Positions 1 through 64,000 of a DNA stretch of 64,000 nt are shown here, piece after piece; the first letter of the stretch is position 1, and the number at the start of each line of letters is the position of its first letter. A program made the position numbers and the translations under genes. This DNA comes from Klebsiella oxytoca (lineage in GTDB: Bacteria; Pseudomonadota; Gammaproteobacteria; Enterobacterales; Enterobacteriaceae), in NCBI RefSeq assembly GCF_009707385.1, contig NZ_CP046115.1, forward strand, positions 1,922,001 to 1,986,000, read 5' to 3'. The notes beneath the pieces were generated by a model. That model was given only the letters and a program-made list of their open reading frames with translations, had not been told where the DNA came from and ran no database searches.

Positions 1-9
1 TCATGTCAT

Positions 10-141
10 ATCCTTATCCACTTCATCCTTCGCGCTGCCTCTGCGTTGGCTGCGCCCTCAAACCCCGATCGCATAGTTAGCTATGCTCCCGGGAGTTTTC
101 GGGCTTGCCGCTTTGGATGTAACACGAATTATTTTGTGTAT
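10..141 (-). repeat. ERIC/IRU-like intergenic repeat
   Basis: About 130 bp downstream of poxB resembles an enterobacterial repetitive intergenic consensus element. It has the characteristic order of a GTTGGCTGCGC block, a central inverted repeat around GCATAGTTAGCTATGC flanked by C-rich and G-rich arms (66-96), a GGCTTGCCGC block and an AATTATTTTGTGTAT end. It is diverged from the consensus I remember, so the assignment rests on architecture. It fills the gap after poxB and may act as the transcript's 3' structure. Confidence 0.65.
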
Positions 142-159
142 GAATTGAAAAGGATATTT

Positions 160-1878
160 TTACCTCAGCCAGTTAGTTTTCGCCAGTTCGATAACCTCGT
201 CGCCGCGGCCGCTGATAATCGCGCGCAGCATATAGAGGCTGAAACCTTTGGCCTGTTCCAGTTTGATCTGCGGCGGGATCGCCAGCTCTTCTTTAGCGAC
301 AACGACATCCACCAATACCGGACCATCGGTACTGAAGGCGGTTTGCAACGCTTCGTCGACCTCTGCCGCACTTTCTACACGAATACCCTTGATACCGCAG
401 GCTTCGGCGATGCGGGCAAAATTCGTATCGTGCAGTTCGGTGCCGTCGGTCAGATAACCGCCGGCTTTCATTTCCATGGCAACGAAGCCGAGAACGCTGT
501 TATTAAAGATGACGATTTTTACCGGCAGCTTCATCTGAGCCAGCGAGAGAAAATCCCCCATCAGCATGCTGAAGCCGCCGTCGCCGCACATTGCTACCAC
601 CTGGCGATTGGGGGCGGTCGCTTTCGCGCCGATAGCCTGCGGCATAGCGTTAGCCATTGACCCGTGGTTGAACGACCCAAGCAGACGACGTTTGCCGTTC
701 ATCTGCAGATAGCGCGCGGCCCACACGGTTGGCGTACCAACATCGCAGGTGAAAATGGCATCGTCGTCGGCAAAATGGCTGATCCGCTGCGCCAGATACT
801 GAGGATGAATGGTTTTGTCGCTGGGCTTCGCCAGATCGTCCAGCCCTTTACGCGCGTCGCGATAGTGCTCCAGCGCTGTATCGAGAAATTTGCGGTCGGT
901 TTTCTCTTCCAGATGTGGCAGCAGCGCGCTGAGAGTGGATTTGATGTCGCCCACCAGCGCCATGTCTACTTTACTGTGCGCGCCGATACTGCCCGGGTTG
1001 ATATCGATCTGAATGATTTTCGCATCCGTCGGATAGAAGGCGCGATAGGGGAACTGAGTGCCGAGCAGTACCAGAGTGTCGGCGTTCATCATGGTATGGA
1101 AGCCGGAAGAGAAACCAATCAGTCCGGTCATGCCGACGTCATAAGGGTTGTCGTATTCGACGTGCTCTTTACCACGCAGGGCGTGGACGACAGGCGCCTT
1201 GAGCTTTGCGGCGAACTCCACCAGCTCTTTATGGGCTCCGGCGCAGCCGCTGCCGCACATCAGGGCGATATTGCTTGAGTAGCGCAGCAGCTGGGCCAGC
1301 TTTTTAAGCTCTTCTTCCGGCGGAGTGACCAGCGGCAGCGGCGCGTGATACCAGTGGCTGCTGGCGCTCTCTGGCGCGGCTTTTAGCGCGACGTCGCCAG
1401 GGAGGACGACTACTGAGACGCCGCGGTTAATTACCGCTTTGCGCATCGCAATGGCCAGGACCTGCGGAATTTGTTCCGGGGATGAGACCAGCTCGCAGTA
1501 GTGGCTGCATTCGCGGAACAACTCCTGAGGATGCGTTTCCTGAAAATAGCCGCTGCCGATTTCGCTGGAGGGAATATGAGCAGCAATGGCCAGAACCGGA
1601 ACATGATTGCGGTGACAGTCGAAAAGACCGTTGATCAGGTGCAGGTTGCCCGGCCCGCAGGAACCTGCGCATACCGCCAGCTCGCCGGTGAGCTGGGCTT
1701 CCGCTCCGGCGGCGAAGGCGGCAACTTCTTCATGGCGCGTAGGCATCCAGTCTATCGTTCCCATGCGGTTCAGGCTGTCGCTTAAGCCGTTGAGAGAATC
1801 CCCGGTGACGCCCCAAATGCGTTTTACGCCAGCTTGTTCAAGAGTTTTAGCAATGTATGCCGCCACGGTCTGTTTCAT
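160..1878 (-). CDS. poxB: Pyruvate oxidase / pyruvate:quinone dehydrogenase
   Basis: PoxB oxidatively decarboxylates pyruvate to acetate and CO2 at the inner membrane, passing electrons to ubiquinone. The 572 residues equal the E. coli length. Three ThDP-enzyme modules are visible: the N-terminal PYR domain with catalytic Glu50 (RHEEVAAF), a central FAD-binding domain, and the C-terminal PP domain whose ThDP/Mg motif runs from GDGGFSML to IFNN (about 430-460). The C-terminus ends in the lipid-activated amphipathic helix ([20 protein letters not shown]). The gene is normally RpoS-dependent and stationary-phase induced; no promoter was assigned here. It faces a divergent DoxX-family gene, whereas in E. 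coli hcr follows directly upstream. Confidence 0.97.
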
Positions 1879-2029
1879 GGTTTTCCATCTCCTTTAGTGA
1901 TAACGCTTACAAGCTTAGATGAAAATGACCGTTACGCCCGCCGTTTGCCCCTCATTTTTTGCTGGTTTTATTTATCAAAAACTCTGCATAATCTGCGCTC
2001 ACCAAAGTGGTAAACAGGAATCATTTCAA

Positions 2030-2464
2030 ATGGTTAAATCGCTGTTAAATACTATAAATAAACTACTGACTCATGACGATTTCGGCAAATTTTTGTTACG
2101 ACTTGCTGTTGGCGGACTGATGTTGTTTCACGGCTTGCATAAGTTATTTGATGGCACAGGAGCCATCAGCAATATGCTGATAGCAAAAGGATTGCCGGGC
2201 TTTATCGCTTATGGCGTGCTGGTGGGTGAGGTTGTTGCCCCTTGTCTGTTGATTGTAGGGATTCTGACCCGTCCGGCAGCGCTGGTGCTGGCGTTTACGA
2301 TGGTTGTGGCCTGGCTGATGGTGGGGACAGGCAAAACGTTCGCGCTGGATGCGGTGGGGGCCTGGGCGATTGAGAATCTGGCCTATTTCTTTATTGGCGC
2401 GCTGGCGATTGCCTTCCTCGATGCAGGGCGCTATTCCATTGGCGGAAACTCAGCCTGGCGGTAA
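2030..2464 (+). CDS. DoxX family membrane protein
   Basis: A 144-residue integral membrane protein with four hydrophobic segments and the DoxX-family hallmark near the N-terminus (FLLRLAVGGLMLFHGLHKLF, followed by a Gly-rich loop). The reading frame stays open upstream to 1919, but the ATG at 2030 is chosen because an AGGAA Shine-Dalgarno lies 8-9 bases before it and homologues start just before the first helix. Family members are linked to sulfur, redox or quinone chemistry in other bacteria, but no activity can be assigned here. The gene is divergent from poxB and lies immediately upstream of the CRISPR leader. This position is not occupied in E. coli K-12, so it is an accessory gene relative to that order. 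Confidence 0.82.
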   Translation: MVKSLLNTINKLLTHDDFGKFLLRLAVGGLMLFHGLHKLFDGTGAISNMLIAKGLPGFIAYGVLVGEVVAPCLLIVGILTRPAALVLAFTMVVAWLMVGTGKTFALDAVGAWAIENLAYFFIGALAIAFLDAGRYSIGGNSAWR

Positions 2465-2513
2465 ACGCGCCAGGGTTTTCTTCCTCATCATGGCCGCATT
2501 CTGTTTACCGGGA

Positions 2514-2541
2514 GGTAGGTGCTCGTTTCTCCTACCCTTTT
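2514..2541 (+). terminator. Probable terminator of the doxX gene
   Basis: GGTAGG and CCTACC arms separated by about 11 bases and followed by CTTTTTC, about 50 bases after the doxX stop. The stem is short, so confidence is moderate. It also marks the boundary with the AT-rich CRISPR leader that follows. Confidence 0.5.
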
Positions 2542-2544
2542 TCT

Positions 2545-2663
2545 GAGTGCTTTTTTAACGCATTGATTTATTAATGTTTATTGGCTGGTTTTGAAAAAAG
2601 GGTAAAACGGTTTTTTATTGATTATTGCATTATTAAACAATAAGGTAGGTGTGCCTGGCTGGA
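2545..2663 (+). promoter_or_regulatory. Type I-F CRISPR leader
   Basis: AT-rich, gene-free DNA immediately before the first CRISPR repeat. It contains an IHF consensus match at 2556-2568 (TAACGCATTGATT, fitting YAANNNNTTGATW). From 2618 to the repeat it resembles the leader before the lone repeat at 16250. The TTGATTA block is exactly 46 bp before the repeat in both, and both share a CAATAAGGTAGG / CAATATGGTAGG segment. IHF-assisted leader recognition is established for type I-F spacer integration; that this leader still works is inference. Confidence 0.78.
2556..2568 (-). promoter_or_regulatory. IHF consensus site in CRISPR leader
   Basis: TAACGCATTGATT matches the reverse complement of the IHF consensus WATCAANNNNTTR at every fixed position. 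It starts 108 bp before the first repeat. The equivalent site in the clpA-infA leader starts 109 bp before its repeat, and this conserved phasing supports a function in spacer integration. Confidence 0.7.
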
Positions 2664-2871
2664 GTTCACTGCCGTACAGGCAGCTTAGAAAGATCTGCTC
2701 AGTCAGATTGCGGGACACTTCACGTTCACTGCCGTACAGGCAGCTTAGAAAAAAAACGAACGCGACCAGGGGATGGAGCGTTTGTTCACTGCCGTACAGG
2801 CAGCTTAGAAAAGTTAACAGACAAGCGTCTAAGCCGGCTTCATGTTCATTGCCGAACAGACAGTTTAAAAC
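2664..2871 (+). CRISPR. Orphan type I-F CRISPR array, 4 repeats / 3 spacers
   Basis: Repeats of 28 bp lie at 2664-2691, 2724-2751, 2784-2811 and 2844-2871. The first three are identical and carry the CTGCC/GGCAG hairpin of the type I-F repeat that begins GTTCACTGCCGTACAGGCAG and ends CTTAGAAA. The fourth differs at six positions and is the degenerate leader-distal repeat. All three spacers (2692-2723, 2752-2783, 2812-2843) are exactly 32 bp, the usual I-F length. Orientation is set by the AT-rich leader at the 5' side and the degenerate repeat at the 3' side. No cas gene lies anywhere in the 64 kb window, so the array is orphan locally. Open reading frames across it are by-products of the repeat. 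Confidence 0.96.
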
Positions 2872-2909
2872 GATAACAAAGTCGTTGTAGACCTTATGCC
2901 TCTGTTTTT

Positions 2910-2943
2910 GCCGGATGTCGGCCTGGACTTACCCGGCCCATAA
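2910..2943 (+). repeat. REP-like palindromic element
   Basis: GCCGGATGTCGGCC followed by CTTACCCGGCCCATAA follows the layout of the enterobacterial REP/PU palindrome (GCCGGATGNCGGC..., then CTTATCCGGCCTACA) with several changes. A single copy lies between the CRISPR array and the hcr terminator. Confidence 0.6.
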
Positions 2944-2981
2944 CGTTTCACTCCGCGTTGGCGGCCGAGCTCTGGAAAGGA

Positions 2982-3010
2982 AAATGCTACCCGACTGTTT
3001 ACCGGGTAGC
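2982..3010 (-). terminator. Terminator of hcp-hcr operon
   Basis: An 8-bp perfect stem, GCTACCCG/CGGGTAGC, with a 9-base loop lies just after the hcr stop. On the minus strand it is followed by ATTTTCCTTTCC. Confidence 0.75.
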
Positions 3011-3028
3011 AGAGGTCATGCGGAATAA

Positions 3029-3997
3029 TTAAGCGAGAATCAAATCTCCCTGCGGCTGGCAGGAGCAGGCCAGCACGTAACCTTCAGCAATTTCCGCATC
3101 GGTTAACGTCATGGTACTGCTGACGGTATATTCCCCCGAAACCACTTTGGTTTTACAGCAGCCGCAGACGCCTGCGCGACAGGCGGCGGTAACCGGCACC
3201 TTGTTGCTTTCCAGCGCTTCGAGCAGCGTGGAGCCCACCGGCGCATAAAACTCTTTTGCCGGCTGCAGTTTGCTGAACTTCAGGCCACCGGTGGCCGCAA
3301 TGGCCACCGGCGTAAAGAACTGCTCTTTAAAGAAGCGCGTCGCGCCAAGCGCTTTGACGTCCTGCTCGACCAAATCCATATACGGCGCCGGACCGCAGGT
3401 CATCACGGTACGCGCTGCCAGATCCGGCACGCTTTGCAGCAGCTCAGTGGTTAAACGTCCTGCGACAAAACCGTGGGTGGCGTTGTTTTCCGCCACCAGC
3501 GTCACCGGATATTGACGCCACTCATCAGCGAAAATGACGTCCAGGGGAGAGCGAACGTTAAAGATCACCTGCACATCGGCCTGCGGGCGGTACCTGGCCA
3601 ACCAGCGGCGCATCGACATGATTGGCGTGACGCCACAGCCGGCGGCCAGCAGCAGGAATTTATCGTCCGCCTTATCATCACAGGTGAAATCCCCCATTGC
3701 GTCGGATAGCCAGATATAATCGCCGCGCTTAATGTCGCGGGTAAGCCACTGTGAACCCACGCCATCGTCAATACGGCGAACGGTCAACGTAATGTATTCG
3801 CTGACGCCCGGTGTGGACGAAATGGTGTAAGCGCGCAGAGTCTCTGCCGAATTGCGCACGCTCACCAGCGCATACTGTCCGGCACGGTACGGATAATAGT
3901 CGTGGCAGAGCAACGAAATCGTCCACACATCCGGTGTTTCCTGGTGGATGTGATGAACCTGCATCCGCCACGGACATTGTGCGGTTGGCATAGTCAT
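3029..3997 (-). CDS. hcr: NADH oxidoreductase for hybrid cluster protein
   Basis: Hcr passes electrons from NADH to Hcp through FAD and a plant-type [2Fe-2S] cluster. The 322-residue protein has an N-terminal ferredoxin-reductase FAD-binding barrel with the RAYTISS flavin motif, an NAD-binding half with GCGVTPIMSM, and a C-terminal ferredoxin domain whose ligands are Cys273, Cys278, Cys281 and Cys311 (CRAGVCGCC...ACSC). It starts 9 bp after the hcp stop, so the two are co-transcribed. Together Hcp and Hcr form a high-affinity nitric oxide reductase system in enterics. In E. coli poxB follows directly; here a doxX gene and a CRISPR array intervene. Confidence 0.95.
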   Translation of the reverse strand: MTMPTAQCPWRMQVHHIHQETPDVWTISLLCHDYYPYRAGQYALVSVRNSAETLRAYTISSTPGVSEYITLTVRRIDDGVGSQWLTRDIKRGDYIWLSDAMGDFTCDDKADDKFLLLAAGCGVTPIMSMRRWLARYRPQADVQVIFNVRSPLDVIFADEWRQYPVTLVAENNATHGFVAGRLTTELLQSVPDLAARTVMTCGPAPYMDLVEQDVKALGATRFFKEQFFTPVAIAATGGLKFSKLQPAKEFYAPVGSTLLEALESNKVPVTAACRAGVCGCCKTKVVSGEYTVSSTMTLTDAEIAEGYVLACSCQPQGDLILA

Positions 3998-4006
3998 GAT
4001 GGCTCC

Positions 4007-5659
4007 TTATGCGCTCAGCAGCTGTTTCATATCTTCTTCTACGGTGGTCACCGAACGCAGGCCAAATTTCTCGTTGAGCACGGCCAGCAGGTCAGGAGTG
4101 AAGAAGCCTGGCGCAGTCGGGCCGGTGACGATGTTTTTTACGCCCAGTGAGAGCAGGGTCAGCAGAATCACGATTGCTTTCTGTTCGAACCAGGAAAGTA
4201 CCAGCGACAGCGGCAGATCGTTGACGCCGCAGCCTAGTTTTTCCGCCAGAGTGACCGCCAGGATAATCGCCGAGTAAGCGTCGTTGCACTGGCCGGCATC
4301 GACCAGGCGCGGTAGCCCTTCGATATCGCCGAAATCCAGTTTGTTGAAACGGTATTTACCGCAGGCCAGGGTCAGGATCAGACAGTCGTCAGGTACGCTG
4401 GTGGCGAAATCGGTGAAGTAGTTACGCTCGCCGCGCGCCCCGTCGCAGCCGCCAACCAGGAAGATATGGCGCAGTTTTTCCCGGCTCACCAGGTCGATAA
4501 GAGTGTCAGCTGCACCCAACAGTGTTTGGCGGCCGAAGCCAACGGTGATGAGGTGCGGGATCTCGCTGTACGGGAAACCAGCCATCTGCTGCGCCTGGGC
4601 GATAACCGGTGCGAAATCTTCGCCTTCCAGGTGATTAACGCCCGGCCAGCCGACGATACTACGGGTCCAGATGCGATCGTCGTAGGCGCCTACGGTCGGG
4701 TCGATAATGCAGTTGGAGGTCATCACAATTGGACCCGGGAAGCGAGCGAACTCAACCTGCTGGTTTTGCCAGCCGCTGCCGTAGTTGCCGATCAGATGTT
4801 TGAATTTACGTAGCTCCGGGTAGCCGTGCGCCGGCAACATTTCACCGTGGGTGTAGACGTTAACGCCGGTGCCTTCGGTCTGCTCCAGCAGGTTGTACAG
4901 ATCTTTCAGATCATGGCCGGAAATCAGGATGCATTTACCTTCGGTCGCTTTGACGTTGACCTGAGTCGGCGTTGGATGGCCATATTTGCTGGTCTCACCG
5001 GCATCGAGGATACTCATCACCTTGAAGTTCATCTGACCGATTTCCATTGAGCACTCAAGCAGCGCATTCATATCGGAAGGCCAGGTACCGAGCCACGCCA
5101 TGATTTTGTGATATTGGGCGTAGATATCGTTGTCATACTGGCCCAGAACGTGCGCGTGTTCCATATAAGCCGCAGCGCCTTTCAGGCCGTACAGGCACAG
5201 CAGGCGCAGGCCGAGAATGTTCTCGCCGATGGCTGCTTTGTCTTTGTTCGGCGTGAATTCCGCCGCCTGACGCTGCAGGTCGCCCAGATCGTCGCTGGCC
5301 AGTTGCAGAACGGCCATCGGATTGTTAACCGTCGCGTGGGCATCAATGCTCAGGCACTGGGCTTTAAGTGCTTCACGCATGGCGATAGCCTGGCGCGCAT
5401 AACCAACGATACGCGGGGAGTCGAAGTTAACGTTGGTCAGGGTGGAGAAGAAAGCGCGCGGCGCGAAGCTATCAACACCATGGTCGATGATGCCGTATTC
5501 GCGGGCTTTAAGCGCCCATGCGGAGAGTCCTTGTAAAGCAGCAATTAGCAGATCCTGCAGATCGGATGTTTCGGCTGTTTTCCCGCACATACCCTGTGCG
5601 TAAGAGCAACCGTTTCCTGCCGGGGTACGGATGGTTTGTTCACATTGCACACAAAACAT
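4007..5659 (-). CDS. hcp: Hybrid cluster protein (hydroxylamine/NO reductase)
   Basis: Hcp is a cytoplasmic iron-sulfur enzyme that reduces NO, and hydroxylamine in vitro, and mediates protein S-nitrosylation under anaerobiosis. The N-terminal cluster ligands Cys3, Cys6, Cys18 and Cys25 are visible, as are the conserved [13 protein letters not shown] and [13 protein letters not shown] segments of the hybrid-cluster domain. The frame runs on to 5695, but the ATG at 5659 is chosen: it gives 550 residues as in E. coli, starts at MFCVQCEQ, and has an AAGGTG ribosome-binding site in front. It is the first gene of hcp-hcr, with an NsrR-like site just upstream and an FNR-like site about 105 bp upstream. 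Confidence 0.97.
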
Positions 5660-5675
5660 GGTCACACCTTTTATA

Positions 5676-5698
5676 AAGTTATATTTAATATACATGTT
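5676..5698 (-). promoter_or_regulatory. Probable NsrR operator of hcp-hcr
   Basis: The minus strand reads AACATGTATATT then AAATATAACTT, matching about 19 of 23 positions of the NsrR inverted repeat as I remember it (AAGATGTATTT, one base, AAATACATCTT). It lies 17-39 bp upstream of the hcp ATG. NsrR repression of hcp is established in E. coli; the site here is inferred from sequence. Confidence 0.6.
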
Positions 5699-5757
5699 TA
5701 AGATTATGCCCGAGGGCGTAAGGAGAAAAGGTATTTCTTATACAACTTAAAGGGAGA

Positions 5758-5771
5758 TTGATTTAGCGCAA
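5758..5771 (-). promoter_or_regulatory. FNR-like site upstream of hcp
   Basis: TTGATTTAGCGCAA has one perfect half of the FNR box TTGATNNNNATCAA and a partial second half. Its centre is about 105 bp before the hcp ATG. That agrees with my recollection of the unusual far-upstream FNR site of E. coli hcp. Confidence 0.5.
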
Positions 5772-5804
5772 AATTGGCGGCAGAGAACTACCGCCAGAGA
5801 GGTA

Positions 5805-6713
5805 TTAAGCGGAGAAAACAGCCATCAGGATAGGCACCAGCAGGCTCAGAATGAAGCCATGAACGATAGCTGCCGGAACGATCTCCACGCCGCCTGAGCG
5901 TTGCAGTACCGGTAGCGTAAAGTCCATTGAGGTCGCACCGCAAATACCCAGCGCCGTTGAACGACTGCGGCTCACCATGCCGGGAATAAGCATAATGGCC
6001 AGCAGCTCTCGGGCAAGATCGTTAAAGAATGCGGCGCTACCAATAACTGGACCATAGGATTCAGTCAGCAGGATGCCGGAAAGAGAATACCAGCCGAACC
6101 CGGAGGCCATAGCCAGCCCGGTTTTTATCGGCAGATCGAGAATAAAGGCATTAATCACTCCGCCCAGCAATGAGCTAATCATTACGACGACCGCGACAAT
6201 CATTCCGCGGCGATTAAGAACGATTTGCCGCAGCGTCATCCCATTATTACGCAGTTGAATACCGATGAGGAACAAAAGGAAAATCAGCGTATATTCGCTG
6301 GCCTCGGTAGCGTGTTGTAAAAAGGACAAGCCGCTCAGGCCAATAAGAAAACCAATAAGCACTACGCCGCATAGCTGAAGGGATTCCAGGGCCATGGCCA
6401 GGCGGGAGGGTAATTTTTCCTGGCGATGTTTATTTTGCCACGGCATTTTCTGCTCAAGCCACATCAGCGCTGCAATATTGCACAGCAGGATAATGACTAC
6501 GCTGACCGCCGCGTAATGAAGGATCGCCAGAAGGTTGCTGGCCAGATTATCGAGGAAGGCCAGGCTAATTCCCATAAAAAAGAGAATAACGTAGACGATC
6601 CAGCTCAGAAGACGCGTGATGAGTTTCAGGGCTGATGGCCGACGAAGAGGAATAAGATAGCCTACAACCAACGGCAGCAGAATGATTAATAGTCCCGAAA
6701 ACATGAAAGACAT
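5805..6713 (-). CDS. lysO: L-lysine exporter
   Basis: LysO (formerly YbjE) exports lysine and its toxic analogue thialysine across the inner membrane. The protein of 302 residues is almost entirely hydrophobic helices, with an N-terminal half and a longer C-terminal LysO half that includes conserved LSGILLTES and FFNDLARELLAIMLIPG. A second ATG three codons in (6704) would give 299 residues, the E. coli form, and has better spacing to the AAGGG before it; either start is possible. Known regulation is by ArgP and lysine. No such site was identified here. Confidence 0.93.
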   Translation of the reverse strand: MSFMFSGLLIILLPLVVGYLIPLRRPSALKLITRLLSWIVYVILFFMGISLAFLDNLASNLLAILHYAAVSVVIILLCNIAALMWLEQKMPWQNKHRQEKLPSRLAMALESLQLCGVVLIGFLIGLSGLSFLQHATEASEYTLIFLLFLIGIQLRNNGMTLRQIVLNRRGMIVAVVVMISSLLGGVINAFILDLPIKTGLAMASGFGWYSLSGILLTESYGPVIGSAAFFNDLARELLAIMLIPGMVSRSRSTALGICGATSMDFTLPVLQRSGGVEIVPAAIVHGFILSLLVPILMAVFSA

Positions 6714-6779
6714 GGCCCTTGCAGAATGGAAATAGCGCCAATGACACTACCCAAATAGCCGGACTGAGTAAAGCTATCA

Positions 6780-6809
6780 AAAAAAGAAAGGCCCGGTAGA
6801 ACCGGGCCT
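6780..6809 (-). terminator. Terminator of aqpZ
   Basis: AGGCCCGGT/ACCGGGCCT forms a 9-bp stem with a 3-base loop. On the minus strand it is followed by TTCTTTTTTT, a strong rho-independent terminator after the aqpZ stop. Confidence 0.88.
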
Positions 6810-6827
6810 GAAGAGAAACAGGGGGAG

Positions 6828-7523
6828 TTAGTTACGTTTTTCCAGCAGGGTACGATAAAGCACGCCGCCGAGAATACCGCCGACGATCGGCATCACCCAG
6901 AACAGCCACAGCTGCTGTAGCGCCCAGCCGCCCTGGAAGATTGCTACCGCGGTGCTACGCGCCGGGTTAACCGAAGTATTCGTCACCGGAATACTGATCA
7001 GGTGAATGAGCGTTAGCGCCAGGCCAATAGCGATAGGGGCAAAACCGGCTGGTGCGTTTTTATCCGTAGCGCCGTGAATCACCAGCAGGAAACCGCAGGT
7101 CAGCACAATCTCAATCACAATTGCGGAAAGCATTGAGAAGCCGCCCGGAGAGTGTTCGCCGTAGCCGTTAGAAGCGAATCCGCTGGCCGCGGCGTCGAAA
7201 CCTGCTTTACCGCTGGCAACGATATACAAAATAGCGGCTGCAATGATACCGCCTACAACCTGGGCGATAATATAACCAATAACATCTTTAGCCGGGAAAC
7301 GGCCACCGGCCCACAGGCCTAATGTTACCGCCGGATTAAAATGTCCGCCGGAAATATGACCAACGGCAAATGCCATGGTCAATACGGTTAAACCGAACGC
7401 TAACGCGACGCCGGCAAAGCCAATACCCAGTTCCGGAAATGCTGCAGCCAGAACGGCGCTACCGCAACCACCAAACACTAGCCAGAATGTACCAAAGCAT
7501 TCTGCTGCTAATTTTCTAAACAT
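6828..7523 (-). CDS. aqpZ: Aquaporin Z
   Basis: AqpZ is the inner-membrane tetrameric water channel. Both pore motifs are present: NPA at residues 63-65 (HFNPAVTLG) and NPARSTAV near 186. Phe43 and the segment carrying the His, Thr and Arg of the selectivity filter ([17 protein letters not shown]) are conserved, marking a strict aquaporin rather than a glycerol channel. The ATG at 7523 gives 231 residues as in E. coli, with GAGGTGG directly upstream; the in-frame GTG two codons earlier overlaps that ribosome-binding site. The gene is transcribed alone. Confidence 0.96.
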
Positions 7524-7909
7524 AACCACCTCAATAAAAACGTAAACGAGCGCGATTTTTCGCGCTGGCCATTATTTATCGACACAAAGAATGACGAATA
7601 AAATAAAGCATCGTTATTCTATGGACGATTACCATCCCGGGACTAGTTAAATAAATTGATGTAATTTGATTTAGAACAATGCGATGGTATCCTTTTTTCC
7701 ATGGACAATTTCTGAAAGTGTAGAACAAAAGCGATTCAAATAACTACTTGCGATGATGAATTATTTTCTCAAGTCAGTGATATATGACCAATCACATCCT
7801 GAAATCCCCCGCTGATAACGATTCCCATAAGCCTGGAGTGTCATGTTCATGCGCACCTCGCTATACTGCTGATAACTGAAGGAGAAAGTAGAAACCGAGC
7901 GGAGGGGAT
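7524..7909. other. Divergent aqpZ-ybjD intergenic region
   Basis: This gene-free 386 bp is AT-rich near aqpZ and must hold both divergent promoters. A partly repeated motif ATGGACGATT (7621-7630) and ATGGACAATT (7701-7710), with ACCATC and GATGGT arms between them, could be a regulatory site. A TATACT hexamer at 7862-7867 is a candidate -10 for ybjD. GAGGGG precedes the ybjD ATG. No RNA gene is recognisable. Confidence 0.4.
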
Positions 7910-9568
7910 ATGCATCTTGAGCGCGTCGAAATTGTAGGCTTTCGCGGCATCAACCGTTTATCGTTGACGCTGGAGCAAAATAACGTGCTGATTGGCGAAA
8001 ATGCCTGGGGTAAGTCCAGTCTGCTGGATGCCCTGACGCTGCTCTTGTCGCCGGAGCTCGACCTCTATCGTTTTGTCCGTGAAGATTTTTGGTTTCCGCC
8101 TGGAGATGTTCTGGGACGAGAGCGTCATCTGCATATTATTCTGACCTTCCGTGAAAATGAGCCCGGGCGCCATCGCGTTCGCCGCTATCGCCCTCTGAGC
8201 AGCTGCTGGGTTCCCTGCGAAGATGGCTATCAGCGGGTTTTCTATCGCCTGGAAGGGGAGCTGACCGATGACGATAGCGTGATGACCCTGCGCAGTTTTA
8301 TCAATGGCGAAGGAGAGGCGCTGGAGCTTGATGATATTGATGAGCAGGCCCGTCACTTAGTCCGCTTGATGCCGGTTCTGCGGCTTCGTGACGCCCGTTT
8401 TATGCGGCGGATCCATAACGGCGCCGTGCCGCATACGCCGCAGATCGAGATTACCGCCCGCCAGCTCGATTATCTCTCTCGTGAACTAATGCATCATCCG
8501 CAAAATTTAACCGATGGCCAGATACGCCAGGGGCTGTCGGCAATGGTGCAATTGCTGGAACACTATTTTGCCGAGCAGAGCAGCGCACAATCGCGTAATC
8601 GTCTGATGCGTCGCTATTCACATGATGAACAGCGCAGCTGGCGCTATCTGGATATCATCAACAGGATGATCGACAAACCCGGCGGTCGCAGCCATCGGGT
8701 GATTTTACTGGGGCTGTTCTCAACGCTTTTACAGGCGAAAGGGACGGTAAGACTCGATCGCGATGCGCGTCCGCTATTGTTGATTGAGGATCCGGAAACT
8801 CGCCTGCACCCGATTATGCTGTCCGTGGCGTGGCATTTGCTCAATTTGTTACCGCTGCAGCGGGTGACGACGACCAACTCGGGCGAACTGCTGTCGTTGA
8901 CGCCCGTTGAACATGTTTGTCGCCTGGTGCGTGAATCTTCGCGGGTATCTGCGTGGAGGCTCGGTCCTGGCGGTATGAATGCGGAAGACAGTCGGCGCAT
9001 CGCTTTTCACATTCGTTTTAACCGTGCTTCATCGCTGTTTGCCCGCTGCTGGTTACTGGTTGAAGGGGAAACGGAAACCTGGGTTATCAATGAGCTGGCC
9101 CGTCAGTGCGGCCACCACTTTGACGCAGAGGGCGTGAAGGTGATTGAGTTTGCCCAGTCGGGTTTGAAACCGCTGATTAAATTTGCGCGCCGTATGGGGA
9201 TTGAGTGGCATGTGCTGGTAGATGGCGATGAAGCAGGGAAGAAGTATGCCGCTACCGTTCGCGGGCTGTTAAATGACGATAAAACGCTCGAGCGTGACCA
9301 TCTGACTACGCTACCGGCGATGGATATGGAGCATTTTATGTATCGCCAGGGATTTGATGACGTTTATCACCGGGTCGCACAGCTGCCGATGAATATTCCG
9401 ATGAACATGCGGCGGGTGATTACCAAAGCGATTCACCGCTCGTCCAAACCGGATCTGGCGATTGAAGTTGCGATGGAGGCCGGGCGTCGCGGCGTTGACG
9501 CAATACCGACGCTATTGAAAAAAATGTTCTCTCGCGTGCTGTGGCTGGCGCGCGGGCGCGCGGATTAG
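7910..9568 (+). CDS. ybjD: OLD-family ATP-dependent endonuclease
   Basis: A 552-residue protein of the OLD (overcoming lysogenization defect) family. The N-terminal half is an SMC/RecF-like ATPase with a Walker A GENAWGKS at residues 29-36 and a Walker B-like LLLIEDPETRLHP. The C-terminal third is a Toprim nuclease domain with the invariant glutamate in LLVEGETET (about 382) and a DGDEAG motif (about 437). Class 2 OLD proteins pair with a GajB-type UvrD helicase in Gabija defence; no helicase neighbour exists here, so this is the stand-alone YbjD type of unknown role. In E. coli ybjX would follow but it is absent here. Confidence 0.92.
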   Translation: MHLERVEIVGFRGINRLSLTLEQNNVLIGENAWGKSSLLDALTLLLSPELDLYRFVREDFWFPPGDVLGRERHLHIILTFRENEPGRHRVRRYRPLSSCWVPCEDGYQRVFYRLEGELTDDDSVMTLRSFINGEGEALELDDIDEQARHLVRLMPVLRLRDARFMRRIHNGAVPHTPQIEITARQLDYLSRELMHHPQNLTDGQIRQGLSAMVQLLEHYFAEQSSAQSRNRLMRRYSHDEQRSWRYLDIINRMIDKPGGRSHRVILLGLFSTLLQAKGTVRLDRDARPLLLIEDPETRLHPIMLSVAWHLLNLLPLQRVTTTNSGELLSLTPVEHVCRLVRESSRVSAWRLGPGGMNAEDSRRIAFHIRFNRASSLFARCWLLVEGETETWVINELARQCGHHFDAEGVKVIEFAQSGLKPLIKFARRMGIEWHVLVDGDEAGKKYAATVRGLLNDDKTLERDHLTTLPAMDMEHFMYRQGFDDVYHRVAQLPMNIPMNMRRVITKAIHRSSKPDLAIEVAMEAGRRGVDAIPTLLKKMFSRVLWLARGRAD

Positions 9569-9592
9569 CTTCCCTTCTCCTCAGCCTCTCCC

Positions 9593-9614
9593 TGCCGGGA
9601 AAGTTATCCCGGCA
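9593..9614 (+). other. Hairpin after ybjD
   Basis: TGCCGGGA/TCCCGGCA forms an 8-bp perfect stem with a 6-base loop, 25 bp after the ybjD stop. No U-tract follows, so it may be an RNA 3'-end stabiliser rather than an intrinsic terminator. Confidence 0.45.
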
Positions 9615-9745
9615 CGCCTTCATCAGCGACAACGCTCAAATTCGGTTAAACAAAAATTAAGTACGGCTAAAAATGAGAGTTATTCTATCGCGGCATTTAG
9701 ATAGAATTGTCGCGGGCTCTGCGGGTTAAAACATCAGGAATTTTT

Positions 9746-10861
9746 ATGAAATTAAATGGAAAGCGCAGGAAAGTATGGTGGCTGCTGGCGATTGTCGTGC
9801 TGGCTCTTGCCGTTTGGGGATGGCGGATCCTGAATGTGCCGCTACCGCAGTATCAGACGCTGGTTGTGCGTAAAGGTGACCTGCAGCAGAGCGTGCTGGC
9901 GACCGGTAAACTGGATGCGTTAAAAAAAGTGGACGTAGGGGCGCAGGTCAGCGGGCAGCTCAAAACGCTGCGCGTTGAGATTGGCGACAAAGTGAAAAAA
10001 GATCAGCTGTTGGGGGTTATCGATCCTGAACAGGCGGAAAACCAGATCAAAGAAGTTGAAGCAACGCTAATGGAACTGCGGGCGCAGCTGAACCAGGCTC
10101 AAGCTGAGCGTAAGCTATCGGCGGCAACCTTAGCCCGTCAGCAGCAGCTGGCGCAGCGCCAGTTGGTATCTCGTCAGGACCTGGATACCGCCGCAACCGA
10201 CTTAGCGGTAAAAGAGGCGCAAATTGGCACAATTGAAGCCCAGGTCAAACGAAATCAGGCTACTCTCGATACCGCCAAAACTAACCTTGATTACACCAAA
10301 ATTCTGGCGCCTATGTCCGGAGAAGTGACGCAAATCACTACCCTTCAGGGCCAGACGGTGATTGCCGCCCAACAGGCGCCTAATATTTTGACCCTCGCGG
10401 ATCTCAGCACCATGCTGGTGAAGGCTCAGGTTTCAGAAGCGGACGTGATTCATCTGAAGCCGGGACAAAAAGCCTGGTTTACCGTACTGGGCGATCCGCT
10501 AACGCGCTATGAAGGGACGCTGAAGGATATTCTTCCGACTCCCGAAAAGGTCAACGACGCTATCTTTTACTACGCGCGTTTCGAGGTGCCGAACCCTGAG
10601 GGCATCCTGCGTCTGGAAATGACCGCTCAGGTGCATATTCAGCTCTCTGAAGTGAAAAATATAATTACTATTCCGCTTAGCGCATTGGGAGAAGCCATCG
10701 GCGATAACCGCTATCGCGTACGTTTACTGCGGACCGGCGAAGTTAAAGAACGTGAAATCGTTATCGGTGCCCGTAACGATACCGATGTAGCGGTGGTGAA
10801 AGGGCTGGAAGAGGGTGATGAAGTGATTATCGGCGAAGGTGCGGCCGGAGCGGCGAAATGA
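9746..10861 (+). CDS. macA: Macrolide efflux periplasmic adaptor
   Basis: MacA is the membrane-fusion protein linking the MacB ABC transporter to TolC for export of macrolides and enterotoxin or lipid-like substrates. A basic N-terminus and a single helix (about residues 9-27) anchor it. A long coiled-coil hairpin (about 95-180, [19 protein letters not shown]...) separates the lipoyl halves, followed by the beta-barrel and membrane-proximal domains. The frame opens at 9707, but the ATG at 9746 is used: it has AGGAA 5-9 bases upstream and gives 371 residues, the E. coli length. The stop overlaps the macB start (ATGA). Confidence 0.95.
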
Positions 10862-12804
10862 CGGCGCTACTGGAACTACATGATATTCGTCGCAGCTACC
10901 CTTCCGGCGATGGTCATGTTGATGTGCTGAAGGGCATTACGTTGAGTATTGCCGCCGGTGAGATGGTGGCTATCGTCGGGGCTTCAGGTTCCGGTAAATC
11001 CACGCTGATGAATATTCTCGGCTGTCTCGATAAACCCACCAGCGGCACCTATCGGGTCGCGGGAACGGACGTGGCTCATCTGAACGGCGATGAGCTGGCG
11101 CGACTGCGTCGGGAACACTTCGGTTTTATTTTCCAGCGTTACCATCTGCTCTCACATCTGACCGCGGCGCAGAACGTCGAAGTTCCTGCGGTTTATGCCG
11201 GCGCCGAGCGCAAAGCGCGCCTGGCCCGGGCCCATGAGCTGCTGGTTCGGCTGGGGCTGGGCGACAGAGCTGAATATCAGCCTTCGCAGCTCTCCGGCGG
11301 CCAGCAGCAGCGGGTGAGTATCGCCCGCGCCCTGATGAACGGCGGGGAAGTGATTCTGGCGGATGAGCCAACCGGTGCGCTGGACAGCCGCTCCGGCGAA
11401 GAGGTCATGGGGATCCTTCACCAGCTAAAAGCGCAGGGGCATACGGTGATTATCGTCACCCATGACCCGCAGGTGGCGGCCCAGGCGGAGCGGGTGATTG
11501 AGATACACGACGGTGAAATCGTGCGTAATCCGCCCGCGCTGAGTCCGGCGCAAGGCGGCGTACTGCGCCAGCGCACGGCGGCCGAACCGTCGGCGTGGCG
11601 TCAGTTCAGCAGCGGCTTTCGCGAAGCGCTGATCATGGCCTGGCGCGCGATGGCGGCGAATAAAATGCGTACGCTGCTGACGATGCTCGGGATTATTATC
11701 GGCATCGCTTCGGTGGTGTCGATTGTGGTGGTGGGCGATGCCGCGAAGCAGATGGTGCTGGCCGATATTCGCGCTATCGGTACCAATACTATTGATGTTT
11801 ATCCCGGCAAGGATTTCGGCGATGACGATCCCCGCTATCAGCAGTCTCTGAAGTACGATGACCTGTTGGCTATTCAGAAACAGCCCTGGGTCAGCTCGGC
11901 GACCCCGGCGGTATCAAAAAGCCTGCGTCTGCGGGCGGACAATATTGACGTTGCCGCCAGCGCCGAGGGCGTGGGAGCGCAGTATTTTAACGTCTATGGT
12001 ATGACCTTCAGCGAAGGAAACACCTTTAATGAGCTCCAGCTAAATAGCCGTGCGCAGGTTGTGGTGCTCGATAGCAACGCGCGCCGACAGCTATTTCCGC
12101 ACAAAGCGAAGGTAGTGGGTGAGATCATTCTGGTCGGCAATATGCCGGCAAAAGTGATTGGCGTGGCGGATGAAAAACAGTCGATGTTCGGCAGCAGCAA
12201 AATCCTGCGCGTCTGGTTACCCTATACCACCATGGCCGGTCGGGTGATGGGACAGTCCTGGCTGAATTCAATCACCGTCCGCGTGAACGAAGGCTATGAC
12301 AGCGCGGTGGCTGAACAGCAGCTGTTACGTTTACTGGAGCTGCGCCACGGTAAGAAAGATGTATTTACCTGGAATATGGACAGCATCTTGAAAACGGCGG
12401 AACGGACCACACATACACTACAGCTGTTTCTGACTCTGGTGGCGGTGATTGCGCTGGTGGTCGGGGGAATCGGTGTGATGAATATTATGCTGGTCTCCGT
12501 TACGGAGCGTACGCGGGAAATTGGTATCCGGATGGCGGTCGGGGCGCGAGCGAGCGATGTATTGCAGCAGTTTTTGATCGAGGCGGTGTTAGTTTGTCTG
12601 GTCGGCGGAGCGCTGGGCGTGACGCTTTCGCTGCTGATTGCCTTTGTCCTGCAGTTGTTTTTACCCGGCTGGGAAATCGGTTTTTCACCGCTGGCGCTGT
12701 TGACCGCTTTTTTATGTTCCACGCTGACCGGGGTTCTGTTCGGCTGGCTACCGGCGCGCAATGCGGCTCGTCTGGACCCTGTTGACGCGCTGGCGCGCGA
12801 GTAG
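10858..12804 (+). CDS. macB: Macrolide export ATP-binding/permease protein
   Basis: MacB is a mechanotransmission-type ABC transporter that drives export through MacA-TolC. Within its 648 residues the N-terminal nucleotide-binding domain has Walker [10 protein letters not shown] (41-49), signature LSGGQ (145-149) and Walker B VILADE (165-170). It is followed by a first transmembrane helix (about 270), a large periplasmic domain and three C-terminal FtsX-like helices ([19 protein letters not shown] onward). The 4-bp overlap with macA indicates translational coupling. Confidence 0.97.
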
Positions 12805-12808
12805 TGAT

Positions 12809-12841
12809 AAAAAAATGCCAGTCAGAAGGACTGGCATTTTG
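12809..12841. terminator. Bidirectional terminator between macB and cspD
   Basis: AAAAATGCCAGTC and GACTGGCATTTT form a long perfect stem with a 5-base loop. A-rich and T-rich flanks lie on both sides, suitable for ending both converging transcripts. Confidence 0.88.
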
Positions 12842-12872
12842 CAGGCGGGATGTACACAATGAAGCAAAAGAG

Positions 12873-13103
12873 TTATGCGGCTGTTTCTGTTTCTTCAGCT
12901 TCAACAGGGACAATCACGCTGGCGTGATTACCTTTTGGCCCCTGGTGAACATCAAACCGAACCGCTTGTCCGGCTTTTAGCGTTCTGTAACCATCCATCT
13001 GGATGGTGGAGTAATGGGCGAAAATGTCTTCGCCGCCGCCCTCAGGGCAAATAAAACCGAACCCTTTGGCATTGTTGAACCACTTAACAGTACCCATTTC
13101 CAT
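12873..13103 (-). CDS. cspD: Cold-shock-like protein CspD
   Basis: CspD is a stationary-phase, single-stranded-DNA-binding inhibitor of replication and a persister-associated toxin in E. coli, not cold induced. The 76-residue cold-shock domain has RNP1 (KGFGFI) and RNP2 (DIFAHY). The C-terminus (EAEETETAA) is slightly longer than the E. coli protein. It is divergent from clpS, the conserved arrangement in enterics. Lon degrades CspD in E. coli, and toxin-antitoxin regulators can induce it. No operator was assigned. Confidence 0.96.
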   Translation of the reverse strand: MEMGTVKWFNNAKGFGFICPEGGGEDIFAHYSTIQMDGYRTLKAGQAVRFDVHQGPKGNHASVIVPVEAEETETAA

Positions 13104-13427
13104 ACTTCGACATCCTTCGTAAATCTTATAAGTAAGATGGAATGAACCGGTAGTGGAGTGACGAGTTGTTCAATTGCTCGCCAACTCTCGCCACTACAAT
13201 TTAGAGAAATCAGGAAATGCGTCAAGCAATTGACGATGAGGGACGGTGAAAAATGCGTCAAAATTTGAAGCAGTTAACGCTATTGCCGGGGAATGTGACA
13301 GGTGTCGCGGATGGAAGTAATAGATGATAATTATCTATGATCTATTGTAGATTTGTGATGTGCATAGCCTCTGGTCATCGACAGGCCACCGCCTGTTGGC
13401 AACAGCAACCGATGATGAACACTGACG
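13104..13427. other. Divergent cspD-clpS regulatory region
   Basis: This gene-free 324 bp holds the promoters of cspD and clpS. It contains an AT-rich inverted repeat ATAGAT (13320-13325) / ATCTAT (13333-13338) centred on a GATAATTATC palindrome. Just before clpS it has a short hairpin, ACAGGC-CACC-GCCTGT (about 13379-13394). No RNA gene is recognised. The cspD ribosome-binding site is probably GAAGGATG. Confidence 0.4.
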
Positions 13428-13745
13428 ATGAGTAAGAGAGACTGGTTGGACTTCGATCAGCTAGTAGAGGACGAAGTTAAAGATGCGCTTAAACCGCCAT
13501 CTATGTATAAAGTGATATTAGTCAATGATGACTACACTCCAATGGAGTTTGTTATTGACGTGTTACAAAAATTCTTTTCTTATGATGTTGAACGTGCAAC
13601 GCAACTGATGCTGACGGTTCACTATCAAGGTAAAGCGATTTGTGGGGTTTTTACCGCCGAAGTTGCTGAAACCAAAGTATCGATGGTGAACCAATACGCG
13701 AGGGAGAACGAACATCCGTTGTTGTGTACGCTAGAAAAAGCCTGA
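13428..13745 (+). CDS. clpS: ClpA adaptor protein ClpS
   Basis: ClpS is the bacterial N-recognin: it binds N-terminal Leu, Phe, Trp or Tyr of substrates and hands them to ClpAP. The 105-residue protein has the flexible N-terminal extension that engages ClpA, followed by the core ([19 protein letters not shown]). The Asn-Asp-Asp and later His (TVHYQGKA) line the N-degron pocket. It lies 30 bp upstream of clpA and is likely co-transcribed. The enzyme that adds Leu or Phe, Aat, is encoded about 3.5 kb away in the same window. Confidence 0.97.
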
Positions 13746-13775
13746 ATACAGGCAATAAACTTGGGGGAGGTGCCT

Positions 13776-16058
13776 ATGCTCAATCAAGAACTGGAACTCA
13801 GTTTAAACATGGCTTTCGCCAGAGCGCGCGAGCACCGTCATGAGTTCATGACCGTCGAGCACTTGTTGCTGGCGCTGCTTAGCAACCCTTCGGCCCGCGA
13901 AGCGCTTGAAGCGTGTTCAGTGGACCTGGTTGCGCTGCGTCAGGAACTCGAAGCCTTCATCGAACAGACCACACCCGTACTGCCTACAACGGAAGAAGAC
14001 CGCGATACTCAGCCAACGCTGAGCTTTCAGCGCGTGCTGCAACGTGCCGTTTTCCACGTCCAGTCTTCCGGCCGCAGTGAAGTCACCGGAGCCAACGTTC
14101 TGGTCGCGATTTTTAGCGAACAAGAATCGCAGGCGGCATACCTGCTGCGTAAACATGAAGTCAGTCGACTTGATGTCGTTAACTTCATCTCTCACGGTAC
14201 GCGTAAAGACGAGCCGAGCCAGTCTTCCGATAATAGCGGAAGCCAGCCTGGCAGCAGTGAAGAGCAAGCAGGCGGGGAGGATCGTATGGAAAACTTCACC
14301 ACCAACCTCAACCAGCTTGCCCGCGTAGGCGGAATCGATCCGCTGATCGGCCGCGAAAAAGAGCTGGAACGTGCTATTCAGGTTCTGTGCCGTCGCCGTA
14401 AAAATAACCCGCTGCTGGTGGGGGAATCTGGCGTCGGTAAAACCGCCATTGCCGAGGGTCTTGCCTGGCGTATTGTGCAGGGCGACGTGCCGGAAGTCAT
14501 GGCCGATTGCACTATTTATTCACTGGATATTGGTTCGTTGCTGGCAGGCACCAAATATCGCGGCGATTTTGAAAAACGTTTCAAAGCGTTGCTCAAGCAG
14601 CTGGAGCAGGATACCAACAGTATTCTGTTCATTGATGAAATTCATACTATCATCGGCGCTGGCGCCGCTTCCGGTGGGCAGGTTGATGCCGCTAACCTGA
14701 TTAAACCGCTGCTCTCCAGCGGTAAAATTCGGGTGATTGGTTCGACGACTTATCAGGAGTTCAGCAACATCTTTGAAAAAGATCGTGCCCTGGCCCGTCG
14801 TTTCCAGAAAATTGATATCACCGAACCTTCAGTAGAAGAGACGGTGCAGATTATCAACGGCCTTAAACCTAAGTACGAAGCGCACCACGACGTGCGTTAC
14901 ACCGCGAAAGCAGTACGTGCGGCGGTGGAGCTGGCGGTGAAATACATCAACGATCGTCATTTGCCGGATAAGGCGATTGACGTCATTGACGAAGCCGGAG
15001 CGCGTGCGCGCTTGATGCCGGTGAGCAAACGCAAGAAAACGGTTAACGTGGCGGATATTGAGTCCGTGGTGGCGAGGATTGCGCGTATTCCTGAGAAGAG
15101 CGTTTCCCGCAGCGATCGCGATACGCTGAAAAACCTCGGCGATCGCCTGAAAATGCTGGTCTTTGGCCAGGATAAGGCGATAGAGGCATTAACCGAAGCG
15201 ATCAAGATGGCGCGCGCCGGGCTGGGCCATGAGCACAAACCTGTGGGCTCTTTCCTGTTCGCCGGACCTACCGGGGTGGGTAAAACTGAGGTTACCGTGC
15301 AGCTGGCGAAGTCGCTTGGCATTGAGCTGCTGCGCTTTGATATGTCCGAATATATGGAACGTCATACCGTCAGCCGTTTAATCGGTGCGCCTCCGGGCTA
15401 CGTTGGTTTCGATCAGGGCGGGCTGCTGACCGATGCGGTTATCAAGCATCCGCACGCTGTGCTGCTGCTGGATGAAATTGAAAAAGCGCACCCGGACGTC
15501 TTTAACCTGTTGCTGCAGGTAATGGATAACGGGACGCTGACCGATAATAACGGCCGCAAAGCGGATTTCCGCAACGTGGTGCTGGTAATGACGACTAACG
15601 CCGGGGTGCGTGAAACCGAGCGTAAATCGATTGGCCTTATTCATCAGGACAACAGTCCGGATGCGATGGATGAGATCAAAAAGATCTTTACGCCGGAATT
15701 CCGTAACCGTCTCGATAACATTATCTGGTTCGATCACCTGTCTACGACGGTTATCCATCAGGTGGTGGATAAATTTATCGTCGAGCTGCAGGTCCAGCTG
15801 GATCAGAAAGGCGTGTCTTTGGAAGTTAGCCAGGAAGCTCGCGATTGGCTGGCAGAGAAAGGCTACGACCGGGCCATGGGCGCACGTCCGATGGCGAGGG
15901 TGATTCAGGATAACCTGAAAAAACCGCTGGCCAACGAGCTGCTGTTTGGTTCACTGGTTGACGGCGGTCAGGTTACCGTTGAGCTAGATAAAGAGAAAAA
16001 CGCGCTCACCTACGACTTCCAGAGCGCGCAGAAGCACAAGCCGGAAGCGGCACACTAA
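13776..16058 (+). CDS. clpA: ATP-dependent Clp protease ATP-binding subunit ClpA
   Basis: ClpA is the AAA+ unfoldase that feeds ClpP and works with ClpS on N-degron substrates. In 760 residues it shows the N-terminal Clp repeat domain (1-145), a linker, the D1 AAA module with Walker A GESGVGKT (about 216), the D2 module with Walker A GPTGVGKT (about 497), and the IGL loop (KSIGLIH, about 618) that docks on ClpP. The frame opens at 13761, but the ATG at 13776 follows GGGGGAGG and matches the E. coli start MLNQELEL. A strong terminator follows. Confidence 0.98.
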
Positions 16059-16076
16059 ATCGGTTGTGATAAATGC

Positions 16077-16106
16077 AAAAACCGGCCTCAGGGCCGGTTT
16101 TTTTAC
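16077..16106 (+). terminator. Terminator of clpSA
   Basis: ACCGGCC/GGCCGGT stem (16081-16087, 16092-16098) with a 4-base loop, an A-run before it and seven Ts after it. Confidence 0.92.
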
Positions 16107-16119
16107 GCCAGTGCTCTGA

Positions 16120-16249
16120 ACCCTTTTTTTTGCGCGGGATTAACTCATTGATTTTAAAAGAAGGTAATAACCGACGACAGATTAAGGTTAAAGAGGGGAT
16201 TTGTTGATTAATTTCAATAATAACAATATGGTAGGGTATAGTTCGTCCA
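16120..16249 (+). promoter_or_regulatory. Second type I-F CRISPR leader
   Basis: AT-rich DNA after the clpA terminator leads directly into a single type I-F repeat. It contains an IHF consensus match at 16141-16153 (TAACTCATTGATT), 109 bp before the repeat. The last 46 bp (from TTGATTA at 16204) are similar base for base to the leader at 2618-2663, including ACAATATGGTAGG versus ACAATAAGGTAGG. The clpA-infA interval is the known chromosomal site of type I-F loci in E. coli. Confidence 0.75.
16141..16153 (-). promoter_or_regulatory. IHF consensus site in second CRISPR leader
   Basis: TAACTCATTGATT matches YAANNNNTTGATW exactly and differs from the site in the first leader at one of the unspecified positions. 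Its distance to the repeat is within 1 bp of that in the first leader. Confidence 0.68.
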
Positions 16250-16277
16250 GTTCACTGCCGTACAGGCAGCTTAGAAA
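16250..16277 (+). CRISPR. Solitary type I-F CRISPR repeat (zero-spacer locus)
   Basis: A single 28-bp repeat is identical at every base to the three intact repeats of the array at 2664-2811. It stands alone: no second repeat, intact or degenerate, is visible at a 60-bp step or elsewhere before infA. With the leader before it, this has the form of either a spacerless array or the remnant left after a type I-F cas locus and its arrays were deleted by recombination between repeats. Confidence 0.9.
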
Positions 16278-16445
16278 CACCAGAAAGGGAAGTGTATATA
16301 GAGGCCGAATATTGTCGGCTTAAATAAGTTGCAGGGCGCTCATTTGAGTATCCTTTCACGCTAAGACAAGCCGAACATTGCTTTATAAGCACAGAGAAAC
16401 GGTCGTCAAAGCTAAAGAAGGAAAGGGCGAAAGAATAAAAGAAAT
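16278..16445. other. Gene-free remainder of the clpA-infA interval
   Basis: Downstream of the lone repeat there is a GCCGA/TCGGC hairpin (16304-16319) and a second GCCGAACATTG about 60 bp later. No coding sequence is convincing. The serine tRNA gene serW, which E. coli carries between clpA and infA, is not present: no acceptor, D or T-loop blocks of a class II tRNA are found on either strand. Confidence 0.5.
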
Positions 16446-16472
16446 GAAAAGACCGGGAATTATCCCGGCCTT
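16446..16472 (-). terminator. Terminator of infA
   Basis: On the minus strand GCCGGGATAATTCCCGGTC forms a GC-rich hairpin followed by TTTTCATTTCTTTT, about 30 bp after the infA stop. Confidence 0.85.
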
Positions 16473-16502
16473 CAGCATCTGGCGCTTTAAGCGCGAAAAC
16501 GA

Positions 16503-16721
<219 letters not shown>

Positions 16722-17000
16722 CTAGTCCTCTGGGGTATCACTACCGTAGTTTTGAACCGGCAAGATAATGCCGAAGTTCAGCAAGTATGTAAAGTTTTAC
16801 GTCAAATCGCCGAAGTAGTTTTGGCGCATTACCCGGAATTCACGCGGATAAACCGGGTGACAGGCGCAAACGTAAAGGGGGAGTGACAGAACGATGGGCG
16901 TTATCTGACTCTTATTATTCCCAAACGGCGGCGGGGCAACGGGCAGAAGCTACTCTACCGCGCAATTATAACATCCTGACAAAAAATGTGCTGAAAACAT

Positions 17001-17705
17001 TTATGCTTCACCGGCAAATAGTGCCCTTGGTACCCAGAATCGTTCTGGCAAACGGTAGGTTCGCAGCACAGAGAGATAGTCGAGGTAATCGCGGCGAGGT
17101 ATTTCGACAGCGCCGAGAGAAGCCGTATGTTTATTTAGCACCTGACAGTCGATTAATTTTCCACCATCCTGCGAAAATGCCTGACTAAACACCAGCAGTG
17201 CGGTTTTGGACGCGTTTTCGGCACGGCTGAACATCGACTCACCGCAAAACAGGGCGCCCTGCGCGACGCCGTACATACCGCCGACTAATCTATCCCCCTG
17301 CCACACTTCAACAGAATGAGCGTGACCCAGTTCATGTAACTGGTGATAAGCCTGTACGATGCCCGGCGTTATCCATGTCCCCTCATCGCGATGATCGGCG
17401 CAGCCTTCGATAACCTGACCGAAGGCGTGATTCAACGTGACGCGATAAGGAGAGCGCAGGTGAAAGCGCTTCATGCTGCGGCTGAGATGAAATTTTTCCG
17501 GCCACAGAACCGCCCTTGGATCGGGTGACCACCATAAAATGGGGTCGCCGGGCGAAAACCACGGAAAGATACCGCGCTGATAGGCCATCAGTAACCGCGC
17601 CGGGCTAAGATCTCCGCCCAGCGCTAACAGGCCATTTGGTTCGCGTAAAGCGCCTTCCGGGGAGGGGAAGGCGATGGAATGATGTGAGAGCTGAACCAGC
17701 CGCAT
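17001..17705 (-). CDS. aat: Leucyl/phenylalanyl-tRNA-protein transferase
   Basis: Aat transfers Leu or Phe from aminoacyl-tRNA to proteins with N-terminal Arg or Lys (Met in some cases), creating degrons for ClpS-ClpAP. The 234-residue protein equals the E. coli length and contains the family signature around [20 protein letters not shown] and the C-terminal domain core ([25 protein letters not shown]). It lies 38 bp downstream of cydC on the same strand, so read-through from cydDC is likely, with infA further downstream. Confidence 0.97.
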
Positions 17706-17743
17706 TTTTACCTCAACGCATCAGGCAATGATTCAATAGTAGC

Positions 17744-19465
17744 CTACAGGCGCTGCTTAAACTGGTAGTATCGCCCTTGTTCAGCCAGCAGTTCTGCGTG
17801 ACTACCTTGCTCAATAATCTTCCCGTTGTCCATGACAATTATCTGATTAAAGCGCGCGAGTCCGCGCAGACGGTGAGTCACCATCAGCACGGTTTTTTCA
17901 CGCATCACTTCCGCAAGTAGATCAAGTATTTGGCTTTCGGTTGTCGCATCAAGGCCTTCGGTAGGCTCATCAAGCAACATGAGCGGCGCGTCATGAAGCA
18001 GGGCGCGGGCGATAGCCAACCTGCGTAGCTCACCGCCGGAGAGCTGACGGCCCCCTTCTCCCAGCCAGCTATTCAGGCCGCTATCTTCCAGTAGTTTTGC
18101 TAAACCAACGCGCTCCAGCGCTTCTGCAAGCCGGGCATCGCTGGCAGAAGGAGAGGCCAGCAGCAGGTTATCACGCAGCGTGGCGCTGAACAGATGCACG
18201 CGCTGCGGTACGACGCTCATCGCCCGACGCAGCGTCGCCTCATTAAGCTGCGTCAGCGGCTGATTATTGAGTAGGATTTCCCCGCGATCCGGATCCCAGG
18301 CGCGGGTCAGCAGCTGTAACAGGGTTGATTTGCCGCAGCCAGTCCGTCCCAGAATAGCGATATGCTCTCCGGCTTTAACCTGCAATGAGACTTTTTCAAG
18401 CGCGGGGGAGGGCTGTTGCGGATAGCTAAACGTGACCTGACTGAGGCTTAACGATACCCGTTCCAGATTCTGGCCTTCACCCTGAGTAAAGGTCACCTCC
18501 GGCTCTTGTTCAGTAATTTGCGTAATACGTGTTGCTGAAGCGATAACTTGCCCCAGATGCTGAAATGCGCCAGTGACCGGTGCGAGCGCTTCGAACGCCG
18601 CTAACGCGCAGAACACAAACAGAGCAATCAGGGCTCCAGGCTGAGTGTTACCGCCAACGTCCGCAGAGGCGAGCCACAGCATGGCGATAATCGCAATACC
18701 GCCAATCAGCAGCATTAATGCCTGAGAAAGAGCGGTGAGTTCAGCCTGGCGGCGCTGTGCATCCAGCCAGCGAAGTTCTGTTTTTTCCATCTGCTGCCGG
18801 TAGCGATCGCTGGCATTGAATAGCATAAGTTCTGCCTGCCCCTGAAGCCATGAGGTCAGCTGCTGGCGATACTGCCCGCGCAGCTGGGTCATGTTTTCCC
18901 CTGCGGGTTTACCGGCGCGATAGAACAGCGGCGGCAGCACCAGCAGAGTGAACAGCATAATGCCGCCGAGGGTCAGGGCCAGAGTGACGTCCAGCACGCT
19001 CAGGCCTAAGGTGACAACGAGGATCACCACAAGGGCCCCTACCAGCGGTGATATTACGCGTAGGTAGAGATGATCCAGGGTGTCGACATCAGCAACAACC
19101 CGGTTGAGCAACTCACCTTGACGAAAGCGAGCCAGTCCGGCAGGGGATAGCGGTAGCAGCTTACTGAAGGTAAAAACGCGCAGGTGCTGAAGGACGCGGA
19201 AGGTAGCGTCATGGCTAACCAGACGCTCAAAGTAGCGGCCAGCAGTACGAATAATCGCCGCGCCGCGCACCCCGGCGGCAGGCAGCATATAGTTGAAGCT
19301 GTAGATACCCGCGACGCCAACGACGGCGGATGCTGAGAGGAACCAGCCGGAGAGCGTGAGTAAGCCAATGCTGGCCAGTAGCGTAACGATTGCCAGTACG
19401 ATACCGAGCAACAACAGCCATTTGTGCCGTTTGTACAGCGCCAGGTAAGGCCATAATGCGTGCAT
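17744..19465 (-). CDS. cydC: Heterodimeric thiol ABC exporter subunit CydC
   Basis: CydC pairs with CydD to export cysteine and glutathione to the periplasm, which is needed for cytochrome bd and c-type cytochrome assembly. It has 573 residues: six helices in the N-terminal half, and a nucleotide-binding domain with Walker A GRTGCGKST (about 372-380), signature LSGGELRR (about 474) and Walker B LMLLDEP (about 493). The start ATG abuts the cydD stop with no gap, so translation is coupled. Confidence 0.97.
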   Translation of the reverse strand: MHALWPYLALYKRHKWLLLLGIVLAIVTLLASIGLLTLSGWFLSASAVVGVAGIYSFNYMLPAAGVRGAAIIRTAGRYFERLVSHDATFRVLQHLRVFTFSKLLPLSPAGLARFRQGELLNRVVADVDTLDHLYLRVISPLVGALVVILVVTLGLSVLDVTLALTLGGIMLFTLLVLPPLFYRAGKPAGENMTQLRGQYRQQLTSWLQGQAELMLFNASDRYRQQMEKTELRWLDAQRRQAELTALSQALMLLIGGIAIIAMLWLASADVGGNTQPGALIALFVFCALAAFEALAPVTGAFQHLGQVIASATRITQITEQEPEVTFTQGEGQNLERVSLSLSQVTFSYPQQPSPALEKVSLQVKAGEHIAILGRTGCGKSTLLQLLTRAWDPDRGEILLNNQPLTQLNEATLRRAMSVVPQRVHLFSATLRDNLLLASPSASDARLAEALERVGLAKLLEDSGLNSWLGEGGRQLSGGELRRLAIARALLHDAPLMLLDEPTEGLDATTESQILDLLAEVMREKTVLMVTHRLRGLARFNQIIVMDNGKIIEQGSHAELLAEQGRYYQFKQRL

Positions 19466-21232
19466 TTAAATCTCCTCCTGACGATGGGCGAGCAGGGTCG
19501 CGAAGGGGCCGCTTGCGGCTGCCAGCTGCGAATAACTTCCTTGCTCAACAATCTGACCATCCTGCATAACCCAAATTGCATCCCAGTCAGCAAGACCTTC
19601 CAGCTGGTGGGTAACCATTAACGTAGTTTGCTGCGTTGATGCATTAGTCAGCGCCTGCATCACTCGCTGTTCGCTGTGGGCATCCAGGCTGGCGGCTGGC
19701 TCGTCCAGCAGCAGCAGACGACAGGGGACCAACAGTGCCCGCGCGACGGCGACACGCTGAGCCTGCCCGACAGACAGGCGGCCCGCCTGATCGCCAACCG
19801 GTGTGTCAATACCTTGCGGCAGAAGAGAAAGGAATTCACTAACCCAGGCTTTGTCCAGAGCAAGCTGCAGCTGAGCGTCAGTGGCGTCAGGGCATGCGAG
19901 CAGAACGTTTTCGCGCAGCGTCGCCGCAGGCAGCTGCGGATTTTGCCCAACCCAGCTCAGAAGACGACGCCAGCGGTCGGTATCCAGGCTCTTTAACTCA
20001 ACGGCGTTTACCTTGAGAGAGCCGTCATAGGGAAGAAAACCGGTTAACGTATTCAGTAGCGAGCTTTTGCCCGAGCCGCTTTGCCCTACCAGTACCACTC
20101 GTTCGCCGGCGTGTAAGGAAAAATTCAGCGGCCCGGCCAGCACTTTACCCTCAGGGGATTTGATCAGCAGATCGCGAGCTTCAAGGCTTATCATGTCATT
20201 GTCGCTTAATACCTTTTCTCCCCGCTCAGACTGGGCCAGAGGCGTTTCCATAAAGGTCTTCAGACTGTCAGCCGCGCCGATAGCCTGCGCTTTAGCATGA
20301 TAAAAGGTGCCAAGATCGCGCAGCGGCTGGAAAAACTCAGGGGCCAGAATCAGTGCGAGGAATCCGGACATCAACGTCACGCCAACCCCGTAATGGCCAA
20401 AGTTGAGCTCTCCCAGATAGGAGAAACCAAAGTAAACGGCGACCAGTGCAATAGACAGCGAAGTAAAAAACTCCAGTACGCCTGAGGAGAGAAACGCCAG
20501 GCGCAGTACTTCCATTGTCCGCTGGCGGAAATCCTGAGAGGCTTCGCGGATGTTTTCCGTTTCTGCTTGACCACGATGGAAGATTCTCAGGGTTTCCATG
20601 CCTCGCAGACGATCGAGGAAATGGCCGCTCAAACGCGCCAGTGCGAGAAAGTTACGTCGGTTGGCATCTGCCGCTCCCATTCCCACCAGCGCCATAAATA
20701 GCGGAATTAGCGGCGCAGTACCCAGCAGAATAAGCGCTGCCGCCCAGTTAGATGGGAAGATAGTGATAACAATCAGCAAGGGTACGCAGGCGGCCAGCGT
20801 CATTTGCGGCCGATAACGAGCATAGTAGTCGTGCATATCGTCGATCTGCTCAAGGATCAGCGTTGCCCAGCTACCGGCGGGTTTCCCCTGTATCCATGCG
20901 GGTCCCGCCTGCTGTAAGCGATCCAGAACCTGACGGCGGATCTCAAGGCGGATATGCTGACCCGCCTGAAAACCGACCCTTTCACGCAGCCAGGTTACCC
21001 AGGCGCGAAGTACAAAGACCAGCACCAGTAACGTAAAGGGCAGCAGCAGCGCCGTCGCGGGAATATTTTCCATAATCATGCGATGGAGGATTCGCGCCAG
21101 GAACCATGCCTGAGCAACGATTAACAGGCCGCTAACGACGCCGAGGGCGCGGGAAATCATCAACCAGCGACGGGAGATAATGCTTTGATCTTTTAACCAA
21201 CGGGTTAACTCTTGTTGACGGGTTTTATTCAT
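19466..21232 (-). CDS. cydD: Heterodimeric thiol ABC exporter subunit CydD
   Basis: Partner of CydC in the cysteine/glutathione exporter. The frame extends upstream to 21277, but the ATG at 21232 gives 588 residues as in E. coli and begins MNKTRQQELTRWLK. It shows six N-terminal helices, Walker A GQSGSGKSS (about 380-388), a variant signature LSVGQAQRVAVARALL (V in place of the first G) and Walker B LLLLDEPAASLD. The LSVGQ signature is also what I recall in E. coli CydD and fits an asymmetric heterodimer. It is separated from trxB by a terminator. Confidence 0.97.
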   Translation of the reverse strand: MNKTRQQELTRWLKDQSIISRRWLMISRALGVVSGLLIVAQAWFLARILHRMIMENIPATALLLPFTLLVLVFVLRAWVTWLRERVGFQAGQHIRLEIRRQVLDRLQQAGPAWIQGKPAGSWATLILEQIDDMHDYYARYRPQMTLAACVPLLIVITIFPSNWAAALILLGTAPLIPLFMALVGMGAADANRRNFLALARLSGHFLDRLRGMETLRIFHRGQAETENIREASQDFRQRTMEVLRLAFLSSGVLEFFTSLSIALVAVYFGFSYLGELNFGHYGVGVTLMSGFLALILAPEFFQPLRDLGTFYHAKAQAIGAADSLKTFMETPLAQSERGEKVLSDNDMISLEARDLLIKSPEGKVLAGPLNFSLHAGERVVLVGQSGSGKSSLLNTLTGFLPYDGSLKVNAVELKSLDTDRWRRLLSWVGQNPQLPAATLRENVLLACPDATDAQLQLALDKAWVSEFLSLLPQGIDTPVGDQAGRLSVGQAQRVAVARALLVPCRLLLLDEPAASLDAHSEQRVMQALTNASTQQTTLMVTHQLEGLADWDAIWVMQDGQIVEQGSYSQLAAASGPFATLLAHRQEEI

Positions 21233-21294
21233 TGCGCGCTTAGCAGGTGTAGTTATGAGTTTTTGTGGGCACGGCAATGGTACAACGAGGTAAA

Positions 21295-21323
21295 AATAAA
21301 GGCGACTTTTCGTCGCCTTATTT
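21295..21323 (-). terminator. Terminator between trxB and cydD
   Basis: GGCGAC/GTCGCC stem (21301-21306, 21312-21317), extended by AATAA/TTATT pairs, with a 5-base loop. It lies 25 bp after the trxB stop, and T-rich sequence follows on the minus strand. Confidence 0.78.
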
Positions 21324-21347
21324 ACCTTTGTTACTGACTTGTAAAGA

Positions 21348-22847
<1,500 letters not shown>

Positions 22848-23342
22848 ATGGTAGATAGCAAGAAGCGCCCTGGCAAAGATCTCGACCGCATTGATCGTAA
22901 TATTTTGAATGAATTGCAAAAAGACGGGCGTATTTCCAACGTCGAGCTTTCTAAACGGGTAGGACTTTCTCCGACGCCTTGCCTTGAGCGCGTGCGTCGA
23001 CTGGAAAGGCAGGGTTTTATTCAGGGCTATACAGCGCTGCTCAATCCGCATTATCTGGATGCATCACTTCTGGTATTTGTTGAGATTACTCTGAATCGTG
23101 GCGCGCCGGATGTGTTTGAGCAATTTAACTCCGCTGTGCAAAAACTTGAAGAAATTCAAGAGTGTCATCTGGTTTCCGGGGATTTCGACTACCTGTTGAA
23201 AACCCGCGTACCGGATATGTCAGCGTATCGTAAGTTACTGGGCGAGACCTTGCTGCGCCTGCCGGGCGTAAACGACACCCGTACCTACGTGGTAATGGAA
23301 GAAGTTAAGCAAAGTAATCGTCTGGTAATCAAGACGCGCTAA
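22848..23342 (+). CDS. lrp: Leucine-responsive regulatory protein
   Basis: Lrp is a global feast/famine DNA-binding protein that responds to leucine and controls amino-acid metabolism, pili and, in E. coli, serC-aroA nearby. The 164 residues are nearly identical to the E. coli protein: N-terminal helix-turn-helix (about 12-62, ILNELQKDGRISNVELSKRV) and C-terminal RAM effector/oligomerisation domain (about 70-155). A purine-rich AGGAGTAGGGAAGG lies upstream of the ATG. It is followed by its own terminator and then ftsK. Confidence 0.99.
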   Translation: MVDSKKRPGKDLDRIDRNILNELQKDGRISNVELSKRVGLSPTPCLERVRRLERQGFIQGYTALLNPHYLDASLLVFVEITLNRGAPDVFEQFNSAVQKLEEIQECHLVSGDFDYLLKTRVPDMSAYRKLLGETLLRLPGVNDTRTYVVMEEVKQSNRLVIKTR

Positions 23343-23400
23343 CACGGAACAGGTGCAAAATCGAAGTAGTTTGATTACACTCCTGTTAATCCATACAGCA

Positions 23401-23432
23401 ACAGTGCCGGGGAGACCCGGCACTGTTGTCCG
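23401..23432 (+). terminator. Terminator of lrp
   Basis: ACAGTGCCGGG/CCCGGCACTGT forms an 11-bp perfect stem with a GAGA loop, followed by TGTCCGTTTT. Confidence 0.82.
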
Positions 23433-23477
23433 TTTTAGCCGAAGGCAGGAAACAGCCTGATACCTGGAGAGCCTTTC

Positions 23478-26400
23478 TTGAGCCAGGAATACACCGAAGA
23501 CAAAGAAGTCAAATTTACAAAGCTTAGTAGTGGGCGCCGGCTCCTTGAGGCGTTACTCATTCTTTGCTCTCTTTTTGCCATCTGGTTGATGGCGGCCTTA
23601 CTCAGCTTTAATCCCTCGGATCCTAGCTGGTCGCAAACGGCGTGGCATGAGCCGATTCACAACATCGGCGGGACGCCAGGCGCCTGGCTTGCCGACACGC
23701 TATTTTTCATCTTTGGCGTAATGGCCTATACCATCCCGATCATCATTATCGGCGGCTGTTGGTTTGCCTGGCGTCATCAGGAAAATGACGAGTACATTGA
23801 TTATTTCGCCGTCTCGCTGCGTTTGATCGGCGCGCTGGCGCTCATTCTTACTTCCTGTGGGCTGGCCGCTATCAATGCTGACGATATCTGGTACTTCGCC
23901 TCCGGCGGAGTGATTGGCAGCCTGCTGAGCACGACCCTACAACCGCTGCTGCACAGTAGCGGCGGGACCATCGCGCTCTTGTGCATCTGGGCGGCAGGAC
24001 TGACGCTGTTTACCGGCTGGTCCTGGGTTAGCATCGCAGAAAAACTCGGCGGCATGATTCTGTCTGTTCTCACCTTCGCCAGTAACCGTACTCGTCGTGA
24101 CGATACGTGGGTTGATGAAGAGGAGTATGAAGATGATGAAGACGAATATGAAGATGATGAATCGCCGAAACCGCAAGGCTCGCGTCGCGCGCGGATTTTA
24201 CGCAGCGCCTTAGCCCGCCGCCAGCGGCTGGCCGAGAAGTTTTCTAACCCGATGGGACGTAAAACTGATGCCGCGTTGTTCTCCGGTAAGCGGATGGATG
24301 ATGCCGAAGAAGTTCAATACAGCGCCGGTGGGGCGCCTGTTGCTGCTGACGATGTCCTTTTTTCCGGCTCCAGCGCAGCGCGTCCGGCGAATGCTGATGA
24401 TGTTCTTTTCTCCGGAACCAGTGCGGCACGCCCGGGTGATTTTGACCCCTACGATCCTTTGTTGAATGGTCATAGCATTGCCGAACCGGTGGCTTTAGCC
24501 GCTCAGGATACCGGCGCACCGCAAGCATGGTCCGAACCACAGCCGGGATATGAGGCTCAGCCCGTCTATCATCCGGACCTTGCTAACCAGCCGCAGCACG
24601 CTTTTCAGGCTCAGCAGATGCCGGTCCAGCAGCCGGGATATCAGCCAGAACCGGCTTACCAGCCGCAGCATGCGTATCAGCCTGAGCAGGCTCCGGTCCA
24701 GCAGCCGGGCTATCAGCCAGAACCGGCTTACCAGCTGCAGCATGCGTATCAGCCTGAGCAGGCTCCGGTCCAGCAGCCGGGCTATCAGTCAGAACCGGCT
24801 TACCAGCCGCAGCATGCGTATCAGCCTGAGCAGGCTCCGGTCCCGCAGCCGGGCTATCAGCCAGAGCCGGCTTACCAGCCGCAGCACGCGTATCAGCCTG
24901 AGCAGGCTCCGGTCCAGCAGCCGGGCTATCAGCCAGAACCGGCTTACCAGCCGCATCATGCGTATCAGCCTGAGCAGGCTCCGGTCCAGCAGCCGGGCTA
25001 TCAGCCAGAGCCGGCTTACCAGCATCAGCCGGAGCACAATCCGGTACCGCAGCCTGAACCTTACGCACCGGTGTCAGTCGTCGAGCCTGAACCTGTGCAA
25101 GAGGAAGTGAAGCCTCAGCGTCCGCCGATGTACTACTTCGAAGAAGTGGAAGAGAAACGCGCGCGCGAACGCGAGCAGCTTGCTGCATGGTATCAACCGA
25201 TTCCAGAGCCGGTCAGTCCGGTTGCCACCAAACCGATTTCGCCTCCGCCGTCACCGTCAGTTGATATTGCCACAGTGAGCACGCTGGCTTCCGGAGTTCA
25301 TCAGGCTACGGGGGCCTCCTCCGCAACCGCAGCGGCGGCCTCGACGGTATCAGCGGCATCCAGCGCTGCGCCGTTGTTTAGTCCGGCTTCCGGCGGCCCT
25401 CGTGTCCAGGTGAAAGAGGGCATTGGCCCAAAACTACCGCGTCCAAATCGTGTTCGGGTACCCACGCGCCGTGAGCTGGCCTCCTATGGCATTAAGCTGC
25501 CTTCGCAGCGGTTGGCTGAAGAACGTGCGCGTCAGGCCGAACATCAGCATTATGCTGATGATTCGCTGACGGATGAGGAAGTTGCAGAGCTTGAGCAGGA
25601 CGAGCTGGCGCGTCAGTTCGCGGCTGCGCAGAATGAGCGTTATGGTGAGAGTTACGCGACGGAAGTGGATAACGAGGATGAGGATTCTGCCGCTGAAGCA
25701 GAGCTTGCCCGCCAGTTTGCCGCTTCTCAACAGCAGCGCTACGCCAGCGAGCAACCGCCAGGATCGCATCCGTTCTCTGCCGCTGATTACGAATTCTCGC
25801 CGATGAAAGCGTTAGTTGATGATACGCCGAGCGAGCCTGTCTTCACGCCGATGCCGGAAGTGCCGCAGCCTGCACCGCAGTATCAGCAGCCGCCACAGCA
25901 TTCTCAGCCCGTACATCATCAGCCAAGCGCGCATCAGCAGATGTCTCAGCAGCCGCAAAATGCGCAACAGCAGGCGATCCAGCATTCGCAGATGCCGTCA
26001 CAAGCTCAGCACATTCCTGGCGGCTATCCGCAACAGCAGGCTCCGCAGGGGCATGTTCCGCAGCAGCCAATCGCGCAGCCGGAAAGCCTTATTCACCCGC
26101 TGTTGATGCGTAATGGAGACAGTCGCCCGTTACAGAAACCGACTACGCTTTTACCGTCTCTTGATCTGCTTACGCCGCCACCGGCTGAAGTTGAGCCGAT
26201 AGACACTTTTGCGCTTGAGCAGATGGCGCGTCTGGTTGAGGCTCGTCTCGCCGACTTCCGCATTAAGGCAGATGTGGTGAACTACTCGCCAGGCCCGGTC
26301 ATCACTCGCTTTGAGCTTAATCTGGCTCCAGGCGTCAAAGCGGCGCGGATTTCCAACCTGTCGCGAGACCTGGCCCGTTCTCTGTCCACCGCCGCGGTTC

Positions 26401-27623
26401 GTGTGGTGGAGGTTATTCCGGGTAAACCGTACGTTGGTCTGGAACTGCCGAATAAAAAGCGTCAAACCGTGTACCTGCGCGAAGTGCTGGATAACGCGAA
26501 ATTCCGCGATAATCCATCACCGCTGACCGTGGTTCTCGGCAAGGATATCGCTGGTGAACCTGTTACCGCCGATCTAGCGAAGATGCCGCACCTGCTGGTG
26601 GCGGGTACTACCGGTTCCGGTAAGTCCGTCGGGGTCAACGCCATGATCCTCAGCATGCTCTACAAAGCGCAGCCGGAAGATGTGAAATTCATCATGATTG
26701 ACCCGAAAATGCTCGAGCTGTCGGTCTATGAGGGAATACCGCATCTGTTGACGGAAGTTGTGACGGATATGAAAGACGCGGCCAACGCTTTGCGCTGGAG
26801 CGTAAATGAAATGGAGCGTCGGTATAAACTGATGTCGGCGCTGGGCGTGCGTAATCTTGCGGGTTACAACGAGAAGATTGCTGAAGCCGCGCGTATGGGT
26901 CGGCCAATCCCGGATCCTTACTGGAAGCCCGGCGACAGCATGGATGCGACGCATCCGGTACTGAAAAAAGAGCCTTACATCGTTGTGCTGGTTGATGAGT
27001 TTGCCGACCTGATGATGACCGTCGGCAAGAAAGTGGAAGAGCTGATTGCGCGTCTGGCGCAGAAAGCGCGCGCCGCAGGCATCCACCTGGTGCTGGCAAC
27101 CCAGCGACCATCGGTGGACGTTATTACCGGCCTTATCAAAGCCAATATTCCAACGCGTATCGCCTTTACCGTATCAAGTAAAATTGACTCGCGTACTATT
27201 CTTGACCAGGGGGGAGCAGAGTCTCTGCTCGGAATGGGGGATATGCTCTACTCCGCGCCTAACTCGACTATCCCTGTGCGCGTGCACGGCGCTTTTGTGC
27301 GTGATGAAGAAGTTCACGCTGTGGTGCAGGACTGGAAGGCTCGCGGGCGTCCGCAGTATGTCGAAGGCATCACCTCCGATAGCGAAAGCGAAGGTGGCGG
27401 CGGTGGCTACGAAGGCGGTGAAGAGCTCGATCCGCTGTTCGATCAGGCGGTTAACTTTGTGACGGAAAAACGTAAAGCCTCCATTTCTGGGGTACAGCGG
27501 CAGTTCCGCATCGGCTATAACCGCGCCGCGCGTATCATTGAGCAAATGGAAGCTCAGGGTATTGTGAGCGAACAGGGTCATAACGGTAACCGTGAAGTGC
27601 TGGCTCCACCGCCCTTTGAGTAA
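23478..27623 (+). CDS. ftsK: DNA translocase FtsK
   Basis: FtsK is a divisome protein that pumps chromosome ends toward dif and activates XerCD. It has 1381 residues against 1329 in E. coli. The start is TTG, as in E. coli, after GGAGAGCC. Four N-terminal transmembrane segments (about 25-190) are followed by an acidic stretch ([14 protein letters not shown]) and a very long Pro/Gln-rich linker. The RecA-like motor has Walker A GTTGSGKS (about 1044-1051), Walker [11 protein letters not shown] and the gamma winged-helix domain (last 65 residues) that reads KOPS. The extra length lies in the linker, which carries a 24-residue tandem repeat. Confidence 0.98.
24630..25037 (+). repeat. 72-bp tandem repeat inside ftsK linker
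   Basis: Five near-identical 72-bp units (24630-24989) and a truncated sixth encode [20 protein letters not shown] followed by APVQ. Changes between units are few: single substitutions such as P to L, P to S, and Q to H or P. The low divergence shows recent duplication or homogenisation. The block lies within the FtsK linker at about residues 385-520. Confidence 0.92.
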
Positions 27624-27745
27624 GCGCAAAGTTGGGTAAATAAGTGAAAATCAGCCTGTTCTGCTGTTCCATCGCCGTTGATGATTCTACATTAGCAGCA
27701 GACCAAGGCTCCCGCGTCGGGAGTGACGCACATTAAGGAATAACA

Positions 27746-28357
27746 ATGAAAAAACTCGCAATCACCTGTGCATTACTGTCCAGTTTTGTTGTCAGCCAGG
27801 TTTGGGCGGATGCCGCCAGCGATTTAAAAAGCCGCCTTGATAAAGTGAGCAGCTTCCACTCCAGCTTTACGCAAAAAGTGACGGACGGCAGCGGTAACGC
27901 CGTGCAGGACGGACAGGGCGATCTCTGGGTCAAGCGACCAAATCTGTTCAACTGGCACATGACCCAGCCGGACGAAAGCGTTCTGGTTTCTGATGGTAAA
28001 ACGCTGTGGTTCTACAACCCGTTTGTTGAGCAGGCTACCGCTACCTGGCTGAAAGATGCGACCAGCAACACGCCGTTTATGCTGATTGCCCGCAACCAGG
28101 CCAGCGACTGGCAGAACTACAACATTAAGCAGAACGGCGATGATTTTGTTCTGACACCGAAAAACGGTAGCGGTAATCTGAAGCAGTTCACCATAAACGT
28201 GGGTCGTGATGGAACGATCCATCAGTTCAGCGCCGTGGAACAGGACGATCAACGCAGCAGCTATCAGCTGAAATCGCAACAAAATGGTGCCGTCGATGCA
28301 TCTAAGTTCACCTTTACGCCGCCGCAAGGGGTTACGGTGGACGATCAACGTAAGTAG
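27746..28357 (+). CDS. lolA: Outer-membrane lipoprotein carrier protein
   Basis: LolA ferries lipoproteins from LolCDE across the periplasm to LolB. The 203-residue precursor has a signal peptide ([14 protein letters not shown]...VWA) with likely cleavage after Ala21, giving mature [10 protein letters not shown]. The mature part is the typical open beta-barrel with a hydrophobic lid ([18 protein letters not shown]). The AAGGAA ribosome-binding site is well placed. It precedes rarA by 8 bp and the two are probably co-transcribed. A CTCCCG/CGGGAG hairpin lies in its leader at 27709-27723. Confidence 0.97.
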
Positions 28358-28365
28358 AGGCGAAC

Positions 28366-29709
28366 GTGAGCAATCTGTCGCTCGATTTTTCCGATAACGC
28401 GTTTCAACCTCTGGCCGCCCGTATGCGGCCAGAAAATTTAGCGCAGTACATTGGTCAGCAGCATTTGCTGGCGCCGGGCAAACCCCTGCCGAGGGCGATT
28501 GAAGCCGGGCATCTGCACTCAATGATCCTCTGGGGGCCGCCGGGGACAGGGAAAACCACGCTGGCCGAGGTGATTGCGCGCTACGCCAGCGCAGATGTTG
28601 AACGTATTTCAGCGGTTACCTCCGGGGTTAAAGAGATCCGCGAAGCTATCGAACGCGCGCGTCAAAACCGCAACGCGGGGCGCCGCACGATTCTGTTTGT
28701 CGACGAAGTCCACCGTTTTAATAAAAGCCAGCAGGATGCCTTTCTGCCGCATATCGAAGATGGAACCATCACCTTTATCGGCGCGACAACGGAAAACCCT
28801 TCTTTTGAACTCAACTCGGCGCTGCTCTCCCGGGCGCGCGTCTATCTGCTGAAGTCGCTGACCAGTGATGACATTGAGCAGGTGCTCAATCAGGCGATGA
28901 GTGACAAAACTCGCGGCTACGGCGGGCAAAATATTGTTCTGCCGGACGAGACGCGCAAAGCGATCGCCGACCTGGTCAACGGCGATGCGCGCCGGGCTCT
29001 CAATACGCTGGAAATGATGGCCGATATGGCCGAGAGCGATGACGCTGGTAATCGTGTGCTAAAGGTTGAACTGTTGACCGAAATTGCCGGCGAGCGTAGC
29101 GCGCGTTTCGACAACAAAGGCGATCGTTTTTACGACTTAATCTCCGCGCTGCACAAATCGGTTCGCGGTAGCGCGCCGGATGCGGCGCTTTACTGGTATG
29201 CGCGAATTATTACCGCCGGAGGCGATCCGCTTTACGTAGCGCGGCGCTGCCTGGCGATTGCTTCGGAAGATGTCGGCAATGCCGATCCGCGCGCCATGCA
29301 GGTGGCTATTTCCGCCTGGGACTGTTTTACTCGTGTCGGACCGGCGGAAGGCGAACGAGCGATTGCTCAGGCCATCGTCTATCTGGCCTGTGCGCCAAAA
29401 AGCAACGCAGTTTATACCGCTTTTAAAGCGGCGATGGCTGATGCCCGGGAACGCCCTGATTACGACGTACCGGTACATTTACGCAATGCCCCAACCCGGT
29501 TGATGAAAGAGATGGGCTACGGGCAGGAGTATCGCTACGCGCACGATGAACCGAATGCTTATGCTGCCGGGGAGCAGTACTTCCCGCAGGAAATGGCGCA
29601 AACGCGCTATTATAAGCCGACAAACCGGGGGCTGGAGGGCAAAATAGGTGAAAAGCTCACCTGGTTAGCCGAACAGGATCAAAATAGCCCGATAAAACGC
29701 TACCGATAA
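28366..29709 (+). CDS. rarA: Replication-associated recombination protein A
   Basis: RarA (MgsA, WHIP/WRNIP1 family) is a clamp-loader-like AAA+ ATPase acting at stalled replication forks. Its 447 residues match E. coli. Walker A is GPPGTGKT at 57-64 and Walker B is [10 protein letters not shown]. The sensor 1 region is [13 protein letters not shown], and the C-terminal tetramerisation domain includes [18 protein letters not shown]. Read with lolA upstream; serS follows after 90 bp. Confidence 0.97.
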
Positions 29710-29744
29710 TTGAGGCGTTGCGGTAAGGTTGTCACACTATTTCC

Positions 29745-29769
29745 GTGGTCGCGCTCTGCGGCCATTTTT
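29745..29769 (+). terminator. Weak terminator-like hairpin after rarA
   Basis: GGTCGC and GCGGCC arms (one G-T pair) around GCTCT are followed by ATTTTTC, in the rarA-serS gap. It is weak and may allow read-through. Confidence 0.4.
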
Positions 29770-29778
29770 CTTTATTAA

Positions 29779-31092
<1,314 letters not shown>

Positions 31093-31107
31093 TATTCGGT
31101 AATTTTC

Positions 31108-31137
31108 TTAAAAGCGCCTGCGGGCGCTTTTTTTTTA
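31108..31137 (+). terminator. Terminator of serS
   Basis: AAAGCGCC/GGCGCTTT stem with a 4-base loop (31111-31130), followed by TTTTTT. Confidence 0.92.
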
Positions 31138-31145
31138 CTCCCTTC

Positions 31146-31159
31146 TTGATACCGGGCAA
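31146..31159 (+). promoter_or_regulatory. FNR box of dmsABC
   Basis: TTGATACCGGGCAA matches TTGATNNNNATCAA in the first half and at CAA of the second. It closely resembles the E. coli dms site as I remember it. It lies 131-144 bp before the dmsA ATG, consistent with the long dms leader and FNR-dependent anaerobic induction. Confidence 0.72.
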
Positions 31160-31210
31160 TAATCAGCTCTGTGAATACACAGATACTCACTTTGGATTAA
31201 CCAGCATAAA

Positions 31211-31253
31211 AATTAATAACGGTTAATTTCGCTATGTATTTTTATATATAGCG
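31211..31253 (+). promoter_or_regulatory. Inverted repeats in dmsA leader
   Basis: Two symmetric elements lie between the FNR box and dmsA: AATTAA-TAACGG-TTAATT (31211-31228) and CGCTAT...ATAGCG (31230-31253). Either could be an operator half-pair or leader-RNA structure; no regulator is assigned. Confidence 0.35.
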
Positions 31254-31289
31254 TATTCAATTAATTGTGAGCAACCAAAGCGAGTATCT

Positions 31290-33728
31290 ATGAAAATCAA
31301 AACCCCCGATGCTTTACTGGCTGCCGAGGTGAGCCGGCGTGGTTTAATGAAAACCACGGCGATTGGCGGACTGGCGATGGCCAGCAGTGCTTTTACCTTA
31401 CCCTTCACGCGTATTGCCCACGCTGCGGATAGCCTCACTCCCGCCAGCGAAACGGTGACCTGGAGCGCCTGTACGGTTAACTGCGGTAGCCGTTGTCCTC
31501 TGCGGATGCATGTGGTTGATGGTGAAATTAAATATGTTGAAACAGACAATACCGGCGACGATAGCTACGACGGCCTGCACCAGGTTCGTGCCTGCCTGCG
31601 TGGTCGCTCAATGCGTCGGCGTGTCTATAATCCAGACCGCCTGAAATATCCCATGAAGCGCGTTGGTAAACGCGGTGAAGGTAAATTTGAACAAATTAGC
31701 TGGGAAGAAGCGTTTGACACTATCGCCAGCAATATGCAGCGGCTGATTAAAGAGTACGGTAACGAATCTATTTATCTGAATTACGGCACCGGAACCCTCG
31801 GCGGTACCCTGACGCGCTCCTGGCCACCGGGTAAAACTCTGATTGCCCGTCTGATGAACTGCTGCGGCGGTTATCTGAACCACTACGGCGACTACTCTAC
31901 TGCGCAAATCGCCGCAGGCCTGAACTACACCTACGGCGGCTGGGCCGATGGCAATAGCCCGTCGGACATTGAAAACAGTAAGCTGGTAGTGCTGTTTGGC
32001 AACAACCCGGGAGAAACCCGGATGAGCGGCGGCGGGGTAACCTACTACCTTGAACAGGCGCGGGAGAAATCCAACGCCAGGCTGATTATTATCGATCCGC
32101 GCTATACCGACACCGGAGCCGGCCGCGAAGATGAATGGATCCCGATCCGCCCCGGAACCGATGCCGCGCTGGTCTCCGCGCTGGCCTGGGTAATGATTAA
32201 CGAGAATCTCGTTGACCAGCCTTTCCTCGACAAATATTGCGTTGGCTATGACGAAAAAACGCTGCCTGAAGGCGCGCCGGCCAATGGTCACTACAAGGCC
32301 TATATTCTCGGCCAGGGCAATGATGGCATAGCGAAAACTCCGGAGTGGGCATCAACGATTACCGGCATTCCTAAGGCGCGTATCGTGCAGCTGGCGCGTG
32401 AGATTGCCAGCGCTAAACCTGCCTATATTTCTCAGGGGTGGGGACCACAGCGTCATGCCAACGGAGAGCTGGTGTCGCGTGCGATTTCAATGCTGGCGAT
32501 CTTAACCGGCAACGTTGGGATCAACGGCGGGAATACCGGCGCGCGTGAAGGTTCTTACTCGTTGCCTTTTGAACGTATGCCGACGCTAAATAATCCGGTC
32601 GAAACCAGTATTTCCATGTTTATGTGGACCGATGCAATTGAGCGCGGGACCGAAATGACCGCTCTGCGCGATGGTGTTCGCGGCAAGGATAAGCTCGATG
32701 TACCTATTAAAATGGTCTGGAACTATGCCGGTAACTGTCTGATAAACCAGCATTCAGAAATCAATCGTACCCATGACATCCTGCAGGATGACACTAAATG
32801 CGAAATGATTGTGGTCATTGATTGCCACATGACCTCATCGGCAAAATATGCCGATATCCTGCTGCCGGATTGTACGGCCTCGGAGCAGATGGATTTTGCC
32901 CTGGATGCATCCTGCGGCAACATGTCCTACGTTATTTTTGCCGACCAGGCCATCAAACCGCGTTTTGAATGTAAAACCATTTATGAGATGACAACAGAAC
33001 TGGCGAAACGTATGGGCGTAGAGCAGCGTTTCACCGAAGGCCGGACCCAGGAAGAGTGGTTGCGTCATCTCTATGAGCAATCCCGTAAAGCGATCCCTGG
33101 GCTATTGCCGTTTGATGAATTCCGCAAGCAGGGGATATTCAAGCAGCGCGACCCGGAAGGTCATCACGTTGCCTATAAGGCTTTCCGTGAGGATCCTGTC
33201 GCCAATCCGTTAACGACGCCGTCAGGGAAAATTGAAATTTACTCCGCGCAGCTGGCGGAAATCGCGGCGACCTGGGAGCTTAAAGAAGAGGATGTAATCG
33301 ATCCGTTGCCGATATACAGCCCTGGCTTCGAAAACCACAACGATCCGTTGGCTAAAAAGTACCCGCTGCAGCTCACCGGTTTTCACTATAAAGCGCGTAC
33401 CCACTCTACCTACGGCAACGTTGATGTATTGAAAGCCGCATGCCGTCAGGAAATGTGGATCAACCCGCTCGATGCCCAGAAGCGCGGTATCGCTAATGGC
33501 GATCGGATCCGTATTTTCAACGATCGTGGTGAAGTGCATATCGAAGCCAAAGTGACCCCGAGAATGATCCCTGGCGTGGTCGCGCTGGGTGAGGGGGCCT
33601 GGTATAACCCGGATGCAGGTCGCGTGGATCAGGCGGGCAGCATTAATGTGCTGACCACCCAGCGCCCGTCGCCGCTGGCGAAAGGCAATCCATCGCATAC
33701 CAACCTTGTCCAGGTTGAAAAGCTGTAA
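31290..33728 (+). CDS. dmsA: Anaerobic dimethyl sulfoxide reductase catalytic subunit A
   Basis: DmsA is the bis-MGD molybdenum subunit that reduces DMSO and amine N-oxides in anaerobic respiration. The 812-residue precursor has a Tat signal with SRRGLMK at 15-21. Four cysteines then bind cluster FS0 (C61, C65, C69 and one in VRACLRG near 104). The molybdenum-ligand serine lies in YGDYSTAQI. The C-terminal dinucleotide-binding domain includes LTGFHYKARTHSTYGN. The start ATG is preceded by a weak purine-rich AAGCGAG. It is the first gene of dmsABC, and FNR control is indicated by the upstream box. Confidence 0.97.
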   Translation: MKIKTPDALLAAEVSRRGLMKTTAIGGLAMASSAFTLPFTRIAHAADSLTPASETVTWSACTVNCGSRCPLRMHVVDGEIKYVETDNTGDDSYDGLHQVRACLRGRSMRRRVYNPDRLKYPMKRVGKRGEGKFEQISWEEAFDTIASNMQRLIKEYGNESIYLNYGTGTLGGTLTRSWPPGKTLIARLMNCCGGYLNHYGDYSTAQIAAGLNYTYGGWADGNSPSDIENSKLVVLFGNNPGETRMSGGGVTYYLEQAREKSNARLIIIDPRYTDTGAGREDEWIPIRPGTDAALVSALAWVMINENLVDQPFLDKYCVGYDEKTLPEGAPANGHYKAYILGQGNDGIAKTPEWASTITGIPKARIVQLAREIASAKPAYISQGWGPQRHANGELVSRAISMLAILTGNVGINGGNTGAREGSYSLPFERMPTLNNPVETSISMFMWTDAIERGTEMTALRDGVRGKDKLDVPIKMVWNYAGNCLINQHSEINRTHDILQDDTKCEMIVVIDCHMTSSAKYADILLPDCTASEQMDFALDASCGNMSYVIFADQAIKPRFECKTIYEMTTELAKRMGVEQRFTEGRTQEEWLRHLYEQSRKAIPGLLPFDEFRKQGIFKQRDPEGHHVAYKAFREDPVANPLTTPSGKIEIYSAQLAEIAATWELKEEDVIDPLPIYSPGFENHNDPLAKKYPLQLTGFHYKARTHSTYGNVDVLKAACRQEMWINPLDAQKRGIANGDRIRIFNDRGEVHIEAKVTPRMIPGVVALGEGAWYNPDAGRVDQAGSINVLTTQRPSPLAKGNPSHTNLVQVEKL

Positions 33729-33738
33729 GGAGTAACCG

Positions 33739-34356
33739 ATGACAACTCAGTATGGATTTTTTATTGATTCCGCCCGTTGCACCGGTTGCAAAACCTGCGA
33801 ACTGGCTTGTAAAGACTATAAAAACCTCACGCCGGAAGTGAGCTTCCGTCGTATCTACGAATATGCCGGTGGCGACTGGCAAGAAGACAACGGCGTATGG
33901 CAGCAGAACGTCTTTGCCTATTACCTTTCTATTGCCTGCAACCATTGTGAGGACCCTGCCTGTACTAAAGTTTGCCCGAGCGGGGCGATGCACAAGCGTG
34001 AAGATGGTTTTGTGGTGGTGGATGAAGATGTGTGTATCGGCTGTCGCTACTGTCATATGGCCTGTCCGTACGGCGCGCCGCAGTACAATGCGACAAAAGG
34101 GCATATGACTAAATGCGACGGCTGCTACGAACGCGTTGCCGTGGGCAAAAAGCCGATTTGCGTGGAATCCTGCCCGCTGCGCGCGCTTGATTTTGGCCCA
34201 ATTGAAGAGTTGCGTGAAAAGCACGGCCAGCTGGCTGCCGTTGCGCCGCTGCCTTCGGCCCACTTCACTAAACCAAGCATTGTGATTAAACCTAACGCCA
34301 ACAGCCGCCCGTGTGGAGATACCACCGGATACCTGGCTAACCCGAAGGAGGTGTGA
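33739..34356 (+). CDS. dmsB: DMSO reductase iron-sulfur subunit B
   Basis: DmsB carries four [4Fe-4S] clusters and wires DmsC to DmsA. In 205 residues the four Cys groups are visible in order: CTGCKTCELAC, CEDPACTKVC, CIGCRYCHMACPYG and CDGCYERV...CVESC. It starts 10 bp after dmsA with an AAGGAG ribosome-binding site, and its stop is immediately followed by the dmsC start. It has no signal peptide and is co-exported with DmsA. Confidence 0.98.
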   Translation: MTTQYGFFIDSARCTGCKTCELACKDYKNLTPEVSFRRIYEYAGGDWQEDNGVWQQNVFAYYLSIACNHCEDPACTKVCPSGAMHKREDGFVVVDEDVCIGCRYCHMACPYGAPQYNATKGHMTKCDGCYERVAVGKKPICVESCPLRALDFGPIEELREKHGQLAAVAPLPSAHFTKPSIVIKPNANSRPCGDTTGYLANPKEV

Positions 34357-34357
34357 T

Positions 34358-35221
34358 ATGGGGAGTGGATGGCATGAATGGCCGCTGATAGTGTTCACGG
34401 TCTTTGGTCAGTGCGTTGTGGGCGGTTTTATTGTACTGGCTCTGGCGTTAATGAAAGGCGACCTGACGCGTGAACAGCAGCAGCGTGTAGTGTGGAGTAT
34501 GTTTGGCCTGTGGGTACTGATGGGCCTCGGCTTTATTGCCTCAACTCTGCATCTTGGGTCGCCGATGCGCGCTTTTAACTCGCTGAATCGCGTTGGTGCT
34601 TCATCGCTGAGTAATGAAATCGCCAGCGGGGCGCTTTTCTTTGCTGTCGGCGGTATCGGCTGGCTTCTGGCGGTGGTCAATAAGCTACCATCAGGACTGC
34701 GTAATCTCTGGCTGGCCATGACTATGGTGCTGGGGGTTATCTTCGTCTGGATGATGGTCCGTGTTTATAACACCATTGATACGGTGCCTACCTGGTACTC
34801 AGTCTGGACACCGTTCAGTTTCTTCCTGACGATGTTTATTGGCGGTCCGCTGTTGGGGTATCTGCTGCTGCGCTTTGCGGGAGTTAATGGCTGGGCGATG
34901 CGTCTGTTGCCGGCGGTGACTCTGCTGGCGCTGGTGGTGAGCGTAATTGTGGTACTGATGCAGGGAAATGAACTGCTGACAATCCATAGTTCGATTCAGC
35001 AAGCTTCTGCGCTGGTGCCGGACTACGGCTCGCTAATGGCCTGGCGTGTCGTAGCGTTGGCGCTGGCTTTGGTATGCTGGATTGCTCCGCAGCTTAAGGG
35101 CTATCAACCCGCTTTACCCCTGTTAGGGCTGGCATTTGTGCTGGTACTGGTCGGCGAGATGATTGGCCGCGGCGTCTTCTACGGCTTGCATATGACCGTA
35201 GGGATGGCAATCGCCAGCTAA
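34358..35221 (+). CDS. dmsC: DMSO reductase membrane anchor subunit C
   Basis: DmsC is the integral-membrane anchor and menaquinol-oxidising subunit. The 287 residues form eight predicted hydrophobic helices, starting MGSGWHEWPLIVFTVFGQ with an AAGGAGG 7 bp upstream. The frame continues upstream into dmsB, but the ATG at 34358 matches the E. coli start. It is the last gene of the operon. In E. coli ycaC comes next, but here ycaD follows. Confidence 0.97.
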   Translation: MGSGWHEWPLIVFTVFGQCVVGGFIVLALALMKGDLTREQQQRVVWSMFGLWVLMGLGFIASTLHLGSPMRAFNSLNRVGASSLSNEIASGALFFAVGGIGWLLAVVNKLPSGLRNLWLAMTMVLGVIFVWMMVRVYNTIDTVPTWYSVWTPFSFFLTMFIGGPLLGYLLLRFAGVNGWAMRLLPAVTLLALVVSVIVVLMQGNELLTIHSSIQQASALVPDYGSLMAWRVVALALALVCWIAPQLKGYQPALPLLGLAFVLVLVGEMIGRGVFYGLHMTVGMAIAS

Positions 35222-35229
35222 TCGTTATT

Positions 35230-35262
35230 TATCGCGCCAGAATGATTATTTCTGGCGCGATA
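35230..35262 (+). terminator. Hairpin after dmsC
   Basis: TATCGCGCCAGA/TCTGGCGCGATA forms a perfect 12-bp stem with a 9-base loop, 9 bp after the dmsC stop. It is followed by AAAAG rather than a U-run, so it is a strong transcript-end structure but not a textbook intrinsic terminator. Confidence 0.6.
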
Positions 35263-35431
35263 AAAAGTGCGGTCGATTCATGAAATATTTCTACCGATAT
35301 TCCAGACTTAATTTTCCAATAAATTAATAAAAACAATAGAATAATATAAATATTTAATCTGTTGCCGATCCGCTGGATAAAAATCTTCTATCGTTACCCC
35401 GCAAACCGCGTCAGGCCTGATTTCAGGTGGA

Positions 35432-35459
35432 TTGACAATGTTTACAGCAGTGGCATGAT
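35432..35459 (+). promoter_or_regulatory. Predicted ycaD promoter
   Basis: A consensus -35 TTGACA (35432-35437) stands 16 bp before CATGAT (35454-35459). The latter has a TGG extended -10 context, and the hexamer ends 36 bp before the ycaD ATG. Confidence 0.5.
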
Positions 35460-35495
35460 GCGCACGAAATCTGAACTCCACCACGGTTGATATCC

Positions 35496-36644
35496 ATGAC
35501 CATCTATACCCGGCCAGTGCAAATGCTGCTCTGTGGCCTGCTTCTTTTGACCCTGGCGATAGCGGTTCTAAATACGCTCGTCCCGCTTTGGCTCGCCCAT
35601 GAAAAGATGCCGACCTGGCAGGTCGGAATGGTAGGATCATCATATTTTACCGGCAATCTGGTGGGAACTTTACTTGCCGGGTGGGTGATCAAGCGTCTGG
35701 GTTTTAATCGCAGCTATTACCTGGCATCAATTATCTTTGCCGTGGGTTGCGTTGGTCTTGGTATTACCCTGGGTTTCTGGAGCTGGTTCAGCTGGCGTTT
35801 TATCGCGGGCGTAGGCTGCGCAATGATTTGGGTGGTCGTTGAGAGCGCGCTGGTTTGTAGCGGCACTTCACGCAGCCGTGGCCGCCTGCTGGCGGCATAT
35901 ATGATGATTTATTACGTTGGTACGGTGCTGGGCCAGTTAATGGTCAGCAAGCTACCGACGGATTTGATGAGCGTTCTGCCCTGGGTAACGGCTCTGGCGC
36001 TGGCCGGTATTCTGCCCTTGCTGTTTGCCCGGGTGGTGAATCAGGCCGATGAACCGCGCGAACCGGCGCGTATCTGGCCGATGTTAAGGTTGCGTCAGGC
36101 ACGTCATGGGGTTAACGGCTGCATTATTTCCGGGATCGTTCTTGGATCGCTCTACGGGCTGATGCCCCTGTGGCTCAACCATAAAGGTGTGAGTGATTCA
36201 GGCATCGGCTTCTGGATGGCCGTGATGGTGAGCGCTGGTATCGTTGGGCAGTGGCCAATTGGTCGACTGGCCGATCGTTACGGTCGTCTGATGGTCCTGC
36301 GCGTACAGGTGTTTGTCGTGATTCTCGGCTGCCTGGCGATGCTGAGCCAGGCCGCAATGGCGCCTGCGCTGTTTGTACTTGGCGCCTCAGGGTTCACGCT
36401 CTATCCGGTCGCTATGGCCTGGGCCTGTGAAAAAGTTGAGCGTCATCAACTGGTGGCAATGAACCAGGCGCTACTAATGAGCTATACCGTGGGCAGCCTG
36501 CTTGGGCCGACGCTGACCGCGATGCTGATGCAGAACTTCTCTGATAATCTGCTGTTTATCATGATAGCCAGCGTCTCATTCCTTTACCTGCTGACGCTGT
36601 TGCGTAAAGCAGGGCATCATCCTACGCCAGTGGCTCATGCCTGA
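35496..36644 (+). CDS. ycaD: MFS-type transporter YcaD
   Basis: YcaD is a major facilitator superfamily permease of unknown substrate, assigned to the YcaD subfamily. The 382 residues form twelve hydrophobic helices. Two MFS loop motifs are visible: [14 protein letters not shown] in the N-terminal half and [14 protein letters not shown] in the C-terminal half. The ATG at 35496 is chosen over the in-frame TTG at 35487, giving the E. coli length. Neighbours give no hint of substrate. A terminator follows at 36655. Confidence 0.93.
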
Positions 36645-36654
36645 TTTTGTCAAT

Positions 36655-36688
36655 AATAGCCAGGGGATATCTCCTGGCTATTCTTATT
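36655..36688 (+). terminator. Terminator of ycaD
   Basis: AATAGCCAGG/CCTGGCTATT forms a perfect 10-bp stem with an 8-base loop, followed by CTTATT. Confidence 0.75.
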
Positions 36689-36814
36689 AAGAAGCGGTAA
36701 GTGCCGTAAATCGGGTCTTATTCTGAACTGCTGCTCATTGTTATAACCTGTCCCCTTGCCCAGGCGCTGACAGAGTGAGATGAGCGCGATGCGGAATATC
36801 ATTAAGGACATCAA

Positions 36815-36874
36815 ATGCTGATTTTCACGATGGAAAGCGTAGCGAATAAACTATCGCAATACTTTATCTCATAG
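36815..36874 (+). CDS. Possible 19-codon small ORF
   Basis: ATG at 36815 opens a 19-residue frame (MLIFTMESVANKLSQYFIS) ending TAG at 36872-36874. An AAGGA sits 6-7 bases upstream, an ideal Shine-Dalgarno. It lies in the 235-bp gap between ycaD and the unrecognised gene at 36880, ending 6 bp before the latter's stop on the opposite strand. Without conservation or expression data it could be chance or a relic of a lost gene. Confidence 0.22.
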   Translation: MLIFTMESVANKLSQYFIS

Positions 36875-36879
36875 AGCGG

Positions 36880-37671
36880 CTACTCAAGCGGCGCCAGATT
36901 TTTGGGGATGGCATACTGTTTACCATCATAACGCAGGAGCCAGCTGGCTTTTCCTGATTTATCCTTCGACGTGCATTCATTATTGGCGTCAATATAGGCG
37001 GTGGATGCAACGCTTTTTTCACTGACCCGAATAGCGGCGTAACCATTGTGGGAAGCGCTATCTATGGCAAGGGTGCGTTTGCTGCTATTAAACTCTCCAG
37101 CACAGTTTCCGTCCCACTCACCGCTGTTCTCCTCGAGCAGTATCCCTTTTAACACAGTGCGTAGCTGGTTATTGTCAATTACGTACAACGACAGCACATC
37201 TTCACTGAAAGGATTTACTCGTGAACTACCGCTACGGGTAACATGCAGGCCAAAAGCGGTTTTCCCGGGGGCGACTCTCCAGCGCGCAGTATCAAGCATG
37301 ATACCGGTAAGGCGAACCGCATCATCGCTCATCAGTTCTGGCAGCAGGAGCCGCTGCTTTACCTCCAGGCTTGCAGTATCAACCACCAGCAGTTCCAGAT
37401 CGCCAGTGTGGTCATAATCAGTCTTTTCCGGGGACATAAGCGGCACTGCGGCCAGGGTTAGCTCAGGGTGGGCAGGCCAGACGCGACAAATAGCGCTTTG
37501 CGGTGAGCTACCCGTGATATCAATGACCTGATGACTGAGTGTGAACGCACCTTCGGCCGTTGGTTTCGCATCCGGCCAGGCGTGTTGGACGATGGCGCGG
37601 ATATCGCAGCTGCTGGCGGCGTTCAGATACTGAGATGAAAGCAGTAAAATCCCTGAAATCAATAAACGCAA
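36880..37671 (-). CDS. Hypothetical secreted protein
   Basis: I do not recognise this 263-residue protein. It begins with a probable signal peptide (MRLLISGILLLSSQYLNA, cleavage near AA-SS), then an early Cys (SSCDIRAIVQHAWPDA) and several further cysteines (CRVWP, NCAGEF, ECTSK) that could form disulfides in the periplasm. The start is a TTG at 37671, preceded by AGGAAAG at good spacing; no ATG lies early in the frame. It sits downstream of the pflA terminator and convergent to ycaD, where E. coli has other genes. It is accessory relative to E. coli. Confidence 0.7.
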   Translation of the reverse strand: MRLLISGILLLSSQYLNAASSCDIRAIVQHAWPDAKPTAEGAFTLSHQVIDITGSSPQSAICRVWPAHPELTLAAVPLMSPEKTDYDHTGDLELLVVDTASLEVKQRLLLPELMSDDAVRLTGIMLDTARWRVAPGKTAFGLHVTRSGSSRVNPFSEDVLSLYVIDNNQLRTVLKGILLEENSGEWDGNCAGEFNSSKRTLAIDSASHNGYAAIRVSEKSVASTAYIDANNECTSKDKSGKASWLLRYDGKQYAIPKNLAPLE

Positions 37672-37703
37672 AGCTTTCTTTCCTGTGTTTTCCCTACCGG
37701 AAT

Positions 37704-37739
37704 AACAAAACGGCTGCTCTGTCCGGCAGCCGTTTTGTT
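37704..37739 (-). terminator. Terminator of pflA
   Basis: AACAAAACGGCTGC/GCAGCCGTTTTGTT forms a perfect 14-bp stem with an 8-base loop, starting 11 bp after the pflA stop. The A/T-rich base of the stem makes it function on the minus strand and possibly both. Confidence 0.9.
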
Positions 37740-37749
37740 AAGACAAAAT

Positions 37750-38490
37750 TTAATACATCACCTTATGACCATACTGCTCAAGAATACCTTTCACGCGTTC
37801 CATGGTCTCTTTCTTCGGCGGGTGGACGCCGTCCAGCTTATACTCTTCGCCCATCGCTACCCACTTATGTTTGCCCAGTTCATGATAGGGCAGCAGTTCG
37901 ATTTTCTCGACGTTGCCCATGTCACGGGTAAACTCGCCCAGGCGATGCGCGGAATCATCATCATCGGACCAGCCCGGAACCACAACGTAGCGGATCCAGA
38001 CGTTGATGTTTTTGTTTGACAGATAACGAGCAAACTCCAGCGTACGATGGTTTGAAACGCCAACCAGGTTCTGGTGAATTTCGTCGTTCATCTGCTTGAG
38101 GTCGAGCATCACCAGGTCGGTGACTTCCAGCAGTTCATCAATGACCGGATCGTAGCGGCGCACAAAGCCGTTGGTGTCGAGGCAGGTATGAATGCCTTCT
38201 TTCTTACAGGCGCGAAACCAATCGCGAACAAATTCGGCCTGCAGGATAGCCTCGCCGCCGGATGCGGTCACGCCGCCGCCGGAAGCGTTCATAAAGTGGC
38301 GATAGGTGACAACCTCTTTCATCAGCTCTTCAACGGTAATCTCTTTACCGCCGTGGGTATCCCATGTGTCGCGGTTATGGCAATAGAGGCAGCGCATCAG
38401 GCAGCCCTGGAAAAAAGTAATAAAGCGGATCCCCGGGCCATCGACGGTGCCACAGGATTCAAAGGAGTGAATGCGACCAATTGTTGACAT
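37750..38490 (-). CDS. pflA: Pyruvate formate-lyase 1-activating enzyme
   Basis: PflA is a radical SAM enzyme that installs the glycyl radical on PflB under anaerobiosis. The ATG at 38490 gives 246 residues, the E. coli length; the frame's extension to 38580 is not used. Cluster cysteines C30, C34 and C37 lie in [12 protein letters not shown], and the SAM-binding ASGGEAIL is present. The gene follows pflB after 203 bp that contain an intercistronic hairpin. Confidence 0.98.
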
Positions 38491-38628
38491 TGCGGTGATA
38501 TCTCCAGATTCGGCCCGTCCGGGGCCTGTGCATGCACAGCTCAAACCGGCTGTGTTAAGTCTGTTTTGGCTGTTATCCATAGAGTATAGACAGCGGACAA
38601 AAGAGACTGGGGCTGGAACGTATTGCTA

Positions 38629-38655
38629 AAAAGGCCCCACTTGCGTGGAGCCTTT
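38629..38655 (-). terminator. Intercistronic hairpin between pflB and pflA
   Basis: AAAGGCCCCAC...GTGGAGCCTTT forms a stem with one mismatch and a 4-base loop, about 40 bp after the pflB stop. A partial terminator here would lower pflA relative to pflB. Confidence 0.6.
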
Positions 38656-38693
38656 ATTGTACGCTTTTTACTGTACGATTTCAGTCAATACCA

Positions 38694-40976
<2,283 letters not shown>

Positions 40977-41027
40977 GTAACACCTACCTTCTTAAGTGGA
41001 TTTTTTATTTACTGCCTGAAACAACCC

Positions 41028-41885
41028 TTAGTGATGGTTGTCGCCACGCAGGTAAATGACCCAGTATGTCAACCCGACCAGTAGACCACCGCCGATGATG
41101 TTCCCGATTGTTACCGGAATCAGGTTATCAGTGATGAAGTTCATAACGGTCAGGTGAGAGAAATTTTCCGGAGCTGAACCAATCGCGGTCCAGAATTCCG
41201 GGCTTGCAAATTCGCGGATAACGATACCCAACGGGATCATAAACATGTTCGCGATACTATGCTCAAACCCGCTGGCAACAAACATGGCCACCGGTAAAAC
41301 CATAATCATGGCTTTATCCATCAGGCTGCGGCCAGAATAGCTCATCCATACCGCAAGGCAGACCATCAGGTTTGCCAGGATACCAAGGCAGACGGCTTCA
41401 ATAAAAGTATGGTGCATTTTGTGATCGGCGGTTTGTAGAACGTTAAGTCCCCACTGACCATTCGCAGTCATATATTCGCCTGAAAGCCACATCAGCAACA
41501 CAAAGAGCAGGCAACCAACCAGGTTACCAACATAGACGTTGAGCCAGTTTTTTGCCAGTTGACCCCAGGTAATTCTTCCGCTGGCTTTCGCTACAACGAT
41601 AAGAACAGTTGAGGTAAACAGGTCGGCACCGCAAATAACGCAGAGAATCAAACCCAGTGAGAAGCAGATGCCCCCAATTAGTTTGGCAATACCGAAAGGC
41701 ATCCCGGCCGTGCCGGTAGTCGCGGTAATATAGAAAACAAAAGCGATAGAGATGAAGACACCTGCGGTGATAGCCAGATAAAACGTCTTTATCGGATGTT
41801 TTGTCGCTTTATAGACACCCGCTTCTTCGGCAACTTTCGCCATCGCAGCAGGGAGTAAAAGATCAAAAGGGTTGTCAGCTTTCAC
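41028..41885 (-). CDS. focA: Formate channel FocA
   Basis: FocA is a pentameric inner-membrane formate/nitrite-family channel that exports, and at low pH imports, formate made by PflB. The 285 residues have six transmembrane helices. The gating histidine lies in ASGFEHSIANMF (His209 in E. coli) and the early helix break in ICGADLFTSTVL. First gene of focA-pflB. An FNR box lies 62-75 bp upstream of its ATG. Confidence 0.98.
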   Translation of the reverse strand: MKADNPFDLLLPAAMAKVAEEAGVYKATKHPIKTFYLAITAGVFISIAFVFYITATTGTAGMPFGIAKLIGGICFSLGLILCVICGADLFTSTVLIVVAKASGRITWGQLAKNWLNVYVGNLVGCLLFVLLMWLSGEYMTANGQWGLNVLQTADHKMHHTFIEAVCLGILANLMVCLAVWMSYSGRSLMDKAMIMVLPVAMFVASGFEHSIANMFMIPLGIVIREFASPEFWTAIGSAPENFSHLTVMNFITDNLIPVTIGNIIGGGLLVGLTYWVIYLRGDNHH

Positions 41886-42209
41886 ACTAACTCTCTCTTT
41901 ATGTAAGTTGGCGGTGAGATACTAACAAAGCATTATAGAAGGGAATTTGATGTAGATCATATCGTACCGGAACTATAGGCCTTTTTAGTGTGTGGAATTG
42001 GTTAAAAATGAGCTTAATCTATTGTTTTTTAATGAAAAAATAAATTTTAAAATTTACAAATAATGTTGATTATTTTCATTTCAACCCCGATTTTCGGTTA
42101 ATTAAAATGGGGTATTTTTATTAAAATTAACAATATTTGCTGCGGGGTTTTATTATTTTTTACTACCAATTAACTTTATGGCTACAACAAATATTGGAAA
42201 TGTTCAAAT
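41886..42209. other. AT-rich focA upstream region
   Basis: About 320 bp without a gene between focA and the ycaO terminator. It contains the FNR box at 41947-41960 and very AT-rich tracts at 42000-42180. E. coli has several pfl promoters spread over a comparable region, controlled by FNR, ArcA and IHF. No further site could be assigned with confidence. Confidence 0.45.
41947..41960 (-). promoter_or_regulatory. FNR box upstream of focA-pflB
   Basis: TTGATGTAGATCAT matches the FNR consensus TTGATNNNNATCAA at 9 of 10 defined positions. Its centre is about 68 bp before the focA ATG, consistent with anaerobic activation of the operon. Confidence 0.75.
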
Positions 42210-42238
42210 CAGAAAAAACGGGGTCCAGATGACCCCGT
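42210..42238 (-). terminator. Terminator of ycaO
   Basis: ACGGGGTC/GACCCCGT stem with a 5-base loop. On the minus strand it is followed by TTTTTTCTG, about 30 bp after the ycaO stop. Confidence 0.88.
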
Positions 42239-42267
42239 AGTATCGTCATTTAACGGAAAGAGACGAT

Positions 42268-44028
42268 TTATTTAATCCAGAATGCTGCTTTCGCGCGCTG
42301 CAGCTTCTCATAGGCTTTTAGTAAGGACTGATGAGCCGGGAAAGCCAGCAGATCGCTGTCAACTGCCTGCAGACCATAGAACGGAGCTTCTCCACTGAGC
42401 GCGGCGCTGGCAGCCTCAACCGCCTCCGCGCCGTACATGCGTACAAACGCGTTGAGATACTGCAGCGGCTGACGCTCTTCTTCCTGGCTAAGCAGCAGTA
42501 AGGTTTGCAGACAGCGATAGTAGTTGGCTCGCTCGGCGCTAAAGATTGAGGCATTGAATTCCATGGTCCATTCGGTCCAGATCAAGGCCTGTTCAGTATC
42601 GCCGCCAGCCAGGGCAAGCATCGCCTTCAGTTCACCGATTCGCAGCGTATACCAGCCGTTGTCTTTACCGGTCGCCAGACCCAGCAGTTCGCGCACGCGG
42701 GTGAAATCATCAAGGCCTTCATCATCCATTTGTTCGATAAGCGCCAGATAATCTTCTTGTTCCCATTCGCTTCCCGGCAGGGAAAGAATGGTTTCGCGCA
42801 GATGTGCCCCCATGCTGTTATTCGCCAGCCACAGATCTTCTGCCGGATAGATATCCGACATACCCGGGACAATGATTCGACAGGCGTAGACGCTCAGATG
42901 CTCGTAATCAGCAATATAGACTTCTTTATCTTCTTCTTTAAAGATAGCCATTAAAGTCGCGAACTCTTCATCCGTGGTACCAGAGAAGCTCCAGTCCACG
43001 AACGGGTAGTCGGCGTCCTGCTTAAACATGTCCCAGGAGATCAGGCCGCTTGAATCGATAAAGTGGGTTTCCAGGTTCGCATGTTCCGCGACTTCTTCAT
43101 CATCGAAGGTTGGCGGCGTAAAGACATCCAGATCTTTCAGGCTGCGCCCTTGCAGCAGTTCAGTAACGGTGCGTTCCAGCGCCACGCCGAAATCGGGATG
43201 CGCGCCGAAAGAGGCAAAACAGGTGCCATTAGCGGGATTGAACAGCACGACGCAGATAACCGGATATTTACCGCCAAGCGAACCGTCGTAAGCGAAAATC
43301 GGGAAACCTTCGGCCTCCAGCTTGTTAATGGATTCAACCACGCCCGGATAGCGTGCCATCACCTCTGCAGGGATCTCCGGCAGGCTAATACTTTCGGCGA
43401 TAATGCGGTTTTTAATATGGCGTTCAAACACTTCTGAGAGGCCCTGAACGCGGGCTTCGTTACGAGTGTTACCAGCAGACATCCCGTTAGAAACGTACAG
43501 ATTACCGACGATATTCATCGGAATGTAGACCGTTTCACCATCTGACTGACGGGTGAACGGCAGGCCGCAGACGCCGCGCTCGTCATTACCCGACTGCAGA
43601 TCGACTATCATGCTGGCGGTTAACTGATCGTCAGGATCGTAGAATGCGCGCAGGCGAGGATCCAGCAGGCCTTGCGGAACTTCATCATCTTCGGTTAACG
43701 GGAACCATTTTTCATTGGGATAATGTACGAAAGGACCATTGGCGATGGTCTCGCCCAGCCAGAAATCGGCAAAGAAGTAGTTGGTAGAAAGACGCTCAAA
43801 GTATTCTCCGAGCGCGGAGGCCAGCGCGGCCTTTTTAGTGGCGCCTTTACCGTTAGTGAAACACAGGGCGCACTCTTTATCACGGATATGCACAGACCAG
43901 ACGTGCGGTACCGGGTTAAGCCATGAGGCCTCTTCAATATCAAATCCGAGGTCGAGCAACTTCTGCTGGAAGCGAGCGATGGAGTCTTCCAGGGCGGCAT
44001 CTTTGCCGGGTATAAACGTTTGAGTCAT
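42268..44028 (-). CDS. ycaO: YcaO family protein (RimO-associated)
   Basis: This is the founding member of the YcaO ATP-dependent cyclodehydratase-fold family. In E. coli it is linked to RimO-dependent beta-methylthiolation of ribosomal protein S12 rather than peptide natural products. The 586 residues show the YcaO core with NGKGATKKAALASALGEYFER and SAGNTRNEARVQGLSEVFER nucleotide/Mg motifs, then a C-terminal TPR-like helical domain. The ATG at 44028 is used because it begins MTQTFIPGKDAALEDS; the frame's extension to 44061 is ignored. It is separated from focA by a terminator and has no precursor peptide or maturase neighbour, so this is the housekeeping type. Confidence 0.95.
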   Translation of the reverse strand: MTQTFIPGKDAALEDSIARFQQKLLDLGFDIEEASWLNPVPHVWSVHIRDKECALCFTNGKGATKKAALASALGEYFERLSTNYFFADFWLGETIANGPFVHYPNEKWFPLTEDDEVPQGLLDPRLRAFYDPDDQLTASMIVDLQSGNDERGVCGLPFTRQSDGETVYIPMNIVGNLYVSNGMSAGNTRNEARVQGLSEVFERHIKNRIIAESISLPEIPAEVMARYPGVVESINKLEAEGFPIFAYDGSLGGKYPVICVVLFNPANGTCFASFGAHPDFGVALERTVTELLQGRSLKDLDVFTPPTFDDEEVAEHANLETHFIDSSGLISWDMFKQDADYPFVDWSFSGTTDEEFATLMAIFKEEDKEVYIADYEHLSVYACRIIVPGMSDIYPAEDLWLANNSMGAHLRETILSLPGSEWEQEDYLALIEQMDDEGLDDFTRVRELLGLATGKDNGWYTLRIGELKAMLALAGGDTEQALIWTEWTMEFNASIFSAERANYYRCLQTLLLLSQEEERQPLQYLNAFVRMYGAEAVEAASAALSGEAPFYGLQAVDSDLLAFPAHQSLLKAYEKLQRAKAAFWIK

Positions 44029-44142
44029 GGCAGTCACTTTTATCGTACGTAAAGCGCGCAATGATACGGGTTTTAGATGACGGGTGCTATCTCCATCGTC
44101 TGGCTATGCTTATGTCACTCAATAACTGTTCAGGCGTTAACC

Positions 44143-44835
44143 ATGAAGACATTTGACTGGCATCGTATGGCACTGGATAAAGTGCCCGTGGAATTTCTGG
44201 CCGAGGTGGCATTACGAAGCCTTTATACCTTTGTATTAGTATTTATTTTTCTCAAAATAACCGGACGGCGCGGCGTTCGCCAGATGTCCCTGTTCGAAGT
44301 CCTTATTATTTTAACCCTGGGTTCCGCAGCGGGTGATGTCGCGTTTTATGATGATGTTCCTATGCTGCCGGTGCTGGCGGTTTTTATCACCCTGGCCATT
44401 CTTTATCGGTTAATTATGTGGCTTATGGGGCATAGCGAAAAACTGGAGGATTTACTTGAAGGCAAACCGATTATTGTTGTTGAAAACGGTGAACTAGCCT
44501 GGGAGAAACTTCAGGCGGAAAACATGACCGAATTTGAGTTTTTTATGGAGCTTAGAACCAGCGGGGTTGAGCAGCTGGGACAGGTACGGTTAGCTATTCT
44601 GGAGACCAACGGACAGATAAGCCTGTATTACTATGCGAATGAAGATGTTAAAGCCGGACTGTCTATTCTTCCTTCCCGCTTTACCGCGCGTTTTACCACC
44701 ATACCTCAGGATGATGAGTATGCCTGCGTTCGCTGTAGCGCAATCCTTGCGCTACGAGCCGGAGATAAACAATTATGCCCTCGCTGCGCAAATGCAGAAT
44801 GGTCGAAGGTCAGCCGGGCAAAAAGAGTCACCTGA
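44143..44835 (+). CDS. ycaP: DUF421 family membrane protein YcaP
   Basis: A 230-residue inner-membrane protein of unknown function (DUF421/YetF type). The N-terminal half has three hydrophobic helices (FVLVFIFLKI; LFEVLIILTLGSAAGDVAFY; MLPVLAVFITLAILY). A cytosolic alpha/beta domain with GKPIIVVENGELAW follows, and the C-terminus has a CxxC...CxxC zinc-ribbon-like pair (CVRC, CPRC). The ATG at 44143 gives the E. coli length and starts MKTFDWHRMA; the longer frame from 44077 is unlikely. Divergent from ycaO. Confidence 0.92.
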   Translation: MKTFDWHRMALDKVPVEFLAEVALRSLYTFVLVFIFLKITGRRGVRQMSLFEVLIILTLGSAAGDVAFYDDVPMLPVLAVFITLAILYRLIMWLMGHSEKLEDLLEGKPIIVVENGELAWEKLQAENMTEFEFFMELRTSGVEQLGQVRLAILETNGQISLYYYANEDVKAGLSILPSRFTARFTTIPQDDEYACVRCSAILALRAGDKQLCPRCANAEWSKVSRAKRVT

Positions 44836-44973
44836 CAGCAATTATGTCGGTTTTATGCCGTCAAGCTGGCACATTGTTTTGTGTGAGCGAAGCCGCATTT
44901 CCCTGAGGTTCAGTTTTAGCGATTGCGGTACGTGTCACTGGATGATAAAACCGATAGCCACAGGAATAACTTA

Positions 44974-44995
44974 TACCCGCGACGGTTCGCGGGTA
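44974..44995 (+). promoter_or_regulatory. Hairpin in serC leader
   Basis: TACCCGCGA/TCGCGGGTA forms a perfect 9-bp stem with a CGGT loop, 26 bp before the serC ATG. It is followed by AAATTAC, not a U-run. Position and stability suggest an RNA leader element or 5'-end stabiliser. Confidence 0.5.
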
Positions 44996-45021
44996 AATTA
45001 CATAGCAAGTGGTGAGGGGAA

Positions 45022-46110
45022 ATGGCTCAGGTCTATAACTTCAGTTCAGGCCCGGCAATGCTGCCGGCGGAAGTACTCAAACTGGCACAAAAGGAACTGT
45101 GCGACTGGAACGGTTTGGGGACGTCGGTGATGGAAATCAGCCACCGTGGTAAAGAGTTCATTAAGGTGGCTGAAGAAGCGGAACAGGATTTTCGCTCCCT
45201 GCTCAATATTCCTTCAAATTATAAAGTCTTATTCTGCCACGGCGGTGGTCGCGGACAGTTTGCTGGTATTCCGCTAAACCTGCTTGGTGATAAAACCGTT
45301 GCCGACTACGTTGACGCTGGCTACTGGGCAGCCAGCGCGGTTAAAGAAGCGCATAAATACTGCAAACCGAACGTTATTGACGCCAAAATCACCGTTGACG
45401 GACAGCGAGCGGTTAAACCGATGAGCGAATGGCAGTTGACTCCGGGCGCGGCCTATCTGCACTACTGCCCGAACGAAACTATCGATGGTATCGCCATTGA
45501 AGAAACGCCTGATTTTGGCGACGATGTCATCGTGACGGCGGATTTTTCCTCGACTATTTTGTCTCGTGAAATTGACGTAAGCCGTTATGGCGTAATCTAC
45601 GCAGGCGCGCAGAAAAACATCGGTCCTGCTGGCCTGACGCTGATTATTGTGCGTGAGGATCTGCTGGGCAAAGCCAGCGTTGCCTGTCCGTCGATTCTTG
45701 ATTACTCCATTCTGTCTGCCAACGATTCTATGTTTAACACGCCGCCGACATTTGCCTGGTATCTCTCCGGCCTGGTGTTTAAATGGCTGAAAGAGCAGGG
45801 CGGCGTTGCCGCTATGGATAAAATTAATCAGCAGAAATCCGATTTGCTGTATAGCACCATCGATAACAGCGGTTTCTATCGTAACGATGTCGCTACTGCT
45901 AACCGCTCGCGCATGAACGTGCCGTTCCAGCTGGCGGATAGCGCGCTTGACAAACTGTTCCTCGAAGAGTCTTTTGCTGCCGGTCTGCATGCGCTGAAAG
46001 GCCATCGCGTCGTGGGCGGTATGCGCGCTTCCATCTATAACGCCATGCCGTTGGCGGGCGTGAAGGCCCTGACCGACTTTATGCAGGACTTCGAACGCCG
46101 TCACGGTTAA
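45022..46110 (+). CDS. serC: Phosphoserine/phosphohydroxythreonine aminotransferase
   Basis: SerC makes phosphoserine for serine synthesis and 4-phosphohydroxythreonine for pyridoxal phosphate synthesis. The 362 residues start [15 protein letters not shown]. The PLP-lysine lies in [12 protein letters not shown] (about 198), and the C-terminal [16 protein letters not shown] is conserved. AGGGGA precedes the ATG. It forms the conserved serC-aroA operon, with a partial terminator between the two. Lrp, encoded in this window, activates the operon in E. coli. Confidence 0.98.
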
Positions 46111-46129
46111 TCGCGGTCGTCATTTTCAT

Positions 46130-46157
46130 CCCCGCAGCCCTTTTGCGGGGTTTTTAT
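46130..46157 (+). terminator. Intergenic terminator between serC and aroA
   Basis: CCCCGCA/TGCGGGG stem (46130-46136, 46144-46150) with a 7-base loop and a following TTTTTATT. A partial terminator at this position is known in enteric serC-aroA operons. Confidence 0.85.
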
Positions 46158-46182
46158 TCTGTTTGTTTGAGAGTTTAGTTTA

Positions 46183-47466
46183 ATGGAATCCCTGACGTTA
46201 CAACCCATCGCACGCGTAGATGGCACTATTAACCTGCCCGGGTCCAAGAGTGTCTCTAACCGAGCCTTGCTGCTGGCGGCTTTAGCCCGTGGCACCACGG
46301 TGCTGACCAATCTGCTGGATAGCGACGATGTACGCCATATGCTGAATGCCCTGAGCGCGCTGGGAGTTCATTACAACCTGTCCTCCGATCGTACTCGCTG
46401 TGAAGTTATCGGCAACGGTGGCCCTCTGCAGGCGGGTGAAGAATTAGAACTGTTCCTCGGTAATGCCGGAACGGCAATGCGTCCGCTGGCGGCTGCCTTA
46501 TGTCTGGGCAGTAACAATATTGTGCTGACCGGCGAGCCGCGGATGAAAGAGCGGCCGATTGGTCACCTGGTTGACGCGCTGCGTCAGGGTGGGGCGCAGA
46601 TTGATTATCTGGAACAAGAAAACTATCCTCCGCTGCGCCTGCGCGGTGGTTTTAGCGGCGGTCAGGTTGAGGTTGACGGTAGCGTTTCCAGCCAGTTTCT
46701 GACCGCGCTGCTGATGACTGCCCCATTGGCGCCTCAGGATACCGTCATCGCCATTAAAGGCGACCTGGTTTCCAAACCTTATATTGATATTACGCTGCAC
46801 CTGATGAAAACGTTCGGCGTTGAGGTTGAAAATCAGTCTTACCAGCATTTCATCGTGCGCGGCAATCAACACTATCATTCGCCTGGCGACTATCTGGTTG
46901 AAGGTGATGCTTCTTCAGCGTCCTATTTCCTCGCCGCTGGCGCGATTAAAGGCGGAACGGTTAAAGTCACCGGTATCGGTCGCAACAGCGTCCAGGGCGA
47001 CATTCGGTTTGCCGATGTGCTGGAAAAAATGGGCGCAACCATCACCTGGGGCGATGATTATATCGCCTGCACGCGTGGCGAACTGAACGCTATTGATATG
47101 GATATGAATCATATCCCGGATGCCGCGATGACCATCGCCACGGCAGCCCTGTTCGCCAAAGGGACCACGACTCTGCGCAACATCTATAACTGGCGCGTCA
47201 AGGAGACCGACCGCCTGTTTGCGATGGCCACGGAGCTGCGTAAAGTCGGGGCTGAGGTTGAAGAGGGGGAAGATTACATTCGTATCACGCCGCCTGTGAA
47301 GCTCCAGTTTGCTGAAATCGGTACCTATAACGACCACCGAATGGCAATGTGTTTCTCGCTGGTGGCGCTTTCCGATACGCCGGTAACGATCCTTGACCCG
47401 AAGTGTACGGCGAAAACTTTCCCGGATTACTTCGAGCAGCTTGCGCGAATTAGTACGCTGGCCTGA
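46183..47466 (+). CDS. aroA: 3-phosphoshikimate 1-carboxyvinyltransferase (EPSP synthase)
   Basis: AroA is the sixth shikimate-pathway enzyme and the glyphosate target. Its 427 residues contain the PEP/S3P-binding [15 protein letters not shown] (Lys22, Ser23, Arg27) and the [17 protein letters not shown] segment whose Gly96 and Pro101 affect glyphosate sensitivity; both are wild type. The second domain has the RVKETDRL and YNDHRMAM motifs. Downstream of serC; a terminator follows. In E. coli ycaL lies between aroA and cmk, but here it is missing. Confidence 0.99.
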
Positions 47467-47780
47467 ATGTTGCGAGTGTAATGTAAAAACGCCGGCCAAT
47501 CAGTCGGCGTTTTTTACGTACGTTTGTCGGACACTGGCCTTATAGGTCCATCGAGAGCTGGCTGCTGGCGCAACGTTTCAATAAACCGCCTCGCGATGGA
47601 TTAAAAGTAAAACTACGTCATCTTTCGTTTGCCGCTCAATCAACCCGCTATAATTGCACGATTATTCCGCATTACATTTCCTGTAATCCGTAATTTATAA
47701 GCAGTACTCACTTTCCGCCGTATAGATGCGTATAATGCGCGGCGTTTATATATTTATGCGCCTTGCTGAAGGAGAAAAAG
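47467..47780. other. aroA-cmk intergenic region
   Basis: Past the aroA terminator about 260 bp carry the cmk-rpsA promoters. Two TATAAT hexamers (47649-47654 and 47731-47736) are candidate -10 elements, both with poor -35 matches. Between them lies a perfect inverted repeat, ATTACA-TTTCC-TGTAAT (47671-47687). No ycaL remnant of coding quality is visible. Confidence 0.5.
47485..47516 (+). terminator. Terminator of serC-aroA
   Basis: AAAAACGCCG/CGGCGTTTTT stem with a 10-base loop and continued Ts, 18 bp after the aroA stop. Confidence 0.85.
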
Positions 47781-48464
47781 ATGACGGCAACTGTTCCGGT
47801 AATCACCATTGATGGGCCTGGCGGTGCGGGCAAAGGCACTTTATGCAAGGCAATGGCAGAGACGCTGGGCTGGCATCTGCTTGATTCAGGAGCTATTTAT
47901 CGCGTTCTTGCTCTCGCTGCCTTGCATCATCATGTTGATGTTGAATCCGAAGAGGCTTTAGTGCCGCTGGCCGCGCATCTGGATGTGCGTTTCGTCTCTA
48001 CTGACGGTAGCCTTGAGGTTATTCTGGAGGGCGAGGATGTTAGCGCCGAAATTCGTACTCAGGATGTTGCCAACACGGCGTCAAAAGTCGCCGCTTTTCC
48101 ACGCGTGCGTGAAGCATTACTGCGCCGTCAGCGAGCCTTCCGTGAACTGCCCGGTTTGATCGCCGACGGACGCGATATGGGAACCGTAGTATTCCCCGAT
48201 GCGCCGGTGAAAATTTTCCTTGACGCTTCCGCGGAAGAACGTGCGCATCGCCGCATGCTTCAGTTGCAGGAGAAGGGCTTTAGTGTTAACTTTGATCGCC
48301 TTTTATCCGAGATAAAAGAGCGCGACGATCGCGATCGCAATCGCACGGTGGCGCCGCTTATCCCGGCAGCCGATGCTTTAGTTCTTGATTCAACGGAACT
48401 AAACATTGAGCAAGTGATTGAAAAAGCGCTACAATATGCGCGCGAAAAACTGGCTTCCGCTTAA
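47781..48464 (+). CDS. cmk: Cytidylate kinase
   Basis: Cmk phosphorylates CMP and dCMP for nucleotide recycling. The ATG at 47781 after AAGGAG gives 227 residues, the E. coli length; an in-frame TTG at 47763 is ignored. The P-loop reads GPGGAGKGT at 12-20, with Gly where E. coli has Ser at its third position. The CMP-binding [10 protein letters not shown] and [16 protein letters not shown] and the lid [11 protein letters not shown] are conserved. It is co-transcribed with rpsA, whose leader lies in the 136-bp gap. Confidence 0.97.
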
Positions 48465-48502
48465 TCTTATCGTCGATAAAGCACAATAGCCTCCGAATTA
48501 TA

Positions 48503-48600
48503 GCAGTACCCCGCAGCAATGGAGTGTTAGCGGGTATGTTAAACAACCCCATCCGGCATGGAGCCTGGTGGACGTTAAATATGAAACCTGAAGATTAAAC
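48503..48600 (+). promoter_or_regulatory. rpsA autoregulatory leader
   Basis: The rpsA 5' region has a hairpin from TACCCCGC to GCGGGTA (48507-48536) whose loop exposes AATGGAG. A second, CCATCC...GGTGG, has ATGGAG in its loop (about 48549-48572). No good Shine-Dalgarno precedes the ATG (GAAGATTAAAC). In E. coli rpsA translation depends on folded GGA-loop hairpins and is repressed by free S1; the layout here fits. Confidence 0.65.
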
Positions 48601-50274
48601 ATGACTGAATCTTTTGCTCAACTATTTGAAGAATCCTTAAAAACAATCGAAACCCGTCCGGGTTCCATCGTTCGTGGTGTTGTTGTTGCTATCGACAAAG
48701 ATGTAGTACTGGTTGACGCCGGTCTGAAATCTGAGTCTGCCATTCCGGCAGAGCAGTTCAAAAACGCCCAGGGCGAGCTGGAAATCCAGGTTGGTGACGA
48801 AGTTGACGTTGCTCTGGATGCAGTAGAAGACGGCTTCGGTGAAACCCTGCTGTCCCGTGAGAAAGCTAAACGTCACGAAGCTTGGATCACGCTGGAAAAA
48901 GCTTACGAAGACGCTGAAACTGTAGTCGGTGTTATCAACGGCAAAGTTAAAGGTGGCTTCACTGTTGAGCTGAATGGTATTCGTGCGTTCCTGCCGGGCT
49001 CCCTGGTAGACGTTCGTCCGGTGCGCGATACGCTGCACCTGGAAGGCAAAGAGCTTGAATTCAAAGTCATCAAGCTGGACCAGAAACGTAACAACGTTGT
49101 TGTTTCTCGTCGTGCCGTTATCGAATCCGAAAACAGCGCAGAGCGCGATCAGCTGCTGGAAAACCTGCAGGAAGGCATGGAAGTTAAAGGTATCGTTAAG
49201 AACCTCACTGACTACGGTGCATTCGTTGATCTGGGCGGCGTTGACGGCCTGCTGCACATTACCGATATGGCATGGAAACGCGTTAAGCATCCGAGCGAAA
49301 TCGTAAACGTTGGCGACGAAATCACTGTTAAAGTGCTGAAGTTCGACCGCGAACGTACTCGTGTATCTCTTGGCCTGAAACAGCTGGGCGAAGATCCGTG
49401 GGTAGCTATCGCTAAACGTTATCCGGAAGGTACCAAACTGACCGGTCGCGTAACCAACCTGACCGACTACGGCTGCTTCGTTGAAATCGAAGAAGGCGTT
49501 GAAGGCCTGGTTCACGTTTCCGAAATGGATTGGACCAACAAAAACATCCACCCGTCCAAAGTTGTTAACGTTGGCGATGTAGTGGAAGTTATGGTTCTGG
49601 ATATCGACGAAGAGCGTCGTCGTATCTCCCTGGGCCTGAAGCAGTGCAAAAACAACCCATGGCAGCAGTTCGCGGAAACCCACAACAAGGGCGACCGTGT
49701 TGAAGGTAAAATCAAGTCTATCACTGACTTCGGTATCTTCATCGGCCTGGACGGCGGCATCGACGGCCTGGTTCACCTGTCTGACATCTCCTGGAACGTT
49801 GCAGGCGAAGAAGCAGTTCGTGAATACAAAAAAGGCGACGAAATCGCAGCAGTTGTTCTGCAGGTTGACGCAGAGCGTGAGCGTATCTCTCTGGGCGTTA
49901 AGCAGCTCGCAGAAGATCCGTTCAACAACTGGGTTGCACTGAACAAGAAAGGCGCAATCGTAAACGGTAAAGTGACTGCAGTTGACGCTAAAGGCGCAAC
50001 CGTAGAACTGGCTGATGGCGTTGAAGGTTACCTGCGCGCTTCTGAAGCTTCCCGTGACCGCGTTGAAGATGCAACTCTGGTTCTGAGCGTTGGCGACGAC
50101 GTTGAAGCTAAATTCACCGGCGTTGATCGTAAGAACCGCGCAATCAGCCTGTCTGTTCGCGCGAAAGACGAAGCTGATGAGAAAGATGCAATCGCAACTG
50201 TTAACAAACAGGAAGATGCAAACTTCTCTAACAACGCAATGGCTGAAGCTTTCAAAGCAGCTAAAGGCGAGTAA
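48601..50274 (+). CDS. rpsA: 30S ribosomal protein S1
   Basis: S1 unfolds and delivers mRNA to the 30S subunit. The 557 residues hold six S1/OB domains, the last four recognisable by repeated motifs such as [34 protein letters not shown] and [17 protein letters not shown]. The codon use is strongly biased, typical of ribosomal genes. The C-terminal tail ([12 protein letters not shown]) matches E. coli. The upstream leader lacks a Shine-Dalgarno and carries the S1 feedback structures. A terminator precedes ihfB. Confidence 0.99.
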
Positions 50275-50360
50275 TCTTAGTCTTTCGGGTTACAACAACC
50301 TGAATTATGACGAGTTTACTTGACAGATTGCAGGTTTCGTCCTGTAATCAAGCCAAGCAC

Positions 50361-50387
50361 AAAGGGCGGCTACGGCCGCCCTTGTTT
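50361..50387 (+). terminator. Terminator of cmk-rpsA
   Basis: AAGGGCGGC/GCCGCCCTT stem with a TACG tetraloop, followed by GTTT, 87 bp after the rpsA stop. Confidence 0.8.
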
Positions 50388-50429
50388 AAGCTGTTAGCTA
50401 ATTTTGCCTTGAAGGAAACCGGAGGAATA

Positions 50430-50717
50430 ATGACCAAGTCAGAATTGATAGAAAGACTTGCCAGCCAGCAATCTCACATTCCTGCGAAAGCAGTGGAAGA
50501 TGCTGTTAAAGAAATGCTGGAGCATATGGCCTCAACGCTTGCTCAAGGCGAGCGCATTGAAATCCGCGGTTTCGGCAGCTTCTCTCTGCATTATCGAGCA
50601 CCACGCACCGGGCGTAACCCCAAGACTGGCGATAAAGTTGAACTGGAAGGTAAATACGTTCCGCACTTTAAGCCGGGCAAAGAATTACGTGACCGCGCCA
50701 ATATTTACGAAGAGTAA
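50430..50717 (+). CDS. ihfB: Integration host factor subunit beta
   Basis: IhfB pairs with IhfA to bend DNA by about 160 degrees at sites WATCAANNNNTTR, in recombination, transcription and CRISPR spacer integration. The 95 residues have the beta-arm with intercalating Pro64 (RNPKTGDKV). The C-terminus reads NIYEE instead of the NIYG of E. coli. The ATG at 50430 follows GGAGGAA; the longer frame from 50307 overlaps the rpsA terminator and is rejected. Both CRISPR leaders in this window carry sites for this factor. Confidence 0.98.
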
Positions 50718-50750
50718 GTTTCGCCGAGCTGCGACAACATACTGGACGTT

Positions 50751-50777
50751 AAAAAAGCACCTTCGGGTGCTTTTTTT
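50751..50777 (+). terminator. Terminator of ihfB
   Basis: AAAAAAGCACC/GGTGCTTTTTTT hairpin with a short TTCG-type loop and a long T-run. Confidence 0.93.
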
Positions 50778-50933
50778 ATGCCTTAAAATCTATCTTTGAA
50801 TTTTCCTCGCAAAACGCAGGCCCTTTTCCGGCAACAGCAAAAACTCTCTGGATAGCGCGCCGCATTTCCCTTTTGTCCTCAGAGACACGCTCTCTTTTTA
50901 GCGTAACACTTCTCTCCTGACAGGGAGGTGTTA

Positions 50934-53189
50934 ATGCGTTTACCACAACTTGCGGGCTGCGTGATCATTGCTATCCTGCCGCTGCTCTGGTTACCCATTT
51001 TACCCGGACGGTTTGTCATATGGACAATCATTATCTTTGCTCTACTTATTGCGCAATGTCGTCGTAGACCCGCGCAATATACGGCATTGATGATGCTATT
51101 TTTGGTCTGGGGCTTACTCAGCGCCAGGCAGGCGCTATGGCCAATGGAAATGTTAACCGACAGAAATCTGCAGGCTGAAGTTGAGCTGATTGCGACTGAC
51201 GGACAGACAGCTCATCAGGGCCGGATTATTCGTCTGGACGGGCGACGGCTGTTTCCTGCGCCAGGCATAAGCCTGTATGGCAACTATCTGCCAGAACCCC
51301 CCTGTGCCGGTCAGATTTGGACAATGACGCTTCGTGCGCGTCCGGTGCATGGTCAGCTCAACGACGGCGGGTTCGATAGCCAACGTTATGCGTTATCGCA
51401 GCATCGCCCGTTAACCGGGCGCTTTATCACTGCTGAAGTGCGGGAACGAAAATGTAGTTTGCGCGCACGCTATCTGACATCGCTAACGCAAACGCTGACT
51501 GCGTTGCCGTGGCAAACGGTGATATTGGGATTAGGCATGGGCGAACGTCTGGCGGTACCTCGTGAGATCAAGACTCTGATGCAGGAAACCGGCACATCGC
51601 ACCTGATGGCGATTTCGGGCTTACATATTGCGTTAGGGGCTTCTTTGGGCTGGTTGTTACTCAGGGGAGTGCAGTTCTTTCTCCCATGCCGCTGGGTCAG
51701 TTGGCGAGCACCGCTGCTTATTGGACTGGCATGCGCATTTTTCTATGCCGGGCTAACCGGTATGCAGCCACCCGCGCTGCGTACCTGCGTTGCGCTGGCA
51801 GTCGGCTGCCTGCTTCGACTATCGGGAAAACGCTGGTCGCCGTGGCAAATATGGCTCTGCTGCCTCGGTGCGATACTGTTTGCCGACCCGCTTTCGGTGC
51901 TATCTGAAAGCCTCTGGCTTTCCGCATTTGCCGTTGCGGCGCTTATCTTCTGGTATCAGCTGGCGCCGATGCCGGGTGGTAAAAGGCACTGGCTTCTGCG
52001 GCAAAGCATTGCGCTATGCCATCTGCAGATTGGATTGATGTTCTTACTCGCGCCCCTGCAGATTGCTCTCTTTCACGGCATCAGCTTAACGTCCGTGATC
52101 GCCAATTTTATCGCCGTGCCGTTGGTGACATTTGTCGTTGTCCCACTGATTCTGACAGGCATGTTTCTCCATCTCTGCGGGCCGCTGATTATTGAGATGG
52201 CCATGTGGCAATCCGCAGACCGTATTCTGGCTGCGTTATTCTGGTCATTACGGCAGCTGCCGCCCGGTTGGCTGGACGTAGATGGCCGCTGGCTTGGGAT
52301 AAGCATACTGCCATGGCTGACGTTAATAGTCTGGCGCTTCCATGCGTGGCGCAAATTGCCGGCGTTTTGTTTAGGTTGTTTCACGCTGCTGAGCTGGCCA
52401 TTCTGGCGCAATAGCGTTGCCGATGAATGGCGAGTTACGATGCTGGATGTGGGACAGGGGCTGGCTATGGTGATTGAGCGGCAGGGCGCGGCCCTTCTCT
52501 ACGATACCGGGCTTGCCTGGCCAGACGGAGACAGCGGCCAGCAAATTATTATTCCCTGGCTGCGCTGGCATCATTTGCAGCTTGAAGGCATAGTTCTTAG
52601 CCACGAGCATCTCGATCATCGCGGCGGACTGAATTCAGTATTAAAAGCATGGCCCCGGATATGGGTGCGTAGCCCGTTAGGCTGGGCAGGGCATTTAGCG
52701 TGCCAGCGCGGAGAGGTCTGGCAATGGCGGGGCTTAACCTTTCGTGCCCTGTGGCCTTTACCCGGAGCAACAAAGCAGGGGAACGATCGTTCTTGCGTGG
52801 TGCGAATTGATGATGGAAAGCACAGCATTCTGCTGACCGGGGATATCGAAACGCCTGCAGAACAGGCGATGATTAGCCGCTACTGGCAGCATCTTGCGTC
52901 TACAATTATTCAGGTTCCGCATCACGGAAGTAACACCTCTTCGGGAATAGCCTTACTGCGGAGCGTTGCCGGAGAAGCGGCACTCGCTTCGGCTTCCCGT
53001 TATAACGCATGGCGGATGCCATCAACGAAAGTGCAGCAGCGCTACCGAAAACAGGGTTATCGATGGTTCGACACCCCTCATCTGGGGCAAATTACGGTTA
53101 TATTTTCCCCAGATGGCTGGCAAATCCATGGCTTACGAGATGATGTTTTGCCTCGTTGGTATCATCAGTGGTTTGGCGGGAACGCGTAG
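50934..53189 (+). CDS. comEC: ComEC/Rec2 family DNA uptake channel protein
   Basis: This ComEC homologue (YcaI in E. coli) is a polytopic inner-membrane protein that in naturally competent bacteria forms the DNA-translocation channel. The 751 residues contain N-terminal helices and an OB-like loop (30-150), the Competence domain with MGERLAV and SHLMAISGLHIAL (about 200-450), and a C-terminal metallo-beta-lactamase domain. The last has MLDVGQGLAMVI, LSHEHLDHRGG (about 554-564), LTGDIE and VPHHGSNTSS, so its nuclease-type metal site looks intact. The ATG at 50934 is chosen 5-6 bases after GGGAGG. Confidence 0.94.
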   Translation: MRLPQLAGCVIIAILPLLWLPILPGRFVIWTIIIFALLIAQCRRRPAQYTALMMLFLVWGLLSARQALWPMEMLTDRNLQAEVELIATDGQTAHQGRIIRLDGRRLFPAPGISLYGNYLPEPPCAGQIWTMTLRARPVHGQLNDGGFDSQRYALSQHRPLTGRFITAEVRERKCSLRARYLTSLTQTLTALPWQTVILGLGMGERLAVPREIKTLMQETGTSHLMAISGLHIALGASLGWLLLRGVQFFLPCRWVSWRAPLLIGLACAFFYAGLTGMQPPALRTCVALAVGCLLRLSGKRWSPWQIWLCCLGAILFADPLSVLSESLWLSAFAVAALIFWYQLAPMPGGKRHWLLRQSIALCHLQIGLMFLLAPLQIALFHGISLTSVIANFIAVPLVTFVVVPLILTGMFLHLCGPLIIEMAMWQSADRILAALFWSLRQLPPGWLDVDGRWLGISILPWLTLIVWRFHAWRKLPAFCLGCFTLLSWPFWRNSVADEWRVTMLDVGQGLAMVIERQGAALLYDTGLAWPDGDSGQQIIIPWLRWHHLQLEGIVLSHEHLDHRGGLNSVLKAWPRIWVRSPLGWAGHLACQRGEVWQWRGLTFRALWPLPGATKQGNDRSCVVRIDDGKHSILLTGDIETPAEQAMISRYWQHLASTIIQVPHHGSNTSSGIALLRSVAGEAALASASRYNAWRMPSTKVQQRYRKQGYRWFDTPHLGQITVIFSPDGWQIHGLRDDVLPRWYHQWFGGNA

Positions 53190-53234
53190 AACGGGTAGAA
53201 TATGCGGCTATTTCAACATAAGCTGGTTTATTGA

Positions 53235-54983
53235 ATGCAGAACGATAAAGATCTCTCCACGTGGCAGACCTTCCGCCGACTCTGGCCGATTATAGCGCCG
53301 TTTAAACCCGGGCTAATCGTCGCAGCGGTAGCGTTAGTGCTTAACGCGGCTAGTGATACCTTCATGCTATCGCTTCTTAAACCGTTACTGGATGATGGTT
53401 TTGGTAAAACGGATCGCTCGGTGCTGATATGGATGCCGCTGGTGGTGATCGGATTGATGATTCTGCGCGGCATCACCAGCTACGTTTCGAGCTACTGTAT
53501 CTCATGGGTTTCCGGCAAAGTTGTTATGACAATGCGCCGTCGTTTATTCAGCCATATGATGGGGATGCCGGTTGCCTTTTTTGACAAACAGTCCACCGGG
53601 ACGCTGTTATCGCGTATCACCTATGATTCTGAGCAGGTTGCATCTTCCTCTTCCAGCGCGCTGATTACCGTCGTGCGTGAAGGTGCGTCGATTATTGGCC
53701 TGTTCGCTATGATGTTTTATTACAGCTGGCAGCTGTCATTGATTCTCATTGTTCTGGCGCCGATCGTATCCGTGGCAATTCGCGTGGTCTCGAAGCGTTT
53801 TCGTAATATCAGCAAAAATATGCAGAACACCATGGGTCAGGTGACTACCAGCGCAGAGCAGATGCTGAAAGGGCATAAAGAAGTGCTGATGTTTGGCGGC
53901 CAGGAGGTAGAAACCAAACGGTTTGATAAAGTCAGCAATAAGATGCGCCTGCAGGGGATGAAAATGGTCTCCGCGTCATCAATCTCAGACCCGATTATTC
54001 AGCTGATTGCTTCTCTGGCGCTGGCATTCGTGCTCTACGCGGCGAGCTTCCCTAGCGTGATGGAGACGCTGACGGCCGGGACAATTACCGTGGTCTTCTC
54101 CTCGATGATCGCCCTGATGCGCCCGCTGAAATCGCTGACTAACGTTAACGCGCAGTTCCAGCGCGGGATGGCCGCCTGTCAGACGCTTTTCGCAATTCTT
54201 GACTCCGAGCAGGAAAAAGATGAAGGCAAGCGGGTAATTGAGCGCGCGAAGGGCAACCTCGAATTTAAAAACGTTACCTTCAGATATCCGGGACGTGAAG
54301 TCGCTGCGCTGCGCAACATCGATCTGAATATTCCGGAAGGAAAGACCGTGGCCCTCGTAGGGCGTTCTGGGTCGGGCAAATCGACCATCGCCAGCCTGAT
54401 CACGCGTTTTTACGATGTCGATGACGGACAGATTTTACTGGATGGTCACGATCTACGCGAATATACGCTGAGCTCCTTACGCGATCAGGTCGCGCTGGTG
54501 TCGCAAAACGTCCATCTTTTTAATGATACCGTGGCGAATAATATCGCCTATGCGCGTACCGAAGAGTACAGCCGTGAACAGATAGAAGAAGCGGCTCGTA
54601 TGGCTTATGCCATGGATTTCATCAATAAAATGGACAATGGTCTGGATACGATTATCGGTGAAAATGGCGTAATGCTATCAGGCGGTCAGCGCCAGCGTAT
54701 CGCTATCGCTCGTGCGCTGCTGCGTAACAGTCCAATACTGATTCTCGACGAAGCAACGTCGGCGTTGGACACCGAATCTGAACGCGCTATTCAGGCCGCA
54801 CTCGACGAACTGCAGAAAAACCGCACCTCGTTGGTTATCGCCCACCGCCTGTCGACGATTGAACAGGCTGACGAGATCGTGGTGGTGGAAGACGGTCAGA
54901 TCGTTGAACGCGGCAGCCATATCGACCTGCTGGAGCATAAAGGCGTTTACGCTCAGCTGCATAAGATGCAGTTCGGCGCATGA
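53235..54983 (+). CDS. msbA: Lipid A ABC transporter ATP-binding/permease MsbA
   Basis: MsbA flips core-lipid A across the inner membrane and is essential. The 582 residues comprise six transmembrane helices and a nucleotide-binding domain with Walker [10 protein letters not shown] (376-384), signature [16 protein letters not shown] and Walker [13 protein letters not shown]. The stop overlaps the lpxK start (ATGA), tying lipid A flipping to lipid IVA formation. Confidence 0.99.
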
Positions 54984-55960
54984 TTGCTCGCATCTGGTCC
55001 GGTGAGTCTCCCTTATGGCGGCTGCTGCTTCCGCTCTCCTGGCTGTATGGCCTGGTGAGCGGATTAATAAGGCTTAGCTATAAGCTGGGGTGGAGAAAGG
55101 CCTGGCGAGCGCCGGTCCCGGTGGTGGTGGTGGGTAATCTGACCGCTGGCGGCAATGGCAAAACGCCGGTTGTCGTCTGGCTGGTGGAACAACTCCAGCA
55201 GCGCGGTATTCGCATTGGCGTCGTTTCACGCGGTTACGGCGGTAAAGCGGCAAGCTATCCGCTGCTGCTTAATGCCGATACCCGCACTGCGGAAGCGGGC
55301 GATGAGCCGGTGCTGATTTACCAGCGAACCGGCGCGCCGGTTGCTGTCTCACCAGTGCGTAGCGATGCGGTAAAGGCTCTTTTGGCTGCCAACGAGCTCC
55401 AGCTTATCGTCACTGATGATGGCCTGCAGCATTATAAGCTGGCGCGTGACAAAGAAATTGTGGTGATTGACGGCGTGCGCCGTTTTGGTAACGGCTGGTG
55501 GCTACCCGCAGGCCCCATGCGCGAACGCGCTTCGCGTTTACGCAGCGTGGATGCGGTGATCGTTAACGGCGGTATCGCTCATGCTGGCGAGATACCGATG
55601 CAGCTTCGCCCGGGTCAGGCGGTGAATCTATTGACCGGTGAACGTCAGGACGTGGCGGCCTTTGAGAATGTGGTGGCAATGGCTGGAATCGGTCACCCGC
55701 CGCGTTTTTTCGCTACCCTTGAAAGCTGCGGTGTACGGCCGGTAAAAACCGTCGCCTTAGCCGACCATCAGGCGCTGACACCGAGCGATGTTGCCGCGCT
55801 GGCGACGTCGCAGCAAACTTTGCTGATGACCGAAAAAGATGCGGTGAAGTGTCGCGAGTTTGCGCAGGCAAACTGGTGGTATCTTCCGGTCGACGCGATA
55901 ATGACAGATGAACGCGCACAGCGGTTGCTCACGGACTTAGTTACGCTGGCGCAACGCTAA
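54980..55960 (+). CDS. lpxK: Tetraacyldisaccharide 4'-kinase
   Basis: LpxK phosphorylates the 4' position of the tetraacyldisaccharide to make lipid IVA. The 326 residues carry an N-terminal membrane-associating helix ([20 protein letters not shown]), a P-loop [11 protein letters not shown] at 52-62 and the catalytic-region [19 protein letters not shown]. It is two residues shorter than my recollection of the E. coli protein, at the C-terminus. Translationally coupled to msbA. Confidence 0.97.
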
Positions 55961-56006
55961 ATTTGGTCAATGCCGCTTGCGCCGGAGCCCTTAACGGAGA
56001 ACCTGC

Positions 56007-57236
56007 ATGCCGGTATTGTCCCTCTCGCTCAAAGAAGCCCGCCACCTCCATCTTGCCGCACAGGGGCTGCTGAAAAAGCCCCGCCGTCGCGCGCGGCCCG
56101 AGGATATTCTGCAGACCATCAAGCAGATGTCTTTACTGCAAATCGACACCATCAACGTTGTTGCCCGTAGCCCGTACCTGGTGCTTTTTAGTCGTCTGGG
56201 AAATTATCCGCAGGACTGGCTGGACGAAGCGCTTCGCGCAGGTGAACTGATGGAGTACTGGGCGCATGAAGCCTGTTTCTTACCAAGGAGCGACTTTTCG
56301 CTGGTTCGTCACCGCATGCTGACGCCGGATAAAATGGGCTGGAAATATCACCAGGCGTGGATGACCGAGCACGCTTCTGGTATTCAGGAACTGCTGACGC
56401 ATATCGCTGAAAACGGACCCGTTCGCTCGGCTGACTTCGAGCATCCGCGTAAAGGCGCCAGCGGATGGTGGGAGTGGAAACCCCATAAGCGTCACCTTGA
56501 AGGTTTATTCACCGCTGGTGAAGTGATGGTTATTGAACGGCGAAATTTTCAGCGCGTTTACGACCTGACGCAGCGGGTGATGCCCGACTGGGACGATGAG
56601 CGAGATGGGCTCTCTCAGGAGCAGGCCGAAGCGATTATGTTACGCAATAGCGCCCGCAGTCTGGGGATTTTTCGCGTGCAGTGGTTGGCGGATTATTATC
56701 GACTGCGTCAGCCCTTTCTTCCGCTGCTGCTGGCGAATTGGCAGGAGGAAGGGCTGGTGGTGCCGGTGAATGTTGAAGCGCTGGGCGAAATGTGGCTCCA
56801 CCGCGATGCGCTAACTCTGCTGGAGTCAGCGCCCGGCGGCAGGCTTACCGCCAGCCACAGCGCGGTGCTCTCGCCTTTCGACCCGGTGGTATGGGACCGT
56901 AAACGTGCTGAACAGCTGTTTAATTTTACCTATCGGCTGGAGTGCTACACGCCCGCGCCGAAACGTCAGTACGGCTATTTTGTCTTGCCGCTGCTGCATC
57001 AGGGGAGGCTGGTAGGCAGAATGGATAGCAAGATGCACCGTAAAACCGGCATTCTGGAAATTATCGCCTTGTGGCTGGAGGATGGCGTTAAGGTAACGTC
57101 GGGGCTTGAAAAGGGGCTTAAACGAGCCATTGATGATTTTGCCCTCTGGCAAAACGCTACGCGGGTGGTCTGTGGACGGCTGCCGGAGGAACTGTTTGCC
57201 GGGCAGCGACAAGGTTGGGAAATTTACGCCGCCTGA
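56007..57236 (+). CDS. ycaQ: Interstrand-crosslink DNA glycosylase YcaQ
   Basis: YcaQ belongs to the HTH_42/AlkX family; the E. coli protein unhooks nitrogen-mustard-type interstrand crosslinks by base excision. The 409 residues contain the catalytic-type QxD motif Gln45-Ile46-Asp47 ([21 protein letters not shown]), the winged-helix repeats and the conserved core [23 protein letters not shown] segment (here [14 protein letters not shown]). The start ATG follows GGAGAACCTGC. It lies downstream of msbA-lpxK and just upstream of ycaR-kdsB on the same strand. Confidence 0.94.
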
Positions 57237-57288
57237 GCTGGCGTGTGATATGCTGCTGAAGAATCTATTCGGTCCATCTGGAGGAATC

Positions 57289-57471
57289 ATGGATCATCGT
57301 TTACTTGAAATTATCGCCTGTCCGGTTTGTAACGGTAAGCTGTATTACAGCCAGGATAAGCAAGAACTGATCTGCAAACTTGATAGTCTGGCTTTTCCGC
57401 TGCGTGACGGTATTCCCGTACTGCTGGAAACTGAAGCCCGCCCGCTTGCCGTAGAAGAGAGCCAGTCATGA
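57289..57471 (+). CDS. ycaR: Trm112-like protein YcaR
   Basis: A 60-residue Trm112/UPF0434 protein with an N-terminal CPVC motif ([10 protein letters not shown]) and a further Cys (ELICKLD), likely a small zinc ribbon. The frame is open from 57106, but the ATG at 57289 after GGAGGAATC gives the E. coli length and sequence. Its stop overlaps the kdsB ATG. Trm112-family proteins support methyltransferases elsewhere; the role of YcaR is not settled. Confidence 0.96.
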
Positions 57472-58214
57472 GTTTCGTGGTTATTATCCCCGCGCGCTTT
57501 GCTTCCACTCGTCTGCCGGGAAAACCGCTTCAGGATATCAACGGCAAACCGATGATTGTCCACGTTCTGGAGCGCGCTCGCGAATCCGGAGCCGATCGTA
57601 TTATCGTCGCTACCGATCATGCAGACGTGGCCCGAGCGGTGGAAGCCGCCGGCGGTGAAGTCTGCATGACGCGTGAAGATCATCAGTCAGGCACTGAACG
57701 CTTGGCCGAGGTTGTCGAAAAATGCGCCTTCAGCGATGACACCATCATTGTAAATATCCAGGGCGATGAGCCGATGATCCCGCCGGCGATCGTGCGTCAG
57801 GTGGCGGAGAACCTGGCTGCCAGCACGAGCGGTATGGCAACGTTGGCGGTGCCTGTCCATGATGCGGAAGAGGCGTTTAATCCGAATGCGGTGAAAGTCG
57901 TCATGGATTCAGAGGGCTACGCGCTCTACTTCTCCCGCGCCACTATTCCGTGGGATCGCGATCGTTTCGCTAAATCCCGTGACGCTATTGGTGATTCTCT
58001 ACTGCGTCATATCGGGATTTATGGCTATCGCGCCGGTTTTATCCGTCGCTACGTGAGCTGGGCGCCGAGCCCGCTAGAGCAAATTGAGATGCTCGAGCAG
58101 CTGCGCGTACTGTGGTATGGCGAAAAAATCCATGTCGCGGTGGCGGAGGTCGTGCCTGGCACCGGCGTTGATACGCCGGAAGATCTGGAACGCGTTCGCG
58201 CGGAGCTGCGTTAA
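57468..58214 (+). CDS. kdsB: 3-deoxy-manno-octulosonate cytidylyltransferase
   Basis: KdsB activates Kdo as CMP-Kdo for addition to lipid IVA, the step after LpxK. The 248 residues show the nucleotidyltransferase start [16 protein letters not shown], the Mg-binding NIQGDEPMI and the C-terminal [13 protein letters not shown]. The overlap with ycaR (ATGA) indicates coupling. A terminator-like hairpin follows. Confidence 0.99.
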
Positions 58215-58222
58215 TCCCCCCA

Positions 58223-58262
58223 TCCCCTCCATCAGGAGGGGATATCCTCAGGTCTTTTTTCC
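58223..58262 (+). terminator. Terminator after kdsB
   Basis: TCCCCTCC/GGAGGGGA forms a perfect 8-bp stem with an ATCA loop. The T-run (TCTTTTTTCC) comes about 10 bases later, so termination may be imperfect. Confidence 0.65.
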
Positions 58263-58355
58263 ATACTTTTTTACGCCTATTTTGATCTCACCCGATGACA
58301 ACCCCGTCACAGGCGCTCATTATTAAAACGGTAGTGTTCATAGGGGTAATCTGAA

Positions 58356-59249
58356 ATGGAACAGTTGCGTACCGAGCTGAGTCACCTGTTGGGTGAAAAA
58401 CTCAGCCGCGTAGAGTGCGTCAGCGAGAGACCCTCGTCGGCGCTGTGGTCGCTATACGATGCACACGGAAACCCAATGCCGCTGCTGGCGCGTAGTTTTA
58501 CAACGCCGGGCGTAGCCCGCCAGCTGGCGTGGAAGATATCGACTCTCGCACGAAGCGGTACCGTCCGGATGCCGGTTGTCTACGGTGTGATGACGCACGA
58601 AGAGCACCCTGGCCCCGATGTTCTGCTGATCGAACGACTTCGCGGCGTCTCGGTTGAAGCCCCCGCCCGTACGCCGGAACGCTGGGAGCAATTGCAGGAG
58701 CAGATAGTGGAAGCTCTGCTGGCCTGGCACCGCCATGATAGCGGCGGCTGCGTTGGTATGGTTGATAGCACCCAGGAAAACCTCTGGCCGCACTGGTATC
58801 GCCAGCGCGTAGAGGTACTCTGGAGCACGCTGAATCTGTACCAGGATACCGGCCTGACGATGCAGGATAAACGCATTTTATTCCGCACTCGCGAATGCCT
58901 CGAAGATTTATTTAAAGATTTCAATGATAACTGCGTGCTGGTACACGGTAGCTTCACGCTGCGCAGCATGCTGAAAGATCCGCGCAGCGATCAGCTGTTA
59001 GCGATGGTGGGACCGGGCATGGTGCTCTGGGCACCGCGGGAATACGAGCTATTCCGTCTGGTTGATAGCGGCCAGGAAGAGCAGCTACTGTGGCACTATC
59101 TCCGCCGGGCGCCAGTAGCGGAAGCGTTTCTCTGGCGACGCTGGCTGTATTTGTTGTGGGATGAAGTCGATAATCTGGTCAATACCGGACGCTTTGAGCG
59201 CGCCCGGTTTGATCTGGCGGCAAAGTCAATTCTGCCCTGGCTCGCCTGA
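58356..59249 (+). CDS. ycbJ: Phosphotransferase-fold protein YcbJ
   Basis: A 297-residue cytosolic protein of unknown function that looks distantly like the aminoglycoside-phosphotransferase/kinase fold: an N-lobe (LWSLYDAHGNPMPLLARS), HRHDSGGCVGMVDSTQENLWP, and a late VLVHGSFTLRSMLKDPRSDQLLAMVGPG where APH enzymes carry HGDxxxxN. The Asp of that motif is replaced by Ser here, as far as I recall also in E. coli YcbJ, so kinase activity is doubtful. Its last 24 bp overlap the end of elyC on the opposite strand. Confidence 0.9.
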   Translation: MEQLRTELSHLLGEKLSRVECVSERPSSALWSLYDAHGNPMPLLARSFTTPGVARQLAWKISTLARSGTVRMPVVYGVMTHEEHPGPDVLLIERLRGVSVEAPARTPERWEQLQEQIVEALLAWHRHDSGGCVGMVDSTQENLWPHWYRQRVEVLWSTLNLYQDTGLTMQDKRILFRTRECLEDLFKDFNDNCVLVHGSFTLRSMLKDPRSDQLLAMVGPGMVLWAPREYELFRLVDSGQEEQLLWHYLRRAPVAEAFLWRRWLYLLWDEVDNLVNTGRFERARFDLAAKSILPWLA

Positions 59250-60005
59250 TGCCCCTTTGAGCCATTGCCAGATACGGCCCAGCGTTTCGTAACCGACCCG
59301 ATCGCTATGCATTAACCATACAGGAGAGGGAATTGCCTGTTCCCATAGGTTGAGCGGTGACTCAATTGCCAACTGGTTGGCCGGTGCGGGTAGGGGAGTC
59401 AGCCCGGCATGGCGAAAGAATATCATCGCCCGCGGCAGATGAGAGGCGGATGTCACCAGCAGGAAAGGCGCATTGCCTATGGCCTCTTTTACCGCAGCGG
59501 CTTCCTCTTCGGTATCTTTAGGTTTATCCAGGACGATGATTTCGCTGCGCGGAATGCCCAGACTCTCTGCCACTCTGGCTCCGGCTTCGGCGGTGCTGAC
59601 GGGATTAGTTTTTGCCGCTGCGCCGGTAAAAATGAGTTTCGAGCCCGGGTTTTCGTACCACAGGCGGATCCCTTCCGTCAGACGGGGTAGACTATTGTTA
59701 ATAAGATTTGAGCTGGGCGCCCAGTTTGGGTTCCAGGTATAGCCCCCGCCAAGAACAACGACGTACTGTACGCGCTCTTCACTTCGCCACGTTGGGTATT
59801 TATCTTCAATCGGTTTTAACAAACTATCGGCTACCGGCTGCAGGCTCAACAGCAGCAATAGCAGCCAGCCGAGACTGACGCAGAGCTTACCGGTGCGCTG
59901 AAAACGACTAAACCACAGCAGCGCGATCCCAAACGCAATGAACAGCAGCAGCAGGGGAAGCGGCAGCATCATACCGCCTAAAACCTTTTTCAGCGTAAAA
60001 AGCAT
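59226..60005 (-). CDS. elyC: Envelope biogenesis factor ElyC
   Basis: ElyC (YcbC) is a DUF218 membrane protein needed for peptidoglycan assembly at low temperature in E. coli, through the undecaprenyl carrier and periplasmic folding. The 259 residues have two N-terminal helices (MLPLPLLLLFIAFGIALLWF; VSLGWLLLLLLSL). A periplasmic DUF218 domain follows with VVVLGGGYTWNP, LIFTGAAAKTN, and TSASHLPRAMIFF. The ATG at 60005 follows AAGGAACC and matches the E. coli start. It is convergent with, and overlaps by 24 bp, ycbJ. Divergent from cmoM. Confidence 0.96.
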   Translation of the reverse strand: MLFTLKKVLGGMMLPLPLLLLFIAFGIALLWFSRFQRTGKLCVSLGWLLLLLLSLQPVADSLLKPIEDKYPTWRSEERVQYVVVLGGGYTWNPNWAPSSNLINNSLPRLTEGIRLWYENPGSKLIFTGAAAKTNPVSTAEAGARVAESLGIPRSEIIVLDKPKDTEEEAAAVKEAIGNAPFLLVTSASHLPRAMIFFRHAGLTPLPAPANQLAIESPLNLWEQAIPSPVWLMHSDRVGYETLGRIWQWLKGASGEPGQN

Positions 60006-60126
60006 GCCGGATGGTTCCTTTTTTAACCACATAACCAAAGATATAGTCGGATCTTACAACAGATCGCTTCATTCTCCGCGCGGGTATGACAAAATAGCGG
60101 CTTTGTGTTGGCTTGTGGAGTCACCC

Positions 60127-60906
60127 GTGCAGGATCGTAATTTCGATGATATTGCGGAAAAGTTTTCGCGCAATATATATGGCACCACCAAAGGCCAGCT
60201 GCGGCAGGCGATCCTCTGGCAGGATCTGCAACCGCTGCTGAACCAGCTGGGGCCAGGGCCATTGCGAGTTCTGGACGCGGGCGGCGGCGAAGGGCAAACG
60301 GCGATTAAAGTGGCGGAAATGGGCCATCACGTCACCTTATGCGATCTCTCAGGTGAAATGGTGGCTCGCGCCCGGCAGGCGGCTGCCGATAAAGGTGTGA
60401 TCGACAACATGCATTTTGTACAATGCGCGGCTCAGGATATTGCACAGCATTTGGAAAGTTCTGTCGATCTGATACTGTTTCATGCGGTGCTGGAATGGGT
60501 AGCCGAACCACAGGAGATGCTGCGTACGCTGTGGTCAGTGTTGCGCCCCGGCGGCGCGTTGTCGCTTATGTTCTACAATGCTAACGGTCTGTTGATGCAC
60601 AATATGGTTGCCGGAAATCTCGACTATGTACAAATCGGTATGCCAAAAAAGAAAAAACGCACGCTGTCACCAGACTACCCGCGCGATCCGCAGCAGGTTT
60701 ATGGCTGGCTGGAAGAGATTGGCTGGCAGATCGCCGGAAAGACCGGCGTGCGGGTGTTTCATGATTATCTGCGTGAAAAACACCAACAGCACGACAAATT
60801 TGCGGCGTTGCTGGAGCTGGAAACGCGCTACTGTCGCCAGGAGCCGTATATTAGCTTAGGCCGTTATATTCACGTCACCGCGCTTAAGCCGCAGATGCAA
60901 GGATAA
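60127..60906 (+). CDS. cmoM: tRNA 5-carboxymethoxyuridine methyltransferase
   Basis: CmoM (formerly SmtA) methylates cmo5U34 of certain tRNAs to mcmo5U. The 259 residues carry the SAM-binding motif VLDAGGGEGQ (48-57), acidic CDLSGEMVARA and the post-motif LILFHAVLEWVAEP. The start is a GTG at 60127 with GGAG about 7 bases upstream, giving (M)QDRNFDDIAEKFSRN as in E. coli; the frame upstream to 59938 overlaps elyC and is rejected. It leads directly into mukFEB (3-bp gap), a conserved arrangement. Confidence 0.96.
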   Translation: MQDRNFDDIAEKFSRNIYGTTKGQLRQAILWQDLQPLLNQLGPGPLRVLDAGGGEGQTAIKVAEMGHHVTLCDLSGEMVARARQAAADKGVIDNMHFVQCAAQDIAQHLESSVDLILFHAVLEWVAEPQEMLRTLWSVLRPGGALSLMFYNANGLLMHNMVAGNLDYVQIGMPKKKKRTLSPDYPRDPQQVYGWLEEIGWQIAGKTGVRVFHDYLREKHQQHDKFAALLELETRYCRQEPYISLGRYIHVTALKPQMQG

Positions 60907-60909
60907 ACT

Positions 60910-62232
60910 ATGAGTGAATTTTCCCAGACAGTCCCCGAACTGGTTGCCTGGGCCAGGAAAAATGATTTTTCTATTTCGCTACCGGTCGACAGACTCTCTT
61001 TTCTGCTGGCGATTGCCACGCTGAACGGTGAGCGGATGGAAGGGGAAATGACCGAGGGAGAACTGGTGGACGCGTTCCGCCACGTGAGTGATGCGTTTGA
61101 GCAGACCAGCGAAACCATCAGCCAGCGCGCCAATAATGCCATTAATGATATGGTGCGCCAGCGTCTGCTGAACCGCTTTACCAGCGAAATCACCGAAGGT
61201 AACGCTATTTATCGCCTGACGCCGTTGGGGATTGGGATCACCGATTACTATATTCGCCAGCGTGAGTTTTCCACCCTGCGCCTGTCGATGCAGCTATCAA
61301 TCGTGGCCGGTGAACTCAAGCGTGCCGCCGACTCGGCGGAAGAGGGCGGCGATGAGTTCCACTGGCATCGCAACGTTTTCGCCCCGCTGAAGTACTCGGT
61401 AGCGGAAATTTTCGACAGTATTGACCTGACTCAGCGGATCATGGATGAACAGCAGCAGCTGGTGAAAGATGATATTGCCCAGCTGTTGAATAAAGACTGG
61501 CGGGCGGCGATTTCCAGCTGTGAGCTGCTGCTGTCTGAAACCTCCGGTACCCTGCGCGAGCTGCAGGATACGCTGGATGCGGCGGGCGATAAGCTGCAGG
61601 CGAACCTGCTGCGTATTCAGGACTCGACCATGGCGCACGACGATCTGAATTTTATCGATCGTCTGGTGTTCGATCTACAAAGCAAACTGGACCGCATCGT
61701 TAGCTGGGGTCAGCAGGCGATTGACCTGTGGATCGGTTACGATCGCCACGTACATAAATTTATTCGTACCGCGATCGATATGGACAAAAACCGCGTCTTC
61801 GCCCAGCGTCTACGCCAGTCGGTACAGACCTACTTTGATGCTCCCTGGGCGCTGACCCACGCGAATGCCGATCGTCTGCTTGATATGCGCGACGAAGAGA
61901 TGGCGCTGCATGATGAAGAGGTTACCGGGGAACTTCCGGCAGATCTGGAGTACGAAGAGTTTAACGAAATTCGTGAACAGCTGGCGGCGCTGATAGAGGG
62001 GCAGCTGGTGGTCTATAAAGAAAAGGGGCTGCCGCTGGATCTTGGTCTGGTAGTACGCGAATATCTGTCGCAGTATCCGCGCGCACGCCACTTTGATGTC
62101 GCGCGCATTGTGGTTGACCAGGCGGTACGCTTGGGCGTAGCGCAAGCAGATTTCACCGGACTGCCGGCAAAATGGCAGCCGATTAATGATTACGGAGCCA
62201 AGGTACAGGCGCATGTCATCGACAAATATTGA
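60910..62232 (+). CDS. mukF: Chromosome partition protein MukF
   Basis: MukF is the kleisin of the MukBEF condensin. The 440 residues comprise an N-terminal winged-helix dimerisation domain (1-115), a central helical bundle with a leucine-rich region (130-280), an acidic linker ([20 protein letters not shown]) and a C-terminal winged helix that caps the MukB head. It is preceded by cmoM and overlaps mukE by 20 bp. Confidence 0.99.
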
Positions 62233-62917
62233 ACAAGTGATGCCGGTTAAACTGGCGCAAGCGTTGGCTAATCCGTTATTTCCGGCGCTGGATAGCGCCC
62301 TGCGCGCGGGCCGTCATATCGGCCTTGACGAGCTGGATAATCACGCATTTTTGATGGATTTTCAGGATTACCTGGAAGAGTTTTATGCTCGCTATAACGT
62401 CGAGCTGATCCGCGCGCCGGAGGGATTTTTCTATCTGCGCCCGCGTTCGACCACGCTAATTCCGCGATCGGTGCTTTCCGAGCTGGATATGATGGTGGGT
62501 AAAATTCTCTGCTATCTCTATCTTAGCCCGGAGCGCCTGGCGAATGAAGGCATCTTCACCCAGCAGGAGCTTTACGACGAGCTGCTGACTCTGGCGGATG
62601 AAGCCAAGCTGCTGAAGCTGGTCAATAACCGTTCTACCGGCTCAGACCTTGACCGCCAGAAGCTGCAGGAAAAAATGCGCGCCTCGCTCAACCGCCTGCG
62701 CCGCCTTGGCATGGTGTGGTTTATGGGCCACGACAGCAGCAAATTCCGCATTACCGAATCGGTGTTTCGCTTCGGCGCTGACGTTCGCGCCGGCGACGAT
62801 CCGCGCGAAGCGCAGCTGCGCATGATCCGCGATGGTGAAGCGATGGCGCTGGAAAATCGTCTGCAGCTCAATGATGAGAATGAAGAGAATCAGCCGGATA
62901 GCGGGGAGGAAGAGTAA
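62213..62917 (+). CDS. mukE: Chromosome partition protein MukE
   Basis: MukE is the KITE subunit that binds the MukF linker. The ATG at 62213 gives 234 residues, beginning [16 protein letters not shown], as in E. coli; it lies inside the end of mukF. Tandem winged helices are followed by an acidic tail ([15 protein letters not shown]). Its stop overlaps the mukB ATG by one base. Confidence 0.98.
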
Positions 62918-64000
62918 TGATTGAACGCGGTAAATTTCGCTCGCTGACGCTGGTTAACTGGAACGGTTTTTTTGCCCGCACCTTTGATCTTGATGAACTG
63001 GTGACCACCCTTTCGGGCGGTAACGGCGCAGGTAAGTCGACTACCATGGCCGCTTTCGTGACGGCCCTGATCCCGGACCTGACGCTGCTGCACTTCCGTA
63101 ACACCACCGAAGCTGGGGCCACCAGTGGTTCGCGTGATAAAGGTCTGCACGGTAAGCTGCGCGCCGGGGTCTGTTATTCGGTGCTGGACGTTATCAACTC
63201 TCGTCATCAGCGGGTAGTCGTCGGGGTGCGCCTGCAGCAGGTTGCCGGTCGCGATCGGAAAGTCGATATCAAACCTTTCGCGATTCAGGGTCTGCCAACC
63301 TCTATTCAGCCGACTCAGCTGTTAACCGAAACCCTTAACGAGCGCCAGGCGCGGGTGGTGACGCTCAACGAGCTGAAAGATAAGCTCGAAGCGATAGAAG
63401 GGGTGCAGTTCAAGCAGTTCAACTCGATCACCGAATATCACTCGCTGATGTTTGATTTGGGCGTGGTGGCGCGTCGTTTGCGTTCTGCCTCGGACCGTAG
63501 CAAGTACTATCGCCTGATCGAAGCGTCGCTGTACGGCGGCATTTCAAGCACCATCACCCGCTCGCTGCGCGACTACCTGCTGCCGGAAAACAGCGGCGTG
63601 CGTAAAGCATTCCAGGATATGGAAGCGGCGCTGCGTGAAAACCGCATGACCCTGGAAGCGATTCGCGTGACGCAGTCGGACCGCGATCTCTTCAAGCATC
63701 TGATCAGCGAAGCCACCAACTACGTTGCCGCCGACTATATGCGCCACGCGAACGAGCGGCGTATTCATCTCGACAAAGCGCTGGAATATCGTCGCGATCT
63801 GTTCACATCCCGGGCTCAGCTCGCCGCAGAGCAGTACAAACATGTCGATATGGCCCGCGAACTGCAGGAACATAACGGTGCGGAAGGCGATCTGGAAGCC
63901 GATTATCAGGCCGCCAGCGACCATCTGAACCTGGTACAGACCGCGCTGCGTCAGCAGGAAAAAATTGAGCGCTATGAAGCGGATCTTGATGAACTGCAGA
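62917..64000 (+). CDS. mukB: Chromosome partition protein MukB (cut by window end)
   Basis: MukB is the SMC-like ATPase of MukBEF, about 1480 residues in E. coli. The window covers only the first 361 codons: the N-terminal head with [20 protein letters not shown], Walker [13 protein letters not shown] (about 33-44), the conserved [16 protein letters not shown], and the beginning of the long coiled coil ([20 protein letters not shown]...). AGGAAG precedes the ATG, which overlaps the mukE stop. Confidence 0.97.

Follow-up and report, generated by a model that had tools for sequence, protein, structure and literature searches.

Between clpA and infA in this Klebsiella oxytoca genome, a lone and perfect type I-F CRISPR repeat stands behind a leader. 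We interpret this feature, with a probability of roughly 85%, as the relic of a lost I-F CRISPR locus. The window, by which we mean the whole 64-kb stretch of DNA that was analysed, also holds a second I-F locus, a sister array without cas genes. The features of both are as follows, with gene names in the window assigned from translations:

2534 to 2603, plus strand: leader core of the sister array by motif match, with left arm (2534-2542), IHF site (2556-2568) and right arm (2595-2603) all exact.
2664 to 2871, plus strand: sister I-F array, an orphan flanked by a DoxX-like gene and hcr; it comprises three perfect repeats, three 32-nt spacers and a terminal repeat that is degenerate.
13761 to 16058, plus strand: clpA.
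16120 to 16128, plus strand: left leader arm at position -130, with the inverted motif ACCCTTTTT intact.
16141 to 16153, minus strand: exact IHF consensus site WATCAANNNNTTR, at position -109, from a pattern scan.
16181 to 16189, plus strand: eroded right arm, ATTAAGGTT against the consensus AAAAAGGGT, three mismatches.
16190 to 16249, plus strand: leader-proximal segment, in which sequence comparison finds TTAATTTCAATAATAACAATATG in common with a sister species (G003) at the same site.
16250 to 16277, plus strand: single perfect type I-F repeat (CRISPR-DR4), an exact I-F match and an Rfam match.
16278 to 16302, no strand assigned: about 25 unexplained bases 3' of the repeat, without matches, a possible spacer fragment.
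16303 to 16343, minus strand: what is left of the 5' end of an R2K ATP-grasp gene, by comparison with G003; in G003, G006 and G007 the reading frame is open.
16503 to 16721, minus strand: infA.

The repeat matches the Rfam family CRISPR-DR4 with 50.1 bits, and 100 shuffles yielded no match at up to three mismatches. The whole genome, a single contig of 5,394,761 bases, contains four perfect I-F repeats and no further copy at up to three mismatches: the one at 16250-16277 and three within 2664-2811. In the sister array the perfect repeats occupy 2664-2691, 2724-2751 and 2784-2811, and the degenerate one, with six mismatches, occupies 2844-2871. The original prediction of a lone perfect repeat with its leader is thus confirmed for the clpA-infA interval, but the repeat is not the sole I-F element of the window. 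Of the hallmarks of a type I-F CRISPR locus, the interval has the 28-nt repeat; it has one repeat rather than two or more around a spacer, and no complete spacer. Searches for Cas1, Csy4 and Csy3 found none in this genome, while the positive controls returned Cas1 in 9 of 14 genomes and Csy4 and Csy3 each in one of the 14 (E. coli). What is present, a cas-less leader with a repeat remnant between clpA and infA, fits an orphan I-F relic of the kind found in E. coli. Unlike the E. coli interval, which includes the serW tRNA gene, the window contains no tRNA gene detectable by ARAGORN, including in the interval itself (16059-16502), and a consensus scan of 16040-16520 found no sigma-70-like promoter.

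To read the leader, we compared it with 63 leaders of arrays that have at least two repeats (up to three mismatches each) and come from loci taken around cas genes, their activity being unproven. This set takes in two near-identical E. coli leaders, one leader by a cas6f remnant (L265) and one on a different contig of G016 (L184); it leaves out six orphan leaders, two secondary repeat clusters (L232_+11779 and L180_+4618), single-repeat clusters, arrays with fewer than 160 bases upstream and one array with an N. Three elements are common to the 63 leaders: a left arm, an IHF site and a right arm. In all 63, ACCCTTTTT is best matched at -132 to -129, with at most one mismatch in 57, and the IHF site, on either strand, lies at -112 to -96 and is exact in 52. 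The best match to AAAAAGGGT lies at -72 to -68, with no mismatch in 39 leaders, one in 17, two in six and three in one. A preprint (PMC12259127) describes conserved I-F inverted repeat motifs that are contacted by Cas2 while IHF folds the leader, and we infer that the arms seen here are these motifs.

Against this plan, the clpA-infA leader is intact on one side and apparently eroded on the other. Its left arm is unaltered, and this is where the conserved leader begins; the original prediction had started the leader at 16141 and so fell short of its full extent, whereas the IHF site that it reported is borne out exactly. The pattern used to call that site is what we take to be the IHF consensus. 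Across the window, 48 sites match it with at most one mismatch and only two match exactly, one preceding the first repeat of each I-F locus, by 109 and 108 bases. The right arm, in register, has three mismatches, compared with none to two in 62 of the 63 comparison leaders, and shuffling the local sequence 5,000 times equalled or bettered it in 751 cases, so it can hardly be told from chance. A nearer match, AAAGAGGGG, with two mismatches, is found at -60, some 10 bases off register; since the same letters occur at -70 in a cas-linked leader (L182_+12001), the right arm may have shifted position instead of being lost. The doxX-hcr leaders of this genome (G000) and of G003 have both arms and the IHF site exact. 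At clpA-infA, the leader of G003 has, in register, six left-arm and three right-arm mismatches, and that of G013 has four and four.

The comparison of sister strains that had been suggested was replaced by a comparison of sister species in a genus sample of 20 genomes, one per species, so a cas-bearing strain of the same species could still exist. In 14 of the 20 the clpA-infA interval is short (113-251 bp) and free of repeats at up to six mismatches. Beside the single repeat of G000, the interval holds a leader, a truncated repeat and the R2K gene in G003, two degenerate repeats around one spacer in G013, and the R2K ATP-grasp gene without a repeat in G006 and G007; it is clean in G002, G011 and G015. 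These eight genomes form one clade in quick trees of clpA (21 rows; SH-aLRT 99) and of aat-cydC (20 rows, G017 left out; SH-aLRT 100), and all the leader, repeat and R2K remnants found at clpA-infA fall within it. In two sister species, G003 and G013, the remains of leader and repeat are further decayed than here, and full I-F loci were found elsewhere in the family. The gene in the interval of three clade species (L123:692-1498, L126 and L127) belongs by Pfam to the R2K-clade ATP-grasp genes, and G015 has an R2K relative elsewhere in its genome. In G017 (L137) the interval is 7.7 kb long, with open frames that by eye resemble a chaperone-usher fimbrial operon. The long gaps of G003, G006, G007 and G017 were considered as arrays or cas loci and rejected, as on reading they hold the R2K gene or the fimbrial-like operon.

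Across the genus, Csy4 occurs in 4 of 20 genomes (G004, G009, G016 and G018) and Csy3 in 3 of 20 (G004, G016 and G018); none of these genes with a known location lies at clpA-infA, and neither was found in any of the eight clade species. At doxX-hcr, repeats at up to seven mismatches were found in G000, G003 and G007 among the 20 genomes; in G013 a left arm and an IHF site are still there by eye, and the other 16 genomes have no repeat there at that threshold.

In the wider family, the same interval presents I-F loci at several stages of completeness. Csy4 was found in 51 of 295 family genomes, and for 40 of these 51 we read stretches of up to 20 kb around it; clpA or infA lies within at least 6 of the 40 cas stretches, a count to be read with the caution that flanks may fall outside the stretch. 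Three loci (L227, L243 and L259) carry both flanks, Cas1, the N-terminal part of Cas2-3 and matches to five further I-F frames, which had been read from L252; a fourth (L255) is the same except that infA is not in its stretch. L252, at clpA-infA, is without Cas1 and the N-terminal part of Cas2-3, and L265 retains part of cas6f only. In two E. coli loci the I-F cas genes adjoin infA, one of them with insertion sequences in cas3, and K-12 has in this interval a cas-less mini-array of one perfect repeat, one spacer and one degenerate repeat. G059 and L265 have a leader and one imperfect repeat at clpA-infA, and I-F repeats also lie between the two genes in Enterobacter sichuanensis (L008), with no match to the tested cas proteins. 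In G059 (L143, near 5155), the 3' end of clpA is partly duplicated behind the imperfect repeat.

The site is therefore where E. coli I-F cas operons reside, as had been predicted: the E. coli loci place them there, as do passages of PMC8924505 and PMC2886076. Passages of PMC8924505 and PMC12736100 set E. coli I-F arrays between clpA and infA, and PMC12736100 reports that 48% of its strains have a single repeat region at this site, which we take to mean an array rather than one repeat. PMC2886076 also describes relic arrays, and its methods allow a CRISPR with one single repeat. The window itself is not from E. coli. A blast of the whole interval against 5,426 E. coli genomes matched 19, in the repeat and its edges only, with the largest E. 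coli record match covering at most 10% of the interval, and these matches are not a count of E. coli loci.

The history of the locus can be approached through its divergence and its 3' border. Leader alignments are gap-rich, and all leader identities were computed with gaps left out. Between G000 and G003 the clpA-infA leaders are 74.8% alike (95 of 127 aligned positions) and the doxX-hcr leaders 80.2% (105 of 131), compared with 78.4% (297 of 379) at the four-fold sites of clpA and 59.4% (189 of 318) at those of cydC, so that the clpA-infA leaders have diverged to roughly the degree of clpA four-fold sites. Within a genome, the clpA-infA and doxX-hcr leaders are 72.6% alike in G000 (124 aligned) and 80.9% alike in G003 (115 aligned). 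Under neutral change, the chance that a 28-mer stays untouched along a single lineage after the G003 split would be about 0.03 at the clpA rate, 0.0004 at the cydC rate and 0.015-0.04 at the leaders' own rates. Perfect repeats in such diverged surroundings imply either array activity after the G003 split or selection, and activity is probably the cause because the leader arm and the sister-species copies decay. The proposal that the locus was retained without decay therefore applies to the perfect repeat, but not to the leader, with its three right-arm mismatches and a divergence close to that of clpA four-fold sites.

At the 3' border, the repeat is followed by about 25 bases that occur at no other place in the 20 genus genomes at up to three mismatches, and then by the start of the R2K gene, the rest of which is missing. 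The left border of this remnant (16303) is approximate, with blast similarity to G003 restarting at 16309, and its reading frame runs from ATG to TAA over 16320-16343, with a stop after seven codons. No terminal degenerate repeat is present. Because the border runs into the deleted R2K gene, an ordinary deletion fits better than a clean repeat-repeat collapse. The collapse invoked by the original prediction is thus not the full story, and repeat-repeat loss of spacers may have preceded the deletion.

In our model, the ancestor of the clade would have carried I-F arrays at both clpA-infA and doxX-hcr, as the remnants in several species suggest. The cas genes would have been lost, a loss whose time and place we infer. 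The spacers at clpA-infA would have gone as well, and a deletion would then, presumably in this order, have removed the array tail and nearly all of the R2K ATP-grasp gene. The observed junction leaves the leader with a single repeat, followed by about 25 stray bases and the opening codons of the R2K gene. The repeat itself probably owes its intactness to array activity later than the G003 split, since an untouched 28-mer would be uncommon under neutral change. Today the locus most likely does nothing. It would become relevant only upon re-entry of matching I-F Cas1 and Cas2/3, in which case a spacer might be added at the leader-repeat junction, perhaps less readily given that one leader arm is eroded.

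That a cas-CRISPR locus was deleted here, as the original prediction offered in one of its readings, is supported by relatives with full loci, partial deletions and mini-arrays, the K-12 mini-array among them, and by two sister species with more decayed remains. The relic reading draws as well on the lack of the sought cas proteins in the genome and of Csy4 and Csy3 in the clade, on the G003, G013, G006 and G007 remnants beside the clean intervals of G002, G011 and G015, and on the eroded right arm and the junction inside the R2K remnant. Counting against it are the perfect repeat, the three further perfect repeats of the sister array, the exact and in-register left arm and IHF site, and the possibly displaced right arm. 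Much the same evidence, four perfect repeats in diverged surroundings and exact elements in register, would favour a landing site whose leader and repeat, a minimal substrate for a first spacer, are maintained because I-F cas genes re-enter by transfer. Full I-F loci do stand at clpA-infA elsewhere in the family; a passage of PMC9602844 reports that a leader with a single repeat gains spacers in an Acinetobacter baumannii strain having I-F cas genes, and PMC2886076 proposes an integration hotspot formed by arrays that outlive their cas genes. We nonetheless consider a maintained landing site unlikely: the right arm is eroded, the leader and repeat of G003 have decayed at the same site, three of the eight clade species have lost the locus cleanly, and leader divergence is near that of clpA four-fold sites. 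It is likewise doubtful that the cas-free I-F leader-repeat sites of this lineage are kept working by repeated visits of cas modules, which would make a zero-spacer locus a standing receptor and not debris, a view compatible with perfect repeats in diverged surroundings and with the fully intact doxX-hcr leader.

Two further possibilities involve the sister array. The clpA-infA leader and repeat could have been copied from it instead of remaining from a resident locus, as the same repeat and leader plan at both loci of the window and the closer likeness of the two G003 leaders to each other than of the G000 and G003 clpA-infA leaders might suggest. We regard this as very improbable, as the low identity of the two G000 leaders speaks against recent copying in this genome, and the same-site remnants of G003 and G013 indicate a locus older than the present species. 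Least probable is a paired array that targets incoming I-F cas genes, a role known for orphan arrays at clpA-infA in E. coli from passages of PMC8616872, citing Almendros 2016, and of PMC2886076. We compared seven stretches with 46 cas loci totalling 867,573 bases: the sister array's three spacers, the 32 bases that follow the clpA-infA repeat, and a single spacer from each of G003, G007 and G013. They reached 21-22 of 32 matching positions, the same as 20 shuffles of each, whereas the K-12 spacer, as a positive control, reached 30 of 32 behind CC in the same loci. The sister-array spacers thus match no I-F cas gene in this set, and the clpA-infA locus has no complete spacer with which to do so. 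Queried against phages and plasmids, all three spacers of the sister array and the 32-base stretch behind the repeat gave either nothing or weak partial matches (E 0.7-0.9, less than 80% query coverage), none of them above chance level, and an exact search of viral contigs with the first 20-22 bases of the same spacers and post-repeat stretch gave none.

A relic at clpA-infA is most closely matched by the cas-less CRISPR3/CRISPR4 of E. coli (CRISPR4.1/4.2), with the same repeat, the same interval and very few repeats. Unlike those, the present locus has no complete spacer, terminal degenerate repeat or serW, has an R2K remnant downstream and one eroded arm, and is accompanied by a sister array in which no anti-cas spacer was found. 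It is also like the engineered I-F acceptor of A. baumannii (aCRISPR), a leader with one repeat, for which PMC9602844 demonstrates spacer acceptance; that strain has I-F cas genes, unlike the present genome, in which none were found. PMC9602844 also describes an A-rich leader portion as critical for the acceptor, with some leader change tolerated. Relics of this sort at clpA-infA are already known from E. coli, and the present locus extends the record of I-F loci lost at this site beyond E. coli, with several stages of the loss visible in sister species and other genera. The genome carries both a leader with an eroded arm and an intact leader, a pair that could be used to probe the role of the right arm in spacer uptake. 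Elsewhere in the window, 31102-31236 on the minus strand matches the Rfam family of the enterobacterial sRNA STnc130 with 81.8 bits.
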